Source: Pseudoxanthomonas sangjuensis (GTDB taxonomy: Bacteria > Pseudomonadota > Gammaproteobacteria > Xanthomonadales > Xanthomonadaceae). Taken from it: a DNA stretch of 64,000 nt. Position 1 is the first letter of the stretch, and each line of letters starts with the position of its first letter. Position numbers and translations under genes: made by a program. Shown here one piece after another: positions 1 through 64,000 of the stretch. The notes under the pieces were generated by a model. It was given only the letters and a program-made list of their open reading frames with translations, did no database searches and was not told where the DNA came from. The DNA lies in the NCBI RefSeq assembly GCF_010211755.1, contig NZ_PDWR01000007.1, positions 62,001 to 126,000 of the forward strand, in the 5' to 3' direction.

Positions 1-59
1 GGGGTCGGCTTTTGACTTTCGTGGAAGCGACTGCAAGAGCATCGCTCGCTATGCTCGCG

Positions 60-125
60 CCCTCATCCGCCTTCGGCACTTTCTCCCGCGCGCGGGAGAA
101 GGGTTCCTGCCGCTCATCCGGCGAG
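60..125. repeat. REP-like palindromic element
   Basis: The 20-bp perfect palindrome TTCTCCCGCGCGCGGGAGAA lies at 81-100, preceded by CCTCATCCGCC and a CTTCGG. It sits just after the stop of the Rieske oxygenase gene, whose stop codon is at 114-116, so the element overlaps that 3' end. A related palindrome (TCTCCCGC-AA-GCGGGAGA) with a similar left flank occurs at 58138-58155. Such elements are common between genes in high-GC proteobacteria; calling it REP-like is inference from two copies in this window. Confidence 0.6.
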
Positions 126-1244
126 TCCTGCGCTCAGGTCCGCATGCAGCAGCCGGTGGAACAGGTGCTCGCCGGCCTCGCGCCGCGCCGACAGGCGGCC
201 GGTGTCGTAACTGCGCGACTTCAGGCCCTGCTGCACCGACTTGCAGATGCCCATGTCCTCGTCCTGCACGATGTTCGCCACGTCGATGCTGCGCCGGTTG
301 CGCGCTTCGGCCTGCGGCGACACGTCGGCGAACCAGAAGTCGAAGATCACCTCGGTGCGGTCCGGGCCCAGCGGGAACACCAGGTTGGTGTCCATCTGCC
401 CTTCGTACCAGTTGATCATGAAATTGGGATGCAGCCAGTAGTACAGCGCACGTTCGCCCTTGCGCACCGCGGCGAAGTCCGCGATCTCGCCCTGGACCAT
501 CGGGCTGGATTGCAGGCAATGGCGCGGGCCGTTCTCGATGGCGTAGTGCTTGAAGTCGAGCACGCTGTTCAGGCCCTTGTGCAGGTGCGGGACGTGGTAG
601 CCGCCGTCGAGGTAGTTGTCGACGAACACCTTCCAGTTGCAGTCGAACAGGTAGTGCTGGCGGGCGAACCAGTGCAGCTTGCCGAGTTGCAGCGCGGCGA
701 TTTCGTCGACGAGCCGCTGGCCGAAGAATTCCTCGATGCCGGATTCCTTGCCTTTGTCGGGCGCGTCGTCGAGGCGGACGAAGACCCAGTTTTCCCACTC
801 GGCGATGCCGCCGACCGGCACCAGTCCGTGCGCGCCACGGTCGAAGTTGCATTCGTTGACGAAGCTGGGCGTGCCTTTCAGCGCGCCTTCGAGGGTGTAG
901 GTCCAGCCGTGGTACGGGCAGCGCAGGTTCTTCGCGCAGCCTTCGGCTTCGGTCATCACCGCGGCGGCGTGGTGGCGGCAGACATTGAAGAAGCCGCGCA
1001 ACACGCCATCGTCGCCGCGCACGACGAGGATGCGCTCGCCGGCGATTTCGCAGGTGAGGTACCGGCCGGGTTCGCGGACCTGGTCGACGCGACCGGCGTA
1101 CTGCCAGGTGCGGGAGAAGGTGGTGCGCCGCTCCAGCTCGTGGATGCGCGGGTCGAGGTACCACGATGCCGGCGGCGTGCTCGCCTCATCCAGCGGCAGG
1201 CTGGGGTCGTACTGGCGGATCAGGTCGGCGACGGACGGCTGCAT
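114..1244 (-). CDS. Rieske-type ring-hydroxylating oxygenase, alpha subunit
   Basis: 376-aa large subunit of a Rieske non-heme iron oxygenase, which hydroxylates or demethylates a small organic substrate using electrons from a separate reductase. The Rieske [2Fe-2S] site is C89-x-H91 and C109-x2-H112. The mononuclear iron site follows in the segment around DNYLDGGYHVPHLH, with H217 and H222 as ligands and D209 as the usual electron-bridge acid. The ATG at 1244 puts a normal N-terminus (MQPSVADLIRQYD) in front of the Rieske domain; the frame runs open far upstream but that part is antisense to other genes. No reductase, ferredoxin or beta subunit is encoded nearby, so substrate and partner are unknown. 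It resembles the choline-monooxygenase-like branch; specificity is not assignable. Confidence 0.9.
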   Translation of the reverse strand: MQPSVADLIRQYDPSLPLDEASTPPASWYLDPRIHELERRTTFSRTWQYAGRVDQVREPGRYLTCEIAGERILVVRGDDGVLRGFFNVCRHHAAAVMTEAEGCAKNLRCPYHGWTYTLEGALKGTPSFVNECNFDRGAHGLVPVGGIAEWENWVFVRLDDAPDKGKESGIEEFFGQRLVDEIAALQLGKLHWFARQHYLFDCNWKVFVDNYLDGGYHVPHLHKGLNSVLDFKHYAIENGPRHCLQSSPMVQGEIADFAAVRKGERALYYWLHPNFMINWYEGQMDTNLVFPLGPDRTEVIFDFWFADVSPQAEARNRRSIDVANIVQDEDMGICKSVQQGLKSRSYDTGRLSARREAGEHLFHRLLHADLSAGLAG

Positions 1245-1320
1245 CGGAACCTCGCGAATCGGCTCGATCCATTCTGCCACTCCCTCTTTCCCCTGCGGGC
1301 GGAAGAAAGAACCGGCAGAG

Positions 1321-1394
1321 CCGGTAGGGCGGGTCCTGACCCGCCATGAAGCGCTTCGCGAGGCGGCGGCGGGGCGAGAGACCCGCCCTACCGG
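1321..1394. repeat. Inverted-repeat element between the Rieske gene and prlC
   Basis: A perfect 15-bp terminal inverted repeat, CCGGTAGGGCGGGTC at 1321-1335 and its complement at 1380-1394, encloses about 44 bp. The left arm continues into a smaller palindrome (CGGGTC-CT-GACCCG). The element ends 3 bp before the prlC stop codon (1397-1399). It could fold as a long hairpin and act as a terminator or RNA stabiliser for prlC. It looks like a mobile REP/MITE-type intergenic repeat, but no second copy was noticed here. Confidence 0.65.
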
Positions 1395-1396
1395 AC

Positions 1397-3415
1397 TCAA
1401 CCCGCCATGCCGCCGTGGCGCAGCAACGCATCGATCTTCGGCGCCCTGCCGCGGAACGCACGGAAGTTGTCCAGCGCGTCGCGGCTGCCGCCGCGCGACA
1501 GCACTTCGCGGCGAAAACGCGCGCCGGTTTCGGCGACCTGGTCCGGCGCTTCCTCGAACGCCGCATAGGCGTCGGCGCTGAGCACTTCCGCCCACTTGTA
1601 GCTGTAGTAGCCCGCCGCGTAGCCGCCGGCGAAGATGTGGCTGAAGCTCTGCGGGAAGCGGTGCCAGGCCGGCGCGCGGTTCACCGCCACCTCGTCGCGC
1701 ACCTGCTCCAGCAGCGCCATGAAATCGTCGCGCGCCGGGTCGAAGCCGCCCCCGTGCAGCAGCATGTCGAACAGCGCGAACTCCAGCTGGCGCACGGTGA
1801 ACATGCCGCTCTGGAAATTCTTCGCCGCGAGCATGCGGTCGTACAGCGCGCGCGGCAGCGGCTCGCCGGTGTCGACGTGCGCGGTCATCGCCTGCAGGCG
1901 CTCCCATTCCCAGCAGAAGTTCTCCATGAACTGGCTGGGCAGCTCCACCGCGTCCCACTCCACGCCGTTGATGCCGGCCACGCCCAGCTCGCCGACCTGC
2001 GTGAGCAACTGGTGCAGGCCGTGGCCCATCTCGTGGAACAGCGTGGTCACGTCGTTGTGGCTGAAGGTCGCCGGCTTGCCGCCGACGCCCTTGCCGAAAT
2101 TGCAGACCAGGTAGACGAGCGGCGTCTGCGTCGCCGCGCCCTTGTCGCGGCGGTTGCGGCAATCGTCCATCCACGCGCCGCCGCGCTTGCCTTCGCGCGC
2201 GTACAGGTCCAGGTAGAACTGGCCGACCAGCGAACCGTCGCGGTCGACGATGCGGAAGAAGCGCACGTCCTCGTGCCAGGTCGGCGCGCTGTCGGCCTCG
2301 ACCTTCACGCCGTACAGCGTCTCGATGACGTCGAACAGGCCGGCCAGCACCTTCGGCTCGGTGAAGTACGGCTTGATTTCCTGCGCCGAGACCTCGTAGC
2401 GCGCCTGCTTCAGCTTTTCGCTGGCGTACGACACGTCCCAGGCCTCGAGCCGGTCGATGCCCAGCGATTCCTTCGCGAACCGCTCCAGCTCCGCGCGATC
2501 CTTCTTCGCGTACGGCAGCGCGCGCGCCGCGAGGTCGCGCAGGAACGCCAGCACCTCGTCCGGCGAATCCGCCATCTTCGTCGCCAGCGAGTAGTCGGCG
2601 TAGGTCGGGAAACCGAGCAGCGCGGCCAGTTCCCGGCGCAACTCGAGGATGCGCCCGATGTTGCCGGTGTTGTCGAGTTCGCCCTGCGATGCACGCACGC
2701 CGTTGGCGCGGTACAGCGTCTCGCGCAGGCCGCGGTCGTCGGCGTACATCTGCACCGGCAGGTACACCGGCATCTGCAGGCCGAGCTTCCAGCCGGGCTT
2801 CCCGTCCCTTTCCGCCGCGGCGCGGCAGGCGGCGACGACGTCGGCGGGCAGGCCGGCGAGCTTCGCCTCGTCCTCGACGTACAACGCGTAGGCATCGGTC
2901 GCGTCGAGCACGTTCTCGGAGAACTTCGCCGACAGCGCCGACAGTTCCTCCTGGATCTGCGCGAAGCGCGCCTTCCCGTCTTCCGGCAGTTCCGCGCCGC
3001 CGAGGCGGAAGTCGCGCAGCGCGTGCTCGACCACCTTCCTGCGCGCGTCGTTGTAGCCGGCGTATTCCGCCGATCCGGCCAGCCGCTTGTACTGGCCGAA
3101 CAGCGCCAGGTTCTGGCCCAGCGCGCTGCCGAAGCGGGTGATCTTCGGCAGGTTGTCGTTGTAGGCCTGGCGCAGTTCCGGCGTGTCGACCACGGCCTTC
3201 AGGTGCCCGACCTGGTTCCATGCGCGCCAGACCTTCTCGGTGGCGTCGTCGAGCGGCTGGACGAAGCTTTCCCAGGTGACCGGCGCAACGGTTTCCGCCC
3301 GCTTCACCGCCGCCTCGGCCTCGGCGATCAGTTGCTCGATGGCCGGGGTGATGTGTTCGGGCCGGATCTGGCCGAAACGCGGCAGGCCGGAGAAATCGAG
3401 GAGCGGGTTGGTCAT
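1397..3415 (-). CDS. prlC: Oligopeptidase A (M3 metallopeptidase)
   Basis: 672-aa cytoplasmic zinc oligopeptidase that degrades short peptides and cleaved signal peptides. The zinc motif HEMGH is at 461-465, with the third ligand E491 in the segment GVEWDAVELPSQ. Length and the whole C-terminal block (LPSQFMENF, FSHIFAGGYAAGYYSYKWAE) match the family. The start MTNPLLDFSGLPRF aligns with the usual PrlC N-terminus. The Rieske gene follows in the same direction after the inverted-repeat element, so the two may or may not be co-transcribed. Confident family and gene call. Confidence 0.95.
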   Translation of the reverse strand: MTNPLLDFSGLPRFGQIRPEHITPAIEQLIAEAEAAVKRAETVAPVTWESFVQPLDDATEKVWRAWNQVGHLKAVVDTPELRQAYNDNLPKITRFGSALGQNLALFGQYKRLAGSAEYAGYNDARRKVVEHALRDFRLGGAELPEDGKARFAQIQEELSALSAKFSENVLDATDAYALYVEDEAKLAGLPADVVAACRAAAERDGKPGWKLGLQMPVYLPVQMYADDRGLRETLYRANGVRASQGELDNTGNIGRILELRRELAALLGFPTYADYSLATKMADSPDEVLAFLRDLAARALPYAKKDRAELERFAKESLGIDRLEAWDVSYASEKLKQARYEVSAQEIKPYFTEPKVLAGLFDVIETLYGVKVEADSAPTWHEDVRFFRIVDRDGSLVGQFYLDLYAREGKRGGAWMDDCRNRRDKGAATQTPLVYLVCNFGKGVGGKPATFSHNDVTTLFHEMGHGLHQLLTQVGELGVAGINGVEWDAVELPSQFMENFCWEWERLQAMTAHVDTGEPLPRALYDRMLAAKNFQSGMFTVRQLEFALFDMLLHGGGFDPARDDFMALLEQVRDEVAVNRAPAWHRFPQSFSHIFAGGYAAGYYSYKWAEVLSADAYAAFEEAPDQVAETGARFRREVLSRGGSRDALDNFRAFRGRAPKIDALLRHGGMAG

Positions 3416-3466
3416 GGAGGGAATCCGGTTCGGGAGTCCCAGTAATAGGCGCCGTCGCGCCGGAAT

Positions 3467-4594
3467 TCAATCCGCCCGTTCGACGAACGGCAATTCCGGC
3501 AACGCGCCGCCGTTGGCCGCGGCGGCGATCGCCGCGTCGGTGTCGACCATGTTGATCTGCCGTTCCAGGTACCAGTCGCGGTTGTAGTAGCTGTGCGCGT
3601 AGCGCTCGCCGCTGTCGCAGAGGATGGTGACGATGGAACCGTTGCGGCCGGCGTCGCGCATGCGCCGCGCCGCGGCCAGCACGCCGACGAAATTGGTGCC
3701 GGTGGAGCCGCCGACGCGGCGGCCGAGCCTTGCGCTGACCCAGCGCATCGCCGCCAGCGAAAGATCGTCCGGCACCTTGGCCATCGCGTCGATGCTGCCG
3801 GCGACGAAGCTGGGCTCGACCCGCGGCCGGCCGATGCCTTCGACGCGCGAGCCGTCCGCCAGGGACAACGTCGCATCGCCGCGGCCGCCGAGCGCGCCCT
3901 TGTAATAGTCGAAGAACACCGAGATCTCCGGATCCGCGCACAGGATCCGCGTCGGGTACTGGCGATAGCGCACGAAGCGGCCGAGCGTGGCGCCGGTGCC
4001 GCCGGTGCCGGGGCTGCAGACGATCCATTCGGGGATCGGGTACGGCTCGCGCTCCATCTGCTTGAAGATGGATTCGGCGATGTTGTTGTTGGCGCGCCAG
4101 TCGGTCGCGCGCTCGGCGTAGGTGAACTGGTCCATGAAGTGGCCGCCGCTTTCGCGCGCCAGCCGCTCCGACTCGGCGTTGATGTCGCAGGCGCGCTCGA
4201 TCAGGTGGCAGCGGCCGCCCTGGAACTCGATCGCCGCGATCTTCTCCGGCGAGGTGCCGCGCGGCATCACCGCGATGAACGGCAGGCCGAGCAGGCGCGC
4301 GAAATAGGCTTCCGACACCGCGGTCGAGCCGCTCGACGCCTCGATCACCGGCCGTCCCTCGCGTAGCCAGCCGTTGGCCAGCGCATACAGGAACAGCGAG
4401 CGCGCCAGGCGGTGCTTGAGGCTGCCGGTCGGGTGGCTGGATTCGTCCTTCAGGTAGACGTCGATGCCCGGATAACCGGGCAACGCCAGCGGGATCAGGT
4501 GGGTGTCGGCGGAACGGTTGAAGTCCGCCTCGATCCGGGCGATGGCCTGCGCGGTCCAGGCGCGCTGGCCGCTGCCCGTGTTCAACTTGTCCAT
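3467..4594 (-). CDS. PLP-dependent cysteine synthase-fold enzyme, Cds1-like L-cysteine desulfhydrase
   Basis: 375-aa fold-type II PLP enzyme. The Schiff-base lysine is K60 in the motif PTGSLKHRLA, the substrate loop is SSGST (87-91) and the phosphate-binding loop is GTGGTGAT (197-204). The long C-terminus with YYNRDWYLE is typical of the Cds1-like group, known to release sulfide from cysteine, rather than of CysK/CysM. I chose the ATG at 4594; a GTG two codons upstream (4600) is equally in frame and neither has a convincing ribosome binding site. It lies 51 bp upstream of prlC on the same strand. A generic pyridoxal-phosphate-dependent cysteine synthase label would also be acceptable. Confidence 0.85.
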   Translation of the reverse strand: MDKLNTGSGQRAWTAQAIARIEADFNRSADTHLIPLALPGYPGIDVYLKDESSHPTGSLKHRLARSLFLYALANGWLREGRPVIEASSGSTAVSEAYFARLLGLPFIAVMPRGTSPEKIAAIEFQGGRCHLIERACDINAESERLARESGGHFMDQFTYAERATDWRANNNIAESIFKQMEREPYPIPEWIVCSPGTGGTGATLGRFVRYRQYPTRILCADPEISVFFDYYKGALGGRGDATLSLADGSRVEGIGRPRVEPSFVAGSIDAMAKVPDDLSLAAMRWVSARLGRRVGGSTGTNFVGVLAAARRMRDAGRNGSIVTILCDSGERYAHSYYNRDWYLERQINMVDTDAAIAAAANGGALPELPFVERAD

Positions 4595-4600
4595 CCGCAC

Positions 4601-4900
4601 GCCCGCACCCTGCCCGTCTTCCGCGAAGCGCCCATTTTACCGCGTCGGCGCGGCGCACCCCTTGGAGCGCATCGCGGTTTTGGCGGATCGCCCCCGTTCA
4701 GAAGCCGGCGCCGATCGCCGCGCCGGCGCCCCAGTCCGGGCTGGCGTCGGAGAAGCCGCGGCTGGCGCTGAAGGATCAGCGGCATTCTTGCCGCCGATGG
4801 TCATGCGGAAACGCCATCGCGTTGGCGATTTCCCTCGTCGTGCATCAGGTCCAGGCTGCCATCCACGCGACGACCGGTTTTCCCGAGTCCGGGAGGGTTC
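4601..4900. other. Intergenic gap with a possible gene relic
   Basis: No intact gene is seen in these 300 bases. On the minus strand a short open frame ends at 4698-4700 and would encode a tail rich in Gly/Ala and finishing in Phe (…GAGAAIGAGF). An upstream stretch in another frame reads WRFRMTIGGKNAA. A terminal aromatic residue is typical of outer-membrane beta-barrels, so this may be the decayed 3' end of such a gene, but stops and a frame change interrupt it. The rest is unremarkable spacer. Confidence 0.3.
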
Positions 4901-6004
4901 CTAATCCCCTCTTCCCATGTTGTAACCCGCGGCCGCGGCATTGTTGATGATGCCCGACAGCGGAAGCAGCTGGGACAGGAACCGGTTCCAGCGCGTGATG
5001 CCGGCGGGGCCGACCCAGACCACGTCGCCGGGCTTCAGCGAGAACCGGTCGGCGAGCGCGAACGCGGTGGGCGAACCGGCATCGAGGTGGTAGACCGTGG
5101 CCGGTTCGCGTTGCCGGTCCTCGATGCCGCGTATCACGTACACCGCCTCGCCCTTCGACGTCACCGGGTTCAGGCCGCCGGTGCGCCCCAGCGCCTGGGT
5201 CAGCGACATGTCCGTGGTCTTGAAGTTCAGCGCCTGCGGGCGCAGCACTTCGCCGATCACGTAGACCTCCTTGCGATCGTTGAACGGAAGGAACAGATGG
5301 TCGCCGGGGCGCAGGTAGATGTCCGGCGCGACCGAGCCATCGCGGTTGAGCGCATCCAGGTCGAGGGCGTAGTTGCGGCCGTCGCGGGTAAGCACGAAGC
5401 CGGCCAGGTCGGCCTGTTCGGCGTTGATGCGCGCGCGGCCGATCGCCTGCGACAGCGTCAGCGGCACGGTGGTCAGTTCCTGCGGCGTCGTGTCCACGAA
5501 CGCGCCTTGCAGCGAAACGCGGCTGCCGTAGCCGACCACGTTGACGTCCAGCTGCGGGTTGCGCAGGTACTGGGCGAGCCGCGACACGAGCGTGCTGCGC
5601 AGTTCCTCGATGGTCATGCCCTTGACGTTGAGCTTGCCGGCATAGGGATAGAAGAACGTCCCGTCCGGCTGCACCAGGCGTCCGTTGGTGACGGCCTGTT
5701 GCTGGTTGCCGGCGGGCGTCGTCAGTTCCGGGTGGTCCCACACGGTCACCAGCAGCGTGTCGCCGGGCTGGATGCGGTATTGCTCGGCGCGCACGCTGAG
5801 CAGTTCCTGCGGGATGCTCGCCACCGGCCGCGCCGGCGCGACCAGGTCGGCGGTGATCGGCACCATCCGCACGTCGCTGCCGCCGGCGACCTCGGCATCG
5901 CCCGACGATTGCCGGGTCATCTGCTGGCCGGGAACGCACGCCGCGGCGAAGACCGCCAGCAACGCAACGGATACGAAGGAACGAACGGGCAGCGTCATCT
6001 TCAT
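4901..6004 (-). CDS. Polysaccharide export outer-membrane lipoprotein (Wza family)
   Basis: 367-aa outer-membrane secretin-like lipoprotein that forms the exit channel for exopolysaccharide. The N-terminus has a lipoprotein signal ending at C23 (AVFAAAC). Next come the Poly_export domain (YRIQPGDTLLVTVWDHPEL and YPYAGKLNVKGMT) and SLBB-type repeats (VYVIGEVLRPQAL). The start at 6004 is supported by a GAGGA about 9 bases upstream; the open frame extends a further 23 codons without such support. It is the last gene of the exopolysaccharide cluster and works with the Wzc-type kinase encoded at 16720-18984. Unlike many loci, the wza-like gene here is far from wzc. Confident family call. Confidence 0.92.
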   Translation of the reverse strand: MKMTLPVRSFVSVALLAVFAAACVPGQQMTRQSSGDAEVAGGSDVRMVPITADLVAPARPVASIPQELLSVRAEQYRIQPGDTLLVTVWDHPELTTPAGNQQQAVTNGRLVQPDGTFFYPYAGKLNVKGMTIEELRSTLVSRLAQYLRNPQLDVNVVGYGSRVSLQGAFVDTTPQELTTVPLTLSQAIGRARINAEQADLAGFVLTRDGRNYALDLDALNRDGSVAPDIYLRPGDHLFLPFNDRKEVYVIGEVLRPQALNFKTTDMSLTQALGRTGGLNPVTSKGEAVYVIRGIEDRQREPATVYHLDAGSPTAFALADRFSLKPGDVVWVGPAGITRWNRFLSQLLPLSGIINNAAAAGYNMGRGD

Positions 6005-6179
6005 CGATGCAAGGTCCTCGTTTGGCGCGCAACGCCGCCAATGGCGCGCTTGCGCTGGGCCGTCGTGATGCACGAAGCCTAGGCCGTGCCGGGTGCAGGC
6101 ATCGTGATATTCGCCGCGCTTGGTGCCGGAACATTCATCGTCGTTCCGCGGCTTTGGCGCGATCCGCGCCGCCGCCGAT

Positions 6180-6932
6180 TCAGCCGTGTAGACGCATCAT
6201 CAACAAACCACCATATTCCTTGAACGCGCGTCCGCTCCGCCACAGCGCGCTGTGCGACGGCAACCAGCGTTCGCGCCAGTTGCTCCGCGTCGCGCGTTCG
6301 AGCACGGAAACGGCGACGGCATCGATGCCCGCCGCGCGGAACTCGGCGATCGCGCGCGGCATGTGCAGCGAAGACGTGACCAGAAGCACGCTCCGCACGC
6401 GGTGCCGCTGCGCCAGCGCCGCGGTATAGCGCGCGTTGTCGCGGGTGTTGCGGCTGCGCTCCTCCAGCATCAGCGCCGAAGACGGAACGCCGAGCCGGGA
6501 GATCGCGCGGGCCATCGTGCGCGCTTCGCTGGAAGCGCCGTCGCCGCCGCCGGACAGGATGATCCGCGGCGCGCGACCGGCCAGCCATGCGCGCGCGCCC
6601 GCGGCCAGGCGGCTGCTTTCCAGGTCCTCGGCACTGACGTTCGAGCGCCTGAGCCAGCCGTAGTGGCTGCCGCCGCCGAGCACGACGATGGCATCGGCCC
6701 GCGGCAAGGCGGCTTCTTCCACCACCGGGTAGCGTTCCTCCAGCCGGCCGCGCAGCCAGTCGGAAGCCAGCGGGACCGACCACAGCGCGGACCAGCCCGC
6801 GGCGGCCAGCATCAGCGCGACGCCGGCCCGGCGATGGCGCAGCAGCACCGGGATGGCCAACAGTGCCAGGCACAGGCTCAGCGCGGGCGGATAGGTCAGC
6901 GAGACCGCGAATTTCGACAACGATGCCATCAT
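6180..6932 (-). CDS. YdcF/ElyC-like DUF218 membrane protein
   Basis: 250-aa protein with two N-terminal hydrophobic helices followed by a DUF218 domain. The family signatures are the strand-loop AIVVLGGG near residue 84, ILSGGGDGASSE, and the block EERSRNTRDNA with the downstream LLVTSSLHMPRA. Characterised relatives (ElyC, SanA) act in envelope integrity or undecaprenyl-linked polymer metabolism, but no enzymatic reaction is established that I can transfer. It lies 12 bp downstream of the polymerase gene and 175 bp upstream of the wza-like gene, so it is part of the exopolysaccharide transcription unit. Confidence 0.85.
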   Translation of the reverse strand: MMASLSKFAVSLTYPPALSLCLALLAIPVLLRHRRAGVALMLAAAGWSALWSVPLASDWLRGRLEERYPVVEEAALPRADAIVVLGGGSHYGWLRRSNVSAEDLESSRLAAGARAWLAGRAPRIILSGGGDGASSEARTMARAISRLGVPSSALMLEERSRNTRDNARYTAALAQRHRVRSVLLVTSSLHMPRAIAEFRAAGIDAVAVSVLERATRSNWRERWLPSHSALWRSGRAFKEYGGLLMMRLHG

Positions 6933-6944
6933 GCGGGACGGACC

Positions 6945-8006
6945 TCAGATCACGATCTCGTGGGTGACGTAGAAGTAGAACACCGCGCACGACGCCAGCA
7001 GGCCGATCCTGAGCAGGAGCGGATGGCGCAGCATCCGCAGGCGGCTGTGGCAGACCACCGCGGCGAGGATCAGCGAGACCGCCAGCCAGCCCGGCAGCAG
7101 GTAGCGGTTGGAGAAGAAGCCCCAGCCGATGGCGAAGAACGGCAGCAGCATGACCAGGTAGACGCCGGTGCTTTCCCTGATCTTCTCGCGGAACTCCCCG
7201 CGCACCAGCGGCATCAGCATGTAGGGCAAGGCGTACCAGAAGATCGAGAACACCGCGAAATCCGTCCGCACGCCGGAGCGGTAGTAGCTGTTCGCGGTGT
7301 AGGACATCACCAGTTCGTACAGGGTCGGGACGAAGCCGCGCACCAGCACCATCGAGAGCCCGGTGACGTAGAGCGCGAAGGCGGCCGCCGCGACCAGCCG
7401 CTGCATGCGCACGCCGAAAAGCAGCAGCGGCGCGAACGCCAGGTACAGCAGCGACGACATGTGCAGGCTGCTGGCCAGCAACCCGTAGGTCGCGAACGAC
7501 CACCAGCGGCGTTCGCGGAACGACAGCAGCGCGGTGAACACCAGCAACGCGGCCAGGCCCTGGCGCACGGCGTTGATGGTGGCGTTGACGAACATCGGCG
7601 AGACGAACAGCAGCATCAGCGCCGTGCCGAGGAAGGTCAGGTAGCCGGTGCCCTCGCCCAGGAAGGCGTGGTAGCGGCGCGTGGCCACGACCACCGTCGC
7701 CAGCATCGTCGCGAACAGCGCGGTCTGGTAGCCGACCACGCCGACGCCGAGTTTCCACAGCGCGTAGCTGAGATAGGTGAAGCCGGGTTCGAGCCGCGTT
7801 TCGATCGAGGATCGCCCCAGGCCCTCGAAGAAGCCGGCGTAAGTGTGGGTATCGGTGCCGACGTCCGGCCCGCGCGTGCCGACCAGCCAGCATGCGAAAA
7901 CGGCGACCGCGGCGAGCAGCAGGAAGCCCAGGACCGCGGCCGCGGCGGTATTGACCGCATGGTGGCGGCGCGGCGGCAACGGCAGCGAATCGGCGCGGCC
8001 GCTCAT
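6945..8006 (-). CDS. EpsG/Wzy-type polysaccharide polymerase
   Basis: 353-aa polytopic membrane protein with roughly ten hydrophobic segments and an N-terminal motif GTDTHTYAGFFE. This matches the EpsG family, whose members polymerise lipid-linked repeat units at the periplasmic face of the inner membrane. RQGLAALLVF and HMSSLLYL are also typical of the family. Its ATG (8006-8004) overlaps the stop of the upstream GT2 gene as ATGA, which argues for translational coupling. Wzy proteins diverge quickly, so the function rests on family motif, topology and position next to flippase and glycosyltransferases. Confidence 0.85.
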   Translation of the reverse strand: MSGRADSLPLPPRRHHAVNTAAAAVLGFLLLAAVAVFACWLVGTRGPDVGTDTHTYAGFFEGLGRSSIETRLEPGFTYLSYALWKLGVGVVGYQTALFATMLATVVVATRRYHAFLGEGTGYLTFLGTALMLLFVSPMFVNATINAVRQGLAALLVFTALLSFRERRWWSFATYGLLASSLHMSSLLYLAFAPLLLFGVRMQRLVAAAAFALYVTGLSMVLVRGFVPTLYELVMSYTANSYYRSGVRTDFAVFSIFWYALPYMLMPLVRGEFREKIRESTGVYLVMLLPFFAIGWGFFSNRYLLPGWLAVSLILAAVVCHSRLRMLRHPLLLRIGLLASCAVFYFYVTHEIVI

Positions 8007-8896
8007 GGCGCGACCCGGTTGTCGCGGTCGCGGCGCAGCGCGACGAGCAGATACTGCCGGCCTTTTCGCAACGTGCCGAACGCGCGCGCGAAGCAGTGCT
8101 CGGGCAGGCTGACCAGTCCCTGCCGCAGCAACTCGCGCCTGGCCAGGCGCCCGGCCGCGTGCATCGCGCGCAGGTCGCGGCTGAGCCCGCCGGCGCCGTA
8201 GTTCGGCTTGTGCCAGTACGCCAGCACGCGTTCGACGCGCGCGCAGCGGTAGCCGGAGAACGCGATCTGCGCCCACAGCAGGAAATCCTCGACGCGGCGG
8301 AAGTTCTCGTTGAAGCGGAACGGCAGGTCGCGGCGCAATACGACGGATGCGGTCGGGAACGGGTTGTGCAGCAGCAGCCGGCGCCGGCCGATGATCCGGG
8401 TGCGCGCGGGCCGCGCCGCCGCGCGCGGCATCGCCGCGCCGCGTTCGCTGACCCGCATCCGGTGCGCGATCAGCGCGATCGCCGGATCGGCGCGCAAGGC
8501 CCGCATCTGCAGCGCGATCTTGTCCGGCGCCCAGGTGTCGTCGGCGTCGAGGAACGCGATGTAAGGCTGGCTGGCCAGGCTCCAGCCGGCGTTGCGCGCG
8601 CGCGACGGCCCGCCGTTCGCCGGCAAGGCCACGACGGTCGCCCATCCCGGCGGGTAGTCCGCCGCAAGCCGGTGCAGTCGCGCGAGCGTGCCGTCGCCGC
8701 TGGCGTCGTCCACCAGCAGCACCTGCGCCACCGGCAGGCGCTGCGCCGCCACCGAAGCCAGCGCATCGCCTATCGTGTCCGCGCATCGGTAGCACGGCAC
8801 CACGACGGTCACCGGCGCGACTTCGCCGCTCACGGCGCCGTCGCTCGCGGCATCGGGGCGATCGTTGGCGGCAACGAAATCGACCATGGGGCGCAT
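8003..8896 (-). CDS. Family 2 glycosyltransferase
   Basis: 297-aa GT-A fold glycosyltransferase. It has the start strand VTVVVPCYRCADTIGDAL, the nucleotide-sugar aspartates in VLLVDDASGDGT, the metal-binding FLDADDTW and the acceptor-side RRVEDFLLW (ED acid pair). It would add one sugar of the exopolysaccharide repeat unit on the cytoplasmic face. The start is either the ATG at 8896 or the one at 8887 (MVDFVAAN). Both lie inside the 3' end of the pyruvyltransferase gene, giving an overlap of 58-67 bases, which is unusually long. It ends in an ATGA overlap with the polymerase gene. Confidence 0.88.
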   Translation of the reverse strand: MRPMVDFVAANDRPDAASDGAVSGEVAPVTVVVPCYRCADTIGDALASVAAQRLPVAQVLLVDDASGDGTLARLHRLAADYPPGWATVVALPANGGPSRARNAGWSLASQPYIAFLDADDTWAPDKIALQMRALRADPAIALIAHRMRVSERGAAMPRAAARPARTRIIGRRRLLLHNPFPTASVVLRRDLPFRFNENFRRVEDFLLWAQIAFSGYRCARVERVLAYWHKPNYGAGGLSRDLRAMHAAGRLARRELLRQGLVSLPEHCFARAFGTLRKGRQYLLVALRRDRDNRVAP

Positions 8897-10008
8897 TGAA
8901 ATATGCCGAGCGCCTGCCGCGCGTATAAATCGGGTGAAAGGCGGACGGGGGTGGCGTCTTCGTTCAGCATCGTCGCGATCGCGTCCGCGAAGGCCGCGCG
9001 CCCGCACCAGCGCGAGGTGATCCGGCAGGCGGCATCGAGCCCGATGTCGTCGGCGAAATCGCGGCATTTCGGGTGGTATTCCACCATCGTGAACGGCACC
9101 CCGCACAGATAGGAAACGATGGCGCCGTGCAGGCGCGCGCTGATGAATGCGTCGCAGTCGGCGATGCCGCCGACGGTCGCCAGCGGATCGCGGCCGTCGT
9201 AGCGCTGCAGCACCGCGTCGACGCCGCGTTCGCGCAGGCGCGCATGCAGCCGCGTCGCGATGGCCTCGTCGCCGTGTTCGGGATGGCTGTTCAGGCAGAA
9301 CACGCGCACGCGCAACGGCGCCGCTGCGCCGGCCAGGGCATCGACGCAGGCATCGAGCCATGCATCGCAGGCGGGCGCGGGATGATCGTCGCGGACGGCA
9401 TAGCGGCACGGCGCGATTCCCACCGTGCGCGGCCCCGCCTTCCCGTCGCGCCCGTTGCGCGGGAACAGCAGCGGCAGCAATCCGGCGAGGTCGCGCCCGT
9501 CGTGCGCGACCTCGCCCAGCCCCCTTGCCTGCGCCAGCTCGAACGAGCGCCGGTCGCGCACCGCGATGTAGGAAAACGCACGGGCGTTGCGCGCGGCGGC
9601 GGCCTGCGCGGCGGCATCGGGGAAGGGCCCGATCGACACGCCGAGCGCCGCCAGCCGCAGGCGCCCGCGGCGTTGCGCGGACCGCATCAGCGGCGTGCGG
9701 AACGAGCGGCGCGCGTTGATCACCGAACCGCCGCCGAGCACCAGCACGTCGCTGCCCCGCAGGCCGCGCGCGAAACCGAGCAGGCGCGCGGTGCGGCCGG
9801 CGATGCCGGTGCCGCCGTACCAGTCGCGGGGCAAGGCGCGCGGCCAGGTGCCGGGCGCGTCCAGGCCGGCGAGCGGCGGGCCGATCAGCCGCGGCGCGGC
9901 GTTCCAGAAACGCCTTGCCGCGGCCGCGCACAGCACGCCGAACAGGTCGTCGCCGAAATTGCGCATGCCGTAATAGCCGGTGAAGGCCACGCGCGGCTCA
10001 TCGCGCAT
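8830..10008 (-). CDS. Polysaccharide pyruvyl transferase family protein
   Basis: 392-aa member of the PF04230 family (CsaB/WcaK/GumL-like), which transfers pyruvate from phosphoenolpyruvate to a sugar as a ketal. Recognisable features are the N-terminal GYYGMRNFGDDLF, the segment VLVLGGGSVIN, the AVRDRRSFELA loop, and the C-terminal ISARLHGAIVSYLCGVP with its histidine. It would decorate a sugar of the repeat unit. It overlaps the flippase gene by 11 bases upstream and the GT2 gene by up to 67 bases downstream. The family is certain; the acceptor sugar is unknown. Confidence 0.88.
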   Translation of the reverse strand: MRDEPRVAFTGYYGMRNFGDDLFGVLCAAAARRFWNAAPRLIGPPLAGLDAPGTWPRALPRDWYGGTGIAGRTARLLGFARGLRGSDVLVLGGGSVINARRSFRTPLMRSAQRRGRLRLAALGVSIGPFPDAAAQAAAARNARAFSYIAVRDRRSFELAQARGLGEVAHDGRDLAGLLPLLFPRNGRDGKAGPRTVGIAPCRYAVRDDHPAPACDAWLDACVDALAGAAAPLRVRVFCLNSHPEHGDEAIATRLHARLRERGVDAVLQRYDGRDPLATVGGIADCDAFISARLHGAIVSYLCGVPFTMVEYHPKCRDFADDIGLDAACRITSRWCGRAAFADAIATMLNEDATPVRLSPDLYARQALGIFQCAPWSISLPPTIAPMPRATAP

Positions 10009-11308
10009 CGCCGCCGCTCCCTGCCTCGCGGGTCAGGCGCCGCGCGCCGCGCCACATCGCCAGCAGCAACAAGGCTTCGGCGGCCGCCGTCGCCCACGCC
10101 GCGCCCAGTGCCTGGTGGCGCGGCACCAGCCACAGGTTCAGCAGGACCGCGGCCAGGGTCGCCGCCAGCATCGCGTTCACGCGGTAGCGCATGTGGTCGC
10201 GCGTCAGCAGCGCCGACCCCACCGCCGTGGAAAGGAATCGCAGCGGCACGCAGATGGACATGACCTGCAACAGCGTCGCGACCTCGCCGTAGGCGGCGCC
10301 GAACACGCGCGGCACCAGCCACGGCGCGACGAGCGCCAGCGTGGCGCCGGTGGCGATGCCGGCGGCGAGCATCGCCGCGTTGCCCGTCCGGTACGCGCCC
10401 CGGAATCGTTCCGGGTCGTGCACGGCCCAGCGGTGCAGCCGCGACAGCAGGTACTTCTGGTAGACGGTCGCCGGGAACAGGTAGATGGCGGTCATCACCG
10501 CGAGCGCGATGCCGTACCGGCCGGCGTGCGCGTTGCCGCCGAGGTATTTCAGCAGCACCGTGCCGACCTGGAAGAACACCGGATAGAGCGCCGCCGACAG
10601 GCCGTAGGCCCAGGCCTGCGACCACAGTTCGCGCACGCCCGGCGATGGCGGCGGCGGTTCCATGCGCCGCGGGCCGTGTCCCTTCAGCCGCCTGCGTCCC
10701 GCCTGCATCGCCGACAGCTGCGGAATCGCCACGGCGGCGACGAGGATGGCCAGCAGGCCGTGGCCCAACGCGACCTGCGCGGCGGATGCCGCGGCCGCCG
10801 TCCATGCCAGCAGCGCGATCGCGAGGCGACCGCCCGGCAGCAGCAACTGCCACAGGGCCAGCGCGCCGGGGCGTTCCTCCAGGCGCAGCTTGCTGCCGAC
10901 GAAATCGCCCGCGAACAGCCCCGGCCCCATCGGCGCCAGCCACAGCAACGTCGTGCGCGTGCCCGCATCCCCCGCCGCGCCCAGCAACGCCCAGCCGACG
11001 ACGAGCGCCAGCGCCAGCAGCGTGGTCAGCAGCGAGAAGCGCAACGCCGGGCGCATCCAGCGGTCGGCATCCCAGCCTTCGCTGCCGTAGGCCTTCAGCC
11101 GGAACTGCGAAAGGCCGAATCCGGCCAGCGGCGCGATCATCGTCACCGTCGCCAGCGAGGAGGCGAACAGGCCGTAGTCGTCGGGCCCCAGCCGCCGCGC
11201 GAGCAGCGTTTGCGCCAGGAACACCATGCCGGCCGCGGCCAGCGTCGCCACCCACAGCAGCGAGATCGCGGCGACCGCCGGACGCCAGCCTTGCGGGATC
11301 GCGTTCAC
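9998..11308 (-). CDS. Wzx-like polysaccharide flippase (MOP superfamily)
   Basis: 436-aa membrane protein with about 12 predicted transmembrane segments. The opening AGMVFLAQTLLARRLGPDDYGLFA is cut here to its key part LLARRLGPDDYGLF, the hallmark of oligosaccharide flippases. It moves undecaprenyl-linked repeat units across the inner membrane. The GTG start (11308-11306) overlaps the TGA of the upstream GT4 gene as GTGA, and the end overlaps the pyruvyltransferase start by 11 bases. Together with the EpsG-type polymerase it defines a Wzx/Wzy-dependent pathway. Confidence 0.88.
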   Translation of the reverse strand: MNAIPQGWRPAVAAISLLWVATLAAAGMVFLAQTLLARRLGPDDYGLFASSLATVTMIAPLAGFGLSQFRLKAYGSEGWDADRWMRPALRFSLLTTLLALALVVGWALLGAAGDAGTRTTLLWLAPMGPGLFAGDFVGSKLRLEERPGALALWQLLLPGGRLAIALLAWTAAAASAAQVALGHGLLAILVAAVAIPQLSAMQAGRRRLKGHGPRRMEPPPPSPGVRELWSQAWAYGLSAALYPVFFQVGTVLLKYLGGNAHAGRYGIALAVMTAIYLFPATVYQKYLLSRLHRWAVHDPERFRGAYRTGNAAMLAAGIATGATLALVAPWLVPRVFGAAYGEVATLLQVMSICVPLRFLSTAVGSALLTRDHMRYRVNAMLAATLAAVLLNLWLVPRHQALGAAWATAAAEALLLLAMWRGARRLTREAGSGGDAR

Positions 11309-12483
11309 GGCGACCGCACCTGTCCGTTCGCCGCCGCCGCGCCGGGCAGCGGGGCCGGCAGCAGTTCGTCGTAGACCTCGAGCGTGCGGCCGATCACCAG
11401 CCGCTCGTCGAAATCGCGCACCGCGCGCCTCCGCGCGGCGGCGCCGAGGCGCTGCAGCAGGTCGCGGTCCGCGTCGAGCTGCACCAGCAATCGCGCCAGC
11501 CCCGGCGCGTCGCGCGGCCGGACCCACAGGCCCTCGACGCCGTGCGCGGTCACCACCTCGCGGCAGCCGGGGCGGTCGGTGGTGATCAGGCCGAGGCCGC
11601 TGGCCGCGCCCTCCAGCAGGCAGCGCGGCACGCCTTCGCGGTAATAGCTGGGCAGCACCATCACGTCGACGGAATTCAGCAGCGCCGGCATGTCCTCGAC
11701 ATGGCCGAGCCACCGCAGCCGGCCTTCGCGCTGCCACGCCTCGACTTCGTCCCGGCCGATCGAACCCGGGTTGCCCGCGTCGGGCATGCCGGCGAGCAGG
11801 AATTCGATGTCGCGCGCCTGCGTGCGCAGCAGCCGCGCCGCTTCGGCGAACTCGCCCACGCCTTTTTCGCGGACCAGGCGCGAAGCCAGCAGCACGCGCA
11901 ACGGCCGCGAGCGGGCGCGGGCCGGCTGCGGCCGGAACCGGCGCACGTCGACGCCGGAGCCCAGGATCAGCCGGATGCTGCGCTCCGGCACCAGGCGCGC
12001 TTCGGTCAGCGTCCGCGCATCGTCCGGGTTCTGCAGGATCACGCGCGAGCGCCTTCCGCCCAGCGCGATGCGCATCAGGGCGCGGACCAGCGGGCGCAGC
12101 GCGCGCGCCTTCGGACGATCGCTGGCGAACACGAAACCCATGCCGGCGATCGCGTTCACCACCGCCGGCACGCGCGCCAGGCCCGCGGCGATGCCGCCGT
12201 AGATGGCGCACTTGACGGTGAAGTTGTGCAGCAGGTCCGGGCGCTCCGACCACAGCAGCCGCACCAGATGCCCGAGCGTCCACAGCTCGCGCAGGGGATT
12301 CAGGCTCGCACGCCGCATCGGCAGCGTGCGCCAGCGGATGCCGTGGCTGCGGAAGCGCCCGCCGAATTCCCCCGGCGGCGACAGCATCACCACCTCGACG
12401 CCGCATTCCTGCAGGCGCAACGCCGTCGCGAGGCGGAAGTTGTAGAGGTACCAGTCGGTGTTGGCGAAGAAGACGATCCGCAT
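11305..12483 (-). CDS. Family 4 glycosyltransferase
   Basis: 392-aa GT-B enzyme. The N-terminal domain begins MRIVFFANTDWYLYNFRL, a form seen in WbpH/WcaL-like transferases. The C-terminal domain has VLLASRLVREKGVGEFAEA and the retaining-GT motif around SYYREGVPRCLLEGAASGLG, whose E-x7-E acids bind the nucleotide sugar. The ATG at 12483 starts exactly at the Rossmann strand; 16 additional upstream codons in frame are not needed. It is the first gene after a 243-bp gap and may head a second transcript of the cluster. Sugar specificity cannot be read. Confidence 0.9.
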   Translation of the reverse strand: MRIVFFANTDWYLYNFRLATALRLQECGVEVVMLSPPGEFGGRFRSHGIRWRTLPMRRASLNPLRELWTLGHLVRLLWSERPDLLHNFTVKCAIYGGIAAGLARVPAVVNAIAGMGFVFASDRPKARALRPLVRALMRIALGGRRSRVILQNPDDARTLTEARLVPERSIRLILGSGVDVRRFRPQPARARSRPLRVLLASRLVREKGVGEFAEAARLLRTQARDIEFLLAGMPDAGNPGSIGRDEVEAWQREGRLRWLGHVEDMPALLNSVDVMVLPSYYREGVPRCLLEGAASGLGLITTDRPGCREVVTAHGVEGLWVRPRDAPGLARLLVQLDADRDLLQRLGAAARRRAVRDFDERLVIGRTLEVYDELLPAPLPGAAAANGQVRSP

Positions 12484-12695
12484 CTGCCGATGCCGCCACG
12501 CATCGCGAGCGAGAGGTGGCGGACAAGTCATCCGAATTCGGGAAATCGGAGTGTATCGGCGCGGCTTCGCCGAACCCTTGACGTCGCAATCACCTTCCTC
12601 TTCGCGGCATGAATGGCATGCGGGCCGGTGCGCGGACGCCGATTCGCGTCCGCACCGGAAGACCGCGTGAAGGCCCGTTCAGCCCGGCCGCGGCC

Positions 12696-12720
12696 CGGCG
12701 CGGCGGCAAGCGCCGCGCCG
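12696..12720 (-). terminator. GC-rich hairpin downstream of the first beta-helix gene
   Basis: A perfect 10-bp stem, CGGCGCGGCG and its complement, surrounds a 5-base loop at 12696-12720. It lies 6 bases beyond the stop codon at 12727-12729 of the minus-strand beta-helix gene. There is no U tract, so it is a terminator-like or 3'-stabilising hairpin rather than a classical intrinsic terminator. It supports separating the wzc-side genes from the glycosyltransferase-side genes. Confidence 0.45.
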
Positions 12721-12726
12721 CCATCG

Positions 12727-13938
12727 TCATTTCGCGTAGTAGTTGGTCGTCACGCGGATGTCGACGCAGTCGTCCGTGGCCTGGATGTGGGCGCCGTTGC
12801 CGTGGTTGCCGCCGACGAGGCCGGTCATCGCCACCAGCGGGTTGATGGCCGTATTCACGCCGTGCAGGCGGGTGTGGTTGTTGCGGAAGACGTTGCCGCT
12901 GACCTGGTAGGAGGTCGTCGCCGAGCGCAGCATCACGCCCTGCAGGTAGTTGTGCTCGAAGCGGTTGAGCGCGACGTAGCCCTTGTAGGGCGAGATGGCC
13001 AGGATGCCGTAGCCGCCGTTGTAAACGACGGTGCAGTGCCTGATCGTCACGCCGCTGACGCGCTTGTAGACCTGGATGCCGTTGCCCTGGTTGTTGCGGA
13101 CCAGGCAATTCTCGATGTGGACGGTCGAGGTCGTTCCCGAGTCGTTCGCATCGGGCTCGATGTCGATGCCGCAACCGGGCGCGACGCCGTTGCTGTAGCT
13201 GAATTCCGAGTCGTAGACCTTGACGCCGCTGGAGCGGCCGATCGACAGCCCCTGGCGGCGGTTGTTGGTGGAAACGACGTTGGCGACGACGACGTCCTGC
13301 GAAGCGATGGTCGGCGCGCCGGCCACCATCGCGCCGCCGATGGAAAGGCCGTCGCCCCAGCACTTGGACAGGTGGATGTCGCGGATCGTCACGCGCGAAG
13401 ATCCGCGCACCATGATCGCGTGGCCCCATTCGCCGGTCGTGCCCAGGTGGGTGTCGCGGTCGCCGACGATCTGGCCGCCGGAAATCTCCACGTCGCTGAC
13501 CTTGTAGACCATCACCACGTAGGCGCGGTCGGCGTCGTTGCGCTTGGCCACCAGCTTGGCGCCGTCCGCCAGCTGCAGGTGCATCTTGCTGCGCAGGCGC
13601 AGGTTGCGGGTCGGGTCGATCACGTAGGTGCCGGCGGGAATGTAGATGGTGCCGCCATCGGACGGCAGCGCATCGATCGAGCTCTGGATGGCGGTGGTGT
13701 CGTCGTGGATGCCGTCGCCGTGGGCGCCGCGATCGCGCACGTTCAGGATCGCGCTGCCACGGGCCCGCTTCGGCGGGATGTAGGTCGAATCCAGGGTGCT
13801 GCCGGCGGCGGCGAACGCGCGCTGGAGGCCGGTGGCGGTCAGGACGCCGGTGGCGGCGAGGAGCAGGGAGTTGCGAAGGAAATTGCGGCGCGACAGCTTC
13901 GTGTCGCGCGCGTCGTGGGTGCGCGTTGCGTGGTTCAC
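12727..13938 (-). CDS. Tat-exported right-handed beta-helix protein (Pectate_lyase_3-like)
   Basis: 403-aa protein with a Tat-type signal (SRRNFLRN at 16-23, then a hydrophobic core ending near AFAAAG). The signal leads into a Pectate_lyase_3 domain marked by [15 protein letters not shown] and [14 protein letters not shown], then a ladder of parallel beta-helix repeats. Such folds cleave or epimerise acidic polysaccharides, or bind them. The GTG start at 13938 has an AGGGGA about 8 bases upstream; the frame stays open beyond it without such a site. A close paralogue lies immediately upstream (14193-15296). A periplasmic lyase, epimerase or length-control role for the exopolysaccharide is inference; no catalytic residues can be assigned safely. 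Confidence 0.85.
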
Positions 13939-14192
13939 CGGATATCCCCTGGAGCTGCAGGATCGATTGCGGAATTGCCGTGCGTGCGTTGCACGCGTTC
14001 CAGTCGCGCTTCTTCCGAAACATCTGCGACTGCGGGACGCAAAGATAGATGCAGTCGCATCGACTCGCCAGAGCTTCGGCGCGTATCTGTGCACGCGCGC
14101 AACTATTTCTTCCTGAACCATTCAGACGATTGCGCATTCAAGTTGATGAATGTGCGAACGACTACAAACGTGAATGACGAAGGGAGAAAAAT
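13939..14192. promoter_or_regulatory. AT-richer spacer between the two beta-helix genes, likely promoter region
   Basis: 254 bases without a gene separate the tandem paralogues. The stretch 14110-14195 is markedly richer in A and T than anything around it, which fits a promoter or 5' leader for the downstream beta-helix gene (minus strand). I could not fix a convincing -35/-10 pair. No hairpin terminator for the upstream paralogue was seen. Confidence 0.35.
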
Positions 14193-15296
14193 TCAATCGA
14201 CGACGCGGTTGTCGTCGGCGATGCGGACTTGCCGCGCCCGCCCCGATACCGCGATCTGCCGGCGCCACGCGCGCGCCGCGCCGACGCGGCCGTTGCCGGC
14301 GAACTCGTTCAGGCTGACGGTGATCCCGCGCGCGCCCGGGCGCAGGGCGATACCGCCGAGGGCGTTGCGGCGGATCGCATTGCCGACGATCCGGCAATCC
14401 TCGGCGCCGATGGCGAGCACGCCGTGGCCGCGATTGGCTTCGATGACGCAATCGCGCACCGTGACCGCGAAGCTGCGCCGGTACAGCTGGATGCCGGCGC
14501 CGCGGTTGCCGCGTATCGCGCAGCGGGCGATGACGATGTCGCGGGCGACGTCGCCGGGGTCGGGTTCGACGTCGATGCCGCAACCGGGCAGCGTGCCGCC
14601 GGTGTCGGCGAATTCGCAATCGCTGACGCGCACGTGGCGCGAACGGCCGATGGTCAATCCCTGCCGGCGGTTGCCGATGCTGCGCACCCGCGTCACGACG
14701 ATGTCGCGGCTCGGCGTCGGCCTGCCGTCGGCAGCCTTGCTGCCGCCGATGCTGAGGCCATCGCCCCAGCACCGCGCGACGTGCAGGTCGCGGACGGTGA
14801 CGGCGGTGGCGCCGCGGATCATCAGGCCGTGGCCCCACTCGCCGGTGGTGCCCAAATGACCGTCGCGCTCGCCGACGATCTGGCCGCCGGAGATCTCCAC
14901 GTCGTGCACGTCGCGGGCCTCGAGCACGTAGGCGCGCGCGGCCGCATTCGGTCTGGCGAGCAGGCGCGCGCCCGGGTCCATCCGCAGGTGCATGCGACTG
15001 CGCAGGCGCACGCCGCGCACCGGGTCGAGCAGGTAGTCGCCAGCGGGCACCCGCACGGTGCCGCCGGCCGGCGGCAGCGCGGCGATCGCAGCCCGGAACG
15101 CGTCGGTGTCGTCGTGGCGACCGTCGCCACGGGCGCCACAGGCGCGCACGTCGACGCGGGTCGCGCCGCGCGCGCGCGCTTTCGCCACCGCCGCGCCTTG
15201 CGCGCGCGACGGCCGCGGCAGCAGCAATGCGCAAGCCAGGCACTGCAGCAGCGCCCGGCGCCCCGCGTCCGGGTCAGTTCGGCGGCGGATGCCCAT
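14193..15296 (-). CDS. Right-handed beta-helix protein, paralogue of the neighbouring gene
   Basis: 367-aa exported beta-helix protein with an N-terminal signal containing GRRALLQCLACALLL, probably a Tat signal. The Pectate_lyase_3 signature is GARGDGRHDDTDAF followed by GGTVRVPAGDYLLD. It shares long near-identical blocks with the protein at 12727-13938, notably [21 protein letters not shown] and [11 protein letters not shown]. The two are therefore tandem duplicates that have diverged elsewhere. The ATG at 15296 gives a sensible signal peptide and a 23-base overlap with the asparagine-synthase-like gene. Enzymatic activity is not proven; a polysaccharide lyase, epimerase or anchor protein are the alternatives. 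Confidence 0.83.
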   Translation of the reverse strand: MGIRRRTDPDAGRRALLQCLACALLLPRPSRAQGAAVAKARARGATRVDVRACGARGDGRHDDTDAFRAAIAALPPAGGTVRVPAGDYLLDPVRGVRLRSRMHLRMDPGARLLARPNAAARAYVLEARDVHDVEISGGQIVGERDGHLGTTGEWGHGLMIRGATAVTVRDLHVARCWGDGLSIGGSKAADGRPTPSRDIVVTRVRSIGNRRQGLTIGRSRHVRVSDCEFADTGGTLPGCGIDVEPDPGDVARDIVIARCAIRGNRGAGIQLYRRSFAVTVRDCVIEANRGHGVLAIGAEDCRIVGNAIRRNALGGIALRPGARGITVSLNEFAGNGRVGAARAWRRQIAVSGRARQVRIADDNRVVD

Positions 15297-16716
15297 GGCG
15301 CGCTGTCCCGGCCGTCGCCGGCGTGCCGCGATGGGATGCCGCGTCCAGCCACGGCAGCGCGATCGCCAGCAGGTAGAACTTCGACGCATGGAACTTGTTG
15401 TCCAGGCGCTTGCGGTTGCGGTCCAGCCAGGCGCCCGCGCCGGGCAACAGGTCGCGCATGCGGTCGGCGCAGTCGCGCACGCGGTCGAACCGTTGCCGCG
15501 CCAGGCCGCGCAGGTCGAAGCGGAACGAGCCCTTGCTCCGCGTGTAGGGCAAGCCCTGGAAGCGCGTGGCGATGTGCTGGCGGATCAGCAGCTTGTTCAA
15601 CTGCGTGACGGGATCCACCTTCTCGTAACGCGGCACCTCGTGGTGGATCCACTCGCGCAGGGCGATGTCGCAGAAAGGATAGGCGGCCCGCAGCGACAGC
15701 GCGTCGGCGACGTACAGGCCCTTGGCGAAGGCGCCGGCGGAGCCGGCGATCGACGTGGACATGTCGCGCCATTCGCTGGCGCTGGTCGCCGAACCGATCT
15801 CCCGCTCGAACAGGGCGAGCCGCTGCCGCGACAGATGCGCGATCCTGCGTCCGAACAGCGCATCGACCTCCTCGTCCGCGAAGCGCGAACCGGGAAAGGC
15901 CCGCTCGACCGGGCTCATCATGAGCGTGCTGAGCAGGTAGCACAGGCGGAAGCTGCGCGCGACCGGCGGCAGGTCCATCAACCGCGCCGGCAGCCGCATG
16001 TCGCGCGCCAGCCTTCTCAGCAGGTGCTGGTGGCGGCTCATCGGCGTGCCGAAGTAGCTGTCGGCACCCAGCCCGTCGATGAAACCGTCGCCGCCGCAGG
16101 CGGCGATTTCCGTGCCCAGGTCGATGCACGACAGCAGGGCGAAGTCCGCGGTCAGCAGCGGCATGCGCGCGACGACGGCGAGGTACCGGTCGTAGGCGCG
16201 GCCGGGATCGCAGGCCAGCGCATGGTGGCGCAGGCCCAGCGTGCGCGCGACATGCGCCGCCGAGTCGACCTCGTTCTCCTCCGGTCCGCCCAGGTAGGTG
16301 ATGCAGGTGGTGTCCGGGCGCGCATCGGCAATGGCGATCGCCAGCGTGGTCGAGTCCTTGCCGCCGCTCTGCAGCAGCCACGGCGCGCGCATCCCGCGGC
16401 AGCTGCCGGCCACGGCGTCGCACAGCAGGCGGTGGTATTCGCCGACCCAGTCCTGCTCGCTGCTGGCTTCCTCCGGCACTTCGCCGGCGTTGCGGAACTT
16501 GAAGCGGAACCGCGGCGCCTCGTGCATGTCGTCGTGCGGCGAGAAACCGAAAGTGACCAGGCGCACGCCCTCGAAGATCGAGAACGGCGGATACACGAAC
16601 GCGTTGCGCAGCAGGTCGGCGATCGAGACCGGATCCAGCGGCGGCCGCTCGCCGCCGGACAGCGCCGAGAAATCCGGCGTGCCGTAGTACGGCGACATGG
16701 TGATCTGCAGGCGCAC
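15274..16716 (-). CDS. Asparagine-synthase-like protein lacking the glutaminase domain
   Basis: 480-aa protein with the PP-loop AMP-forming domain of class B asparagine synthases: SGGKDST at 117-123, then CITYLGGPEENEVD and GGDGFIDGLGAD. The N-terminal nucleophile glutaminase is missing: there is no Cys after the initiator Met. Only the short linker-like segment around PPFSIFEGVRLVTFGF resembles the end of that domain. It probably adenylates a carboxylate, perhaps to amidate a uronic acid or another substituent of the exopolysaccharide; that is inference from position. The GTG start at 16716 lies 3 bases after the wzc stop; an ATG six codons on (16698) is also possible. The C-terminus overlaps the next gene by 23 bases. 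Confidence 0.8.
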   Translation of the reverse strand: MRLQITMSPYYGTPDFSALSGGERPPLDPVSIADLLRNAFVYPPFSIFEGVRLVTFGFSPHDDMHEAPRFRFKFRNAGEVPEEASSEQDWVGEYHRLLCDAVAGSCRGMRAPWLLQSGGKDSTTLAIAIADARPDTTCITYLGGPEENEVDSAAHVARTLGLRHHALACDPGRAYDRYLAVVARMPLLTADFALLSCIDLGTEIAACGGDGFIDGLGADSYFGTPMSRHQHLLRRLARDMRLPARLMDLPPVARSFRLCYLLSTLMMSPVERAFPGSRFADEEVDALFGRRIAHLSRQRLALFEREIGSATSASEWRDMSTSIAGSAGAFAKGLYVADALSLRAAYPFCDIALREWIHHEVPRYEKVDPVTQLNKLLIRQHIATRFQGLPYTRSKGSFRFDLRGLARQRFDRVRDCADRMRDLLPGAGAWLDRNRKRLDNKFHASKFYLLAIALPWLDAASHRGTPATAGTARHGHPPPN

Positions 16717-16719
16717 GCG

Positions 16720-18984
16720 TCAATTCCCCGGCACGGGCTTGTGGAAGGTCTGGTAGTCGTAATAGGTGTACGTGTACTGGCCGGAACCGCGCTTCTCGAC
16801 CGCGTTGAAGATCGCGCCGCGCACGTCGACCCCGTTCTGCTCCAGCCGCTGCTTGGCCAGGGCGATCTCGCGCTGCTGGTTGAGGCCCCAGCGCACGACC
16901 AGCAGGCAGGTGCCGGCGTGGTGGCCGATCAGCGCCGCGTCGGTGACCGCCAGCACCGGCGGCGTGTCGACGACGACGACGTCGAAACGCCGCGAAAGCT
17001 GCCCCAGCAGTTGCTTGAAGCGCGGGCTCATCAGCAGCTCGGACGGGTTGGACGGAATCGCGCCGCGGGAGATGAACGACATGCGCTCGGTCCCGGGCAC
17101 CGCGCGCACCGCCTGCTCCGGATCGATCTTCCCGGCGATCAGCTCCGACAGCCCGCCTTCGGAACGCACCCCGACGGCCTGGTGCAGCGTGCCGCGGCGC
17201 ATGTCGGCGTCGACCAGCAGCACGCTCTGCCCCGACTGGGCGATCGTGACCGCGAGGTTGGCGCAGACGAAGGTCTTGCCGACGCCGGGGCTGGGCGCGG
17301 CGATCATCAGGACGTTGTTCTCCATCTCCGCCAGTGCGAAATGCAGGCTGGTGCGCAGGGTGCGCAGCGCCTCCATCGCCAGGTCGGACGGAGAGCGCAG
17401 CGCGAGCAGGCGCGGGCGCCCGTCGCGGCGCAGGCGGCCGGGGCGGTGGGCGACCTGCCGCCCCTTTTCGCTGAAGGGGATCGAGGCGTAGACGGGCAGG
17501 CCGAGCAGCTCGATGTCGATCGGGTCCTCGACGCCGCGCTTGAGCATCTGCCGCAGCAGCACGAAGGCGACCATCAGCATCGCGCCGAGCGCGGTGCCGC
17601 CGGCGACGGTCAGCAGCGGTTTCGGCCAGGCCGGCAGCGTCGGATTGACGTCCGCCGAATCGATCAGGCGCACGTTGCCGACCGCGCTGGCGCGGGCGAT
17701 GTTGAGTTGCTGCGCCTGGTCGAGCAGGTTGGCGTAGGTCTGGTTGATCACCTCGACGTCGCGATTGAGCCGGAACAGGCCCTGCTGCGTGTCGGGCAAC
17801 TGGTTGATCTGCCCCTGCAGCCGCGCCTTCTCCGACTGGAAGCGCTTGATCTGCGACGCCAGCGCCGCGTACGTCGGATGCGAAGGGGTGAAGCGGCTGG
17901 CGACATCGGCCAGCTGCATCTGCAGCTGGCGGATGTTGGAATCCAGCGCCACGCTCTGGTTCAGCAGCGCCTGGTTCTGCATGCCCACGTCGAGCGTGCC
18001 GGTATTGGTCTGGAAGGCGTTCAGCGCGGCCTGCGCATCGGCCAGTTCGCGGCGCACGTTGGGCAGCTGCTCGGTGACGAACTGCAGGCGCTTGGCCGCT
18101 TCGGCGGAGTTGCGCGCGATGTTCTGCCGCACGTAGGCCTGGGTGATCTCCTCCAGCACCTGCCGGGCGCGCTGCGGGTCCGGATTGGCGTAGGTCAGCG
18201 CGATGATGCCGGAGTTGCGGCCCTGCTCGGTGACGGTGATGTCGTTCTTCAGGCCGGCGAGCACCGCCATCGGGCTGAACTTGCGCACGTCGAACCGGGC
18301 GCCGGGATTGGCGACCAGCGTGCGCACGTCCAGCACCACGCCGTGGCCGTTGTCGGCGACCTGGCCGACGCTGCCGGTCAGCAACGGACGGTCCTCGGGG
18401 CCGAACAGCACGAAGCGCCCGCGCTCTCCCGCCACCAGCCGCAGCGGCGCATCCATCAACTCCGCGGGCAACGCCAGGCGCGCGATCCGGATCTGTTCGC
18501 CGCCCCAGCCGTACTGGTCCAGGCCGAACCATGCCGGCGCCAGCGCGCCCGGCTGCAGGCGCTGCTGCACGCGCGCGGCGAAGTCGCCGAGCAACGGCAT
18601 CCGCACCGGCGCGGCGGAAACGTCCAGGCCGAGCCGCGACATCGCTTCGCCGAGCACCCGGCGCGAGGTGATCAACTGCGATTCCGTGGCCGTCGGCGCA
18701 TCCACGGGCGGCGGCACCGGCGCGCTCTGGCTGGTCGCCAGGCCCGGCACGGTCGGCGGCCGGCTTTCCACCTGGACGACCGCATTGGCCTCGTACTGCG
18801 GCGTCGCCAGCAGCACGTAGGCGAGGCTGGCCAGTGAGAACAGCAGCGTGCCGAAGGCGATGGTCCATTTGCGATCGGTCAACGTGGACAGCAGGATCGG
18901 GATGTCGATGTCGTCGTCGCGCGGCGCCGACGACGGCAACAGGTGCAGGTTGGCTTGCGTGCGCGGGATCAGATGGCTGGGCAT
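16720..18984 (-). CDS. Wzc-type polysaccharide co-polymerase with BY-kinase domain
   Basis: 754-aa inner-membrane protein controlling chain length and export. The Wzz domain has transmembrane helices at about 40-60 and 455-477, with a long periplasmic coiled region between them. The cytoplasmic bacterial tyrosine kinase carries Walker A (APSPGVGKT, 563-571), Walker A' (VDADMRRG, 591-598) and Walker B (VVVVDTPP, 669-676). A C-terminal tyrosine cluster follows (Y737, Y739, Y741, Y742, Y744). Fused kinase and co-polymerase is the usual proteobacterial arrangement. Its counter-phosphatase is encoded at 21120-21566. Confidence 0.93.
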   Translation of the reverse strand: MPSHLIPRTQANLHLLPSSAPRDDDIDIPILLSTLTDRKWTIAFGTLLFSLASLAYVLLATPQYEANAVVQVESRPPTVPGLATSQSAPVPPPVDAPTATESQLITSRRVLGEAMSRLGLDVSAAPVRMPLLGDFAARVQQRLQPGALAPAWFGLDQYGWGGEQIRIARLALPAELMDAPLRLVAGERGRFVLFGPEDRPLLTGSVGQVADNGHGVVLDVRTLVANPGARFDVRKFSPMAVLAGLKNDITVTEQGRNSGIIALTYANPDPQRARQVLEEITQAYVRQNIARNSAEAAKRLQFVTEQLPNVRRELADAQAALNAFQTNTGTLDVGMQNQALLNQSVALDSNIRQLQMQLADVASRFTPSHPTYAALASQIKRFQSEKARLQGQINQLPDTQQGLFRLNRDVEVINQTYANLLDQAQQLNIARASAVGNVRLIDSADVNPTLPAWPKPLLTVAGGTALGAMLMVAFVLLRQMLKRGVEDPIDIELLGLPVYASIPFSEKGRQVAHRPGRLRRDGRPRLLALRSPSDLAMEALRTLRTSLHFALAEMENNVLMIAAPSPGVGKTFVCANLAVTIAQSGQSVLLVDADMRRGTLHQAVGVRSEGGLSELIAGKIDPEQAVRAVPGTERMSFISRGAIPSNPSELLMSPRFKQLLGQLSRRFDVVVVDTPPVLAVTDAALIGHHAGTCLLVVRWGLNQQREIALAKQRLEQNGVDVRGAIFNAVEKRGSGQYTYTYYDYQTFHKPVPGN

Positions 18985-19093
18985 GGATCGTTACCGAGTG
19001 TGCAAGGATGGAAGGAAGGCATCGCCGGCGGCGCATTGCGGCGGCGCGCAAGCGGCGGCGGGCAGGAAGGCGGATGCGCGGGGCGCGGGCCGC

Positions 19094-20848
19094 TCACGAG
19101 GCCTCCCACATGCCCGCGCGTCCCGGGTTTGGCGCACCTGCGCCCCGCGCCGGGGCCAGCAAGGCCTGGTCCGCAGGGCGCAGGCACGCCAATGCATCGA
19201 CGATGCGCGTGCAGGCGCCGCCATCGTCGACCGGATCGCCGGCGACCAGCACGCGGTCCGCCGGCACCCCTTCGTCGATCAGCCGCTGGCTGGTGGATTC
19301 GTCCGGCGCGACGTGCAGCGCGGCCAGCGCGCGCGCGATGCGCCGGCCCGGCTCGTCGCGCGCGTGCGCGGCGTCGACGCAGACGACGGGCACCTGGCTG
19401 TAGTGCGCCGCCAGCGCCGTCGTCAGCGTGGCATCGGTATCGCCCGGCACCAGCACCAGGTCGGGCCGCACATCGCCCATCACCCGCTGCAGTCCGTCCA
19501 GCGGCATCGCCTGCGTCCCGGACTGCCCAGAGGGCTGCGACGGCACTTCGATGTCGGCGACGAGATCGAACGCGTCCAGCACCCGCGCGGTCGTCCGCTC
19601 CGCCGCCTGCGCCACGCACAGCGTGGATTCGAAGCGGGCATCGCGGGCGAGCCGCTGCGCGATCGGCGCGAGCTGGTGCGCGTCCCGCCCATCGGCCAGT
19701 ACGCACAACGCCTTCACCGGCGCATGGGGCGCCGCCCCGTCGACCGCCGCGAGATCCTCCGCCAGCGGCGCGGCGGGCTCAGTGGCCTCGCCGTCGGCGC
19801 CGGGCGCCGTCGCGGCGCGGCGCCTGCGCGCGAGCATCGGCGACAGCCAGAGCACATAGGCCACCAGGCAGGCGAGGAAGGCCGTGGCCCTGCTCGGCTC
19901 CGGCAGCTTGCGCATGCCGTAGCCGAGCAATGCCAGCGCGCCGCACAGCAGCGCGATGCACAGCAGCGTCACGCGCGGCGACAGGCCCGCATCCAGCAGC
20001 AGGTGATGCAGGTGCTGGCGGTCGGCGCGGAAAGGCGAACCCCCGTTGCGCAGGCGACGGTACATCACCGACAGCGTGTCCATGACCGGCACGGCGACGC
20101 ACCACATCACGTCCACCGGCGCCATCCGCGCCACCCTGGGGTGGCTCAGGTAGATCAGGCTCCATGCCAGCAGGAAGCCGATCAGCGTGCTGCCGGCGTC
20201 GCCCATGAATATCTTGCGGCCGTCTGGCCAGCCCAGGTTGACGCAGAGGTAGGGGATCAGCGCCGCGAACAGCACCTGCAGCAGGAACAACACGCTCGGC
20301 GCCGAATGCCGTTCGTCGAACAGCAGGATCGCGCCGATGCAGATCATCGCGACCGTGGCCGCCAGCCCGTCGATGCCGTCGAGCATGTTGAAAGCGTTGA
20401 TCAGCCCGACCACCGCCACCACGGTGAAGGGGATCGCGAACGGCCCCAGGCCGAAAGGGTCGCCGACGACGGCGAAATCGCCCAGGTTGCGCACGTAGAT
20501 GCCGGACAGGGCGACGACCAGCAGCGTCGCGCCGCCCTCGATGAACAAGCGCGCGCGCACGCTCAGGTCGTGCGCATCGTCGAACACGCCCGCGACGACG
20601 ATGACCACGGCGCCGGCCATCAGGCTGGTGACGAAGCGGTCGAGATAGCCCAGGTAGGTCAGGCCGACCAGCGTTCCCAGGAAAAAACACAGGCCGCCGA
20701 CGAGCGGGATCCGGCCACGATGCTGCTTGCGGTTCCCCGGCCGGTCGATGAGCCCGATCGTGCGCGCCCACGGCCGGATCGAGAAAATGGCGAACAGGGT
20801 GACGGCCAGTGCGATGGCGCTGGCGGCGATCAGCTTGGGATCTCTCAT
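19094..20848 (-). CDS. WecA-like glycosyl-1-phosphate transferase fused to a partial UDP-GlcNAc 2-epimerase-like domain
   Basis: 584-aa protein in two parts. Residues 1-340 are a polytopic MraY/WecA family transferase that loads the first sugar phosphate onto undecaprenyl phosphate. Signatures are the acidic pair in FDDAHD (89-94), NAFNMLDGIDGLA (151-163), FMGDAGS (214-220) and HLHH (279-282). After an Ala/Pro-rich linker, residues 378-555 resemble the N-terminal Rossmann half of UDP-GlcNAc 2-epimerase, with RPDLVLVPGDTDATLTTALA (461-480) and LHVAPDESTSQRLIDEGV. The C-terminal half of the epimerase, which carries much of the active site, is absent, so epimerase activity is doubtful. GAGGAG about 10 bases before the ATG at 20848 supports the start. 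Confidence 0.85.
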   Translation of the reverse strand: MRDPKLIAASAIALAVTLFAIFSIRPWARTIGLIDRPGNRKQHRGRIPLVGGLCFFLGTLVGLTYLGYLDRFVTSLMAGAVVIVVAGVFDDAHDLSVRARLFIEGGATLLVVALSGIYVRNLGDFAVVGDPFGLGPFAIPFTVVAVVGLINAFNMLDGIDGLAATVAMICIGAILLFDERHSAPSVLFLLQVLFAALIPYLCVNLGWPDGRKIFMGDAGSTLIGFLLAWSLIYLSHPRVARMAPVDVMWCVAVPVMDTLSVMYRRLRNGGSPFRADRQHLHHLLLDAGLSPRVTLLCIALLCGALALLGYGMRKLPEPSRATAFLACLVAYVLWLSPMLARRRRAATAPGADGEATEPAAPLAEDLAAVDGAAPHAPVKALCVLADGRDAHQLAPIAQRLARDARFESTLCVAQAAERTTARVLDAFDLVADIEVPSQPSGQSGTQAMPLDGLQRVMGDVRPDLVLVPGDTDATLTTALAAHYSQVPVVCVDAAHARDEPGRRIARALAALHVAPDESTSQRLIDEGVPADRVLVAGDPVDDGGACTRIVDALACLRPADQALLAPARGAGAPNPGRAGMWEAS

Positions 20849-21004
20849 GCACGCACGCTCCTCGTATCGGGGCCGGTGGCGATGCGCCGCATGCGTTCCG
20901 CGACGACGGCGACACCGGCTTCGACACGATGGCAATGCAACGCGTGCCGCATCACCGCCGTGCCAGACTCGGATCGAATCTAGGCATCCCCGTTTGATGC
21001 GCCC

Positions 21005-21045
21005 GTGAATTTCGCTGATTCACTCTCGTGAAGCGGCAGGTTCAC
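21005..21045. promoter_or_regulatory. Tandem inverted repeats, possible operator
   Basis: Two copies of GTGAA…TTCAC stand in tandem: arms at 21005-21009 and 21019-21023 (9-base spacer), then 21028-21032 and 21041-21045 (8-base spacer). They lie in the 271-base gap between the phosphatase gene and the wecA-like gene, about 160-200 bases before the start of the latter. The regular spacing suggests binding sites for a dimeric regulator of the exopolysaccharide operon. No factor is identified, and they might instead be part of a terminator after the phosphatase gene. Confidence 0.4.
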
Positions 21046-21119
21046 TTATGGATGGATTCAGCAAGGTGTAGCGGAATCGATCGATCGCCACAAAAATGAA
21101 GAGGACGCTTCGCCATGCG

Positions 21120-21566
21120 TCACAGCCTTTCCCGCCATTTGCATACCGCCGACTCGATGCGTGCGTAGACATTCTCGAACGCATCCTGTGCGCGCCCGAA
21201 CGGATCGCGGATGTCGGCGCCGTCCTGCCAGCGGGACAACAGGAACGCTTTCCCGCGCAACGTCGGCGACAGCGCCAGCAGGGCGGCGACATGCCGTTGC
21301 TCCATCGCCAGCACCAGATCGCAGCGCTCGAGTTCCTCGCGGTCGAGCTGCCGCGCCCGATGCGTGCGCGCGCTGAACCCGTGCGCGGCGAGCGCGCGTT
21401 CGGCGGCCGGATCGATCGGGGCGCCATTCACGGCCGCCAATCCGGCCGACGCGACCGTCAGTTCCATCGCCGCTGCGGCCAGATGGCGCCGCATCACCGC
21501 CTCGGCCATCGGACTGCGGCAGACGTTGCCTCGACAGACGATCAGGATGTGGCGTGACATGGGCAT
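21120..21566 (-). CDS. Low-molecular-weight protein tyrosine phosphatase (Wzb-like)
   Basis: 148-aa cytoplasmic phosphatase. The P-loop is C11-RGNVC-R17-S, and the general acid lies in the loop IRDPFG. Wzb-type enzymes dephosphorylate the tyrosine cluster of the cognate BY-kinase, which here is the Wzc-like protein at 16720-18984. Two start codons are possible (21566 or 21560); GGGAG lies just upstream. It is the first gene of the exopolysaccharide cluster in transcription order. Arsenate reductases of the same fold are less likely because of the D-P-F loop and the context. Confidence 0.9.
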   Translation of the reverse strand: MPMSRHILIVCRGNVCRSPMAEAVMRRHLAAAAMELTVASAGLAAVNGAPIDPAAERALAAHGFSARTHRARQLDREELERCDLVLAMEQRHVAALLALSPTLRGKAFLLSRWQDGADIRDPFGRAQDAFENVYARIESAVCKWRERL

Positions 21567-21642
21567 CGCGCTCCCTGCCGGGGAAGGCTTCCGGCGCGGC
21601 CTGGGCAGCCGGGGCCGTCGGCACCCCGGCGTATCCGGCCGC

Positions 21643-23010
21643 TCAGGCCGGGCAGTGGCGGTCGGCCACGGCGAGCGCCTCGTCGACGATCGCCAGCCCT
21701 TCGCGCAACGCCGGCTCGTCGATGACCAGCGGCGGCGCCACGTGCAGGCGATTGCCGGCGACGAAGGGCCACAGCCCGCGCCGCTTGCATGCGGCCGCGA
21801 ATTCCAGCATCGGCGCGTTGTCCGCGCCGGACGCGTTGAACGGCACCAGCGGCTCGCGGGAATCCTGATTGCGCACCAGTTCGATCGCCCAGAACGCGCC
21901 GAGGCCGCGCACCTCGCCGACGCATGGATGGCGCTGCTGCATCGCGCGCAGCGCCGGGCCGATCAGCGTTTCCCCCAGCGTGCGCGCGCGTTCGATGAGG
22001 TTTTCCTCGCGATAGATGCCGATGCAGGCGACCGCCGCGGCGCAGGCGAGCGGATGCCCGGCATAGGTGAGCCCGCCCGGATACGCGCGCACGGCGAAAC
22101 TCGCGGCGACCGCATCGCTCATGATCACCCCGCCCAGCGGCACGTAGCCGGAGTTGACGCCCTTGGCGAAGGCGATCAGGTCCGGCACGACGTTCCAGCG
22201 ATCGACCGCGAACCATTCGCCGCAACGGCCGAAGCCGGCCATCACCTCGTCGGCGATCATGACGATGCCGTGCGCGTCGCACAGCGCGCGCACGCCCTGC
22301 AGATAGCCGTCCGGCGGCACCAGGACGCCGTTGGCGCCGACCACCGATTCGACAAGGACCGCGGCGATGCCCTGCGCGCCCTCGACCATGATCGTGTCGG
22401 CCAGGTGCGCCAGCGCGCGCGTGCATTCCTCCTGCGCGTTCGAGGCGTGGAAGGCGGAACGATAGAGGTACGGCCCCCAGAAGCGGGCGTAGCCCGGTGC
22501 GCCCGGCTCCGACGGCCATCGCCGCGGATCGCCGGACGCGGTGATCGCGCCCGTGGTCGCGCCGTGGTAGCTGCGATACGCGGTCAGCACCTTGTGCCGC
22601 CCGGTATGCAGCCGCGCCATGCGGACCGCGTGCTCCACCGCTTCCGCGCCGCCATTGGTGAAGAACACGCGATCCAGGCCGCCGGGCGCGACCCCGGCGA
22701 TCAGCCGCGCGGCCTCGCTGGTCGCCGCGTTGGCGTGGTACGGCGCGATGGTGCACAGGCGTCCGGCCTGGGCGCGGATCGCCGCGACCAGCTTCGGATG
22801 CTGGTGGCCGACGTTGGCGTTGACCAGTTGGCTGGAGAAGTCGAGCCAGCGCCGACCGTCCTCGTCGCGGAAGTACGCGCCTTCCGCGCCGACGACGACG
22901 GTCGGCGCCAACGCGCCGTGCGCCGACCACGGATGCAGCACGTGCCGGCGATCGTCGCGACGCACGGGCGAAACGTCGTCGCGCATGCCGTCCATGCGGT
23001 CGTCGCCCAT
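21643..23010 (-). CDS. Class III pyridoxal-phosphate aminotransferase
   Basis: 455-aa fold-type I transaminase of the omega-amino-acid group. The PLP lysine is K283 in FAKGVNSGYVPLGG, the pyridine-nitrogen aspartate is D254 in ADEVMAGFGR, and SYHG (147-150) and NGGAEAVEHA (119-128) are typical. It resembles taurine-pyruvate and beta-alanine-pyruvate aminotransferases, but the substrate is not readable. It lies 9 bases downstream of the VOC gene and belongs to the same minus-strand unit as the diiron protein. That context suggests a role in making or breaking a small amino compound rather than in central metabolism. Confidence 0.88.
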   Translation of the reverse strand: MGDDRMDGMRDDVSPVRRDDRRHVLHPWSAHGALAPTVVVGAEGAYFRDEDGRRWLDFSSQLVNANVGHQHPKLVAAIRAQAGRLCTIAPYHANAATSEAARLIAGVAPGGLDRVFFTNGGAEAVEHAVRMARLHTGRHKVLTAYRSYHGATTGAITASGDPRRWPSEPGAPGYARFWGPYLYRSAFHASNAQEECTRALAHLADTIMVEGAQGIAAVLVESVVGANGVLVPPDGYLQGVRALCDAHGIVMIADEVMAGFGRCGEWFAVDRWNVVPDLIAFAKGVNSGYVPLGGVIMSDAVAASFAVRAYPGGLTYAGHPLACAAAVACIGIYREENLIERARTLGETLIGPALRAMQQRHPCVGEVRGLGAFWAIELVRNQDSREPLVPFNASGADNAPMLEFAAACKRRGLWPFVAGNRLHVAPPLVIDEPALREGLAIVDEALAVADRHCPA

Positions 23011-23019
23011 CGCGCGCCC

Positions 23020-23439
23020 TCAGGGAATGAAGGTCTGTTCCGGATCGTCGAACGACTTGAACTCCAATGCGTTGCCCGACGGATCGAACAGGAACATCGT
23101 CACGTGCTGGCCGGGCTTGCCCTTCAGGCGCAGGTGCGGCTCCTCGGCGAACGCCACGCCCGCGCCACGCAGCCGGTTCGCCAGCCCTTCCCAAGCCGCG
23201 CGGTCGAGGTTCATGCCGAAGTGCGGCACCGGCACCGCCTCGCCGTCGAAGCGGCCGCTCTGCAGCGGCTGGCCTTCGGGCGAAACGTGCGCGACCAGGT
23301 GGTGCCCGAAGAAGTCGAAGTCCTGGTAGCTCGTGTCGCTGCGTCCCTGCGGGCAGCCGATGACCTCGCCGTAGAAATGGCGCGCCTCGTCGAGGTCGCG
23401 CACCGGGAAGGCAAGGTGGAACTGGGCGATGCGGTTCAT
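23020..23439 (-). CDS. VOC-superfamily metalloenzyme (predicted extradiol-dioxygenase-like)
   Basis: 139-aa vicinal oxygen chelate protein with two beta-alpha-beta-beta-beta modules. The likely metal ligands are H8 (QFHLAF), H73 (VPHFGMN) and E126 (NALEFK), the 2-His-1-carboxylate set of iron dioxygenases and related enzymes. The sequence type matches the predicted dioxygenase group COG3565. The ATG (23439-23437) overlaps the stop of the diiron gene as ATGA, indicating coupled translation. The reaction is unknown; dioxygenase, lyase or isomerase activities are all found in this superfamily. Confidence 0.85.
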   Translation of the reverse strand: MNRIAQFHLAFPVRDLDEARHFYGEVIGCPQGRSDTSYQDFDFFGHHLVAHVSPEGQPLQSGRFDGEAVPVPHFGMNLDRAAWEGLANRLRGAGVAFAEEPHLRLKGKPGQHVTMFLFDPSGNALEFKSFDDPEQTFIP

Positions 23440-24215
23440 GCCGTCGCGCCCCGGCGCGGGACGCACTCCTCGAAGATGTTCTGCCAGAACCGGTTCCAGG
23501 CGGTGATGCTGCGCTCGTAGCCGAGCGCCAGCTCGGGCAGCGCGGCGGGCTCCTCGCGGATGTAGTCGTCGATCGCCCGGCGGGTCAGCTCGCCGTGCAC
23601 GATGTCGACCTCGCCGGTATGGATGGTCCAGAACTCCCACTCGATGCCGTCCGCATGCGCGCGGATGTACGGGTGCTCGCGCAGGTGCTCGAACATCACC
23701 GACAAATAGGTCTGGCACAGGCATTCGCCGCCCATGCCGCGCAGGCCCACGCCGAAGGCCGGGCTGCGCTCGGCCAGCTCGTCGCTGAGCGCTTCGAGGA
23801 TCGCGCCATTGCGCGGCAGGCGGCGCCCGAGTTCCTCCGCCGGCACGCCGATGCTGGCGAGGAAGCGGTCGTAGACTTCCGGGTGCGCCTTCGCGGGGTC
23901 GCCTTCGCCGAGCTCCTCGGCGAGGATCTGGCCCAGCAGGCTGCGCAATCCGCCGAACGGCAGCTTCGCCAGCAGCAGCGCGAGGTCCTTGATGTAGTCG
24001 ATGGTGAAGAAACGGTACTGCATGCACACGCGGCGCATCGCCTCGACGGACAGCAGGGGCAGCGCTTCCATCCGCCGCCCGGCGAGCGCCTCCGTCGCTT
24101 CCTTCGCCCGGTCGGCGAATTCCCAGAAGCTGTCGCGGTCCAGCGCGCGCGGCGGGATCGCGCCGGATTGCGCGAAGGTCGCCCGCGCGGCGTTCGGATG
24201 ATCTTGCAATGCCAT
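23436..24215 (-). CDS. Heme-oxygenase-like diiron oxidase (iron-containing redox enzyme family)
   Basis: 259-aa all-helical protein. Candidate iron ligands fall in the expected three places: E101/E104 and H111 in LAEELGEGDPAKAH, E164 in GMGGEC, and H199, D204 and H207 in IHTGEVDIVH. This is the pattern of the HDO group (CADD, UndA, BesC, SznF), which use O2 to cleave C-C bonds or N-oxygenate small substrates. Exact ligand assignment is not certain, as the spacing of the last helix differs slightly from CADD. The ATG at 24215 gives the normal family length; the frame continues upstream into non-homologous sequence. It is the first gene of the unit with the VOC protein and the aminotransferase. 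Confidence 0.8.
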   Translation of the reverse strand: MALQDHPNAARATFAQSGAIPPRALDRDSFWEFADRAKEATEALAGRRMEALPLLSVEAMRRVCMQYRFFTIDYIKDLALLLAKLPFGGLRSLLGQILAEELGEGDPAKAHPEVYDRFLASIGVPAEELGRRLPRNGAILEALSDELAERSPAFGVGLRGMGGECLCQTYLSVMFEHLREHPYIRAHADGIEWEFWTIHTGEVDIVHGELTRRAIDDYIREEPAALPELALGYERSITAWNRFWQNIFEECVPRRGATA

Positions 24216-24363
24216 GCAGCCACTCCGTTGACGACGGATGCGCACGAGTGTCACTGCCGCGATGCAGTCGCGGAGTGAAGGAATCGCGATGATGGCGGGA
24301 TCGCGGCGCGCTCCGCGCGCGCGATTCACTTCGCGTTGACCAACGTGGCGTAGTTTCGACAAC

Positions 24364-24428
24364 GATGAATGCAGTCGTGCGCGCTTCCCTCCGCGATTGC
24401 GGAATGCGCCCGCATTCATCTTCCGCAA
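24364..24428. promoter_or_regulatory. Inverted repeats in the divergent spacer
   Basis: The 296-base gap between the divergent diiron gene and PP-loop gene contains no gene. GATGAATGC at 24364-24372 is repeated inverted as GCATTCATC at 24412-24420. Nested around 24397-24428 is a second palindrome, TTGCGGAATGCG-CC-CGCATTC…CCGCAA. This looks like an operator region for a regulator acting on one or both directions. It also covers the upstream candidate start (24365) of the PP-loop gene, arguing for the later start. Confidence 0.35.
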
Positions 24429-24511
24429 CCGCGGGCCGGGTTCATCCGCGGTTGCGCAAACTGGCAACGCAACGCGGTATCCATCGGCTTTCCGGACGGA
24501 ACACCACCAGG

Positions 24512-25363
24512 GTGAGCGCAGGAACCACATCGCCACAGACGACGCCCGCCGCCGACTTCCCGGCGACGCACCTGCTGTGGACCGGCGGCTGGGATTCGAC
24601 CTTCCGCCTCCTGCAGTTGCTCCTGCTGCATCGCGTTCCGGTGGTGCCGCATTACCTGGAGGATCCCGCGCGCGCATCGACCCGGATCGAACTGGAGACG
24701 ATGGCGCGCATCGGCGATCGCATTCGCCACGACTGGCCGCACACCCGCGAACTGCTGCGGCCGCTGCGCGTCGCGCGCGTGGCAGACGTCGAGGTCGATG
24801 CGGGGATCGCCAGCGCGCTGCAGGCGATACGCCGCCGCAGCTACATCGGCAGCCAGTACGCGTGGCTGCCGGCGTTCTGCAGGCAGCACGGCATCGACGA
24901 CATGGAGTTGGGCGTGCACGTGGACGACAAGGTGCAGGCGCTGCTGCGCGGGTTCGTGACCACGTTCGAGCATCCCTGCGGTTACCGGAGCCTCCGCGTC
25001 GACCCCAGGCACGAAGCCTCGGCCGAATACCGGCTGTTCCGCTGGTTCAGCTTCCCGCTGTTCGGCATCGACAAGGTCGGCATCGGCCGCCAGGCCGAAG
25101 CCGAAGGCTGGGGCGCGGTGATGGAGATGACCTGGTTCTGCCACAACCCGGTGCGCGGCAGGCCCTGCGGCATCTGCGCGCCCTGCCTCTACACCATCGA
25201 GGAAGGGCTGGCGCACCGGGTGCCGCCGTCGCGGCGCGTGCTGTCGCTGCTCTATCGCCGCTTCGTGTTGCCGCTGAAGTCGCCGCTGCGGCGATTGCGC
25301 GCATGGCTGCGCGGCAACCGGAACGGCGCGCGTCCCGCCGCCCCCGACCTCGGCGGTCCGTGA
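24512..25363 (+). CDS. QueC-like PP-loop ATPase
   Basis: 283-aa N-type ATP pyrophosphatase. The PP-loop is TGGWDST (24-30), replacing the usual SGGxDS. The C-terminus has a four-cysteine metal site, C210-x8-C219-x2-C222-x2-C225 (FCHNP…RPCGICAPC), as in 7-cyano-7-deazaguanine synthase QueC. Queuosine genes are not nearby, and most of the QueC body is not conserved, so it probably activates another carboxylate through an adenylate. Start: I prefer the GTG at 24512, because the upstream alternative (ATG at 24365) adds 49 basic residues across a palindromic region. It is transcribed away from the diiron/VOC/aminotransferase unit. Confidence 0.75.
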   Translation: MSAGTTSPQTTPAADFPATHLLWTGGWDSTFRLLQLLLLHRVPVVPHYLEDPARASTRIELETMARIGDRIRHDWPHTRELLRPLRVARVADVEVDAGIASALQAIRRRSYIGSQYAWLPAFCRQHGIDDMELGVHVDDKVQALLRGFVTTFEHPCGYRSLRVDPRHEASAEYRLFRWFSFPLFGIDKVGIGRQAEAEGWGAVMEMTWFCHNPVRGRPCGICAPCLYTIEEGLAHRVPPSRRVLSLLYRRFVLPLKSPLRRLRAWLRGNRNGARPAAPDLGGP

Positions 25364-25408
25364 CGCGGGCCGCCCCGGGGTCTTTTGCGCAACGGCGGCG
25401 TTCGCGCG

Positions 25409-25654
25409 CTACGAATCGAACTTCAGGCGCAGCTGCGGCACTTCCGGCTGGAGCGCATCGAACAGGTCCTGGAATTCCTCTTCCATCAATTCGTCCGGCG
25501 CGTAGACCGCCACCGGTTCGCCGCCGCCGCGCGGCGGGCGCGGGCCCGCGCGACGCGAGAACAGCGCGCCATTCCAGCTGGCGAGTTCCGGCGCCTCTTC
25601 CCAATGCTCGACGGCATGGTTGTTCGGGCCCCACAACAGGACGATTTCGATCAT
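25409..25654 (-). CDS. Small acidic protein of unknown function
   Basis: 81-aa protein without signal peptide or membrane segment. It is hydrophobic at the start (MIEIVLLWGPNNHAVEHW), has a Gly/Pro/Arg-rich centre, and ends in an acidic tail (DELMEEEFQDLFDALQ). GGAG about 9 bases before the ATG supports real translation. I recognise no family. It lies 75 bases downstream of the isochorismatase-like gene on the same strand and converges on the PP-loop gene, so it may be the last gene of the pirin/hydrolase unit. Confidence 0.55.
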   Translation of the reverse strand: MIEIVLLWGPNNHAVEHWEEAPELASWNGALFSRRAGPRPPRGGGEPVAVYAPDELMEEEFQDLFDALQPEVPQLRLKFDS

Positions 25655-25729
25655 GAGCCAGGCTCCATTCGGAGATCGGTGCGGAAACCGGCAGGGCTTG
25701 CCCGACGGGAAAGCCCTGCCGCAGCGGCC

Positions 25730-26371
25730 TCATTCGGCGCGATCGTAGGAGAACTGGATGCCCGCCGTGCCGCCGGTCTGGATGAACAGGTCGAGGAAGG
25801 CCGGCACCGTTTCCTTGCGCTGCCAGTCGCGCTGCAGTTCGCAGAACAGCTGCGCGACGCTGATCATTTTGCCACCGGCCTGCTCGATGCGGCGCAGGGC
25901 CATTTCGTGCGCGGCGACCGAGGTCCCGCCGACGGCGTCGGCGACGACGTAGACCTCGTAGCCTTCCTTCAGCGCGTCCAGCGCGGGGAAGGTCAGGCAG
26001 GCTTCGGTCCACAGCGCGGTCATGATCAGCTTCCTGCGCCCGGTGGCTTCGACCGCCTTGCGGAACTCGACGTCCTCCCAGGAATTGATCGTGGTGCGGT
26101 CGTAGGTCGGATAGTCGCCCAGGACCTTGCGCAGGTGCGGGATCGGCGGCTTGTTGAGGCCGGTCTTGACGTTGACCGTGGAGTGCACGATCGGCAGGCC
26201 GTAGGCGACGGCGGCCCTGGCGGTGCCGACGATGTTGTTGATCAGCAACTGGCGGTCCATCGAGGCGATGGAATTCACCTGCACGGGCTGGTAGTCGATG
26301 ATGACGAAGGCGGCGTTCTGCGGGGTCAGCAGGTGGTCGTTGACGGGATCACGGATCGGTTCGCTTGCCAT
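25730..26371 (-). CDS. Isochorismatase-like cysteine hydrolase (YcaC-like)
   Basis: 213-aa cysteine hydrolase. The catalytic triad members are visible: Asp in FVIIDYQPVQVNS, and Cys in the nucleophile segment ALWTEACLTFPALDA. The lysine is probably in the block before KLIMTALW. The form without an isochorismate lid resembles YcaC-type hydrolases, whose natural substrate is unknown. The start at 26371 (MASEPIRDPVNDHLL) follows CCGGAG at about 8-10 bases and matches family N-termini. It lies 100 bases downstream of the pirin gene, and the pair is found with the divergent LysR regulator. Confidence 0.87.
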   Translation of the reverse strand: MASEPIRDPVNDHLLTPQNAAFVIIDYQPVQVNSIASMDRQLLINNIVGTARAAVAYGLPIVHSTVNVKTGLNKPPIPHLRKVLGDYPTYDRTTINSWEDVEFRKAVEATGRRKLIMTALWTEACLTFPALDALKEGYEVYVVADAVGGTSVAAHEMALRRIEQAGGKMISVAQLFCELQRDWQRKETVPAFLDLFIQTGGTAGIQFSYDRAE

Positions 26372-26471
26372 GGGAGTGCTCCGGTTGGATGTGTGCCGAA
26401 ACGCGGCACGCGTGTTGCGAAAGGATTTCCGCAAGGAAAGGCGCCGACCCCGAAGGGCCGGCGCCGCGCCT

Positions 26472-27335
26472 CTACTGCATGCGGCCGAACTTGCCGCTGT
26501 TGAAATCGGCGATGGCCTGGCTGATTTCCTGCTGCGTGTTCATCACGAACGGGCCGTAGCCGACGATGGGTTCGTCGATCGGCTCGCCGGACAGCAGCAG
26601 CACGGTGGCGCCGCTGTTGGCTTCGATCGCGATGTCGCTGCCGTCGCGGGCCAGCGTCACCAGTTGCGCTTCGCGCGTCACCGCCGAACCGTTCACCAGC
26701 ACCGTGCCCTTGAGCACGACCAGCGCCAGCGTGCGGCCTTCGGGCAGGCTGAAGTTCGCGGTCTTGCCGGCGTTGAGGCGCACGTCCCACACGTCGATCG
26801 GGGTGAAGGTGCGCGCGGGGCCGCGATGGCCGCCGTACTCGCCGGCGATCACGCGCACGCGGCCCGCTTCGTCGGGCAGCCCGACACTCGGGATCTCGGC
26901 ATCGAGCAGGGTCTGGTAGCCCGGCGCGGCCATCTTGTCCTTCGCCGGCAGGTTGACCCACAGCTGCACCATTTCCAGGTTGCCGCCGGTGCGGGTGAAG
27001 TCGCCCGAGTGGAACTCCTCGTGCAGGATGCCCGACGCCGCGGTCATCCACTGCACGTCGCCCGGACCGATCTTGCCGCCGGCGCCGGTCGAGTCGCGGT
27101 GCTCGACCTCGCCCTCGTAGACGAGGGTCACCGTCTCGAAACCGCGGTGCGGGTGCTGGCCGACGCCGCGCGGCCGGGCTGCCGGGTCGAACCAGTGCGG
27201 GCCCGCGTAGTCGAGCAGCAGGAACGGGCTCAGGTCGCGGCCGTGGCTGTCGTAGGAAAACAGCGAGCGGGCCGGGAAGCCGTCGCCGACCCAGTGCGGG
27301 CGGGGGGCGCTGTAGACGCCAAGGATCTTTTTCAT
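26472..27335 (-). CDS. Pirin-family bicupin
   Basis: 287-aa pirin. The N-terminal cupin has the metal site in QHPHRGFETVTLVYEGE together with the later HEEFHSGD, giving three His and one Glu. The C-terminal cupin follows a hinge near residue 170. Bacterial pirins such as YhhW have quercetin 2,3-dioxygenase activity in vitro; others act by protein binding, so the cellular role is open. It heads a minus-strand unit with the hydrolase at 25730-26371 and is divergent from the LysR gene. Confidence 0.92.
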   Translation of the reverse strand: MKKILGVYSAPRPHWVGDGFPARSLFSYDSHGRDLSPFLLLDYAGPHWFDPAARPRGVGQHPHRGFETVTLVYEGEVEHRDSTGAGGKIGPGDVQWMTAASGILHEEFHSGDFTRTGGNLEMVQLWVNLPAKDKMAAPGYQTLLDAEIPSVGLPDEAGRVRVIAGEYGGHRGPARTFTPIDVWDVRLNAGKTANFSLPEGRTLALVVLKGTVLVNGSAVTREAQLVTLARDGSDIAIEANSGATVLLLSGEPIDEPIVGYGPFVMNTQQEISQAIADFNSGKFGRMQ

Positions 27336-27404
27336 GCCGATTCACTCCAGCTTTTCGCGGAACCGCGGGAGGCGGTCGCTTACGTTGGGCGAATGATGAA
27401 ACTG

Positions 27405-27464
27405 GAACGCTGGCCCCGGTAGTCGGCAGGATTTATCCTCAGCGTCCTGTTTGGTGAACGCTGG
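27405..27464. promoter_or_regulatory. Direct repeats in the pirin/LysR divergent region
   Basis: The 141-base spacer between the divergent pirin and LysR genes holds the 9-bp direct repeat GAACGCTGG at 27405-27413 and 27456-27464. The copies are 51 bases apart, close to five helical turns. LysR-type regulators commonly bind paired sites in such a spacer and repress their own gene. Assigning the sites to this regulator is inference; no clean T-N11-A dyad was singled out. Confidence 0.35.
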
Positions 27465-27476
27465 CAGGCATGCGGC

Positions 27477-28403
27477 ATGCAGGACCTGAACGACCTCTAC
27501 TACTTCACCCAGGTGGTCGAGCACGGCGGCTTCGCCCCCGCGGGGCGCGCGCTGGGCATGCCCAAGTCCAAGCTGAGCCGCCGCATCGCCCTGCTCGAAG
27601 AACGGCTGGGCGTGCGCTTGATCCATCGCTCGACGCGGCACTTCTCGGTCACGCCGATCGGGCAGACCTACTACGCCCATTGCAAGGCGATGCGGGTGGA
27701 AGCCGAGGCGGCCGAAGAGGCGATCGAGGCGGCGCGCAGCGAACCGCGCGGCATCGTGCGGGTGACCAGCCCGGTGTCGCTGCTGGACACCCTGGTCGCG
27801 CCGATGCTCGCGGATTTCATGGTCGAGTACCCGCGCGTGGAAGTGCACCTGGAAGCCACCAACCGCCGCGTCGACGTGATCGTCGAAGGCGTCGACGTCG
27901 CGCTGCGCGTGCGGCCGCCGCCGCTGGAGGACAGCGACCTGGTGATGCGGACGCTGGCCGAACTCAGCCAGTGCCTGGTCGCGAGTCCGAACTTGCTGGC
28001 GCAACATGGACTGCCGCGAGGACCCGCGGATCTTTCACGATACCCGAGCCTCGACCTGGGTATGCCGCAGAACGAACACGCCTGGAACCTGTTCGGCCCG
28101 GATGGCGCGCAAGCGACGATCTACCATCGTCCGCGTTTCATTACCCGCGGGATGCTCGCGTTGCGCGCCGCCGCCGTCGCCGGCGTCGGCATGGTGCAGT
28201 TGCCGACGCTGATGATCACCGAGCAACTGGCACGCGGCGAACTCGTGCCCGTGATCCCCGACTGGCGCCCGCGCCACGAGATCGCTCACGCGGTGTTCGC
28301 ATCGCGGCGCGGCCTGCTGCCGTCGGTACGCACGCTCGTCGACTTCCTCGCCACCCGGTTCGCGCAAGCCGGACCGGCCCAGATCGGCCGCCCGGAAAGT
28401 TGA
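27477..28403 (+). CDS. LysR-family transcriptional regulator
   Basis: 308-aa regulator. The N-terminal winged helix-turn-helix contains FAPAGRALGMPKSKLSRRIA (20 residues around 20-39), with the usual LEERLGVRLIHRSTRH following. The C-terminal periplasmic-binding-protein-like domain starts near RGIVRVTSPVS. The arrangement, divergent from a pirin gene and an isochorismatase-like hydrolase, suggests it controls that unit in response to a small ligand. Effector unknown. The ATG at 27477 is the conventional start, MQDLNDLYYFTQVVE. Confidence 0.92.
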   Translation: MQDLNDLYYFTQVVEHGGFAPAGRALGMPKSKLSRRIALLEERLGVRLIHRSTRHFSVTPIGQTYYAHCKAMRVEAEAAEEAIEAARSEPRGIVRVTSPVSLLDTLVAPMLADFMVEYPRVEVHLEATNRRVDVIVEGVDVALRVRPPPLEDSDLVMRTLAELSQCLVASPNLLAQHGLPRGPADLSRYPSLDLGMPQNEHAWNLFGPDGAQATIYHRPRFITRGMLALRAAAVAGVGMVQLPTLMITEQLARGELVPVIPDWRPRHEIAHAVFASRRGLLPSVRTLVDFLATRFAQAGPAQIGRPES

Positions 28404-28450
28404 CCCGGGCATCGGGGATATCGCAACACGACGGTTCGCGACCGACCGGT

Positions 28451-28526
<76 letters not shown>

Positions 28527-28552
28527 CTCGCGCAATTCTACCCGCAGAAAGC

Positions 28553-28581
28553 CGAAGACCCGCCAATGGCGGGTCTTCGGT
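28553..28581 (-). terminator. Intrinsic terminator of rpoD
   Basis: A perfect 13-bp stem CCGAAGACCCGCC with a 3-base loop lies 22 bases after the rpoD stop codon. On the minus strand it is followed by CTTTCT. It separates rpoD from the tRNA gene and is the clearest hairpin terminator in this part of the window. Confidence 0.75.
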
Positions 28582-28602
28582 CCGTGCATTCGTTTCCGCG
28601 CG

Positions 28603-30462
<1,860 letters not shown>

Positions 30463-30505
30463 GAGTGCTTGCGCCACCGGCAGAGAGGATTGAGGGGAAC
30501 CTAGC

Positions 30506-30514
30506 ATTATACCA
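30506..30514 (-). promoter_or_regulatory. Extended -10 promoter of rpoD
   Basis: On the minus strand the sequence reads TGG-TATAAT, a perfect -10 hexamer (30511-30506) with the TGn extension. It is 43 bases before the rpoD ATG at 30462. The -35 region (GGACTT or GACTTT) is poor, as is usual when an extended -10 is present. Transcription should start near 30499. Confidence 0.7.
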
Positions 30515-30595
30515 GCCAAGCCCGGGGAAAGTCCGGGAAAAACCGCCCTGACGCCGTCCCGGCGCCGTTTTCTCCCGGTATCGATCAGCGGAACG

Positions 30596-31036
30596 TCAGG
30601 GTCGTAGCAGAAAGGTCACCGGGCCGTCGTTGACCAGGCTGACCACCATATGGGCACCGAACCGGCCGGTTTCCACCCCCGGTGCGTGCTTTTGCCGGCA
30701 GATCTCGACCAGACGGTTGAAACCGCGTTCAGCCTCGGCCGGCGGCGCGGCGGTGCTGAAGCTGGGACGCATGCCGGAACGGGTGTCGGCCGCCAGGGTG
30801 AACTGGCTGACCAGCAGCAGGCCACCGCCGGTATCGGCCAGCGAACGGTTCATCTTGCCGGCGGCGTCCTCGAACACCCGGTACCCGAGCAGGCGCTCGG
30901 CCATGCGCTGGAACTGCGCCTCGCCGTCGCCCGGCTCGACCGCGACCAGCGCCAGCAGGCCGGGGCCGATGGCGCCAAGGGTTTCGCCTTCGACGGCGAC
31001 GCTGGCCTGGGCGACGCGCTGGATCAGGGAGAGCAT
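30596..31036 (-). CDS. dtd: D-aminoacyl-tRNA deacylase
   Basis: 146-aa Dtd that hydrolyses D-amino acids (and glycine on tRNA-Ala) from mischarged tRNAs. The two active-site motifs are SQFTLAA (77-83) and the C-terminal NDGPVTF with its cross-subunit Gly-cisPro partner. Length and the start [13 protein letters not shown] match the family exactly. It lies upstream of rpoD on the same strand, but rpoD has its own promoter between them. Confidence 0.95.
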
Positions 31037-31134
31037 GGGTCGGGGAGCGGAGAGCGGAGAGGCGTGAGGAACGAGGGGGAAAGCCTAACCGCTTTCGCTC
31101 GCTTCTCACTCCTCTCCACTCTGGCCTCCCCGCT
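31037..31134. repeat. Reiterated-word inverted repeat A (dtd/lpxL spacer)
   Basis: The left arm (31041-31084) is made of repeated GAGCGGAGAG-like words. The right arm (31091-31132) is its imperfect complement, and a 6-base loop lies between. The arms match at most positions with a few small indels. Three other spacers (39781-39855, 52875-52975, 53690-53780) have the same architecture with different words. It fills the divergent gap between dtd and the acyltransferase gene. Confidence 0.6.
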
Positions 31135-31145
31135 ACACTCCGCGG

Positions 31146-32063
31146 ATGAAGCCGGAAACCATTGCCGCCCTGCTCTACCGCGCCACGGCCCTGCTGACCT
31201 CGCTGCCATGGCCGTGGCTGCGCCGCTTCGCCGACGCGATCGCCTGGCTGTGGCTGAAGATCGATGCGCGCGAGAGCCGGGTGGCGCGGCGCAACCTGGA
31301 ACTGGTCTATCCGGAACTGCTGCCGACCCAGCGCGCCGAGCTGCACGGGCGGATCCTGCGCACCACCGCGCGGCAGGCGCTGGAAACCCTGCGTTTCTGG
31401 ACCCATCCGCCGGCCGGCAACCTGGCCTGCATCCGCAGCAGGTCCGGCGACGCGCTGTACGACCAGGCGCTGGCCTCGGGCAAGGGCGTGATCGTGATCG
31501 CCCCGCATTTCGGCAACTGGGAACTGTTGAACCAATGGCTGACCTCGCGCGGGTCGTTCGCCTTCGTCTATGCGCCGCCGGAATCGGCGATCGGCAACGC
31601 CTTCCTGCTGCGCGCGCGCGGCAACGCCGGCGAGGTCACCCAGGTGCGCGCCGAAGGCCCGGCGGTGCGCCAGCTGTGGAAGATCCTCAAGGCCGGCGGC
31701 TCGCTGGCGATCCTGCCCGACCAGCAGCCAAAGCAGGGCGACGGCGAATTCGCGCCGTTCTTCGGCATCGAGGCGCTGACCATGACCCTGGTCTCGCGGC
31801 TGGCCGAACGCACCGGCGCCACCGTGCTGTGCGCGTGGTGCGAGCGGACCGGTCCCGACCTGGAATTCGCCCTGCACGTGGAGCCGGTCGAGGCGACAGT
31901 CGCCGATACCGACCCGCGCACTGCCGCGATCGCGCTGAACCGCACGATCGAGCGCGTCGCCCGCCGCGACCCGGCGCAGTACCAGTGGACCTACAAGCGC
32001 TACACGCTGCGCCCGCCCGGCAGCGGCGAAGGCAATCCTTACGTGACATCATCGCCGGCATGA
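31146..32063 (+). CDS. Lipid A / lysophospholipid acyltransferase of the LpxL (HtrB) family
   Basis: 305-aa inner-membrane acyltransferase with an N-terminal hydrophobic anchor. The catalytic H-x4-E motif is H121-E126 in APHFGNWE, followed by AILPDQQPK and APFFG, as in LpxL, LpxM and related enzymes that add secondary acyl chains to lipid A. The exact acyl donor and position cannot be read. It starts 12 bases after a TACACT hexamer and is coupled by an ATGA overlap to the first PH-domain gene, so it heads a three-gene operon. Confidence 0.88.
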   Translation: MKPETIAALLYRATALLTSLPWPWLRRFADAIAWLWLKIDARESRVARRNLELVYPELLPTQRAELHGRILRTTARQALETLRFWTHPPAGNLACIRSRSGDALYDQALASGKGVIVIAPHFGNWELLNQWLTSRGSFAFVYAPPESAIGNAFLLRARGNAGEVTQVRAEGPAVRQLWKILKAGGSLAILPDQQPKQGDGEFAPFFGIEALTMTLVSRLAERTGATVLCAWCERTGPDLEFALHVEPVEATVADTDPRTAAIALNRTIERVARRDPAQYQWTYKRYTLRPPGSGEGNPYVTSSPA

Positions 32064-32587
32064 ACCAGTCGCCCGAACTTCCGCCCGCCCCGTCGACCGT
32101 CGCATCCGCCTTCGCCCATGGCGACTGGCAACCGCTGCCGCCGCGCGGCGCGAAGCTGGCGGCGCTGGGCGGGGCGCTGGGCTTCTTCATGCCGAGCTGC
32201 GGCGTGGCGATCCCGCTGGCCGTCGCGACGAACCTGGCGTCGCCGTGGCTGCTGGCGCCGCTGCTGGGACTGGCCGGCGCGGCCTATGGCGCCGGGCTGG
32301 GCGGGAAGCGCCACCGCCGCACCGCGTGGAAGCTGGACGCATCCGGCTTCGCCGTGCGCCGCGGGCGGATCTGGCAGAGCGAAACCCGGGTGCCGACCTC
32401 GCGCGTGCAGCACCTCGACCTGAAGCGCGGCCCGCTGGAACGCGCGCTGAAACTGGCGACGCTGGTGGTGCACACCGCCGGCACCAAGCTGGCCGCGGTG
32501 TCGCTGTCGGGGCTCGACGACGACGACGCCGAATACCTGCGCGACCTGCTGGCGCGCCAGCTCGACCAGGACGGCGACGCGCTGTGA
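32060..32587 (+). CDS. Bacterial PH-domain membrane protein (YdbS-like)
   Basis: 175-aa protein with two transmembrane helices (about 30-75) and one bPH_2 (DUF304) domain, recognised by WKLDASGFAVRRGRIWQSET and TRVPTSRVQHLDLKRGPLER. The ATG overlaps the acyltransferase stop (ATGA), and its own stop overlaps the next GTG (GTGA). The pair corresponds to the YdbS/YdbT arrangement, whose biochemical role in the envelope is not established. Confidence 0.85.
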   Translation: MNQSPELPPAPSTVASAFAHGDWQPLPPRGAKLAALGGALGFFMPSCGVAIPLAVATNLASPWLLAPLLGLAGAAYGAGLGGKRHRRTAWKLDASGFAVRRGRIWQSETRVPTSRVQHLDLKRGPLERALKLATLVVHTAGTKLAAVSLSGLDDDDAEYLRDLLARQLDQDGDAL

Positions 32588-34122
32588 GCTTCGACCCGAC
32601 CGGCGCCGAAACGGGCGACGAACGCAGGCTGCATCCGTGGTCGTGGCTGTTCGTGCTGGTCCAGCACCTGAAGCAGTTCATCGTGCCGCTGATCGCGCTG
32701 GTCCTGTTCGGCGGCGGCCGCCGCAATCCGGGCGGGCCCTGGGCCGACTTCGCGCCGCTGATCGCGGTCGGCGTGCTCGCCGCGGTGTCGCTGCTGGAAT
32801 ACTTCACCTACCGCTACCGCATCGGCACCGACAAGCTGACCGTGCGCAGCGGCTGGCTGCACCGTAGCCTGCGCGAGATCCCGTTCGCGCGCATCCACAA
32901 CGTGGTCGTGCACCAGTCGCTGCTGCACCGGCTGTTCGGCGTGGCCGAGGTGAGGCTGGAATCGGCCGGCGGGCAGAAACCCGAGGCGCGGATGCGGGTG
33001 CTGCGCCTCGACCAGGCGCTGGCGCTGGAGGAACAGGTGCGCCAGCGCGGCCGCGGCGCCGCGACGGCGGACGCGGGGGCGGCGGACGCTCCCGTGCAGC
33101 GCGACGTGCTGCTGGCGCTGTCGCCGCTGGAAATCGTCCGCCTCGGCTTGATCTCCAACCGCGGCATGATCGCGTTCGCCGCGGCGTTCGGCGCCGCGTG
33201 GCAAATGTTCCCCGACGACCTGATCGAGGATTTCTTCAGGAATTTCGTCGGCAACTTCGCCCGCCGCCTGTTCGGTTACGCCGACCAGCTGCACCTGACC
33301 TGGCTGCAGGGCGCGATCGCGGTCGCGGTGCTGGTCGCGCTCGGCATCGTCCTGCTGCGCGTGCTGTCGATCGCGCTGGCCTTCGTGCAGTACCACGGCT
33401 TCATCCTCAGCGAGGCGCAGCATCGGCTGACCGTCGAGCGCGGCCTGCTGACGCGGCTGCGCACCAGCGTCGCGCGCCGCCGCATCCAGGCGTGGACCCT
33501 GCACGAAGGCATGCTGCACCGGTTGTTCGGGCGCCGCAGCCTGCACGTCGACACCGCGGCGTCGACGCAACAGGGCCGGCAGGAAAGCCGCACGCTGAAG
33601 GAACTGGCGCCGATCGCCACGCCGGAAGCCTGCGACGCGCTGGTCAACCACGTGCTGGCGCAGGCGCATTGGCCGCCGGCGCAGTGGCGCGCGCTACGGG
33701 GCAGCCTGTGGCGCCTGCTGTGGCCGGGCGCCTTGCTGTCCATCGCGCTGGCGGTCGCCGCGGCCGGCTTCTCGCGCAGCGCCTGGGGCCTGCTGCCGCT
33801 GCTGTGGCTGCCGTGGGGCGCGTACTCGGCGTGGCGGCAGGCGCAGCGGCTCGGCTATGCGGCCGACGACCGCATCGTCGCGGTGCGCGGCGGCTGGTGG
33901 TCGCGCTGGTGGCGCTTCGCCGAAATCGACAAGCTGCAGGCGCTGCGCCTGTCGCGCTCGCCGCTGGACCGCCGCTGCGGCACCGCCACGCTGTGGCTGG
34001 ACACCGCCGGCGCCGGTGGACTGGAAACGCCGCTGCGGATCCGTTTCCTGCCGGAAAGCGAAGCCTCGGTGCTGTACGAACGGCTTGCCGCGACGCTGAC
34101 GCGACGGAAGCTGCATTGGTGA
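32584..34122 (+). CDS. Multi-domain bacterial PH-domain membrane protein (YdbT-like)
   Basis: 512-aa membrane protein with three bPH_2 segments alternating with hydrophobic helix pairs. The segments begin near RYRIGTDKLTVRSGWLHRSL, FILSEAQHRLTVERGLLTRL and GYAADDRIVAVRGGWWSR. Each contains the IPFARIHNVVVHQSLLHRLF-type helix or a variant. The GTG start at 32584 overlaps the stop of the smaller PH protein. The two proteins very likely form one complex. Being coupled to an LpxL-type acyltransferase suggests an envelope-lipid context, which is inference. Confidence 0.85.
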   Translation: MSFDPTGAETGDERRLHPWSWLFVLVQHLKQFIVPLIALVLFGGGRRNPGGPWADFAPLIAVGVLAAVSLLEYFTYRYRIGTDKLTVRSGWLHRSLREIPFARIHNVVVHQSLLHRLFGVAEVRLESAGGQKPEARMRVLRLDQALALEEQVRQRGRGAATADAGAADAPVQRDVLLALSPLEIVRLGLISNRGMIAFAAAFGAAWQMFPDDLIEDFFRNFVGNFARRLFGYADQLHLTWLQGAIAVAVLVALGIVLLRVLSIALAFVQYHGFILSEAQHRLTVERGLLTRLRTSVARRRIQAWTLHEGMLHRLFGRRSLHVDTAASTQQGRQESRTLKELAPIATPEACDALVNHVLAQAHWPPAQWRALRGSLWRLLWPGALLSIALAVAAAGFSRSAWGLLPLLWLPWGAYSAWRQAQRLGYAADDRIVAVRGGWWSRWWRFAEIDKLQALRLSRSPLDRRCGTATLWLDTAGAGGLETPLRIRFLPESEASVLYERLAATLTRRKLHW

Positions 34123-34208
34123 CGCCCCCGTTTGCGGCAACATCGACGCAACGGGTGTGCGTAGACGAACCTCCACGCTCCGCAATGCGACACGAATGAC
34201 CTTTCCGG

Positions 34209-35846
34209 TCAACGCTTCGACGCCGCCGTCAAGCCAGCGCCTTCCCGTGCAGCCTCGGCGTCGGCAGTCTCGCTTGGGTCGTGGCCCCACAACCGGGCCC
34301 GCAATGGCCTGTCCTTGCGAATCATTTCATCCAGGCCTTCGGTTCCGAACGACTCGATCAAGTTCCGCTTCCCCGAAAACAACGACACGCCGAGTCCAGC
34401 TTTTGGCGCGCGTTCGTCGACGAGGCCCAGCACATCCAGCATCGTCGGGTACGCATCAAGAATGCTGCCTGCGCGATCGACCTTGCCTGGGGCCAAGTCG
34501 TCGTCGAACACCATGAACAACAAGCGCCTCGGCAATTCCTCCAATCGGCCGCTGATCGAGCTCTTGTGCATCAGGTGGTCGCTCAACACGACCACGGCCG
34601 TGTTTTCGAGCAACCCCTGCCGACGAGCCCTGGCGATCAGCCTGCGCGCCAACCACGCCGAGCATTTGACTCCCAGTTCGATGTTTTTCTCGTAACGCTC
34701 TCCCCATTCGCGCTCGCAAGCACGTGTCGGGAACCCGTCCGGGGCGTGTGCCCCCGTGGTTAGCATGGCCAGGAAATACGGCTGCCCCTGTGCATGCAAT
34801 TGTCGCCACTCGCCCAGCGTCGCCTCGAAGACGGCATCGTCGGGAACTCCCCAGCCGTTTACATCGCCGGGATGGGCCTGCAGCAGATCGTCCCGCCCAT
34901 AAACGCGCTGGAAGCCGTGCTCGCGGTAGAAATCGCCCTTGCCTGCGAAATCCAGATCCGCGCCTCCTACATAGGTGGTCGCGTAACCTTTCTCCGCGAG
35001 GACGCTACCCAAACACTCCGCACCCGGCAGGAATTCCTCGGCGCGTTCAAGGTTGTTTCCTCCGAGGATTCCATCCGGCATCAGCGGGACGCCACACTGG
35101 CTGCCGACCATGCCCGCCGTGGTCCAGCCGACGCCCTCCACTTGCTCCAGCCCGGTGAAGCTCAACGCGTCGGCTTCCATGGCCTCGACATCATCGTAGA
35201 TGTCGCCGAACGTCGGATCGCCCAGGGTCCTTTCCATGCTTTCCAGATAAATGATCACCAGGTTCTTCCTTGGAACCCGCATCGCATCCCCGAGCCGCGG
35301 CGGCTGGTATTGCGCTGCCAGACGTCCGCGCAGGCTTTCGTCGGTAGATACATAATCGAAGGCCTGCAACCACAGGGGATTGAACAGCAGGCAGGCGGCG
35401 AGCGCAATGCGACCCGTGTGCCGCAATCGCAAGTCGTTGCTCTTCACGTAGCTGACGGCCCACGTGAACGCTGCCCAGATCAGCACGTACATGAAAAAAT
35501 ATCGAACGACTTTGGGATCGCCCTCCACCTCAAGGCCCTGCGACAGGTGAAACAGGACCGCAGGGATGTCGAAGCTTCCGAACGCATCGACCACGTAGCA
35601 ATAGCCCATCAGCAACGCGCTGGCGGCAGCGCCGAGAACGAACGTCACGCGACCGCCACGGACGACGTCGCGATTGCGCCCCGACATGCGCGAGAGCAGA
35701 AACATGAACAGCAGCAAGGCAGGCACCGCACCATACGCGCTCGGAATATCCCAAGCCACCCTGATCACCCTGCTGGCGAATATCCCCAGCGCCGCACAGG
35801 CGAGGAAGGCGACCGGGATCTCCTTGAAGCAGACTGGGTATCTCAT
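34209..35846 (-). CDS. OpgB/LtaS-like phosphoglycerol transferase (sulfatase fold)
   Basis: 545-aa protein with about five N-terminal transmembrane helices and a periplasmic alkaline-phosphatase-fold domain. Metal and nucleophile motifs are LVIIYLESME (E202), GWTTAGMVGSQCG (T242/T243) and VVVLSDHLMH near the C-terminus. It resembles OpgB (MdoB), which moves phosphoglycerol from phosphatidylglycerol to periplasmic glucans, and lipoteichoic-acid synthases. The ATG at 35846 is preferred; 17 in-frame codons lie upstream. The next two genes make and polymerise CDP-glycerol, so it probably modifies a glycerol-phosphate polymer. Base composition is less GC-rich than in the flanking genes. Confidence 0.85.
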   Translation of the reverse strand: MRYPVCFKEIPVAFLACAALGIFASRVIRVAWDIPSAYGAVPALLLFMFLLSRMSGRNRDVVRGGRVTFVLGAAASALLMGYCYVVDAFGSFDIPAVLFHLSQGLEVEGDPKVVRYFFMYVLIWAAFTWAVSYVKSNDLRLRHTGRIALAACLLFNPLWLQAFDYVSTDESLRGRLAAQYQPPRLGDAMRVPRKNLVIIYLESMERTLGDPTFGDIYDDVEAMEADALSFTGLEQVEGVGWTTAGMVGSQCGVPLMPDGILGGNNLERAEEFLPGAECLGSVLAEKGYATTYVGGADLDFAGKGDFYREHGFQRVYGRDDLLQAHPGDVNGWGVPDDAVFEATLGEWRQLHAQGQPYFLAMLTTGAHAPDGFPTRACEREWGERYEKNIELGVKCSAWLARRLIARARRQGLLENTAVVVLSDHLMHKSSISGRLEELPRRLLFMVFDDDLAPGKVDRAGSILDAYPTMLDVLGLVDERAPKAGLGVSLFSGKRNLIESFGTEGLDEMIRKDRPLRARLWGHDPSETADAEAAREGAGLTAASKR

Positions 35847-35987
35847 GCGCTCGCGACTCGAACAGGCCGGCCGCCCGGCGGGAAATGGCGACGGCACAGC
35901 ACCCTAATCATGCCGACCTGCCCCGTGAAAGACACCTGAAACACTTTCGCGCACCCCGTTCCACATCGGCCAGGACGCACATGCCGC

Positions 35988-36467
35988 CTATTCCAGCTTG
36001 TCCACGATCGCCGAGATGATGCCCAGTGCCTGCTTCAGGTCCTCGATGTGCCCCTTGTCCAACACCCTGGTCAATTGCTTCAAACTTGTACTGGAAATCC
36101 CTTCGGTGCGCGGCAGGTAAACCACCTCGCAATACTGTCTCAGGTCGTCGAACTTGCCTTCCCAATCCGCCCCCATACCGAACACCGAAACTCCGTAGCG
36201 GCGGATATCGTCGGCCTTCTGCGTCCAGCTTTCCTCGGCGATGGCCAAGTCGACGCACTTGACGCTCTGCACGATCTTCAGGCGGTCCACGAAAGGAATG
36301 ATGGTCTGCTTGCCCTTGCCGGCGTTGAACTCGTCAGTGGAGACCCCCACGATCAGATAGTCTCCCAGCGCCTTGAGCCTTTCAAGCAGGTTGAGGTGCC
36401 CGACGTGAAAGAGATCAAAGGTGCCATAGGTCAGCACCACCTTCTTCCTCTGCGATTCTGGGCTCAT
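35988..36467 (-). CDS. TagD-like glycerol-3-phosphate cytidylyltransferase
   Basis: 159-aa nucleotidyltransferase of the cytidylyltransferase-like family. It has the opening TYGTFDLFHVGHLNLLERLK with the HxGH motif (HVGH), the nucleotide-binding loop VGVSTDEFNAGKGK, and the signature RTEGISST near the end. This is the pattern of TagD/GCT, which makes CDP-glycerol from glycerol-3-phosphate and CTP. The 13-base gap to the TagF-like gene upstream indicates co-transcription. Another polyol phosphate (ribitol, glucitol) is possible but less likely on motif grounds. Confidence 0.88.
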   Translation of the reverse strand: MSPESQRKKVVLTYGTFDLFHVGHLNLLERLKALGDYLIVGVSTDEFNAGKGKQTIIPFVDRLKIVQSVKCVDLAIAEESWTQKADDIRRYGVSVFGMGADWEGKFDDLRQYCEVVYLPRTEGISSTSLKQLTRVLDKGHIEDLKQALGIISAIVDKLE

Positions 36468-36480
36468 CTGTGGCTCCGGG

Positions 36481-37497
36481 TCAGGACAGCGCGCGCCAGT
36501 ACTTGAAGCGGCGCATCAGGCTCAGGGGCTTGCGCTTGAGGCCGCCCCGCCCGCTGGCCAGCATATCCTCGACCGCATCGAGGACACGCTCGCTCGATTT
36601 TCCATCGCGGTACGGATGCATGTCGCGTGCATAGCGCTCGCGCGCATCCCTTGAAGCATCGGTGCCAGCCAGCGCGGCGTCGAGCGCCGCTTCAAGCTCC
36701 CCTGGCTCGGCGACGTTGATCAAGTGCGGCCCCGGCGCGCGATTGCGGAACGCCACCACCGGTTTGCCGGCAAGCATGAATTCCGCCGCCACGGAAGAAG
36801 TGTCGGTCAGCATCACGTCGGCCCGGCGCAGCAGGGGCAGCAGCCGAGAACTGCCGGCAATGCGGAAGTTCGGTGCTTCGATGGCACGGATTGGGGCAGC
36901 GAAACGCTCTTCCATTTTCGGGTGGAACTTGACGATCCATTGCCAGTCGCGGCGTGCGGCCAGCGCGGCCAGCGCTTCGGCCAGTGCCGGTGCCGACGTC
37001 AGAGAAGGGCTGAACGTCGGCGCGTACAACACGAGCCTGCGGCCATCCGCCGTGCTCTCGTCGGTCGTTTCGAACAGCGGATCCATCTTCGGCCAACCGG
37101 TTTCCACGACCCTGAACCAGCCATGCTTTCTGGCCGCCTGCTGGAACGGGATCGTGGTCAGGGGACCAAAAGTACAGAACAGGTCGAACATTCCCCGGAT
37201 TCGGAAGTGGCCCTTCTTCTCGATACCCAGCCCGTGGAAGACCTGAACCTTCAAGCCGGGGAAGAACGGCGGCACCTCGTTGCCCGGCGCGTATACCGCG
37301 TCGGGATTCCATTCCCTCACGTCGGCAACGCTGCGCAACAGTTTCTCGTCGTCGCGCAGGCAATCCGGCGCCAAGCCATTGAGAAACCAAGCCACCTCGT
37401 CGCCACGCGCACGCGCCGCCGCCTGCAGGGGACGAAGGATCTCGAAACTGTAATCGAGCTCGACAAAGAACAGGTGGCGGCGCGATGGCTTGGGCAT
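36481..37497 (-). CDS. CDP-glycerol glycerophosphotransferase family protein (TagB/TagF-like)
   Basis: 338-aa GT-B-like enzyme. Signatures are VFHGLGIEKKGHF (the histidine loop seen as HGT/HGxxxK in the family), LYAPTFSPS, WIVKFHPKMEER, and the donor-site block DVMLTDTSSVAAEFMLAGKP with DTSS and the EF…P glutamate. It transfers or polymerises glycerol phosphate from CDP-glycerol. I took the ATG at 37497; a further in-frame start lies 18 bases upstream. With the TagD-like and OpgB-like genes it forms a teichoic-acid-type gene set, unusual in a Gram-negative chromosome. Confidence 0.87.
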   Translation of the reverse strand: MPKPSRRHLFFVELDYSFEILRPLQAAARARGDEVAWFLNGLAPDCLRDDEKLLRSVADVREWNPDAVYAPGNEVPPFFPGLKVQVFHGLGIEKKGHFRIRGMFDLFCTFGPLTTIPFQQAARKHGWFRVVETGWPKMDPLFETTDESTADGRRLVLYAPTFSPSLTSAPALAEALAALAARRDWQWIVKFHPKMEERFAAPIRAIEAPNFRIAGSSRLLPLLRRADVMLTDTSSVAAEFMLAGKPVVAFRNRAPGPHLINVAEPGELEAALDAALAGTDASRDARERYARDMHPYRDGKSSERVLDAVEDMLASGRGGLKRKPLSLMRRFKYWRALS

Positions 37498-37537
37498 GGT
37501 GGCTCGACGCGGCAAGGGCGGCGATTATCGCACTGGC

Positions 37538-38830
37538 TCAGCTTGGTGCCGACTTATACAGGCGCGCGTAGAAAAAACCGTCGCGCCCGCCTTCGCCCGG
37601 CAGGCACTGGCGACCGACATCGGACGCATGGCCGAAGCGCTCATCCAGCGGCTCAGCCCGCGCACCAGACGTGCGCGCGAGGAAGCCGGCGACCTGGCGT
37701 TCGTTCTCGTCCTTCAGTATCGAACAGGTCGCATACAGCAGGCTGCCGCCGGGCCTGAGCGTCTTCCACAGCGCGTCGAGCAGGCGCGCCTGCAGCGCGA
37801 CCAGCGCGGCGATGTCCCCGGCACGACGGTGCAGCAGCACGTCGGGCTGGCGGCGGACGATGCCGGTGGCCGAGCACGGCGCGTCGAGCAGGATGCAGTC
37901 GAACGGCTCGCCATCCCACCACGCGCCGGGATCGGACGCGTCGGCGGCCTTCAGTTCCGCTTCGACGCCGACGCGCGCGAGGTTCTCGCCGACCCGTGCC
38001 AGGCGACGCGGGTCGACGTCGAGCGCGAGCACCCGCAGCGACGCATCGCGTTCGAGCAGGTGCGCGGTCTTGCCGCCGGGCGCGGCGCAGGCGTCGAGCA
38101 CGCGCGCGCCATGCGGCGGCGCCAGCGCGTCGGCGACGAGCTGCGCGCTGCCGTCCTGGACGGAAACCTCGCCCTCGCCGAAACCGGGCAGGTCGCTCAC
38201 CGCGACGGGTTCGTCGACGCGGACCGCGTCGGGCAACGCCTCGTCGATGGAGAAGGCGATGCCGGCGCCGCGCAGCTTCGCGGCGTATCCGTCGCGCATC
38301 GCCTTGCGCCGGTTCGCGCGCAGCCACAGCGGCGCGGGTTGCGCGCTGGCGGCGTAGATTTCCGTCGCCTGTTCCGGCCAGTCGGCCTCGATCTTCTTGC
38401 GCAGCCATGCCGGCCACGTCGCCGACGCATCGGCGGCCGGGAAGCCTTCGCGCTGCGCGCGGCGCAGCAGCGCATTGATCATGCCGGCCTGGTGCGGACG
38501 ACCGAGCGCGCGCGCGGCCTCGACCGTCGCCGACAGCGCGGCATGCGCGGGCAGCTTCAGTTCGTCGAGTTGGGCGAACCCGACCAGCAGCAGTGCGTGC
38601 AATTCGCCGTCCTTCGTGCCCGGCGGTTTCTGCATCCACGCGCGCAGCGCCGCGTCGTAGCGCGCGCGCTGGCGCAGCGCGGCGAAGCAGATCGCCTCGA
38701 GCAGGGCGCGGTCGCGCACGTCGGCGATTTTCGGCAGCGCCGCGGCGAGCTCGGCCTTCAGCGAGCGGCCGCGCCGTACCGCGTCGATGACTTTCGCCGC
38801 GACGACGCGGACCCCGACGCCGGGCTGCAT
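37538..38830 (-). CDS. rsmB: 16S rRNA m5C967 methyltransferase
   Basis: 430-aa RsmB/Sun. The N-terminal NusB-like RNA-binding domain comprises residues 1-140 or so. The SAM-binding domain has [24 protein letters not shown] (cysteine that releases the product) and [12 protein letters not shown] (catalytic cysteine). The ATG at 38830 is used; a GTG two codons earlier (38836) is also in frame. It lies directly after fmt, the common def-fmt-rsmB order reading on the minus strand. Confidence 0.95.
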
Positions 38831-38842
38831 GTTCACCTGCGC

Positions 38843-39766
38843 CTACTCCGCGACCGGCAGATCGCGCCGCGCATTGAGGTAGTCCGCGGCGGAAATCGCC
38901 TTGCCGCCTTCGCGCTGCACGCGCAGCAGCCGCAACGCGCCTTCGCCGCAGGCGATGTCGATGCCGTGCTTGCCCGCGGCGGCGACGCGGCCGTGGTCCG
39001 ACACGAATGCCGCCGGCAGCGCGACCGCCTCGTGGATGCGCAACCGCTCGCCGGCGACCTGCGCTTCGGCGACCGGCCACGGATTGAACGCACGCACCTT
39101 GCGCGCGAGGACTTCGGCGGGCAGCGACCAGTCGAGTTTCGCCTCGGCCTTGTCGAGCTTGTGCGCGTAGGTGACGCCCGCTTCCGGTTGCGGCCGCGCG
39201 GGCGGCAGCGTGCCCTCGCGAAGTCGCTGCAGGCCGTCGGCGAGGACCTGCGCGCCGAGTTCGGCGAGGCGGTCGTGCAACCGGCCGCCGGTTTCTTCCG
39301 CGCCGATGCGGATCGATGCCGACAGCAGCACCGGCCCGGTGTCGAGCCCGGCTTCCATCTGCATCAGGCACACGCCGGTCTCGGCGTCGCCGGCCTCGAT
39401 CGCGCGCTGGATCGGCGCCGCGCCGCGCCAGCGCGGCAGCAGCGAGGCATGCACGTTCCAGCAGCCGTGGCGCGGGATCGCCAGCACCTTGCGCGGCAGG
39501 ATCAGGCCGTAGGCGACCACGACCATCAGGTCGGGCTGCAGCGCGCGCAGTTCGTCCTGCGCGGCCTGGCCCTTCAGCGTTTCCGGCTGCCGCACCGGAA
39601 TGCCGAGGCGCAGCGCTTCCTGCTTCACCGGCGATGCCGCCAGCCCGCGACCGCGGCCGGCCGGCCGGTCGGGCTGCGTGTACACGGCCACGACCTCCCC
39701 GCCCGCCGCGGCCGCGCGCAGCGAAGGAACGGCGAAGTCGGGGGTGCCGGCGAAAACGATCTTCAT
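38843..39766 (-). CDS. fmt: Methionyl-tRNA formyltransferase
   Basis: 307-aa enzyme formylating initiator Met-tRNA with 10-formyl-tetrahydrofolate. Catalytic motifs are [20 protein letters not shown] (Asn and His) and [12 protein letters not shown] (Asp). The C-terminal OB-fold domain follows near [13 protein letters not shown]. The start [16 protein letters not shown] is the classical one. It lies between def and rsmB; a reiterated-word inverted repeat fills the 91-base gap to def. Confidence 0.96.
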
Positions 39767-39772
39767 GCGGGA

Positions 39773-39855
39773 TGACGAGGCGTGGGCGGAGAGGAGCGAG
39801 GAGTGAGCAAAGGCGATTTACGACTCACTCCTCTTCGCTCGCTTCTGCTCTTCTG
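39773..39855. repeat. Reiterated-word inverted repeat B (fmt/def spacer)
   Basis: The left arm contains GAGGAGCGAGGAGTGAG and the right arm its rough complement CTCACTCCTC-TTCGCTCGCTTCT, with a short central loop (ATTTA). Arms are imperfect, and within each arm the word GAG(C/T)GAGGAG is repeated. The words are close to those of repeat A at 31037-31134, so these two copies may share origin. It occupies the whole fmt-def gap. Confidence 0.6.
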
Positions 39856-39857
39856 CC

Positions 39858-40373
39858 TTAGCCGCCCTGCTTGCGCAGCTTTTCCAGCTTCTTGATCGCG
39901 CGGTCGCGCTTCAGCGGCGACAGGTGGTCGATGAACAGCCTGCCGTCGAGGTGGTCGACCTCGTGCTGCACGCAGGTGGCCAGCAGGCCGTCGGTGCGCA
40001 GTTCGAACGGCTTGCCATGGCGGTCCAGCGCCTCGACCACGATGCCGTCGGCGCGGGTCACGTCGGCGTAGATGCCGGGGATCGACAGGCAGCCTTCCTG
40101 GTGCGCGCGCAGGTCGACCGAGCGTTCGCGGATCACCGGGTTGATGAACACCAGCGGCTGTTCGCGGCCTTCCGTGACGTCGATCACCATGAAGCGCCGG
40201 TGGGTGTCGACCTGGGTCGCGGCCAGGCCGATGCCCGGCGCTTCGTACATGGTCTGGAACATGTCGTCGAGCAGGCGCTGGAAGGCCGGATCGGCCAGCG
40301 TGGCCGCATCCACCGGCGCAGCCACGGTGCGCAGGCGATGGTCGGGGAATTCGAGGATCGGGAGCAGGGACAT
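39858..40373 (-). CDS. def: Peptide deformylase
   Basis: 171-aa iron-dependent deformylase removing formyl groups from nascent proteins. All three motifs are intact: GIGLAATQ (47-54), EGCLS (93-97) and HEVDH (137-141). The ATG at 40373 ([15 protein letters not shown]) matches the family. It heads the def-fmt-rsmB unit and is divergent from the LysM gene. Confidence 0.97.
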
Positions 40374-40436
40374 GTCGTTCCGGGACTGGGGCCGCCGGGG
40401 AATCCGGCCGGAGCTCACGAATTCTAACGCCAACGC

Positions 40437-40467
40437 TTGCCCAACGGCCCGGAATCTGGACTATAGT
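40437..40467 (+). promoter_or_regulatory. Putative promoter of the LysM gene
   Basis: TATAGT at 40462-40467 is a good -10 hexamer. TTGCCC at 40437-40442 is a plausible -35, though the 19-base spacing is a little long. The predicted transcript begins near 40474, directly before a small hairpin (ACCTG…CAGGT, 40477-40494) in the 31-base leader. Confidence 0.5.
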
Positions 40468-40504
40468 GGACCGACCACCTGTGGGGAATCAGGTAGATAC
40501 CGCC

Positions 40505-41629
40505 ATGTTTAAACAAATTCGTACGGTTGTCGCCGTCGCGGCCCTGACCGTGGCCACTGTTGCCGCCGCCGCGGAGATGGCCGATGGCCATCCCGACACC
40601 TACGTGGTGCGCAAGGGCGACACCCTCTGGGACATCTCGGCCAAGTTCCTGAAGAAGCCGTGGCTGTGGCCGGAAATCTGGCAGGCCAACCCGCAGGTCA
40701 AGAATCCCCACCTGATCTACCCCGGCGACGTGCTCAGCCTCGCCTATCTGGACCGCGTGGCGGTGCAGGAAGGCCCGCGCGAGGAAGCGCCGATCACCGG
40801 CGTGCCGCTGTCCGACATCGAACCGTTCCTGAAGAACCTGCGCGTGGTCGACAGCTTCAAGGAGCTGCCGTACGTGGCCGGCCTCGAGGACAATCGCCTG
40901 CGCGGCTCCAACGGCCAGACCTTCTACGTGCTCGGCCTCGACGTGCAGCCCGGCCAGCGCTACGCCGTGGTCCGCCCGACCGCGATCTACGCCGAACCCA
41001 AGCCGCGCACCGACCTCGATTTCCGCGGCGCCCACATCCGCGGCGAAGGCAGGCTGTGGAAGGACTACACCCCGCCGAACGAGAACAGCGAGCTGCTCGG
41101 CTACGAACTGGCCCAGGTCGCGGTGGCCACCGCCGTGCGCGGCGTGACCGCCGGTACCGAGGTCAGCACCCTGACCGTCGGCGACGACGGCTACGAAGTG
41201 CGCGCCGGCGACCGTATCGTCCCGCTGGAGGCGCAGCCGTACGACCTGCAGTTCTTCCCGCACGCGCCGGCGACGCAGGCGGCCGAGGGCAAGCTGCGCG
41301 TGCTGGCCGTGGCCGACGCGCTGACCGCCGCCGGCCCGCGCGACGTCATCGCCATTTCCGGCGGCCGCCGCGAGGGCATCGACAACGGCACCGTGTTCTC
41401 GATCTGGCGCCAGGGCAGCCACGTCAAGAACAACGTGCGCCACCGCGAGTCCTCGCGCATGGACGACGCCTACAAGAGCGGCGCCGGCCGGGTTTCGCTG
41501 CCCGACGAGTACGCCGCGCACGCGATGGTGTTCCGCACCTTCGACAAGGTCAGCTACGCGCTGGTGATGGAAGGCACCAAGCCGGCGCGCGTCGGCTACG
41601 AACTGAAGCACCCCGACGCGACGTACTGA
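40505..41629 (+). CDS. Exported LysM-domain protein
   Basis: 374-aa protein with a cleavable Sec signal (MFKQIRTVVAVAALTVATVA, cut near AAA). One LysM peptidoglycan-binding domain follows at about 30-78 (YVVRKGDTLWDISAKFLKKP, then WPEIWQANPQ and LIYPGDVL). The remaining 290 residues are a conserved but uncharacterised extension. LysM proteins in the def-dprA interval are common in this bacterial group. A periplasmic cell-wall role is inferred from the signal and domain. Confidence 0.9.
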   Translation: MFKQIRTVVAVAALTVATVAAAAEMADGHPDTYVVRKGDTLWDISAKFLKKPWLWPEIWQANPQVKNPHLIYPGDVLSLAYLDRVAVQEGPREEAPITGVPLSDIEPFLKNLRVVDSFKELPYVAGLEDNRLRGSNGQTFYVLGLDVQPGQRYAVVRPTAIYAEPKPRTDLDFRGAHIRGEGRLWKDYTPPNENSELLGYELAQVAVATAVRGVTAGTEVSTLTVGDDGYEVRAGDRIVPLEAQPYDLQFFPHAPATQAAEGKLRVLAVADALTAAGPRDVIAISGGRREGIDNGTVFSIWRQGSHVKNNVRHRESSRMDDAYKSGAGRVSLPDEYAAHAMVFRTFDKVSYALVMEGTKPARVGYELKHPDATY

Positions 41630-41660
41630 GCCGGCGGGTCGGAATTCCCCTACGCACAGC

Positions 41661-41692
41661 GAAGCAGGCGCCCGAGGGCGCCTGCTTCGTTT
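41661..41692 (+). terminator. Intrinsic terminator of the LysM gene
   Basis: The stem GAAGCAGGCGCCC and its complement (41661-41673 and 41676-41688) pair over 11-13 bp with a tiny loop. GTTT follows. It lies about 30 bases after the LysM stop codon and just before dprA. Confidence 0.75.
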
Positions 41693-41710
41693 CCGCCCTA
41701 CGCTGGGCGG

Positions 41711-42853
41711 ATGGAAATCGACGACGACCTCCTCGCCCTGCTGAAACTCGCGCTGGCCGGCGGCGCGATGGCCGCGCGCCGCGACCTGCTGGATGCGCAC
41801 GGCGGCCATGCCGTCGAAGCGGTCGCCGCCGGCCTGCGCCGCGCTGGCGCACTCGACGACACGCAGCGCAGCCGCCTGCGCTCGCCGCCGCCGGCGGAGT
41901 GGCGGGCGTCGCTCGAATGGCTGGCGCAGCCCGGCCACCACCTGCTCGGCTGGCACCACGCCGACTACCCGCCGCTGCTGCGGCGCTGCCCCAGCCCGCC
42001 GCTGGCCCTGTTCGTCGACGGCGACCCGGCCCTGCTGTGGCGCCCGGCCGTGGCCGTGGTCGGCAGCCGTTCGCCGACCGCGGGCGGACGCGACAATGCC
42101 CGCGGCTTCGCCCGTGCGCTGGCCGCGGCCGGCGTCGCCGTCGCGAGCGGGCTGGCGGCGGGCGTCGATGCCGCCGCGCACGAAGCCGCCCTGGCGGTCG
42201 ACGGCGGCATCACCGTCGCCGTGCTCGGCACCGGCCCCGACCTGGCCTATCCGCCGGGCCACGCCGGCCTGCGCGAGCGCATCGCGGCGCGCGGCGCGGG
42301 GCTCAGCGAACACCCGCCCGGCACCGCGGCCAAGCCCGGCCACTTCCCCAGCCGCAACCGCATCCTCGCCGGACTGTCGCTGGGCACGCTGGTGATCGAG
42401 GCCGCCGAACGCTCAGGCGCGCTGATCACCGCGCGCCAGGCCGCCGACTGCGGCCGCGAGGTGTTCGCCGTACCCGGTTCGATCCACAACCCGCTGGCCC
42501 GCGGTTGCCACCGGCTGATCCGCGACGGCGCGGCGCTGGTCGAAAGCGCCGGCGAGATCCTCGCCGCCATCGCCCCGTTGGCCGACGAGCTGGTCGCGAG
42601 CCTGCGCGGTCGGCTTGTGGACGGTGCCGACCGCCCCCATTCAGGAGCGGTCGAGGGCCCGTCGGGTCCGCCGGCCGGGCTCGACCCCGACTACCAGACC
42701 TTGTGGGTGGCGCTCGGCCACGACCCAACCGGTATGGATGAACTGGTCGAACGCACCGGATTGACGGCGGCCGAACTGTCGTCCATGCTGCTGGTCATGG
42801 AACTGGATGGACGGGTTGCGGTCGAACACGGCCGCTACTCGCGAAAATCTTAG
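41711..42853 (+). CDS. dprA: DNA-processing protein A
   Basis: 380-aa DprA/Smf that loads RecA on incoming single-stranded DNA during natural transformation. The Rossmann-like core has [25 protein letters not shown], and [20 protein letters not shown]-terminal winged-helix (DprA_WH) lies near [18 protein letters not shown]. Between core and winged helix is a short Pro/Gly-rich linker. A TACGCT hexamer ends 6 bases before the ATG, so a leaderless message is conceivable. Confidence 0.95.
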
Positions 42854-42897
42854 TTTTCCCACCTCCACAGTGCCGGCACCGGCACAGGCCGAGGGCA

Positions 42898-43371
42898 ATG
42901 AAAGAGAGCATCTTGGACGTCCTGCTGTATCTGTTCGAACACTACTTCACCGAAGACGCCGACCCCGTCCGCGACCGCGATTCGCTCCAGAACGGCCTGC
43001 TCCAGGCCGGTTTCAGCCCCGCCGAAATCAACCGTGCCTTCGACTGGCTCGACGCCCTCGCCGAACAGCGGCCGAGCGTGGCCGAGCCGCGCGTCGGCGG
43101 CCCGACCCGCGTCTACCACGGCCCCGAGCTGGAGAAGCTCGACGTCGACTGCCGCGGCTTCCTGCTGTACCTGGAGCAGCACGGCATCCTCGACGCCGAC
43201 CAGCGCGAACTGGTGCTCGACCGCGCGATGGCGCTGGACCAGGATGAACTCGACCTCGACGACCTGAAGTGGGTCGTGCTGATGGTGCTGTTCAACCAGC
43301 CCGGCAGCGAAGCGGCGTACGCGTGGATGGAAACGCAGATGTTCGCCGACGAACCGGAACCGGTGCACTGA
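42898..43371 (+). CDS. smg: Smg family protein (DUF494)
   Basis: 157-aa acidic, helical protein of the Smg/DUF494 family, of unknown biochemical role. The start [17 protein letters not shown] and the end block GVVLM-type [15 protein letters not shown] are diagnostic. It follows dprA in the usual dprA-smg-topA order of gammaproteobacteria. Here the GYF genes are inserted between smg and topA. Confidence 0.93.
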
Positions 43372-43377
43372 CGTCCC

Positions 43378-43400
43378 GCCGGTGGCGCAACGCCACCGGC
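43378..43400 (+). terminator. Hairpin after smg
   Basis: A perfect 10-bp stem, GCCGGTGGCG with its complement and a CAA loop, lies 6 bases after the smg stop codon. There is no clear U tract, so it is terminator-like only. Confidence 0.5.
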
Positions 43401-43467
43401 ATTCACCTTCACTCCCGCGCCAGAATCATCGCCGGCGCATCGATCGCGTTTCCCGAATCCTGCCCCC

Positions 43468-43523
43468 GGCTAGCGGGCGGCGTGTCGCATGCATTAACTT
43501 AGCGGCAGGTTCAGGGGGAACAA
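43468..43523 (+). promoter_or_regulatory. Duplicated leader before the first GYF gene
   Basis: This stretch matches the leader of the third GYF gene (45273-45334): both contain GGCTAGCG, CGCATGC, TTAAC and CAGGGGGAA in the same order. In the downstream copy, TAG is the stop codon of the preceding GYF-pilin gene. Here the same TAG follows no gene, so it may be the last trace of a lost paralogue. The CAGGGGGAA is the ribosome binding site of the following gene. Confidence 0.5.
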
Positions 43524-44567
43524 ATGTCGATCTGGTTTTACACCGATGCCGAACAGCAGCGGCTGGGGCCGCTGTCGACCGACGAACTGAAGCGTTTTTT
43601 CCGCGACGGCACGATCACGCCGGACACCCTGGTCTGGCGCGACGGCATGCTGCAATGGCGCCCGCTCGGCGAGCTCGCCGCGCAGCTGGGGCTGGTGGAA
43701 ACGCCGCCGGCCGCTGCCGGAATCCACGCCGCGGCGCCGGCATCGCCACCGCAACCGCCGCAACCGCCGATGCCGCCACCGCCTCCCGCGCCCGAACCTC
43801 CGCCGCCGGAGCCGCCGCCGCTGACCGGGCGCGCGATGTTCAGCCTCGGCGTCGAACCCTCGGAGGCGCCGCCGCCGAGGCCCGCGCCCGCGTACGCGAG
43901 CCCGGACCCCGACACGCAGGCCGAACACAATCCCTACGCGCCGTCGCAGGCGTCGCTGTCCCCGTCGTCCGCACTGTACGGGCGGCGCAGCGGCGATCGC
44001 GACGTGGTCTATGCCGGTTTCTGGAAGCGCGCGGCGGCCATGATCATCGACGGCGTCATCCTGTCCGTCGTCGCCGGCCTGGGTGGCGAGGTGCTCGGCA
44101 CGATATTCAGCGATCTCAGCGGCGGCGGCGAAGCGGCCCTGATGGTGTGGGTCCTGCTGGTCACCGCCGCCATGTACGCGCTCTACTTCGCGTGGTTCCA
44201 TTCGTCGTTCATGATGGCCACGCCGGGCAAGCTGGCCATCGGCATCAAGGTCGTGCGCAGCGATGGCGAACCGATCGGCTTCCTGCACGCGCTTGCGCGC
44301 TACATCGCCACCGTCCTCAGCACCATCCCGCTGATGGTCGGCTACCTGATGGCCGGTTTCACCGGGCGCAAGCAGGCGCTGCACGACATGATCTGCGGCA
44401 CCGTGGTGACGGACAAATGGGCCTTCACCGACCAGCCGGGCATGCAGCGCCACGAACTGGGCACCGCCGCGAAGGTGGTGCTGGGCCTCTACGCGCTGCT
44501 GCTCGTGCTGATCTTCGTCGCCTTCTTCGCGCTGGGCCTGGCCCAAGCCGCTCGCGGCATCCATTGA
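43524..44567 (+). CDS. GYF_2-RDD membrane protein
   Basis: 347-aa protein. Residues 1-60 form a GYF_2 domain (WFYTDAEQQRLGPLSTDELK and TLVWRDGMLQWRPL). A 90-residue Pro-rich linker follows. A C-terminal RDD domain with about four transmembrane helices then begins at VVYAGFWKRAAAMIIDGVIL and contains TPGKLAIGIKVV and GRKQALHDMICGT. GYF_2 domains bind proline-rich peptides, and the linker could be an internal ligand. RDD proteins are proposed transporters or chaperones without agreed function. The ribosome binding site AGGGGGAA precedes the ATG. Confidence 0.88.
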   Translation: MSIWFYTDAEQQRLGPLSTDELKRFFRDGTITPDTLVWRDGMLQWRPLGELAAQLGLVETPPAAAGIHAAAPASPPQPPQPPMPPPPPAPEPPPPEPPPLTGRAMFSLGVEPSEAPPPRPAPAYASPDPDTQAEHNPYAPSQASLSPSSALYGRRSGDRDVVYAGFWKRAAAMIIDGVILSVVAGLGGEVLGTIFSDLSGGGEAALMVWVLLVTAAMYALYFAWFHSSFMMATPGKLAIGIKVVRSDGEPIGFLHALARYIATVLSTIPLMVGYLMAGFTGRKQALHDMICGTVVTDKWAFTDQPGMQRHELGTAAKVVLGLYALLLVLIFVAFFALGLAQAARGIH

Positions 44568-44589
44568 ACGACTCGCAAGGGGAATCGCG

Positions 44590-45279
44590 ATGAGCGACTG
44601 GTACTACGCCGAAGGCAACCAACAGCGGCGCGGCCCGCTGCCCGAAACCGACCTGGCCGAGCTGTTCCGCAGCGGCCGCATCGGGCTCGACACCTGGGTC
44701 TGGCGCGAAGGCCTGCCGCAGTGGCGGCCATTGTCCGAGTTCGCGCGCGAACTCGGCCTGTCCGTCGCCGCCGCGCCGCCGCCGTTGCCGTTGCCGCCGA
44801 CGATGCCCGGACAGGCCGCGGCGCCCGCGCCCGCGACGCCGAAGCGCGGCCTGTCCGGCTGCATGATCGCGCTGATCATCGTTGCGGCGTGCAGCGTCCC
44901 GGCGATCGCCATCCTCGCCGCGATCGCCCTGCCCGCGTACCAGGACTACACCCTGCGCGCGAAGGTCGCCGGCGCGCTGACCGAGGCCGCCCCGCTGAAG
45001 GTGGCGGCCGCCGAATTCCGGGCGCGCGACGGGCGCTGCCCGGACAACGGCGATGCCGGCTTCGGCCCCGCGGAAAGCTACGCTACCGCGCAGGTCGCGT
45101 CGATCCGGCTGGGCGAGTTCGAGGATGGGAAATGCGGCATGGAGCTGCGGCTGCGCGGCACCGGCAGCGACAGGCTCGACGGCAAGGCCGTATGGTTCGA
45201 GCTCGACGCCAATGCCGGCCGCTGGACCTGCACTTCCGAAATCGAGAACCGCTACCTGCCGCGGGCCTGCCGCGGCTAG
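44590..45279 (+). CDS. GYF_2 domain fused to a pilin-like segment
   Basis: 229-aa protein. A GYF_2 domain (WYYAEGNQQRRGPLPETDLA; TWVWREGLPQWRPL) and a short Pro-rich linker are followed by one transmembrane helix (CMIALIIVAACSVPAIAILA). That helix runs into AIALPAYQDYTLRAKV, the hallmark of the N-terminal helix of major type IV pilins. The remainder has two cysteine pairs and the length of a small pilin head. A pilin normally has its helix at the extreme N-terminus after a prepilin cleavage site. Here it is internal and no canonical site is present. It sits 22 bases after the first GYF-RDD gene, with AGGGGAA as ribosome binding site. Confidence 0.82.
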   Translation: MSDWYYAEGNQQRRGPLPETDLAELFRSGRIGLDTWVWREGLPQWRPLSEFARELGLSVAAAPPPLPLPPTMPGQAAAPAPATPKRGLSGCMIALIIVAACSVPAIAILAAIALPAYQDYTLRAKVAGALTEAAPLKVAAAEFRARDGRCPDNGDAGFGPAESYATAQVASIRLGEFEDGKCGMELRLRGTGSDRLDGKAVWFELDANAGRWTCTSEIENRYLPRACRG

Positions 45280-45334
45280 CGCGCGGCAACGCGCATGCGT
45301 TAACGTCGCAACAGGGAATCCAGGGGGAAAACCG

Positions 45335-46321
45335 ATGACCCAGTGGTATTACGCCGACCGCAACCGCCAGCGCCAGGGTCCGATCGAGGCCGACGAGCTG
45401 GCCGTGCTGTTCCGCCGCAACGAAGTTTCGCCGGAGACGCTGGTGTGGCGCGAAGGACTGGAGCAATGGCAGGTGCTGGGCGATTTCGCCGGCGAGCTGG
45501 GCCTGCTGGAATCCGCGGCCGCCGGTGCGGCACCCGGCGACGACGCGGCGCCGATGCCGGCGCCTGCCACCGAACCCGCCAGCGAAGGCCGCGCCGTGTT
45601 CGCCACAAGCGAACCCGCCCCGGCGCCCGCAACCGACGCGGCCTACGCGGCGCCTGCCACGCCTTACGCCCCGCCGCGCGCCGCAGTCGCCGCGCACGAC
45701 GCGGTGGTGCACGGCGGCGAGGTGGTCTATGCCGGCTTCTGGAAGCGCTATGCGGCCTCGGTGATCGACGGGCTGCTGTTCTTCGTCGTCATGCTCGTCG
45801 TGATGATGGTCGTCGGCGGCCTGTTCGGTCTGGGGCTGTCGACGCTCGGCAGCGAAATGGCCACCGGCACGCTGGCGCCGCTGATGGTGCTGGGCATCTA
45901 CGTGGTGCCGATCGTGCTGCAGGCGTTCTATTTCGTGTGGATGCACGCCTCGGCGTCGCAGGCCACGCTGGGCAAGCTGGCGGTCGGGATCAAGGTCACC
46001 GACCTCGACGGCAACCCGATCGGCACCGGCCAGTCGCTGGGGCGCTGGGCCGGCTATTTCTTCTTCCACCTGCTCAGCTGCGGCATCGCCAGCCTGGTCT
46101 CGGCCTTCACCACCGGCCTGACCGGGCGCAAGCAGGCCCTGCACGACATGGCGGCCGGTACCCTGGTCGTGGACCGCTGGGCCTTCACCGCCCACCCGGA
46201 ACGGCAGCGCCGGGAGCTGGGCGTGGTCACCCTGATCGCCATCGTGGTCAGCGCGCTGATGCTGGTCGGCTACTTCGTCCTGATCGGGATCGCCGCCTCG
46301 ATGGGCGGCGCGGGACGCTGA
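45335..46321 (+). CDS. GYF_2-RDD membrane protein, second copy
   Basis: 328-aa paralogue of the protein at 43524-44567. It has a GYF_2 domain (WYYADRNRQRQGPIEADELA; TLVWREGLEQWQVL), an Ala/Pro linker of about 90 residues, and an RDD domain starting VVYAGFWKRYAASVIDGLLF with TLGKLAVGIKVTD and GRKQALHDMAAGT. The linker is less proline-rich than in the first copy. The start at 45335 is set by AGGGGGAAAA six bases upstream. The three GYF genes read in one direction and are closely spaced, so they are one operon between smg and topA. Confidence 0.88.
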   Translation: MTQWYYADRNRQRQGPIEADELAVLFRRNEVSPETLVWREGLEQWQVLGDFAGELGLLESAAAGAAPGDDAAPMPAPATEPASEGRAVFATSEPAPAPATDAAYAAPATPYAPPRAAVAAHDAVVHGGEVVYAGFWKRYAASVIDGLLFFVVMLVVMMVVGGLFGLGLSTLGSEMATGTLAPLMVLGIYVVPIVLQAFYFVWMHASASQATLGKLAVGIKVTDLDGNPIGTGQSLGRWAGYFFFHLLSCGIASLVSAFTTGLTGRKQALHDMAAGTLVVDRWAFTAHPERQRRELGVVTLIAIVVSALMLVGYFVLIGIAASMGGAGR

Positions 46322-46340
46322 GACCGCCGTCACAGCCTCC

Positions 46341-46373
46341 GGCCGGGGCCGGCTTGACAGCCCGGCCCCGGCC
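46341..46373 (+). terminator. Hairpin terminator of the GYF operon
   Basis: A perfect 12-bp stem (GGCCGGGGCCGG and its complement) with a 9-base loop lies 20 bases after the GYF-RDD stop codon. The loop contains TTGACA (46354-46359), and TATAAA follows at 46384-46389. The 24-base spacing is too long for a normal sigma-70 promoter, so the hairpin reading is preferred. Confidence 0.6.
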
Positions 46374-46404
46374 GTGATTCCACTATAAATAGCGTGAAAC
46401 CTGA

Positions 46405-46430
46405 ACGCCCGGGCCCCCGAGTCCGGGCGT
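46405..46430 (+). promoter_or_regulatory. Leader hairpin upstream of topA
   Basis: An 8-bp stem ACGCCCGG/CCGGGCGT with a 10-base loop lies in the 90 bases between the TATAAA at 46384 and the topA ATG. It may affect topA message stability or simply be a GC-rich chance hairpin. Confidence 0.3.
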
Positions 46431-46495
46431 CGGCTTCTTCCACGACCCGTTTTGTACGACCATCGCCGGCCCGCCGGCCCCAGCCTTTCCCGCCC

Positions 46496-49033
46496 ATGCC
46501 CAAGCACCTGCTCATCGTCGAATCGCCCGCCAAGGCCAAGACGATCAACAAATACCTCGGCAAGGACTTCCACGTCCTGGCCTCGTACGGGCACGTGCGC
46601 GACCTGGTGCCGAAGGAGGGCGCGGTGGACCCGGACGCCGGCTTCGCGATGCGCTACGAGCTGATCGACAAGAACGAGAAGCACGTCGACGCGATAGCGA
46701 AAGCCGCCAAGGCCGCCGACGACATCTGGCTGGCCACCGACCCGGACCGCGAGGGCGAGGCGATCAGCTGGCACATCGCCGAGATCCTGAAGGAGCGCGG
46801 CCTGCTGCAGGACAAGCCCCTGCACCGCGTGGTCTTCACCGAGATCACCCCGCGCGCGATCAGGGAAGCGATGACCCAGCCGCGCAGCATCGCCAGCGAC
46901 CTGGTCGATGCGCAGCAGGCGCGGCGCGCGCTCGACTACCTGGTCGGCTTCAACCTGTCGCCGGTGCTGTGGCGCAAGGTCCAGCGCGGCCTGTCCGCCG
47001 GCCGCGTGCAGTCGCCGGCGCTGCGCATGATCGTCGAGCGCGAGGAGGAGATCGAAGCCTTCGTCGCCCGCGAGTACTGGACCATCGAAGCCGAGTGCGC
47101 GCACCCGTCGCAGTCGTTCGGCGCGAAGCTGACCAAGCTCGACGGCAAGAAGTTCGAGCAGTTCACCATCACCGACGGCGACACCGCCGAGGCCGCGCGC
47201 GCGCGCATCCAGCAGGCCGCGCAGGGCATGCTGCACGTCACCGACGTCGCCAGCAAGGAACGCAAGCGCCGCCCGGCGCCGCCGTTCACCACCTCGACGC
47301 TGCAGCAGGAGGCCTCGCGCAAGCTCGGCTTCACCACGCGCAAGACCATGCAGGTGGCGCAGAAGCTGTACGAAGGCGTGGCCATCGGCGACGAAGGCAC
47401 GGTCGGCCTGATCACCTACATGCGTACCGACTCGGTCAACCTGTCGGTCGACGCGCTGGGCGAGATCCGCGACGTGATCGCGCGCGACTACGGCACCGCG
47501 TCGCTGCCGGACAAGCCGAACTTCTACCAGACCAAGTCGAAGAACGCGCAGGAAGCGCACGAAGCGATACGCCCGACCTCGGCGCTGCGCACCCCGGCGC
47601 AGGTGGCGCGCTACCTGACCGACGACGAGCGCAAGCTGTACGAACTGGTGTGGAAGCGCGCGGTCGCCTGCCAGATGATCCCGGCGACGCTGAACACCGT
47701 CAGCGTCGACCTGGCCGCGGGCGGCGAGCACAGCTTCCGCGCCAGCGGCACCACCGTGGTCGTGCCCGGCTTCCTCGCCGTGTACGAGGAAGGCCGCGAC
47801 GCGAAGAGCGAGGACGACGACGAAGGCCGCAAGCTGCCGGCGATGAAGCCCGGCGACCGCGTGCCGCTGGAACGCATTCACGCCGACCAGCACTTCACCC
47901 AGCCGCCGCCGCGCTACACCGAGGCCGCGCTGGTCAAGGCGCTGGAGGAATACGGCATCGGCCGGCCGTCGACCTACGCCTCGATCATCCAGACCCTGCT
48001 GTTCCGCAAGTACGCGGAGATGGAAGGCCGCGCGTTCAAGCCCACCGACGTGGGCCGCGCGGTCAGCAAGTTCCTCAGCAGCCATTTCACCCGCTACGTC
48101 GATTACGACTTCACCGCGAACATGGAAGACGAGCTGGACGCCGTCTCGCGCGGCGAGGAGGAGTGGGTGCCGCTGATGGAAAAGTTCTGGGGCCCGTTCA
48201 AGGAACTGGTCGAGGAGAAATCCGAATCGGTCGACCGTTCCGAGGCCACCGGCGCGCGCGAACTGGGCAGCGACCCGAAGAGCGGCAAGCCGGTCAGCGT
48301 GCGCCTGGGCCGGTTCGGGCCGTATGCGCAGATCGGCGACAAGGACGTGGACGAGAAGCTGGAATTCGCCAGCCTGCGTCCCGGCCAGTCGATGCACACG
48401 ATCACGCTGGAGGAAGCGCTGGAGCTGTTCAAGCTGCCGCGCAAGCTGGGCCTGAGCAACGGCGAGGAAGTCAGCGTCGGCATCGGCCGCTTCGGCCCGT
48501 TCGCCAAGCGCGGGTCCACCTACGCCTCGCTGAAGAAGGAAGACGACCCGCACACCATCGACCTGGCGCGGGCGGTGTTCCTGATCGAGGAAAAGGAAGA
48601 GATCGCGCGCAACCGCATCATCAAGGAATTCGAAGGCAGCGACATCCAGGTGCTGAACGGCCGCTTCGGCCCGTACATCAGCGACGGCAAGCTCAATGGC
48701 AAGATCCCGAAGGACCGCGACCCGGCCTCGCTGACCCTGGAAGAGGTGCAGAAGCTGCTGGAGGAAACCGGCAAGCCGGCGCGGCGCGGCTTCGGCGCGA
48801 AGAAGACCGCGGCCAGGAAGGCGCCGGCGAAGAAGGAGCCTGCGGCCAAGAAGGCCGTCGCGAAGAAGGCGCCGGCGAAGAAGGCGGCGAAGGCCGGCAA
48901 GAAAACCACCGCCAAGAAGACCACGGCGCGCAAGTCCGCCCTCACCCCGGAAGTCGAGCCGGCCAAGTCGTTGCTGACCAAGAAGACCGACATCGAGATC
49001 GGCAAGAAGCGCGTGGTGAAGAAATCGGCCTGA
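46496..49033 (+). CDS. topA: DNA topoisomerase I
   Basis: 845-aa type IA topoisomerase relaxing negative supercoils. The Toprim domain has E9 and the acidic set D82-D84-E86 (TDPDREGEA). The nucleophile is Y308 in GLITYMRTDSVNLS. Zinc fingers of the E. coli type are absent. The C-terminus carries three short repeats (VRLGRFGPYAQIGD, VGIGRFGPFAKRGS, VLNGRFGPYISDGK) and then a Lys/Ala-rich histone-H1-like tail from about residue 765 (KKAPAKK units). The start MPKHLLIVESPAKAKT is classical; 34 in-frame codons upstream are not part of the protein. Confidence 0.96.
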   Translation: MPKHLLIVESPAKAKTINKYLGKDFHVLASYGHVRDLVPKEGAVDPDAGFAMRYELIDKNEKHVDAIAKAAKAADDIWLATDPDREGEAISWHIAEILKERGLLQDKPLHRVVFTEITPRAIREAMTQPRSIASDLVDAQQARRALDYLVGFNLSPVLWRKVQRGLSAGRVQSPALRMIVEREEEIEAFVAREYWTIEAECAHPSQSFGAKLTKLDGKKFEQFTITDGDTAEAARARIQQAAQGMLHVTDVASKERKRRPAPPFTTSTLQQEASRKLGFTTRKTMQVAQKLYEGVAIGDEGTVGLITYMRTDSVNLSVDALGEIRDVIARDYGTASLPDKPNFYQTKSKNAQEAHEAIRPTSALRTPAQVARYLTDDERKLYELVWKRAVACQMIPATLNTVSVDLAAGGEHSFRASGTTVVVPGFLAVYEEGRDAKSEDDDEGRKLPAMKPGDRVPLERIHADQHFTQPPPRYTEAALVKALEEYGIGRPSTYASIIQTLLFRKYAEMEGRAFKPTDVGRAVSKFLSSHFTRYVDYDFTANMEDELDAVSRGEEEWVPLMEKFWGPFKELVEEKSESVDRSEATGARELGSDPKSGKPVSVRLGRFGPYAQIGDKDVDEKLEFASLRPGQSMHTITLEEALELFKLPRKLGLSNGEEVSVGIGRFGPFAKRGSTYASLKKEDDPHTIDLARAVFLIEEKEEIARNRIIKEFEGSDIQVLNGRFGPYISDGKLNGKIPKDRDPASLTLEEVQKLLEETGKPARRGFGAKKTAARKAPAKKEPAAKKAVAKKAPAKKAAKAGKKTTAKKTTARKSALTPEVEPAKSLLTKKTDIEIGKKRVVKKSA

Positions 49034-49105
49034 CGCCGGGCCACGCAAGCATTGCCCGGGGCGGCGCCCGGCGCCCGATCCGCCGTGGGATCGAGGGACG
49101 GACGG

Positions 49106-49146
49106 CTGATCTGGATCAAGGCGGCGCCTTCGTCCGGCGCTATGCT
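49106..49146 (+). promoter_or_regulatory. FNR/ANR-type box with -10 element
   Basis: CTGAT-CTGG-ATCAA at 49106-49119 matches the FNR/ANR consensus TTGAT-N4-ATCAA in 9 of 10 fixed positions. A -10-like TATGCT stands at 49141-49146. If transcription starts at about 49154, the box is centred at -41.5, the class II activator position. This predicts induction of the downstream HPF-like gene when oxygen is low. The regulator itself is not in the window. Confidence 0.5.
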
Positions 49147-49179
49147 GCAGATGCATCCACCGCATTGCAGGAGCCGCCC

Positions 49180-49491
49180 ATGACCCCCAACGTCAACGTC
49201 GTTTTCCAGGGCATCGATCCTTCCGAGGCGTTGCGCGCCGACATCGCGCGCCATGCCGAAAAACTCGGCAGGTTCGCCAAGCACCTGCAGGGCTGCAACG
49301 CGGTGGTCGGGCTGGAGGAAGGCCGCCATCGCCAGGGCAACCGCTACCTCGTGCGCCTGCTTGCCTCGCTTCCCGGCGGCACGGCGACAGCCGAGAAGGC
49401 CCACGAAGACGCCTACGTTGCGGCACACCAGGCTTTCGATGCGCTGCAACGGCAGATCGAGGACCAGGTCAGGATCCAGCGCGGCGACTGA
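49180..49491 (+). CDS. HPF/RaiA-like ribosome-associated protein
   Basis: 103-aa protein of the ribosome hibernation factor fold: start VNVVFQGIDPSEALRADIAR, then a basic helix with AEKLGRFAKHLQGC and the second repeat through EKAHEDAYVAAHQAFDALQR. The final helix ends QVRIQRGD. It lacks the long C-terminal domain of long-form HPF. The sequence HEDAYVAAHQAFDALQRQIE is typical of a short, HPF-type homologue annotated near stress genes. GGAG lies 7 bases before the ATG. A predicted FNR/ANR box upstream fits expression in slow-growth, low-oxygen states. Confidence 0.78.
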   Translation: MTPNVNVVFQGIDPSEALRADIARHAEKLGRFAKHLQGCNAVVGLEEGRHRQGNRYLVRLLASLPGGTATAEKAHEDAYVAAHQAFDALQRQIEDQVRIQRGD

Positions 49492-49531
49492 GCCGCACGC
49501 GCCGCGATCGCCGGGGCAACGCCCCGCGCCG

Positions 49532-49550
49532 GGCCCGGCGATGCCGGGCC
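49532..49550. terminator. Convergent hairpin between the HPF-like gene and glmS
   Basis: GGCCCGGC-GAT-GCCGGGCC forms an 8-bp stem with a 3-base loop in the 61-base gap between convergent genes. A second smaller hairpin (GGGGC-AA-CGCCCC) lies at 49513-49525. Both could end transcription in either direction. Confidence 0.5.
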
Positions 49551-49552
49551 GG

Positions 49553-51382
<1,830 letters not shown>

Positions 51383-51470
51383 GCAGCCGCACTCCGTTGT
51401 TCAAGGTGAAGACATCCCGCGGACATTCTAGCGTCGGCCGCGACCGGCCCCGGACAAGCCTGCGCCAACC

Positions 51471-51505
51471 GGTGTCCGCACAGTGTCCGCGGACACGCGG
51501 ACACC
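51471..51505. promoter_or_regulatory. Nested palindrome, probable enhancer (UAS) for the response regulator
   Basis: Four copies of the octamer GTGTCCGC/GCGGACAC are arranged as an inner 14-bp palindrome (GTGTCCGCGGACAC, 51483-51496) flanked by outer arms GGTGTCCGC (51471-51479) and GCGGACACC (51497-51505). The site is about 85 bases upstream of the predicted sigma-54 transcription start. Its symmetry fits binding of the Fis-type helix-turn-helix of the NtrC-class regulator encoded at 56772-58109. Confidence 0.6.
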
Positions 51506-51549
51506 TGTTCGGACGCCCTGCACCCCCTTTCGCATCAACGACTTGCGAT

Positions 51550-51565
51550 TGGCACGAGTCGTGCT
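51550..51565 (+). promoter_or_regulatory. Sigma-54 (-24/-12) promoter of the exporter operon
   Basis: TGGCACG-AGTC-GTGCT matches the consensus TGGCACG-N4-TTGCT/A with one substitution. The invariant GG (51551-51552) and GC (51563-51564) are separated by exactly 10 bases. The predicted start is near 51576, 25 bases before the ATG of the adaptor gene. The operon encodes its own sigma-54 activator, which makes the assignment more credible. Confidence 0.7.
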
Positions 51566-51600
51566 GCTGGATGCCTGTCTACCCATAACGCCAAGCATCG

Positions 51601-52872
51601 ATGATTCGGGACACCTCCGCGCAGGACCAGGTACTCGCCAAACCCGCCGGCCGCGGCCGGCTGCCACGCTGGGCCTGGTCGGCGGCCGGTGCCGCGCTGC
51701 TGGTCCTGGGCATCGTCTGGGTGGGGGTGCAATGGCTGGGCGGCGCGCGGTCGTACGACGCTTCGCGGCTGCGTATCGCCGAAGTCACCCGCGGCGACCT
51801 GGTCCGCGACATTTCCGCGGATGGCCGCGTGATCGCCGCCAACAGCCCCACCCTGTACGCCATCGCCGCCGGCACGGTCTCGCTGAAGGTCGTCGCCGGC
51901 GACAAGGTGGCCAAGGGCCAGGAACTGGCGGTGATCGACAGCCCGGAACTGCGCAGCAAGCTGGTGCAGGAGGAATCCACGCTGGCCAGCCTCGAGGCCG
52001 AAGCCGGCCGCGCCCGCCTCGACGCGCAGATCGCGCGGCTGACCGCGCGCAAGGCGCTGGACCAGGCGCAGATCGACCACACCGCCGCGCTGCGCGACCT
52101 GGAGCGGTACCAGCGCGCCTACGACGGCGGCGCGGTGTCGAAGAACGAACTGAACCGCGCCGAGGACGAGGTGAAGAAGGCGCAGATCGGCCTCGGCAGC
52201 GCGCACAAGGATTTCGACCTGCAGGCCGCCGGCGCCGGGCTCGATGCGCGCAACAAGCAGTTGCTGGCCGACCGCCAGCGCGCGGTCGTCGCCGAGGCCC
52301 GGCGCCAGGTCGACGCGCTGACCCTGCGCGCGCCGTTCGACGGCCAGGTCGGCCAGGTGCAGGTGCCGCAGGGCACCAGCGTGGTCGCCAATGGGCCGGT
52401 GCTGAGCGTGGTCGACCTGAGCAAGTTCGAAGTCGAGATCAGGGTGCCGGAAAGCTTCGCCCGCGACCTGGCCATCGGCATGCCGGCGCAGCTGACCAGC
52501 GGCAGCGGGCAACCGTACCCGGGCGAGATCTCCGCGGTGTCGCCGGAAGTGGTCAACGGCGAGGTCGTCGCGCGCATCCGCTTCAGCAAGGACCAGCCGC
52601 CGGGCCTGCGCCAGAACCAGCGCCTGAGCGCGCGCATCCTGATGGACACCCGCCGCAACGTGCTGAAGGTCGAACGCGGCCCGTTCGTCGAACAGTCCGG
52701 CGGCCGCTATGCCTACGTCATGGACGGCAACGTCGCCGTGCGCAGGCCGGTGCGGCTGGGCGTGAGCAGCCTGTCCGAAATCGAGGTGCTGGACGGCCTG
52801 CAGCCCGGCGACCGCGTCGTGGTTTCCGGCAGCGACCTGTTCGGCGATGCCGAGAAAGTAAAAGTGAATTGA
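51601..52872 (+). CDS. Periplasmic adaptor (HlyD/MacA-type membrane fusion protein)
   Basis: 423-aa adaptor of a tripartite exporter. One transmembrane helix (about 24-46) is followed by a lipoyl/barrel-sandwich half (SADGRVIAANSPTLYAIAAG), a long alpha-helical hairpin rich in Ala/Glu/Arg (about 115-240), and the returning half TLRAPFDGQVGQVQVPQGTSV. The beta-barrel and membrane-proximal domains end in LDGLQPGDRVVVSGSDLF. It couples the ABC transporter encoded downstream to an outer-membrane channel, which is not encoded here. It is the first gene of the sigma-54 operon. Confidence 0.9.
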   Translation: MIRDTSAQDQVLAKPAGRGRLPRWAWSAAGAALLVLGIVWVGVQWLGGARSYDASRLRIAEVTRGDLVRDISADGRVIAANSPTLYAIAAGTVSLKVVAGDKVAKGQELAVIDSPELRSKLVQEESTLASLEAEAGRARLDAQIARLTARKALDQAQIDHTAALRDLERYQRAYDGGAVSKNELNRAEDEVKKAQIGLGSAHKDFDLQAAGAGLDARNKQLLADRQRAVVAEARRQVDALTLRAPFDGQVGQVQVPQGTSVVANGPVLSVVDLSKFEVEIRVPESFARDLAIGMPAQLTSGSGQPYPGEISAVSPEVVNGEVVARIRFSKDQPPGLRQNQRLSARILMDTRRNVLKVERGPFVEQSGGRYAYVMDGNVAVRRPVRLGVSSLSEIEVLDGLQPGDRVVVSGSDLFGDAEKVKVN

Positions 52873-52874
52873 TG

Positions 52875-52975
52875 CGGTAGTTGGCTGTGGGTTCTTGGCT
52901 GTTGGAGAAACGCCGAGCCCCGGAAAGCCAACCGCCAAGAACCGGCAACCAAGAACCAACAACCAGAACCACCGA
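52875..52975. repeat. Reiterated-word inverted repeat C (adaptor/ATPase spacer)
   Basis: The left arm contains GTTGGCTGTGGGTTCTTGGC and the right arm contains CCAAGAACC and CCAACAACC words. These are the rough complement of TTGGCTGTTGG and GGTTCTTGG repeated several times. The word is quite different from repeats A and B, but the architecture is the same. It fills the 113-base gap and ends shortly before the ATPase ribosome binding site. Confidence 0.6.
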
Positions 52976-52985
52976 GGACACCACC

Positions 52986-53714
52986 ATGTTGGAAATGCAC
53001 CAGGTCACCAAGGTCTACCGCACCGAGCTGGTCGAGACGCACGCGTTGCGTTCGCTGGACCTGCACGTGAAGGAGGGCGAATTCGTCGCCGTGACCGGCC
53101 CCTCGGGTTCGGGCAAGACGACGTTCCTCAACATCGCCGGACTGCTGGAAACCTACACTTCCGGCGTCTACAGGCTGGACGGCGAGGACGTCAGTGGCCT
53201 GAACGACAACCAGCGCAGCCGGCTGCGCAACCAGAAGATCGGCTTCATCTTCCAGAGCTTCAACCTGATCCCCGACCTGAACCTGTTCGACAACGCCGAC
53301 GTGCCGCTGCGCTACCGCGGCATGCCGGCAAGCGAGCGCAAGCAGCGCATCGAGGAGGCGCTGGCCCGGGTCGGACTGGGCTCGCGGATGAAGCACTACC
53401 CGGCCGAGCTGTCCGGCGGCCAGCAGCAGCGCGCGGCGATCGCGCGCGCGCTGGCCGGCAGCCCGAGGCTGCTGCTCGCCGACGAGCCCACCGGCAATCT
53501 CGACACGCAGATGGCGCGCGGCGTGCTGGAACTGCTGGAGGAGATCAACCAGCGCGGCACGACCATCGTGATGGTCACCCACGATCCGGAACTGGCCGCG
53601 CGCGCGCAGCGCAACGTGCACATCGTCGACGGCATGGCCACCGACCTCTCCGTCGGGCCGGAATTGATCCGCGCCGGAGCAAGAAGCGAGTACGCGGAAA
53701 CCGGGAACGAGTGA
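52986..53714 (+). CDS. MacB-type ABC transporter ATPase
   Basis: 242-aa ABC ATPase of the LolD/MacB/FtsE group. Walker A is GPSGSGKTT, the Q-loop is FIFQSFNLIPDL, the signature is LSGGQQQR, Walker B is LLLADEPT, and the H-loop is MVTHDPE. The ATG at 52986 (MLEMHQVTKVYRTE) follows GAGGA; 35 upstream in-frame codons come from the repeat. The last residues (about 10, YAETGNE) are encoded by the left arm of repeat D and are probably not conserved. It powers the two permeases that follow. Confidence 0.93.
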   Translation: MLEMHQVTKVYRTELVETHALRSLDLHVKEGEFVAVTGPSGSGKTTFLNIAGLLETYTSGVYRLDGEDVSGLNDNQRSRLRNQKIGFIFQSFNLIPDLNLFDNADVPLRYRGMPASERKQRIEEALARVGLGSRMKHYPAELSGGQQQRAAIARALAGSPRLLLADEPTGNLDTQMARGVLELLEEINQRGTTIVMVTHDPELAARAQRNVHIVDGMATDLSVGPELIRAGARSEYAETGNE

Positions 53715-53780
53715 CGGCGGGGGCAAGGCGCCCCTTCGCCCGTTTCCCGTTCTCTCCCGCTGGTTCCCCAACAGGACAAC
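53690..53780. repeat. Reiterated-word inverted repeat D (ATPase/permease spacer)
   Basis: The left arm carries GCGGAAACCGGGAACGAG and the right arm the complementary CCCGTTTCCCGTTCTCTCCC, with arms of about 35 bases and a short GC-rich middle. The left arm overlaps the last codons and stop (53712-53714) of the ATPase gene. Same architecture as repeats A to C with yet another word. Confidence 0.55.
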
Positions 53781-53784
53781 ACGC

Positions 53785-55086
53785 ATGTTCGCCTATTACT
53801 TCAACCTCGCCCTGCGCAGCTTCCGGCGCAACAAGGTGCTGACCGCGCTGATGGTGCTGGCGATCGCGCTGGGCATCGGCGCGGCGATGACCACGCTGAC
53901 CGTGTTCCACGTGCTTTCCGGCGACCCGATCCCGCAGAAGAGCGACCGCCTGTTCTACGTGCAGCTCGATGCCGAATCCATGCAGGGCTACCAGCCCGGC
54001 GAAGAGCCGAACACCCAGCTGACCCGCTTCGACGCCGAGGCGCTGCTGCGCGACAAGCGCGGCCTGCGGCAGACGATGGCCAGCGGCGGCAACGTGGTCG
54101 TCGACCCGAACCGCGCCGGGCAGACCCCGTACCTGACCGACGCGCGCTACGCCACCGCCGACTTCTTCGCGATGTTCGACGTGCCGTTCCTGTACGGCCG
54201 CGCCTGGACCGCGGACGAGGACGAAACGCACGCGCGCGTGGCGGTGATCAGCCGCGAACTCAACGACACGATCTTCGGCGGCGGCGACAGCACCGGCAAG
54301 ATCCTGCGCATCGCCCCCAACGACTTCCGCGTCGTCGGCGTGCTCGACAACTGGCGCCCGGTGCCGAAGTTCTACGACTTGTACACCGGCCGCTACGGCG
54401 TCCCCGAAGGCGTGCTCCTGCCCTTCTCCACGTCGCGCGACCTGAAGCTGGGCACCCAGGGCAGCACCAACTGCTGGGGCGATTCGCAGGGCGACAGCCG
54501 TTCGCTGAACGCGCCGTGCGCGTGGGTGCAGTACTGGGTGGAGCTGGAATCGGCCGGCCAGGCGGACGCCTACCGCAACTACCTGGTCAATTATTCCGAC
54601 CAGCAGCGTACCGCCGGCCGTTTCGAGCGCCCGAGCAACGTGCGCCTGCGCAACGTGATGGAACTGCTGGAGTTCAACCGCTTCGTCCCGGGCGACGTGC
54701 GCCTGCAGGTGTGGCTGGCGCTGGGCTTCCTGCTGGTCTGCCTGGTCAACACCGTCGGCCTGCTGCTGGCCAAGTTCCTGCGCCGCAGCGGCGAGATCGG
54801 CGTGCGCCGCGCACTGGGCGCGTCGCGCGCGGAGATCTTCAAGCAATGCCTGGTCGAAGCCGGCGCGATCGGGCTGGCCGGCGGCACGCTCGGCCTGGGC
54901 CTGGCCCTGCTCGGCCTGTGGGCGGTGCGCCACCAGCCGGCCAGCTACGCCAAGCTGGCGCAACTGGACGCGCCGATGTTGCTGCTGACCTTCGTGCTGG
55001 CGATCGTGGCCAGCCTGCTGGCCGGGCTGTTGCCCGCCTGGCGAGCGATGCAGATCACGCCCGCCGTGCAATTGAAGACGCAATAA
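53785..55086 (+). CDS. MacB/FtsX-type ABC transporter permease 1
   Basis: 433-aa permease with an N-terminal helix (about 18-40), a large periplasmic MacB-like domain, and three C-terminal helices of the FtsX domain (LGFLLVCLVNTVGLLLAKFL; EIGVRRALGASRAEIF; LLTFVLAIVASLLAG). It lacks a fused ATPase, unlike E. coli MacB, and pairs with the second permease to form a heterodimer. The periplasmic domain has a Cys pair around STNCWGDSQ…NAPCAW, perhaps a disulfide. The substrate is unknown. Confidence 0.88.
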   Translation: MFAYYFNLALRSFRRNKVLTALMVLAIALGIGAAMTTLTVFHVLSGDPIPQKSDRLFYVQLDAESMQGYQPGEEPNTQLTRFDAEALLRDKRGLRQTMASGGNVVVDPNRAGQTPYLTDARYATADFFAMFDVPFLYGRAWTADEDETHARVAVISRELNDTIFGGGDSTGKILRIAPNDFRVVGVLDNWRPVPKFYDLYTGRYGVPEGVLLPFSTSRDLKLGTQGSTNCWGDSQGDSRSLNAPCAWVQYWVELESAGQADAYRNYLVNYSDQQRTAGRFERPSNVRLRNVMELLEFNRFVPGDVRLQVWLALGFLLVCLVNTVGLLLAKFLRRSGEIGVRRALGASRAEIFKQCLVEAGAIGLAGGTLGLGLALLGLWAVRHQPASYAKLAQLDAPMLLLTFVLAIVASLLAGLLPAWRAMQITPAVQLKTQ

Positions 55087-55096
55087 GGGGAACGCC

Positions 55097-56323
55097 ATGG
55101 AAATCCGTCCGATCCTTTCCACCCTGCGCCGGCACAAGACCGCCGCCGCGCTGATCGTCATCGAGATCGCGCTGAGCTGCGCCATCGTCTGCAACGCGCT
55201 GTTCCTGATCGCCGAGCGCCTCGACCGCATGCACGTGCCCAGCGGCATCGCCGAGGACGAGCTGGTGCGCATCCAGGCCGCCAGCCTGCGCCAGCTCGGC
55301 GACGACGACGAGCTGAACAAGTCGGTCGCGCAGGAGTACCTGGACGTGCTGCGCCACGTGCCCGGCGTCGTCCAGGCCTCCGTCGCGACCCAGATACCGT
55401 TCGGCAATTCCAGCAACAACAGTGGCGTGCGCCTGACCGAGGACCAGCAGATGAGCACGCTCAACGCCACCGTGTACATGGACGACGGCAATCTGCTCGA
55501 GACCTTCGGCCTGCGCCTGATCGCCGGCCGTGATTTCACCCCCGGCGAATACCAGGAGTTGGCCGTGCTGGAGAAATCCGGCGACGAGGGCAAGGTGCCG
55601 GGCGCGATCATCAACCGGACCATGGCCGAGAAGCTCTTCCCCGGACAGAACGCGGTCGGCAAGTCGTTCTACAGCTGGGGCAATGCGTCGATCCCGGTGG
55701 TGGGCGTGGTCGAGGAACTGATCCGCCCGAACAGCTTCGATCAGGGCCAGTATTCGATGATCTTCCCGATCCGCGAATACAGGCCCGGGGTGCAGTACAT
55801 ACTGCGCACGGAACCGGCGCGCCGCGCCGAGGTGCTGAAAGCCGCCGTCGACGCGCTCAAGCGCGCCGATCCCAACCTGCTGGTGGTCGAACAGGGCACG
55901 CTGAGCGAGCTGCGCGCCAGCTTCTTCGAGCAGGACCGCTCGATGGCGTGGATGCTGGTGATCGTGATCGTCGCGCTGTTGGTGGTCACCGCGCTGGGCA
56001 TCGTCGGCCTGGCCAGTTTCTGGGTACAGCAGCGCACGCGGCAGATCGGCGTGCGCCGCGCCCTGGGCGCGACCCAGGGGCAGATCCTGCGCTATTTCCA
56101 GACCGAGAACTTCCTGCTGGCCAGCGCCGGCATCGTGGTCGGCATGCTGCTGGCTTTCGGCATCAACCAGATGCTGATGGGCAAGTACGAGCTGCCGCGG
56201 CTGCCGTGGTACTACCTGCCGACCGGCGCGGTGGTGCTGTGGGGACTGGGCCAGTTGTCGGTGCTGTGGCCGGCGCGTCGCGCCGCCGCGGTGCCGCCGG
56301 CGGTGGCCACGCGCAGCGCGTGA
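55097..56323 (+). CDS. MacB/FtsX-type ABC transporter permease 2
   Basis: 408-aa partner of the preceding permease, starting 10 bases after it. It has the same layout: N-terminal helix (AALIVIEIALSCAIVCNALF), a periplasmic domain with MacB-PCD motifs (FTPGEYQ, VVGVVEEL), then FtsX helices with RQIGVRRALGATQGQILRYF. The two permeases differ in sequence throughout, so they are an obligate heterodimer rather than a recent duplication. Function: export or mechanotransmission across the envelope. Confidence 0.88.
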   Translation: MEIRPILSTLRRHKTAAALIVIEIALSCAIVCNALFLIAERLDRMHVPSGIAEDELVRIQAASLRQLGDDDELNKSVAQEYLDVLRHVPGVVQASVATQIPFGNSSNNSGVRLTEDQQMSTLNATVYMDDGNLLETFGLRLIAGRDFTPGEYQELAVLEKSGDEGKVPGAIINRTMAEKLFPGQNAVGKSFYSWGNASIPVVGVVEELIRPNSFDQGQYSMIFPIREYRPGVQYILRTEPARRAEVLKAAVDALKRADPNLLVVEQGTLSELRASFFEQDRSMAWMLVIVIVALLVVTALGIVGLASFWVQQRTRQIGVRRALGATQGQILRYFQTENFLLASAGIVVGMLLAFGINQMLMGKYELPRLPWYYLPTGAVVLWGLGQLSVLWPARRAAAVPPAVATRSA

Positions 56324-56350
56324 GCCCGATGGCATTCATCGGGCACTGCC

Positions 56351-56356
56351 TATAGT
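56351..56356 (+). promoter_or_regulatory. Possible internal -10 element before the small exported protein
   Basis: TATAGT at 56351-56356 lies 30 bases before the ATG at 56387, in the 63-base gap after the second permease. No good -35 was found. It could give basal expression of the small protein and the two-component system independently of the sigma-54 promoter. Confidence 0.35.
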
Positions 56357-56386
56357 CGCGATATCGCCCTTCCGGAGATCGCCACC

Positions 56387-56737
56387 ATGCTGCGCCCGTT
56401 GTTGCTGTGCCTCGCCCTCGCTCCCGCCGCCGGCGCCGCGCAGGCGCAAACCGCCACGCCGCCCGCCGGCGTGCCGGTAGCGCAGTCGATCCTCGACGGC
56501 TACGCCGGCTGGTACCGGACCGGGTCGGGCATCCGCCTGCACGTGTGGCGCGAGGACAAGGGCCTGAGGATCCAGGCCGACGGCCAAGACGCCTGGACGC
56601 TGGTCGCCGAATCGGAAACCATCTTCGTGGTCCCCGACCTCGGCGCCCGCGTCCCCTTCGGCTACGATGCGGCCAACCGGCCGGGCTACCTGGTGCTGAG
56701 CCAGCCCGGCAGCGCCTTCCGCGCCATCCGCGAATGA
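56387..56737 (+). CDS. Small exported protein of unknown function
   Basis: 116-aa protein with a Sec signal (MLRPLLLCLALAPAAGAAQAQ) and a mature part of about 95 residues. The mature part resembles the small beta domains that read SILDGYAGWYRTGSGIRLHV and VPDLGARVPFGYDAA. I do not recognise a named family. CGGAG lies about 11 bases before the ATG. It sits between exporter and two-component genes, so it may be a periplasmic sensor, substrate or accessory subunit of that system; this is inference. Confidence 0.6.
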   Translation: MLRPLLLCLALAPAAGAAQAQTATPPAGVPVAQSILDGYAGWYRTGSGIRLHVWREDKGLRIQADGQDAWTLVAESETIFVVPDLGARVPFGYDAANRPGYLVLSQPGSAFRAIRE

Positions 56738-56771
56738 CAACGTGAGAGAAGAAGACGCGACGTTTCCCGCC

Positions 56772-58109
<1,338 letters not shown>

Positions 58110-58134
58110 TGCCTTCCTCCGGCGCGCACGCTTT

Positions 58135-58165
58135 CCCTCTCCCGCAAGCGGGAGAACGGTTCGAA
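58135..58165. repeat. REP-like palindrome, second copy
   Basis: TCTCCCGC-AA-GCGGGAGA at 58138-58155 is a perfect 8-bp inverted repeat and matches the palindrome at 81-100 together with its CTTTC left flank. It lies in the 73-base gap between the response-regulator and kinase genes and could modulate read-through or message stability. Confidence 0.55.
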
Positions 58166-58182
58166 CGACGCATCGAAGATCG

Positions 58183-59526
58183 ATGATCCGCCGCTCGCTC
58201 GCCGGTCGCCTGCTGCTGTGGTTGCTGCCGTTGCTGGCGCTGGCGATCGCGCTGCCGCTGCTGCTGGCACGCTGGATCGACGACGCGTGGCTGGTCGCCC
58301 TGCTTTCCGCGCTGGCCGTGCTGCCGCTGGCGGCGTGGATCGTGCGCCGCGCGCTGCGGCCGCTCAATGCGCTGCTGCGCGCGCTGTCGGGCAGCGTGCA
58401 CACCTACCGCGACGGCGAATACAACTTCGGCATCCATTGGCGCGGCGACGACGAGCTGGCCGAACTGGTCGCCTCGCATGCCGAACTCGGCGAGGTGCTG
58501 CGCGAGCAGCGCCAGGGCCTGGTGCAGCGCGAGCTGCTGCTCGACACGATGGTGCAGAACACCCCGGTGGCGATGCTGCTGGTCGCCGCCGGCGGCGACG
58601 GCGAGCGCCGCGTGGTGTTCGCCAACCTCGTCGCGCGCAAGCTGCTCAACAGCGGCTGGAAACTGGAAGGCAGGCGCTTCGACGAACTGCTGGCGCGGGC
58701 GCCGCTGGAGATGCGCGAGGCGATGGCGCGCGGCGGCGACAGCCTGTTCGCGATCGGCCGCGACGACGACGAGGAAGAAACCGGCGAAGAGCAGGTCTAC
58801 CACCTCGCCCGCCGCCAGTTCCGCCTCAACGGCCGCCAGCACGAATTGCTGCTGCTGCGCCTGCTGACCAGCGAACTGCGCCGCCAGGAAGTGCAGACCT
58901 GGAAGAAGGTGATCCGGGTGATCAGCCACGAACTGAACAACTCGCTGGCGCCGGTCGCGTCGCTGGCACACTCGGGCGCCGAGCTGGTGCGGCGCGGGCG
59001 CCACGAGCGGCTGGAGGACGTGTTCGCGACCATCGAGGAGCGCGCGCGCCACCTCGAGGGATTCATCCGCGGCTATGCGCGCTTCGCCAAGCTGCCGCAG
59101 CCGCAATTGCAGACGGTGTGCTGGCGCGAGTTCCTGCTCGGCCTGCAGCGGCAGATCGGCTTCGCGCTGGAGATGCCCGACGACGACCTGCACGGGCGCA
59201 TCGATCCGGCGCAGCTGGAACAGGCGCTGCTGAACCTGCTGAAGAACGCGCACGAATCCGGCTCGGCCGACGCCGACGTCGGGTTGCGCCTGACCCGGCT
59301 GCCGGACTGGCTGCGCATCGAGGTGCTCGACCGCGGCCCCGGCATGAACGACGCGGTGCTGCAGAACGCGCTGGTGCCGTTCTATTCGACCAAGCGCCAC
59401 GGCACCGGCCTCGGATTGGCGCTGACCCGCGAGATCGTCGAAGCGCACGGCGGCCGCCTCTCGCTGCACAACCGCGACGGCGGCGGGCTGTGCGTGGCGA
59501 TCCAGTTGCCCGCGCAAGCCGCCTAG
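58183..59526 (+). CDS. Sensor histidine kinase (NtrB/NtrY-like)
   Basis: 447-aa membrane kinase. Two N-terminal helices (about 8-28 and 36-55) enclose almost no periplasmic loop. A HAMP-like segment (RRALRPLNALLRALSG) and a PAS-like region (TMVQNTPVAMLLV onwards) follow. The phosphoacceptor is H249 in VISHELNNSLAPV, and the catalytic domain has NLLKNAHESG, DRGPGM and GTGLGLALTREIVEAHGG. The tiny loop suggests sensing within the membrane or via the exporter rather than of a free periplasmic ligand. It is the partner of the response regulator just upstream. Confidence 0.92.
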   Translation: MIRRSLAGRLLLWLLPLLALAIALPLLLARWIDDAWLVALLSALAVLPLAAWIVRRALRPLNALLRALSGSVHTYRDGEYNFGIHWRGDDELAELVASHAELGEVLREQRQGLVQRELLLDTMVQNTPVAMLLVAAGGDGERRVVFANLVARKLLNSGWKLEGRRFDELLARAPLEMREAMARGGDSLFAIGRDDDEEETGEEQVYHLARRQFRLNGRQHELLLLRLLTSELRRQEVQTWKKVIRVISHELNNSLAPVASLAHSGAELVRRGRHERLEDVFATIEERARHLEGFIRGYARFAKLPQPQLQTVCWREFLLGLQRQIGFALEMPDDDLHGRIDPAQLEQALLNLLKNAHESGSADADVGLRLTRLPDWLRIEVLDRGPGMNDAVLQNALVPFYSTKRHGTGLGLALTREIVEAHGGRLSLHNRDGGGLCVAIQLPAQAA

Positions 59527-59579
59527 CCCGGCGCCGCGGATTCGCGCTTCCCGTCGCAGGCGACGGGAAGGTCGCGCGG

Positions 59580-61637
59580 CTAGGGATGCGGGATCGCCAG
59601 GTAGACCGTGCTCCACAGTTGCGCCGCGTTGGATTCGTCGACGTCGCCGCGACCCTGGCCGAACGGCACGGGCTGGTAGCGGCCGTCGGCGTACGACCAC
59701 GACCACAACTCCGACGTGCGCGTCGCGCGGCCGGCGTCGATGACCTTCCACAACCGCCGTTGCGCGTCGCGCAGGGTGTCGCGGACCGCGTCGGGCAGGT
59801 CGTCGCGCTGCAGCTGGCGCGCCAGCCCCGCCGCCATCAACGCCTGCTGCCACGACCAGACCACGGTGCCGTGGTAGGCATTGCGGCCGAAGTCCGTGGC
59901 GACGCCGGCGTCGGCATAGGCCGGGTTGGCGACCAGCATCCCCGCATCGGTCAGCAGGCCGGCAGGGAACGGACGCAGCAGGGTTTCCACCGTCTCCTGC
60001 AGGGCCTGCGGCTGCGGTTCGCGGAACAGCAGCGCGAAACCGCCATCGGAATGCAGCACCGGGATCGGCTTGCCCGCGGCATCCAGCGCCAGCGCGTCGA
60101 AACGCAACGCATCGGCGGGCAGGCTGGCCAGCGCCGTGGCCGGGTCCAGGCCCTGCGACTTGGCATAGCGCTCGATCGCCGCGCGCGCCGCGGTTGCCGG
60201 CAACTCGACGCGGAACAGCGGCGGTGCGCGCTGCGACCACAGCCTGGCGGCGGCGCCCGCGGTGGAGAACGCCTGGCGTTGTGCCGCCGTGGCGTGCGAT
60301 CGCAGCAGGCCGGCCGCATGGATGCGCGCGATGGCGTCGAGCGCCGCCGGCATCCACACCGCATTGACATCGTAGGCGTAGCGCCCGCCGGCCAGTCCCC
60401 GCTCGCTGTCGCGCCACTGGCCGACGTTGAAGCCCGGCTTCAGCGACACCAGGTTGCGCGCGGCCGGATCACGGACGAAGGCCTGCGCCGAACGCAACAC
60501 GAAACCGAAGTTGCGCGCCAGCGCGGCGCCCAGCGTTTCGCCCTCGGCGGTCCTGCGCGCGAGGAAAGCCGCCGCGCGCTCGCGGCCCTCGCGCCGGTCG
60601 AGCAGCCAGGCCGCGGCCACCGGCGCCAGCATCAAGTCATCGTCGACCATCTTGTAGTCGTAGATCGGCGCGTCCTCGGCCGGCGCCATCGGCGCGCCGC
60701 CGTTGCGCCGGCGCAGGATCGCGAATTCGCCCACGTCCTCCTCGTGCGCCACCTCGCCCTGCGCGTTCAGCCGCTCCAGCACCGAAGCCAGGCCGTCCTC
60801 GACCGGCTCCGGCCGCAGCGCCGGCATCAGCAGCCGCAGCGACATCAGCGTGTCGCGGCCGAAGTAGGTGTCGAAGCGCCACGAGCCGGCGAGGAACTTC
60901 TCGCGATAGCTGAGGAACTCGAGCACCTCGCGGCCGCGCGGGTCGGTGCCGGCGCCGTTGGCGAACAGTTCGCCGGCACGCAGCGGCGTGAGCGGGCGTT
61001 CGCCGGTCAGCGCGGTGATGCGCAGCCGCAGCGGCTCGCCGTCGCGGTCGGCGGCGAACGCCAGCGGTTCGCCGTCGCCTCCGCGCGCATGGCCATTGAG
61101 CAGATCGACCGAGATTTCGTAGCCCGGCGCGCCATCCAGGCGCTGGCGCGACCACGCCGCGCGCCGCGCCCCGACCTGCGCATGCGTGGCCAGCGACGGC
61201 GGATAGGCGACGCCGAGCTGGAAATCGCGCAGCACGCGCACGCTGCCCAGCACCGCGTCGCGCACCACCAGCCGCGATGCGCTTGCGCTGGCCTCGGCGA
61301 CGATGCCGTGCAGCGGCCGGCCGGATGCATCCGGCCGTTCCGCCGCGCGCACTTCTTCCAGTTCCCAGCGCACCGGCGTCGCGCCGGCTTCGAACCACAA
61401 TCCGGTACCGCTGTTCCCGGCCGGGAACGCCACCAGTATCCGCGGTTGCGCACCGTCGTTGAGCAGCAGGTGCGCGGCGGCCGGTCCGTCCCGGTAGAAG
61501 GCATTGGTCGCGCCGCCTTCGACGATGCGGAACTGCAGCGCCGCGTCGCCGTTCCTCGCGCACGCGGCGAGCGCCAGGCACAGCAGCAGCGCCGGCAGGT
61601 ACCGGCGCGGCCGCGCGGAACCACGCTTCGCCCGCAT
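59580..61637 (-). CDS. Large lipoprotein with (alpha/alpha)6-glycosidase-like fold
   Basis: 685-aa lipoprotein with signal MRAKRGSARPRRYLPALLLC and lipobox cysteine C26 (LALAAC). The middle contains FGRDTLMSLRLLMPAL (259 onwards) and the later YDYKMVDDDLMLAPV, FNVGQWRDSERG and YAYDVNAVWMP. GRDT-type motifs and aromatic/acidic spacing recall GH15/GH63/GH133-type alpha/alpha toroid enzymes such as glycogen debranching C-domains, but no family is certain. The ATG overlaps the receptor stop by one base (TGATG), so the two are translated together. A surface or periplasmic glycan hydrolase feeding the receptor is the likely role. Confidence 0.75.
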   Translation of the reverse strand: MRAKRGSARPRRYLPALLLCLALAACARNGDAALQFRIVEGGATNAFYRDGPAAAHLLLNDGAQPRILVAFPAGNSGTGLWFEAGATPVRWELEEVRAAERPDASGRPLHGIVAEASASASRLVVRDAVLGSVRVLRDFQLGVAYPPSLATHAQVGARRAAWSRQRLDGAPGYEISVDLLNGHARGGDGEPLAFAADRDGEPLRLRITALTGERPLTPLRAGELFANGAGTDPRGREVLEFLSYREKFLAGSWRFDTYFGRDTLMSLRLLMPALRPEPVEDGLASVLERLNAQGEVAHEEDVGEFAILRRRNGGAPMAPAEDAPIYDYKMVDDDLMLAPVAAAWLLDRREGRERAAAFLARRTAEGETLGAALARNFGFVLRSAQAFVRDPAARNLVSLKPGFNVGQWRDSERGLAGGRYAYDVNAVWMPAALDAIARIHAAGLLRSHATAAQRQAFSTAGAAARLWSQRAPPLFRVELPATAARAAIERYAKSQGLDPATALASLPADALRFDALALDAAGKPIPVLHSDGGFALLFREPQPQALQETVETLLRPFPAGLLTDAGMLVANPAYADAGVATDFGRNAYHGTVVWSWQQALMAAGLARQLQRDDLPDAVRDTLRDAQRRLWKVIDAGRATRTSELWSWSYADGRYQPVPFGQGRGDVDESNAAQLWSTVYLAIPHP

Positions 61638-64000
61638 CACCAGAGGTACTTCGCCTGCAGGTTGACCTCCCGCCCTTCCAGCGGCCGCGCCAGCAGCACG
61701 TTCTCCGCACCCGACACCGCCGTGCCGAAGATGCGCGAGTTGCTCTCGGTCAGGCCCAGTTCGTCGGTCATGTTGGTGCCGCGCAGGTTGAACTGCCAGT
61801 GGTAGCCAACGTTGGCGGTCACGCCGAAGTCGAGCGTGTGGTACGAGCCCAGCTGCTGCAGGCCGGACTGGTCCTGGGTGTGGTCGCCGACGTGGGTGTA
61901 GGTGAGGTAGGGCGTGACGTCGCCCCAGCCGAACACGAAATCGTAGCTGGGCGTGAACATGAAACGCAGCTTCGGCTGGCGCTGCAGCTGCTGGCCTTCG
62001 ATCGGCTGGCATTGGTCCTGCCCGTTGATGTCGACGTACGGGAAGCAGGCGTCGAAATCGGAGTACTTGCCGTCCAGGTAGTTCGCCACCAGTTGCAGGC
62101 GCAGGTTCTCGGTCGGGTTGATCCAGCCGATGAAGTTCACGCCCCACGAGTCCGAACCGTAGGTCAGCGGACTGCCGACCGGCGTGCCCAGGCCGTCGGT
62201 CGGCTGGTACAGCAGGCCCTTGAACCGGCGCTGGTAGGCGCTGATGTCGGCGTACAGCAGGTCCGACTGGTACTTGAAGCCGCCCTCGTAGTTGCGGACC
62301 TTCTGCATCGGCGGGAAGTTGTTGTTTGTCGTGCCGCGGATGCCGTTGTCGAAGTCGAGGAAATGGCCGCCGGTGTTGACGCGGACGTAGGCCGACATGC
62401 GATCGGTGAAGGCGTAGTTGGCGCCGGCGGTCCAGGTCGGATGGGTCTTCTCGTAATGGATGCGCGCGAACGTCCCGTCGCAGACCGGCGTGTTGTTGTC
62501 GTAGAGCGTGTTCGGGTCGCCGTCCAGGTCCTGGTTGGCCAGGTTGCAGACGTTGTTGGTCGCGTCCTGCCGCTCCAGGCGTCCGGACAGGTCCAGCAGC
62601 CATTGGCCGACCCGCCACGAATCCGACAGGTACAGCGCGGTGTTGGTGGCGTCGCCGTGCTGGGCGATGTGGAAGCCGCCGAAATCGGCGAAGCCCTGGC
62701 CATCGGTGCGCTGCTTGGTCAGCCCGTCGGCGGGATCGACGTAGCTGACCGTGATCGGCGTGGCGTTGGGCGTGTTGCTCATCAGCATCTGGTTGCCCAG
62801 CGACCACTTGTCGTCCATCGTGTAGCGGTTGACGTACAGGCCGATGGTCAGCGTGTTGCCCTCGAACAGCTCCTTGCTCAGCCGGAAATCGTTGCTGAGG
62901 CTCTTCAGGTGCTTGTGGATCGACCACCAGCCCTGCTGGATCACGCTCTGGTCCAGCGGCACCGCGCCGCCGCCCACGTAGGTCGCGGTGGCCGAGCCGG
63001 CCGGCAGCGAGAAGCCGCCGGGCGTGTCCGGGTCGTACAGCATGTCCATCAGCGGGGCGGGGTTATTGCCGGAGAACAGCGCGTTGGTGTCGGCGTCGCC
63101 CTCGTCGAACAGGAACTTGTCGCTGATCGACCAGCCGTTGTCGAAGTCGTAGTCGAAGTTGCCGCCGAAGAAGAAGAACTTGGCGCCGCGGCCGTCGGCC
63201 AGGTCCGCGTCCTTGCCGCCCGGGTAGGTGGGCAGGAACACCTTGCGCATGGCCTCGCTGTAATAGGTATCCGTGAGCGGGTCGAAGCCGGGATAGGCAT
63301 GGAACTCGTCGCTGCCTTCCTGGACCACCGGGATCGGCGTGATGAACTGGTTCTTGTCGTCGAGGTAGCGCGCGTACAGCGTCAGGTTGCCGCCCTCGCC
63401 GAAATCGCGCGACAGCGTGCCGGTGATCTGCCCGCCTTCGTCGGCCTTGAACTGCGGATCGCGCACGCCGTCGGAACTGCGCCAGAAGCCGCCGATGCTG
63501 CCGTACCAGCCGCTCTGTCCGAGCGGGAAGCCGCTGAACGCATCCAGCCGCCACAGGCCTTCGTCGCCGTAGGTCACGCCGACGCTGCCGTAGGGCGTGT
63601 CGCTGCCGGTCTTGAGGAAGAAGTTGGCGGTGGCGCCCATCTGCCCGCCGGCGAACACCGCCGAGGGTCCGCCCTGCAGGATCTCGACGGTGGAAATGGT
63701 GTCGTCGAGCCGGAAGATCGACGTGGTTTCGAAGAACGACAGCGTCGGCATGCCGTACAGCGGCGAGCCCATCAGCATGGTGGTGAAGTACGGCGCGTCG
63801 CCGCCGCCGGGGAAGCCGGCGATCTCGATGTTGGCGCCGGTCTGGCCGCCGCTGGATTCGGGCCACATGCCCGGCGAGATCTTCAGCAGGTCCGCGGTGC
63901 TCTTCGGGTTGGCCTGCTTGATCTGCTCTTCGGTGGCGGTGACGATGTTGTAGCTGGCTTCGAGCTTCTTCACGCCGCCGGTCACGCTGCCGGTCACGAC
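61637..64000 (-). CDS. TonB-dependent receptor, 5'-truncated by the window edge
   Basis: At least 787 residues of an outer-membrane TonB-dependent transporter. The visible N-terminus reads VVTGSVTGGVKKLEASYNIV, a likely TonB-box/plug entry. Next come the plug (ADLLKISPGMWPESSGGQTG, then ISTVEILQGGPSAVFAGGQM) and a barrel of about 22 strands ending REVNLQAKYLW with a terminal aromatic. The reading frame is open to base 64000, so signal peptide and any start lie outside the window. Its partner, the glycosidase-like lipoprotein, starts on the last base of the receptor stop. The substrate is probably a glycan, inferred from the partner. Confidence 0.9.
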   Translation of the reverse strand, partial: VVTGSVTGGVKKLEASYNIVTATEEQIKQANPKSTADLLKISPGMWPESSGGQTGANIEIAGFPGGGDAPYFTTMLMGSPLYGMPTLSFFETTSIFRLDDTISTVEILQGGPSAVFAGGQMGATANFFLKTGSDTPYGSVGVTYGDEGLWRLDAFSGFPLGQSGWYGSIGGFWRSSDGVRDPQFKADEGGQITGTLSRDFGEGGNLTLYARYLDDKNQFITPIPVVQEGSDEFHAYPGFDPLTDTYYSEAMRKVFLPTYPGGKDADLADGRGAKFFFFGGNFDYDFDNGWSISDKFLFDEGDADTNALFSGNNPAPLMDMLYDPDTPGGFSLPAGSATATYVGGGAVPLDQSVIQQGWWSIHKHLKSLSNDFRLSKELFEGNTLTIGLYVNRYTMDDKWSLGNQMLMSNTPNATPITVSYVDPADGLTKQRTDGQGFADFGGFHIAQHGDATNTALYLSDSWRVGQWLLDLSGRLERQDATNNVCNLANQDLDGDPNTLYDNNTPVCDGTFARIHYEKTHPTWTAGANYAFTDRMSAYVRVNTGGHFLDFDNGIRGTTNNNFPPMQKVRNYEGGFKYQSDLLYADISAYQRRFKGLLYQPTDGLGTPVGSPLTYGSDSWGVNFIGWINPTENLRLQLVANYLDGKYSDFDACFPYVDINGQDQCQPIEGQQLQRQPKLRFMFTPSYDFVFGWGDVTPYLTYTHVGDHTQDQSGLQQLGSYHTLDFGVTANVGYHWQFNLRGTNMTDELGLTESNSRIFGTAVSGAENVLLARPLEGREVNLQAKYLW

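What the first reader, a model, noticed from the sequence alone, without database searches (positions are those of the whole stretch)
21643..25363. Unnamed cluster: diiron HDO, VOC metalloenzyme, aminotransferase and divergent QueC-like ATPase
Seen: the HDO and VOC genes are coupled by an ATGA overlap, the aminotransferase follows after 9 bases, and a PP-loop ATPase with a QueC-type four-Cys site is divergent. The spacer between the two directions carries nested inverted repeats. Known: HDO enzymes (BesC, UndA, CADD, SznF) do unusual O2 chemistry on amino or fatty acids, VOC proteins supply a second metal centre, and PP-loop enzymes activate carboxylates. Inference: together they could build or break a small amino compound, for instance an N-oxygenated or C-C-cleaved product. 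I cannot match the set to a described pathway.
Basis: partly seen in the sequence, partly recalled or inferred. Interest (0 to 1): 0.72.

Follow-up and report, generated by a model that had tools for sequence, protein, structure and literature searches.

The report
Paired metal enzymes of unknown pathway
Relatives of Lysobacter carry a small co-inherited gene set in which two different metal enzymes, welded into one protein in some species, probably carry out two consecutive steps on an amino acid; the product is unknown.

Summary
In 297 genomes of the family, HDO orthologues occur in 37. A VOC of this kind lies next to all 37. The cluster-type aminotransferase occurs in 32 genomes, all of them HDO genomes, always within 3 kb. 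The PP-loop gene is beside HDO in 28 of 28 genomes of the window's clade, but in 0 of 9 of the other clade.

The key find lies outside the window: in those 9 genomes and in Steroidobacter, HDO and VOC are one fused protein. HDO-linked VOCs form one clade (97/96), with His47, Asn77 and His112 fixed in 31 of 31.

The HDO model matches CADD, BesC, FlcD and HrmI; six candidate metal ligands are invariant in 12 of 12 relatives.

Best reading: a two-metal-centre relay, HDO then VOC, on an amino-acid-like substrate. The design parallels SznF, with VOC in place of cupin; aminotransferase and PP-loop enzyme are accessory. Chemistry and product are not shown. The PP-loop protein is only QueC-like (below cut-off), and the inverted repeats are unremarkable.

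The parts
23436..24215 (-). HDO, 259 aa, heme-oxygenase-like dimetal enzyme; candidate ligands E101, H111, E164, H199, D204, H207
   Evidence: PF14518 54.7 bits, cut-off 28.9; AlphaFold pLDDT 86.4; Foldseek best hits CtCADD, BesC, FlcD; ligands invariant in 12 of 12 rows; all six align with Glu/His/Glu/His/Glu/His of BesC, and E101/H111 with SznF positions 215/225 (SznF residues named in PMC11705231)
23020..23439 (-). VOC metalloprotein, 139 aa, HDO-linked subclade; triad H8, H73, E126; subclade-specific H47, N77, H112
   Evidence: PF00903 32.9 bits, cut-off 20.6; nearest solved relative 3rri; tree; diagnostic residues; ATGA overlap with HDO
21643..23010 (-). class III (PLP) aminotransferase, 455 aa, PRK06062/NF004718 subfamily
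   Evidence: NF004718 715 bits, cut-off 472; best solved relative taurine:2-oxoglutarate aminotransferase 6jix; in the family found only in HDO genomes, 32 of 32
24512..25363 (+). divergent PP-loop ATP-pyrophosphatase-like protein with a four-Cys site (start at GTG 24512 or ATG 24365, not settled)
   Evidence: QueC 18.5 bits, below cut-off 22; TGGWDST near-invariant and C210, C219, C222, C225 invariant in 18 rows; AlphaFold pLDDT 90.4; Foldseek TilS, NcsA, YcfA, TtuA, Cap9, TM by query 0.33-0.43 in the 35 hits at E<=0.001
24216..24511 (.). shared divergent spacer; three RTGAAY motifs towards HDO, starting at 24445, 24419 and 24329 on the - strand
   Evidence: motif enriched in 20 representative spacers; positions

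Best explanation
This is the Lysobacteraceae form of a co-inherited small-molecule pathway whose core is a two-metal-centre relay. An HDO uses O2 at a dimetal site to oxidise an amino acid or amino-acid-like amine. The product, probably unstable, passes to a dedicated VOC domain with a mononuclear 2-His-1-Glu site, which rearranges or cleaves it. A class III aminotransferase dedicated to the pathway adds or removes an amino group. In the window's clade, a PP-loop enzyme adenylates a carboxylate or carbonyl oxygen of a pathway compound. Shown here: the genes, complete candidate metal-ligand sets, co-inheritance, occurrence on different flanking backgrounds, natural HDO-VOC fusion, and a one-clade origin and specialisation of the VOC. 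Inferred: metal binding, substrate class, order of steps, and the roles of the aminotransferase and the PP-loop enzyme.
For: Co-occurrence: of 297 family genomes, 37 have the HDO (39 have a hit at E<=0.001; G115 and G137, at 28-29% identity, were set aside). VOC is adjacent in 37 of 37. The aminotransferase (E<=1e-140) is in 32 genomes, all HDO genomes, 32 of 32 within 3 kb, in the same 9 genera as HDO. It keeps company with HDO in two gene orders: same strand in the window's clade, convergent in the fused clade.
Fusion: HDO and VOC share one open frame in 9 of 9 genomes of the second clade (equal open-frame lengths) and in 6 contig loci, one of them Steroidobacter.
VOC specialisation: the 31 HDO-linked VOCs form one clade (97/96) against 18 stand-alone ones. 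H47 is fixed in 31 of 31 against Q in 18 of 18; N77 and H112 are also fixed (H112 occurs in 2 of 18 stand-alone). The metal triad is shared by all 49.
HDO fold and site.
Flanks: 10 flank groups among 24 clade-1 loci.
Amino-acid-type context in distant HDO relatives: EamA transporter, dehydrogenase and cupin protein in two Comamonadaceae; a HalD-like protein near HDO-VOC in Paraburkholderia.
Against: No substrate, product, metal content or activity has been measured. The aminotransferase is missing in 5 of 37 HDO genomes and the PP-loop gene in 9 of 37, plus 2 of 23 clade-1 contig loci, so neither is essential to the core. HDO relatives in Sorangium and Agrobacterium, which fall inside the branch of the fused forms in the HDO tree, have no VOC beside them. 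Co-occurrence counts are not independent, because the genomes are related. The whole-genome searches scored only the best few candidates per genome (5 for the aminotransferase), so absences are strong but not absolute. The alpha-3 motif H-x4-D-x2-H is one residue longer than in SznF (H311, D315, H318) and in the BesC alignment, and AlphaFold breaks the helix there, so the site geometry is unproven.
Confidence: 0.55

Rival explanations
1. HDO and VOC protect the cell (oxidative stress, desiccation or detoxification) rather than make a metabolite, as reported for the HDO-domain protein DtpC of Acinetobacter.
For: DtpC, with an HDO domain and essential Glu/His residues, supports desiccation tolerance (PMC13232832, section 6 read). 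Stand-alone VOC relatives occur in 20 of 297 genomes without this HDO; 8 were inspected and lie in mostly different contexts, as expected of housekeeping or detoxification genes.
Against: A dedicated aminotransferase, found only with HDO (32 of 32), and a PP-loop ATPase point to metabolism. Distribution is patchy even inside a genus (7 of 18 genomes of genus g1, window included). The HDO-linked VOC differs from the stand-alone ones at fixed positions.
Confidence: 0.15
2. The HDO is a CADD/NePabS-type self-sacrificing p-aminobenzoate synthase.
For: CtCADD is the best Foldseek match (E 1.6e-05, TM 0.81 by target). The family profile reaches CtCADD at 0.0007 and another 4-aminobenzoate synthase entry at 0.005.
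Against: BesC (9e-07) and FlcD (3e-05) score better by sequence. No NCBIfam model matches at E<=0.01. Two genes ring with the pabB model in the window's genome, both below its cut-off, so a canonical route is possible but not proven. By recall, pABA synthesis needs no VOC or aminotransferase of this kind.
Confidence: 0.05
3. Only HDO and VOC (with the aminotransferase where present) form a pathway. The PP-loop gene belongs to an unrelated, multi-copy family (for example cell-surface polysaccharide amidation) and is a long-standing neighbour.
For: PP-loop paralogues (37-59% identity) occur without HDO, up to five per genome. Three of those inspected sit in exopolysaccharide-type clusters between two members of a family whose scanned member is a beta-helix protein. 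The window's own cluster adjoins Wzc- and WecA-type genes. The gene is absent from all 9 fused-type genomes.
Against: It is adjacent and divergent in 28 of 28 clade-1 genomes and is found in 9 of the 10 flank groups, all but L046. The window's exopolysaccharide genes adjoin HDO in only 2 of 24 clade-1 loci. Five genomes without the aminotransferase still have the PP-loop gene.
Confidence: 0.3

Closest known systems
SznF/StzF (streptozotocin N-nitrosourea synthase)
   Same: HDO domain followed by a second, mononuclear-metal domain in one chain, two steps in sequence. E101/H111 align with SznF E215/H225.
   Different: The second domain is VOC, not cupin. The fused proteins (422-439 aa) leave no room for SznF's N-terminal domain. 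The alpha-3 motif is one residue longer. The reaction is unknown. [quoted passage not shown] the SznF homologue ChmM also has a cupin (PMC11705231, passage).
BesC (4-chloro-allylglycine synthase), HDO
   Same: Best sequence-profile match among solved proteins (9e-07), same fold, and all six candidate ligands align.
   Different: 19-20% identity in the structural match. No halogenase was noticed beside the window's cluster. That BesC acts on a free amino acid and has no VOC partner is recalled.
CtCADD / NePabS p-aminobenzoate synthases
   Same: Best Foldseek match.
   Different: 16-17% identity. No NCBIfam model matches.
VOC protein 3rri (function not stated in the listing)
   Same: Nearest solved relative of the VOC (4.7e-18); the triad residues align.
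   Different: Has Gln opposite H47 (alignment). Not linked here to an HDO.
Taurine:2-oxoglutarate aminotransferase (6jix)
   Same: Nearest solved relative of the aminotransferase (4.2e-111, residues 22-451).
   Different: The window protein belongs to NF004718/PRK06062, labelled 'hypothetical protein'.
QueC / YcfA / Cap9 PP-loop enzymes
   Same: PP-loop core and C-terminal four-Cys site; Foldseek lists YcfA and Cap9.
   Different: Below the QueC cut-off. TM by query only 0.33-0.43. The loop reads TGGWDST.

Membership tests
HDO superfamily | heme-oxygenase-like helical fold | tested here: met
   AlphaFold model pLDDT 86.4; 47 PDB chains at E<=0.001, led by HDOs and including PqqC and TenA relatives of the same fold
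HDO superfamily | three His and three carboxylates as metal ligands | tested here: met
   E101, H111, E164, H199, D204, H207 invariant in 12 of 12 rows; all six align with Glu/His/Glu/His/Glu/His in BesC, the first two with SznF 215/225. No metal was placed
HDO superfamily | bound dimetal centre and O2 activation | not testable with these tools
   needs protein, metal analysis and spectroscopy
SznF-type two-centre enzymes | HDO plus C-terminal cupin domain | tested here: not met
   the partner is VOC (PF00903), fused in the second clade. It may work like SznF but is not a member
CADD/NePabS pABA synthases | match to a family model | tested here: not met
   no NCBIfam match at E<=0.01
CADD/NePabS pABA synthases | sacrificed active-site Tyr | not tested
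   no residue mapping was made
VOC superfamily | Pfam Glyoxalase domain with H/H/E metal triad | tested here: met
   32.9 bits, cut-off 20.6; H8, H73, E126 in 49 of 49
Class III aminotransferases, PRK06062 | NF004718 above cut-off | tested here: met
   715 bits, cut-off 472
QueC | Pfam QueC above cut-off | tested here: not met
   18.5 bits, cut-off 22, only residues 230-275 of the long form
PP-loop ATP pyrophosphatases | PP-loop motif and fold | tested here: met
   TGGWDST near-invariant; Foldseek to TilS, NcsA, YcfA, TtuA at E<=1.4e-04, with modest TM

The most novel reading that the evidence does not exclude
HDO-VOC is a new two-centre catalytic architecture, the VOC counterpart of SznF's HDO-cupin. 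In it an HDO oxidises a free amino acid and a neofunctionalised VOC (His47, Asn77, His112 fixed) performs a rearrangement or bond cleavage not yet known for VOC enzymes. The outcome is a previously undescribed N-oxygenated, N-N bonded or carbon-shortened amino compound made from primary metabolites by three or four genes.
Probability: 0.3. Interest if true: 0.8.

Novelty: new variant of a known kind. Interest (0 to 1): 0.57.

Why it matters
A 2026 review counts about a dozen functionally validated HDOs and contrasts SznF, with its extra cupin domain, with the other characterised ones (PMC13108848). The fused and unfused HDO-VOC forms found here give a direct test of how a second metal centre is recruited to an HDO. 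The pathway is small enough (two to four genes) to be rebuilt in a laboratory host, so an unknown metabolite of Lysobacter, Luteimonas and Pseudoxanthomonas becomes directly searchable.

Tried and rejected
Inverted repeats as a structured element: rejected; folding is ordinary. Helical phasing of the RTGAA sites: no phase seen. Link to the window's exopolysaccharide genes: only the window and L032 of 24 clade-1 loci share them. Anti-phage defence: no PADLOC match for the four proteins at E<=0.1. pABA synthesis: weak; the pabB test is inconclusive, since only 4 of 14 control genomes pass its cut-off. Distribution beyond the family: 2 of 398 phylum genomes at E<=1e-20, namely the window's own and one of its genus. 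The genome-contig scan used only two short peptide patterns and so misses diverged relatives. An aminotransferase elsewhere in the 9 distant HDO genomes: best 43% identity (Sorangium), none at cluster-type identity.

Literature: the listings (titles and abstract starts; one search listed 10 of 13 papers, 3 of 5, 12 of 580) show no paper on an HDO-VOC pair or fusion. The library is open-licence PubMed Central only, so this is not proof of absence. PMC13108848: part 1 of 6 read, plus term searches. PMC13232832: passages and one section. PMC11705231, PMC13185094 and PMC11965152: passages only.

Rows dropped: L085, L086, L095 and L096 (second copies of loci already present) were left out of both trees and of the residue comparison. 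G115 and G137 were set aside as distant HDOs. In one search, 20 of 22 spacers were used; L046 and L050 have no PP-loop gene beside HDO. The 297-genome and contig sets overlap in species, so their counts must not be added.
Full report
What is there. The window lies in contig 74 of a 3.29-Mb genome (G000); its nearest HDO-cluster relatives are Lysobacteraceae. Reading right to left, 24215-21643 holds an HDO (259 aa), a VOC protein (139 aa) whose ATG overlaps the HDO stop, and a class III aminotransferase (455 aa) nine bases on. A PP-loop protein runs the other way to 25363. Pfam confirms Haem_oxygenas_2, Glyoxalase and Aminotran_3 above cut-off; QueC is below cut-off. The aminotransferase is an NF004718/PRK06062 member.

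Is the set real? Of 297 family genomes, 37 have the HDO: the window's own, 27 at 67-81% identity (together clade 1, 28 genomes), and 9 at 43-44% (the fused clade); two distant HDO hits were set aside. The VOC search (E<=1e-20) hits 57 genomes: all 37, at the HDO, and 20 others without this HDO. The aminotransferase (E<=1e-140) is in 32 genomes, every one an HDO genome and within 3 kb of HDO, in the same 9 of 54 genera. The five HDO genomes without it are of the window's own genus. The PP-loop gene lies beside HDO in 28 of 28 clade-1 genomes and is in 0 of 9 fused-clade genomes; another genome has a 59% copy without HDO, and more distant paralogues occur (38 genomes in all at E<=1e-15). Only the best few candidates per genome were scored in these searches, and the genomes are related, so the counts are neither exhaustive nor independent. 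But the 24 clade-1 loci, most with 10-kb flanks, fall into 10 flank groups, and the aminotransferase stays with HDO in both gene orders.

Named relatives. A scan of one genome each for 84,980 species with two HDO peptide patterns gave 37 loci: 23 clade-1 loci in Lysobacter, Luteimonas, Pseudoxanthomonas, Vulcaniibacterium and related MAGs (VOC in 23, aminotransferase in 17, PP-loop in 21); fused forms in five Lysobacter and one Steroidobacter; separate HDO and VOC in Paraburkholderia acidicola; and HDO without a neighbouring VOC in 7 loci: Sorangium, Agrobacterium, two cyanobacteria, two Comamonadaceae and a gammaproteobacterial MAG.

The fusion. In 9 of 9 fused-clade genomes the HDO and VOC matches lie in one open frame of equal length in both searches; six contig loci show single proteins of 422-439 aa. 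A tree of 49 VOCs puts the 31 HDO-linked ones in one clade (97/96), with the fused ones one branch (99/96) and the unfused Paraburkholderia VOC just outside them. In the HDO tree the fused branch (99/96) again has Paraburkholderia next to it (93/82), but Sorangium and Agrobacterium HDOs, which have no VOC beside them, join the same larger branch (long branches, weak placement). So the partnership probably arose once and was fused later on one branch, with loss of the link in some lines; other histories are not excluded. Against stand-alone VOCs, HDO-linked ones have His47 (31 of 31; Gln in 18 of 18), Asn77 and His112 fixed, while the triad His8/His73/Glu126 is common to all 49. This looks like recruitment and specialisation of an ordinary VOC.

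The HDO site. The AlphaFold model (pLDDT 86.4) matches CtCADD, BesC, FlcD, HrmI, UndA and SznF. Profile search ranks BesC (9e-07) first; FlcD follows at 3e-05. In the BesC alignment all six candidate ligands face Glu/His/Glu/His/Glu/His, with a gap opposite Gly201. E101 and H111 fall on SznF positions 215 and 225; SznF's essential residues E215, H225, E281, H311, D315 and H318 are listed in PMC11705231 (passage). The H199-D204 step is one residue longer than in SznF; invariant Gly201 coincides with a helix break.

The PP-loop protein. The model (pLDDT 90.4) resembles TilS, NcsA, YcfA, TtuA and Cap9 with modest TM (0.33-0.43 by query): an adenylating PP-loop enzyme of unassigned substrate. Among paralogue loci inspected, some lie in pairs, three in exopolysaccharide-type clusters and one between two related genes of which one scans as tyrosinase.

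Spacer. RTGAAY reading towards HDO is enriched (38 against 7.2 shuffled) in 20 representative clade-1 spacers; the inverted repeats are not remarkable. The regulator is unknown.

How it probably works. By analogy with SznF, where an HDO oxygenates an amino acid and a fused monoiron domain rearranges the product (PMC11705231, PMC13108848; passages), HDO would oxidise an amino-acid-like substrate and hand it to VOC. Fusion, gene overlap, common ancestry and VOC-specific residues support the hand-over; the chemistry is inferred. The review says that characterised HDOs act predominantly on fatty or amino acids; the dedicated transaminase favours an amino acid. Distant HDO relatives lie beside amino-acid-type genes: dehydrogenase, EamA transporter and cupin protein in Paracidovorax and Variovorax, and a HalD-like protein in Paraburkholderia. 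These are leads, not tests.

Verdict. Novelty: a new variant of a known kind (HDO plus second metal domain). The product stays unknown.

Noticed in passing
L054:4360-8803 (aff. Roholtiella): Four tandem small peptides with near-identical N-termini and a GG motif, then a choline-kinase/APH-like protein and a HopA1-family protein, then the HDO. By recall this resembles a class V lanthipeptide locus, so a cyanobacterial relative of this HDO may act on a peptide.
   Followed up: partly
L066:6132-10561 and L067:5937-10687: Shared order: divergent LysR, then 3-hydroxyisobutyrate-dehydrogenase-like, EamA transporter, a protein with a C-terminal cupin, and HDO: a second case of HDO beside a mononuclear-metal barrel.
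   Followed up: partly
L066:10549-13611 (Paracidovorax anthurii): The HDO gene is split by an insertion whose ORFs look like an IS66-type element (by recall, not scanned); described only.
   Followed up: no
L059:7474-8361 (Paraburkholderia acidicola): HalD-family (PF23169) protein across a LysR gene from HDO-VOC, beside an M24 peptidase and a betaine-type binding protein; BesC's partner BesD is of the HalD kind by recall.
   Followed up: no
L072, L073, L074: PP-loop paralogues at 43-46% identity each lie between two members of one family (the scanned one is a beta-helix protein), near Wzc-like proteins (Wzc-like by eye).
   Followed up: partly
window 12727-20848: Exopolysaccharide-type genes downstream of the cluster: two beta-helix proteins, an asparagine-synthase-like protein, Wzc, and a WecA-like protein whose C-terminal part matches UDP-GlcNAc 2-epimerase.
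   Followed up: no
window 25730-28403; L052, L064, L065: Isochorismatase-like, pirin and LysR genes near the window's cluster; relatives of the pirin (by clustering) also lie within 10 kb of HDO in three other loci. May be chance.
   Followed up: no
window 24324-24445 and spacers of relatives: RTGAA read towards HDO occurs 2-6 times in 17 of 22 spacers, once in one and not at all in four; GTATGCTC occurs in 6 of 20 representative spacers.
   Followed up: partly
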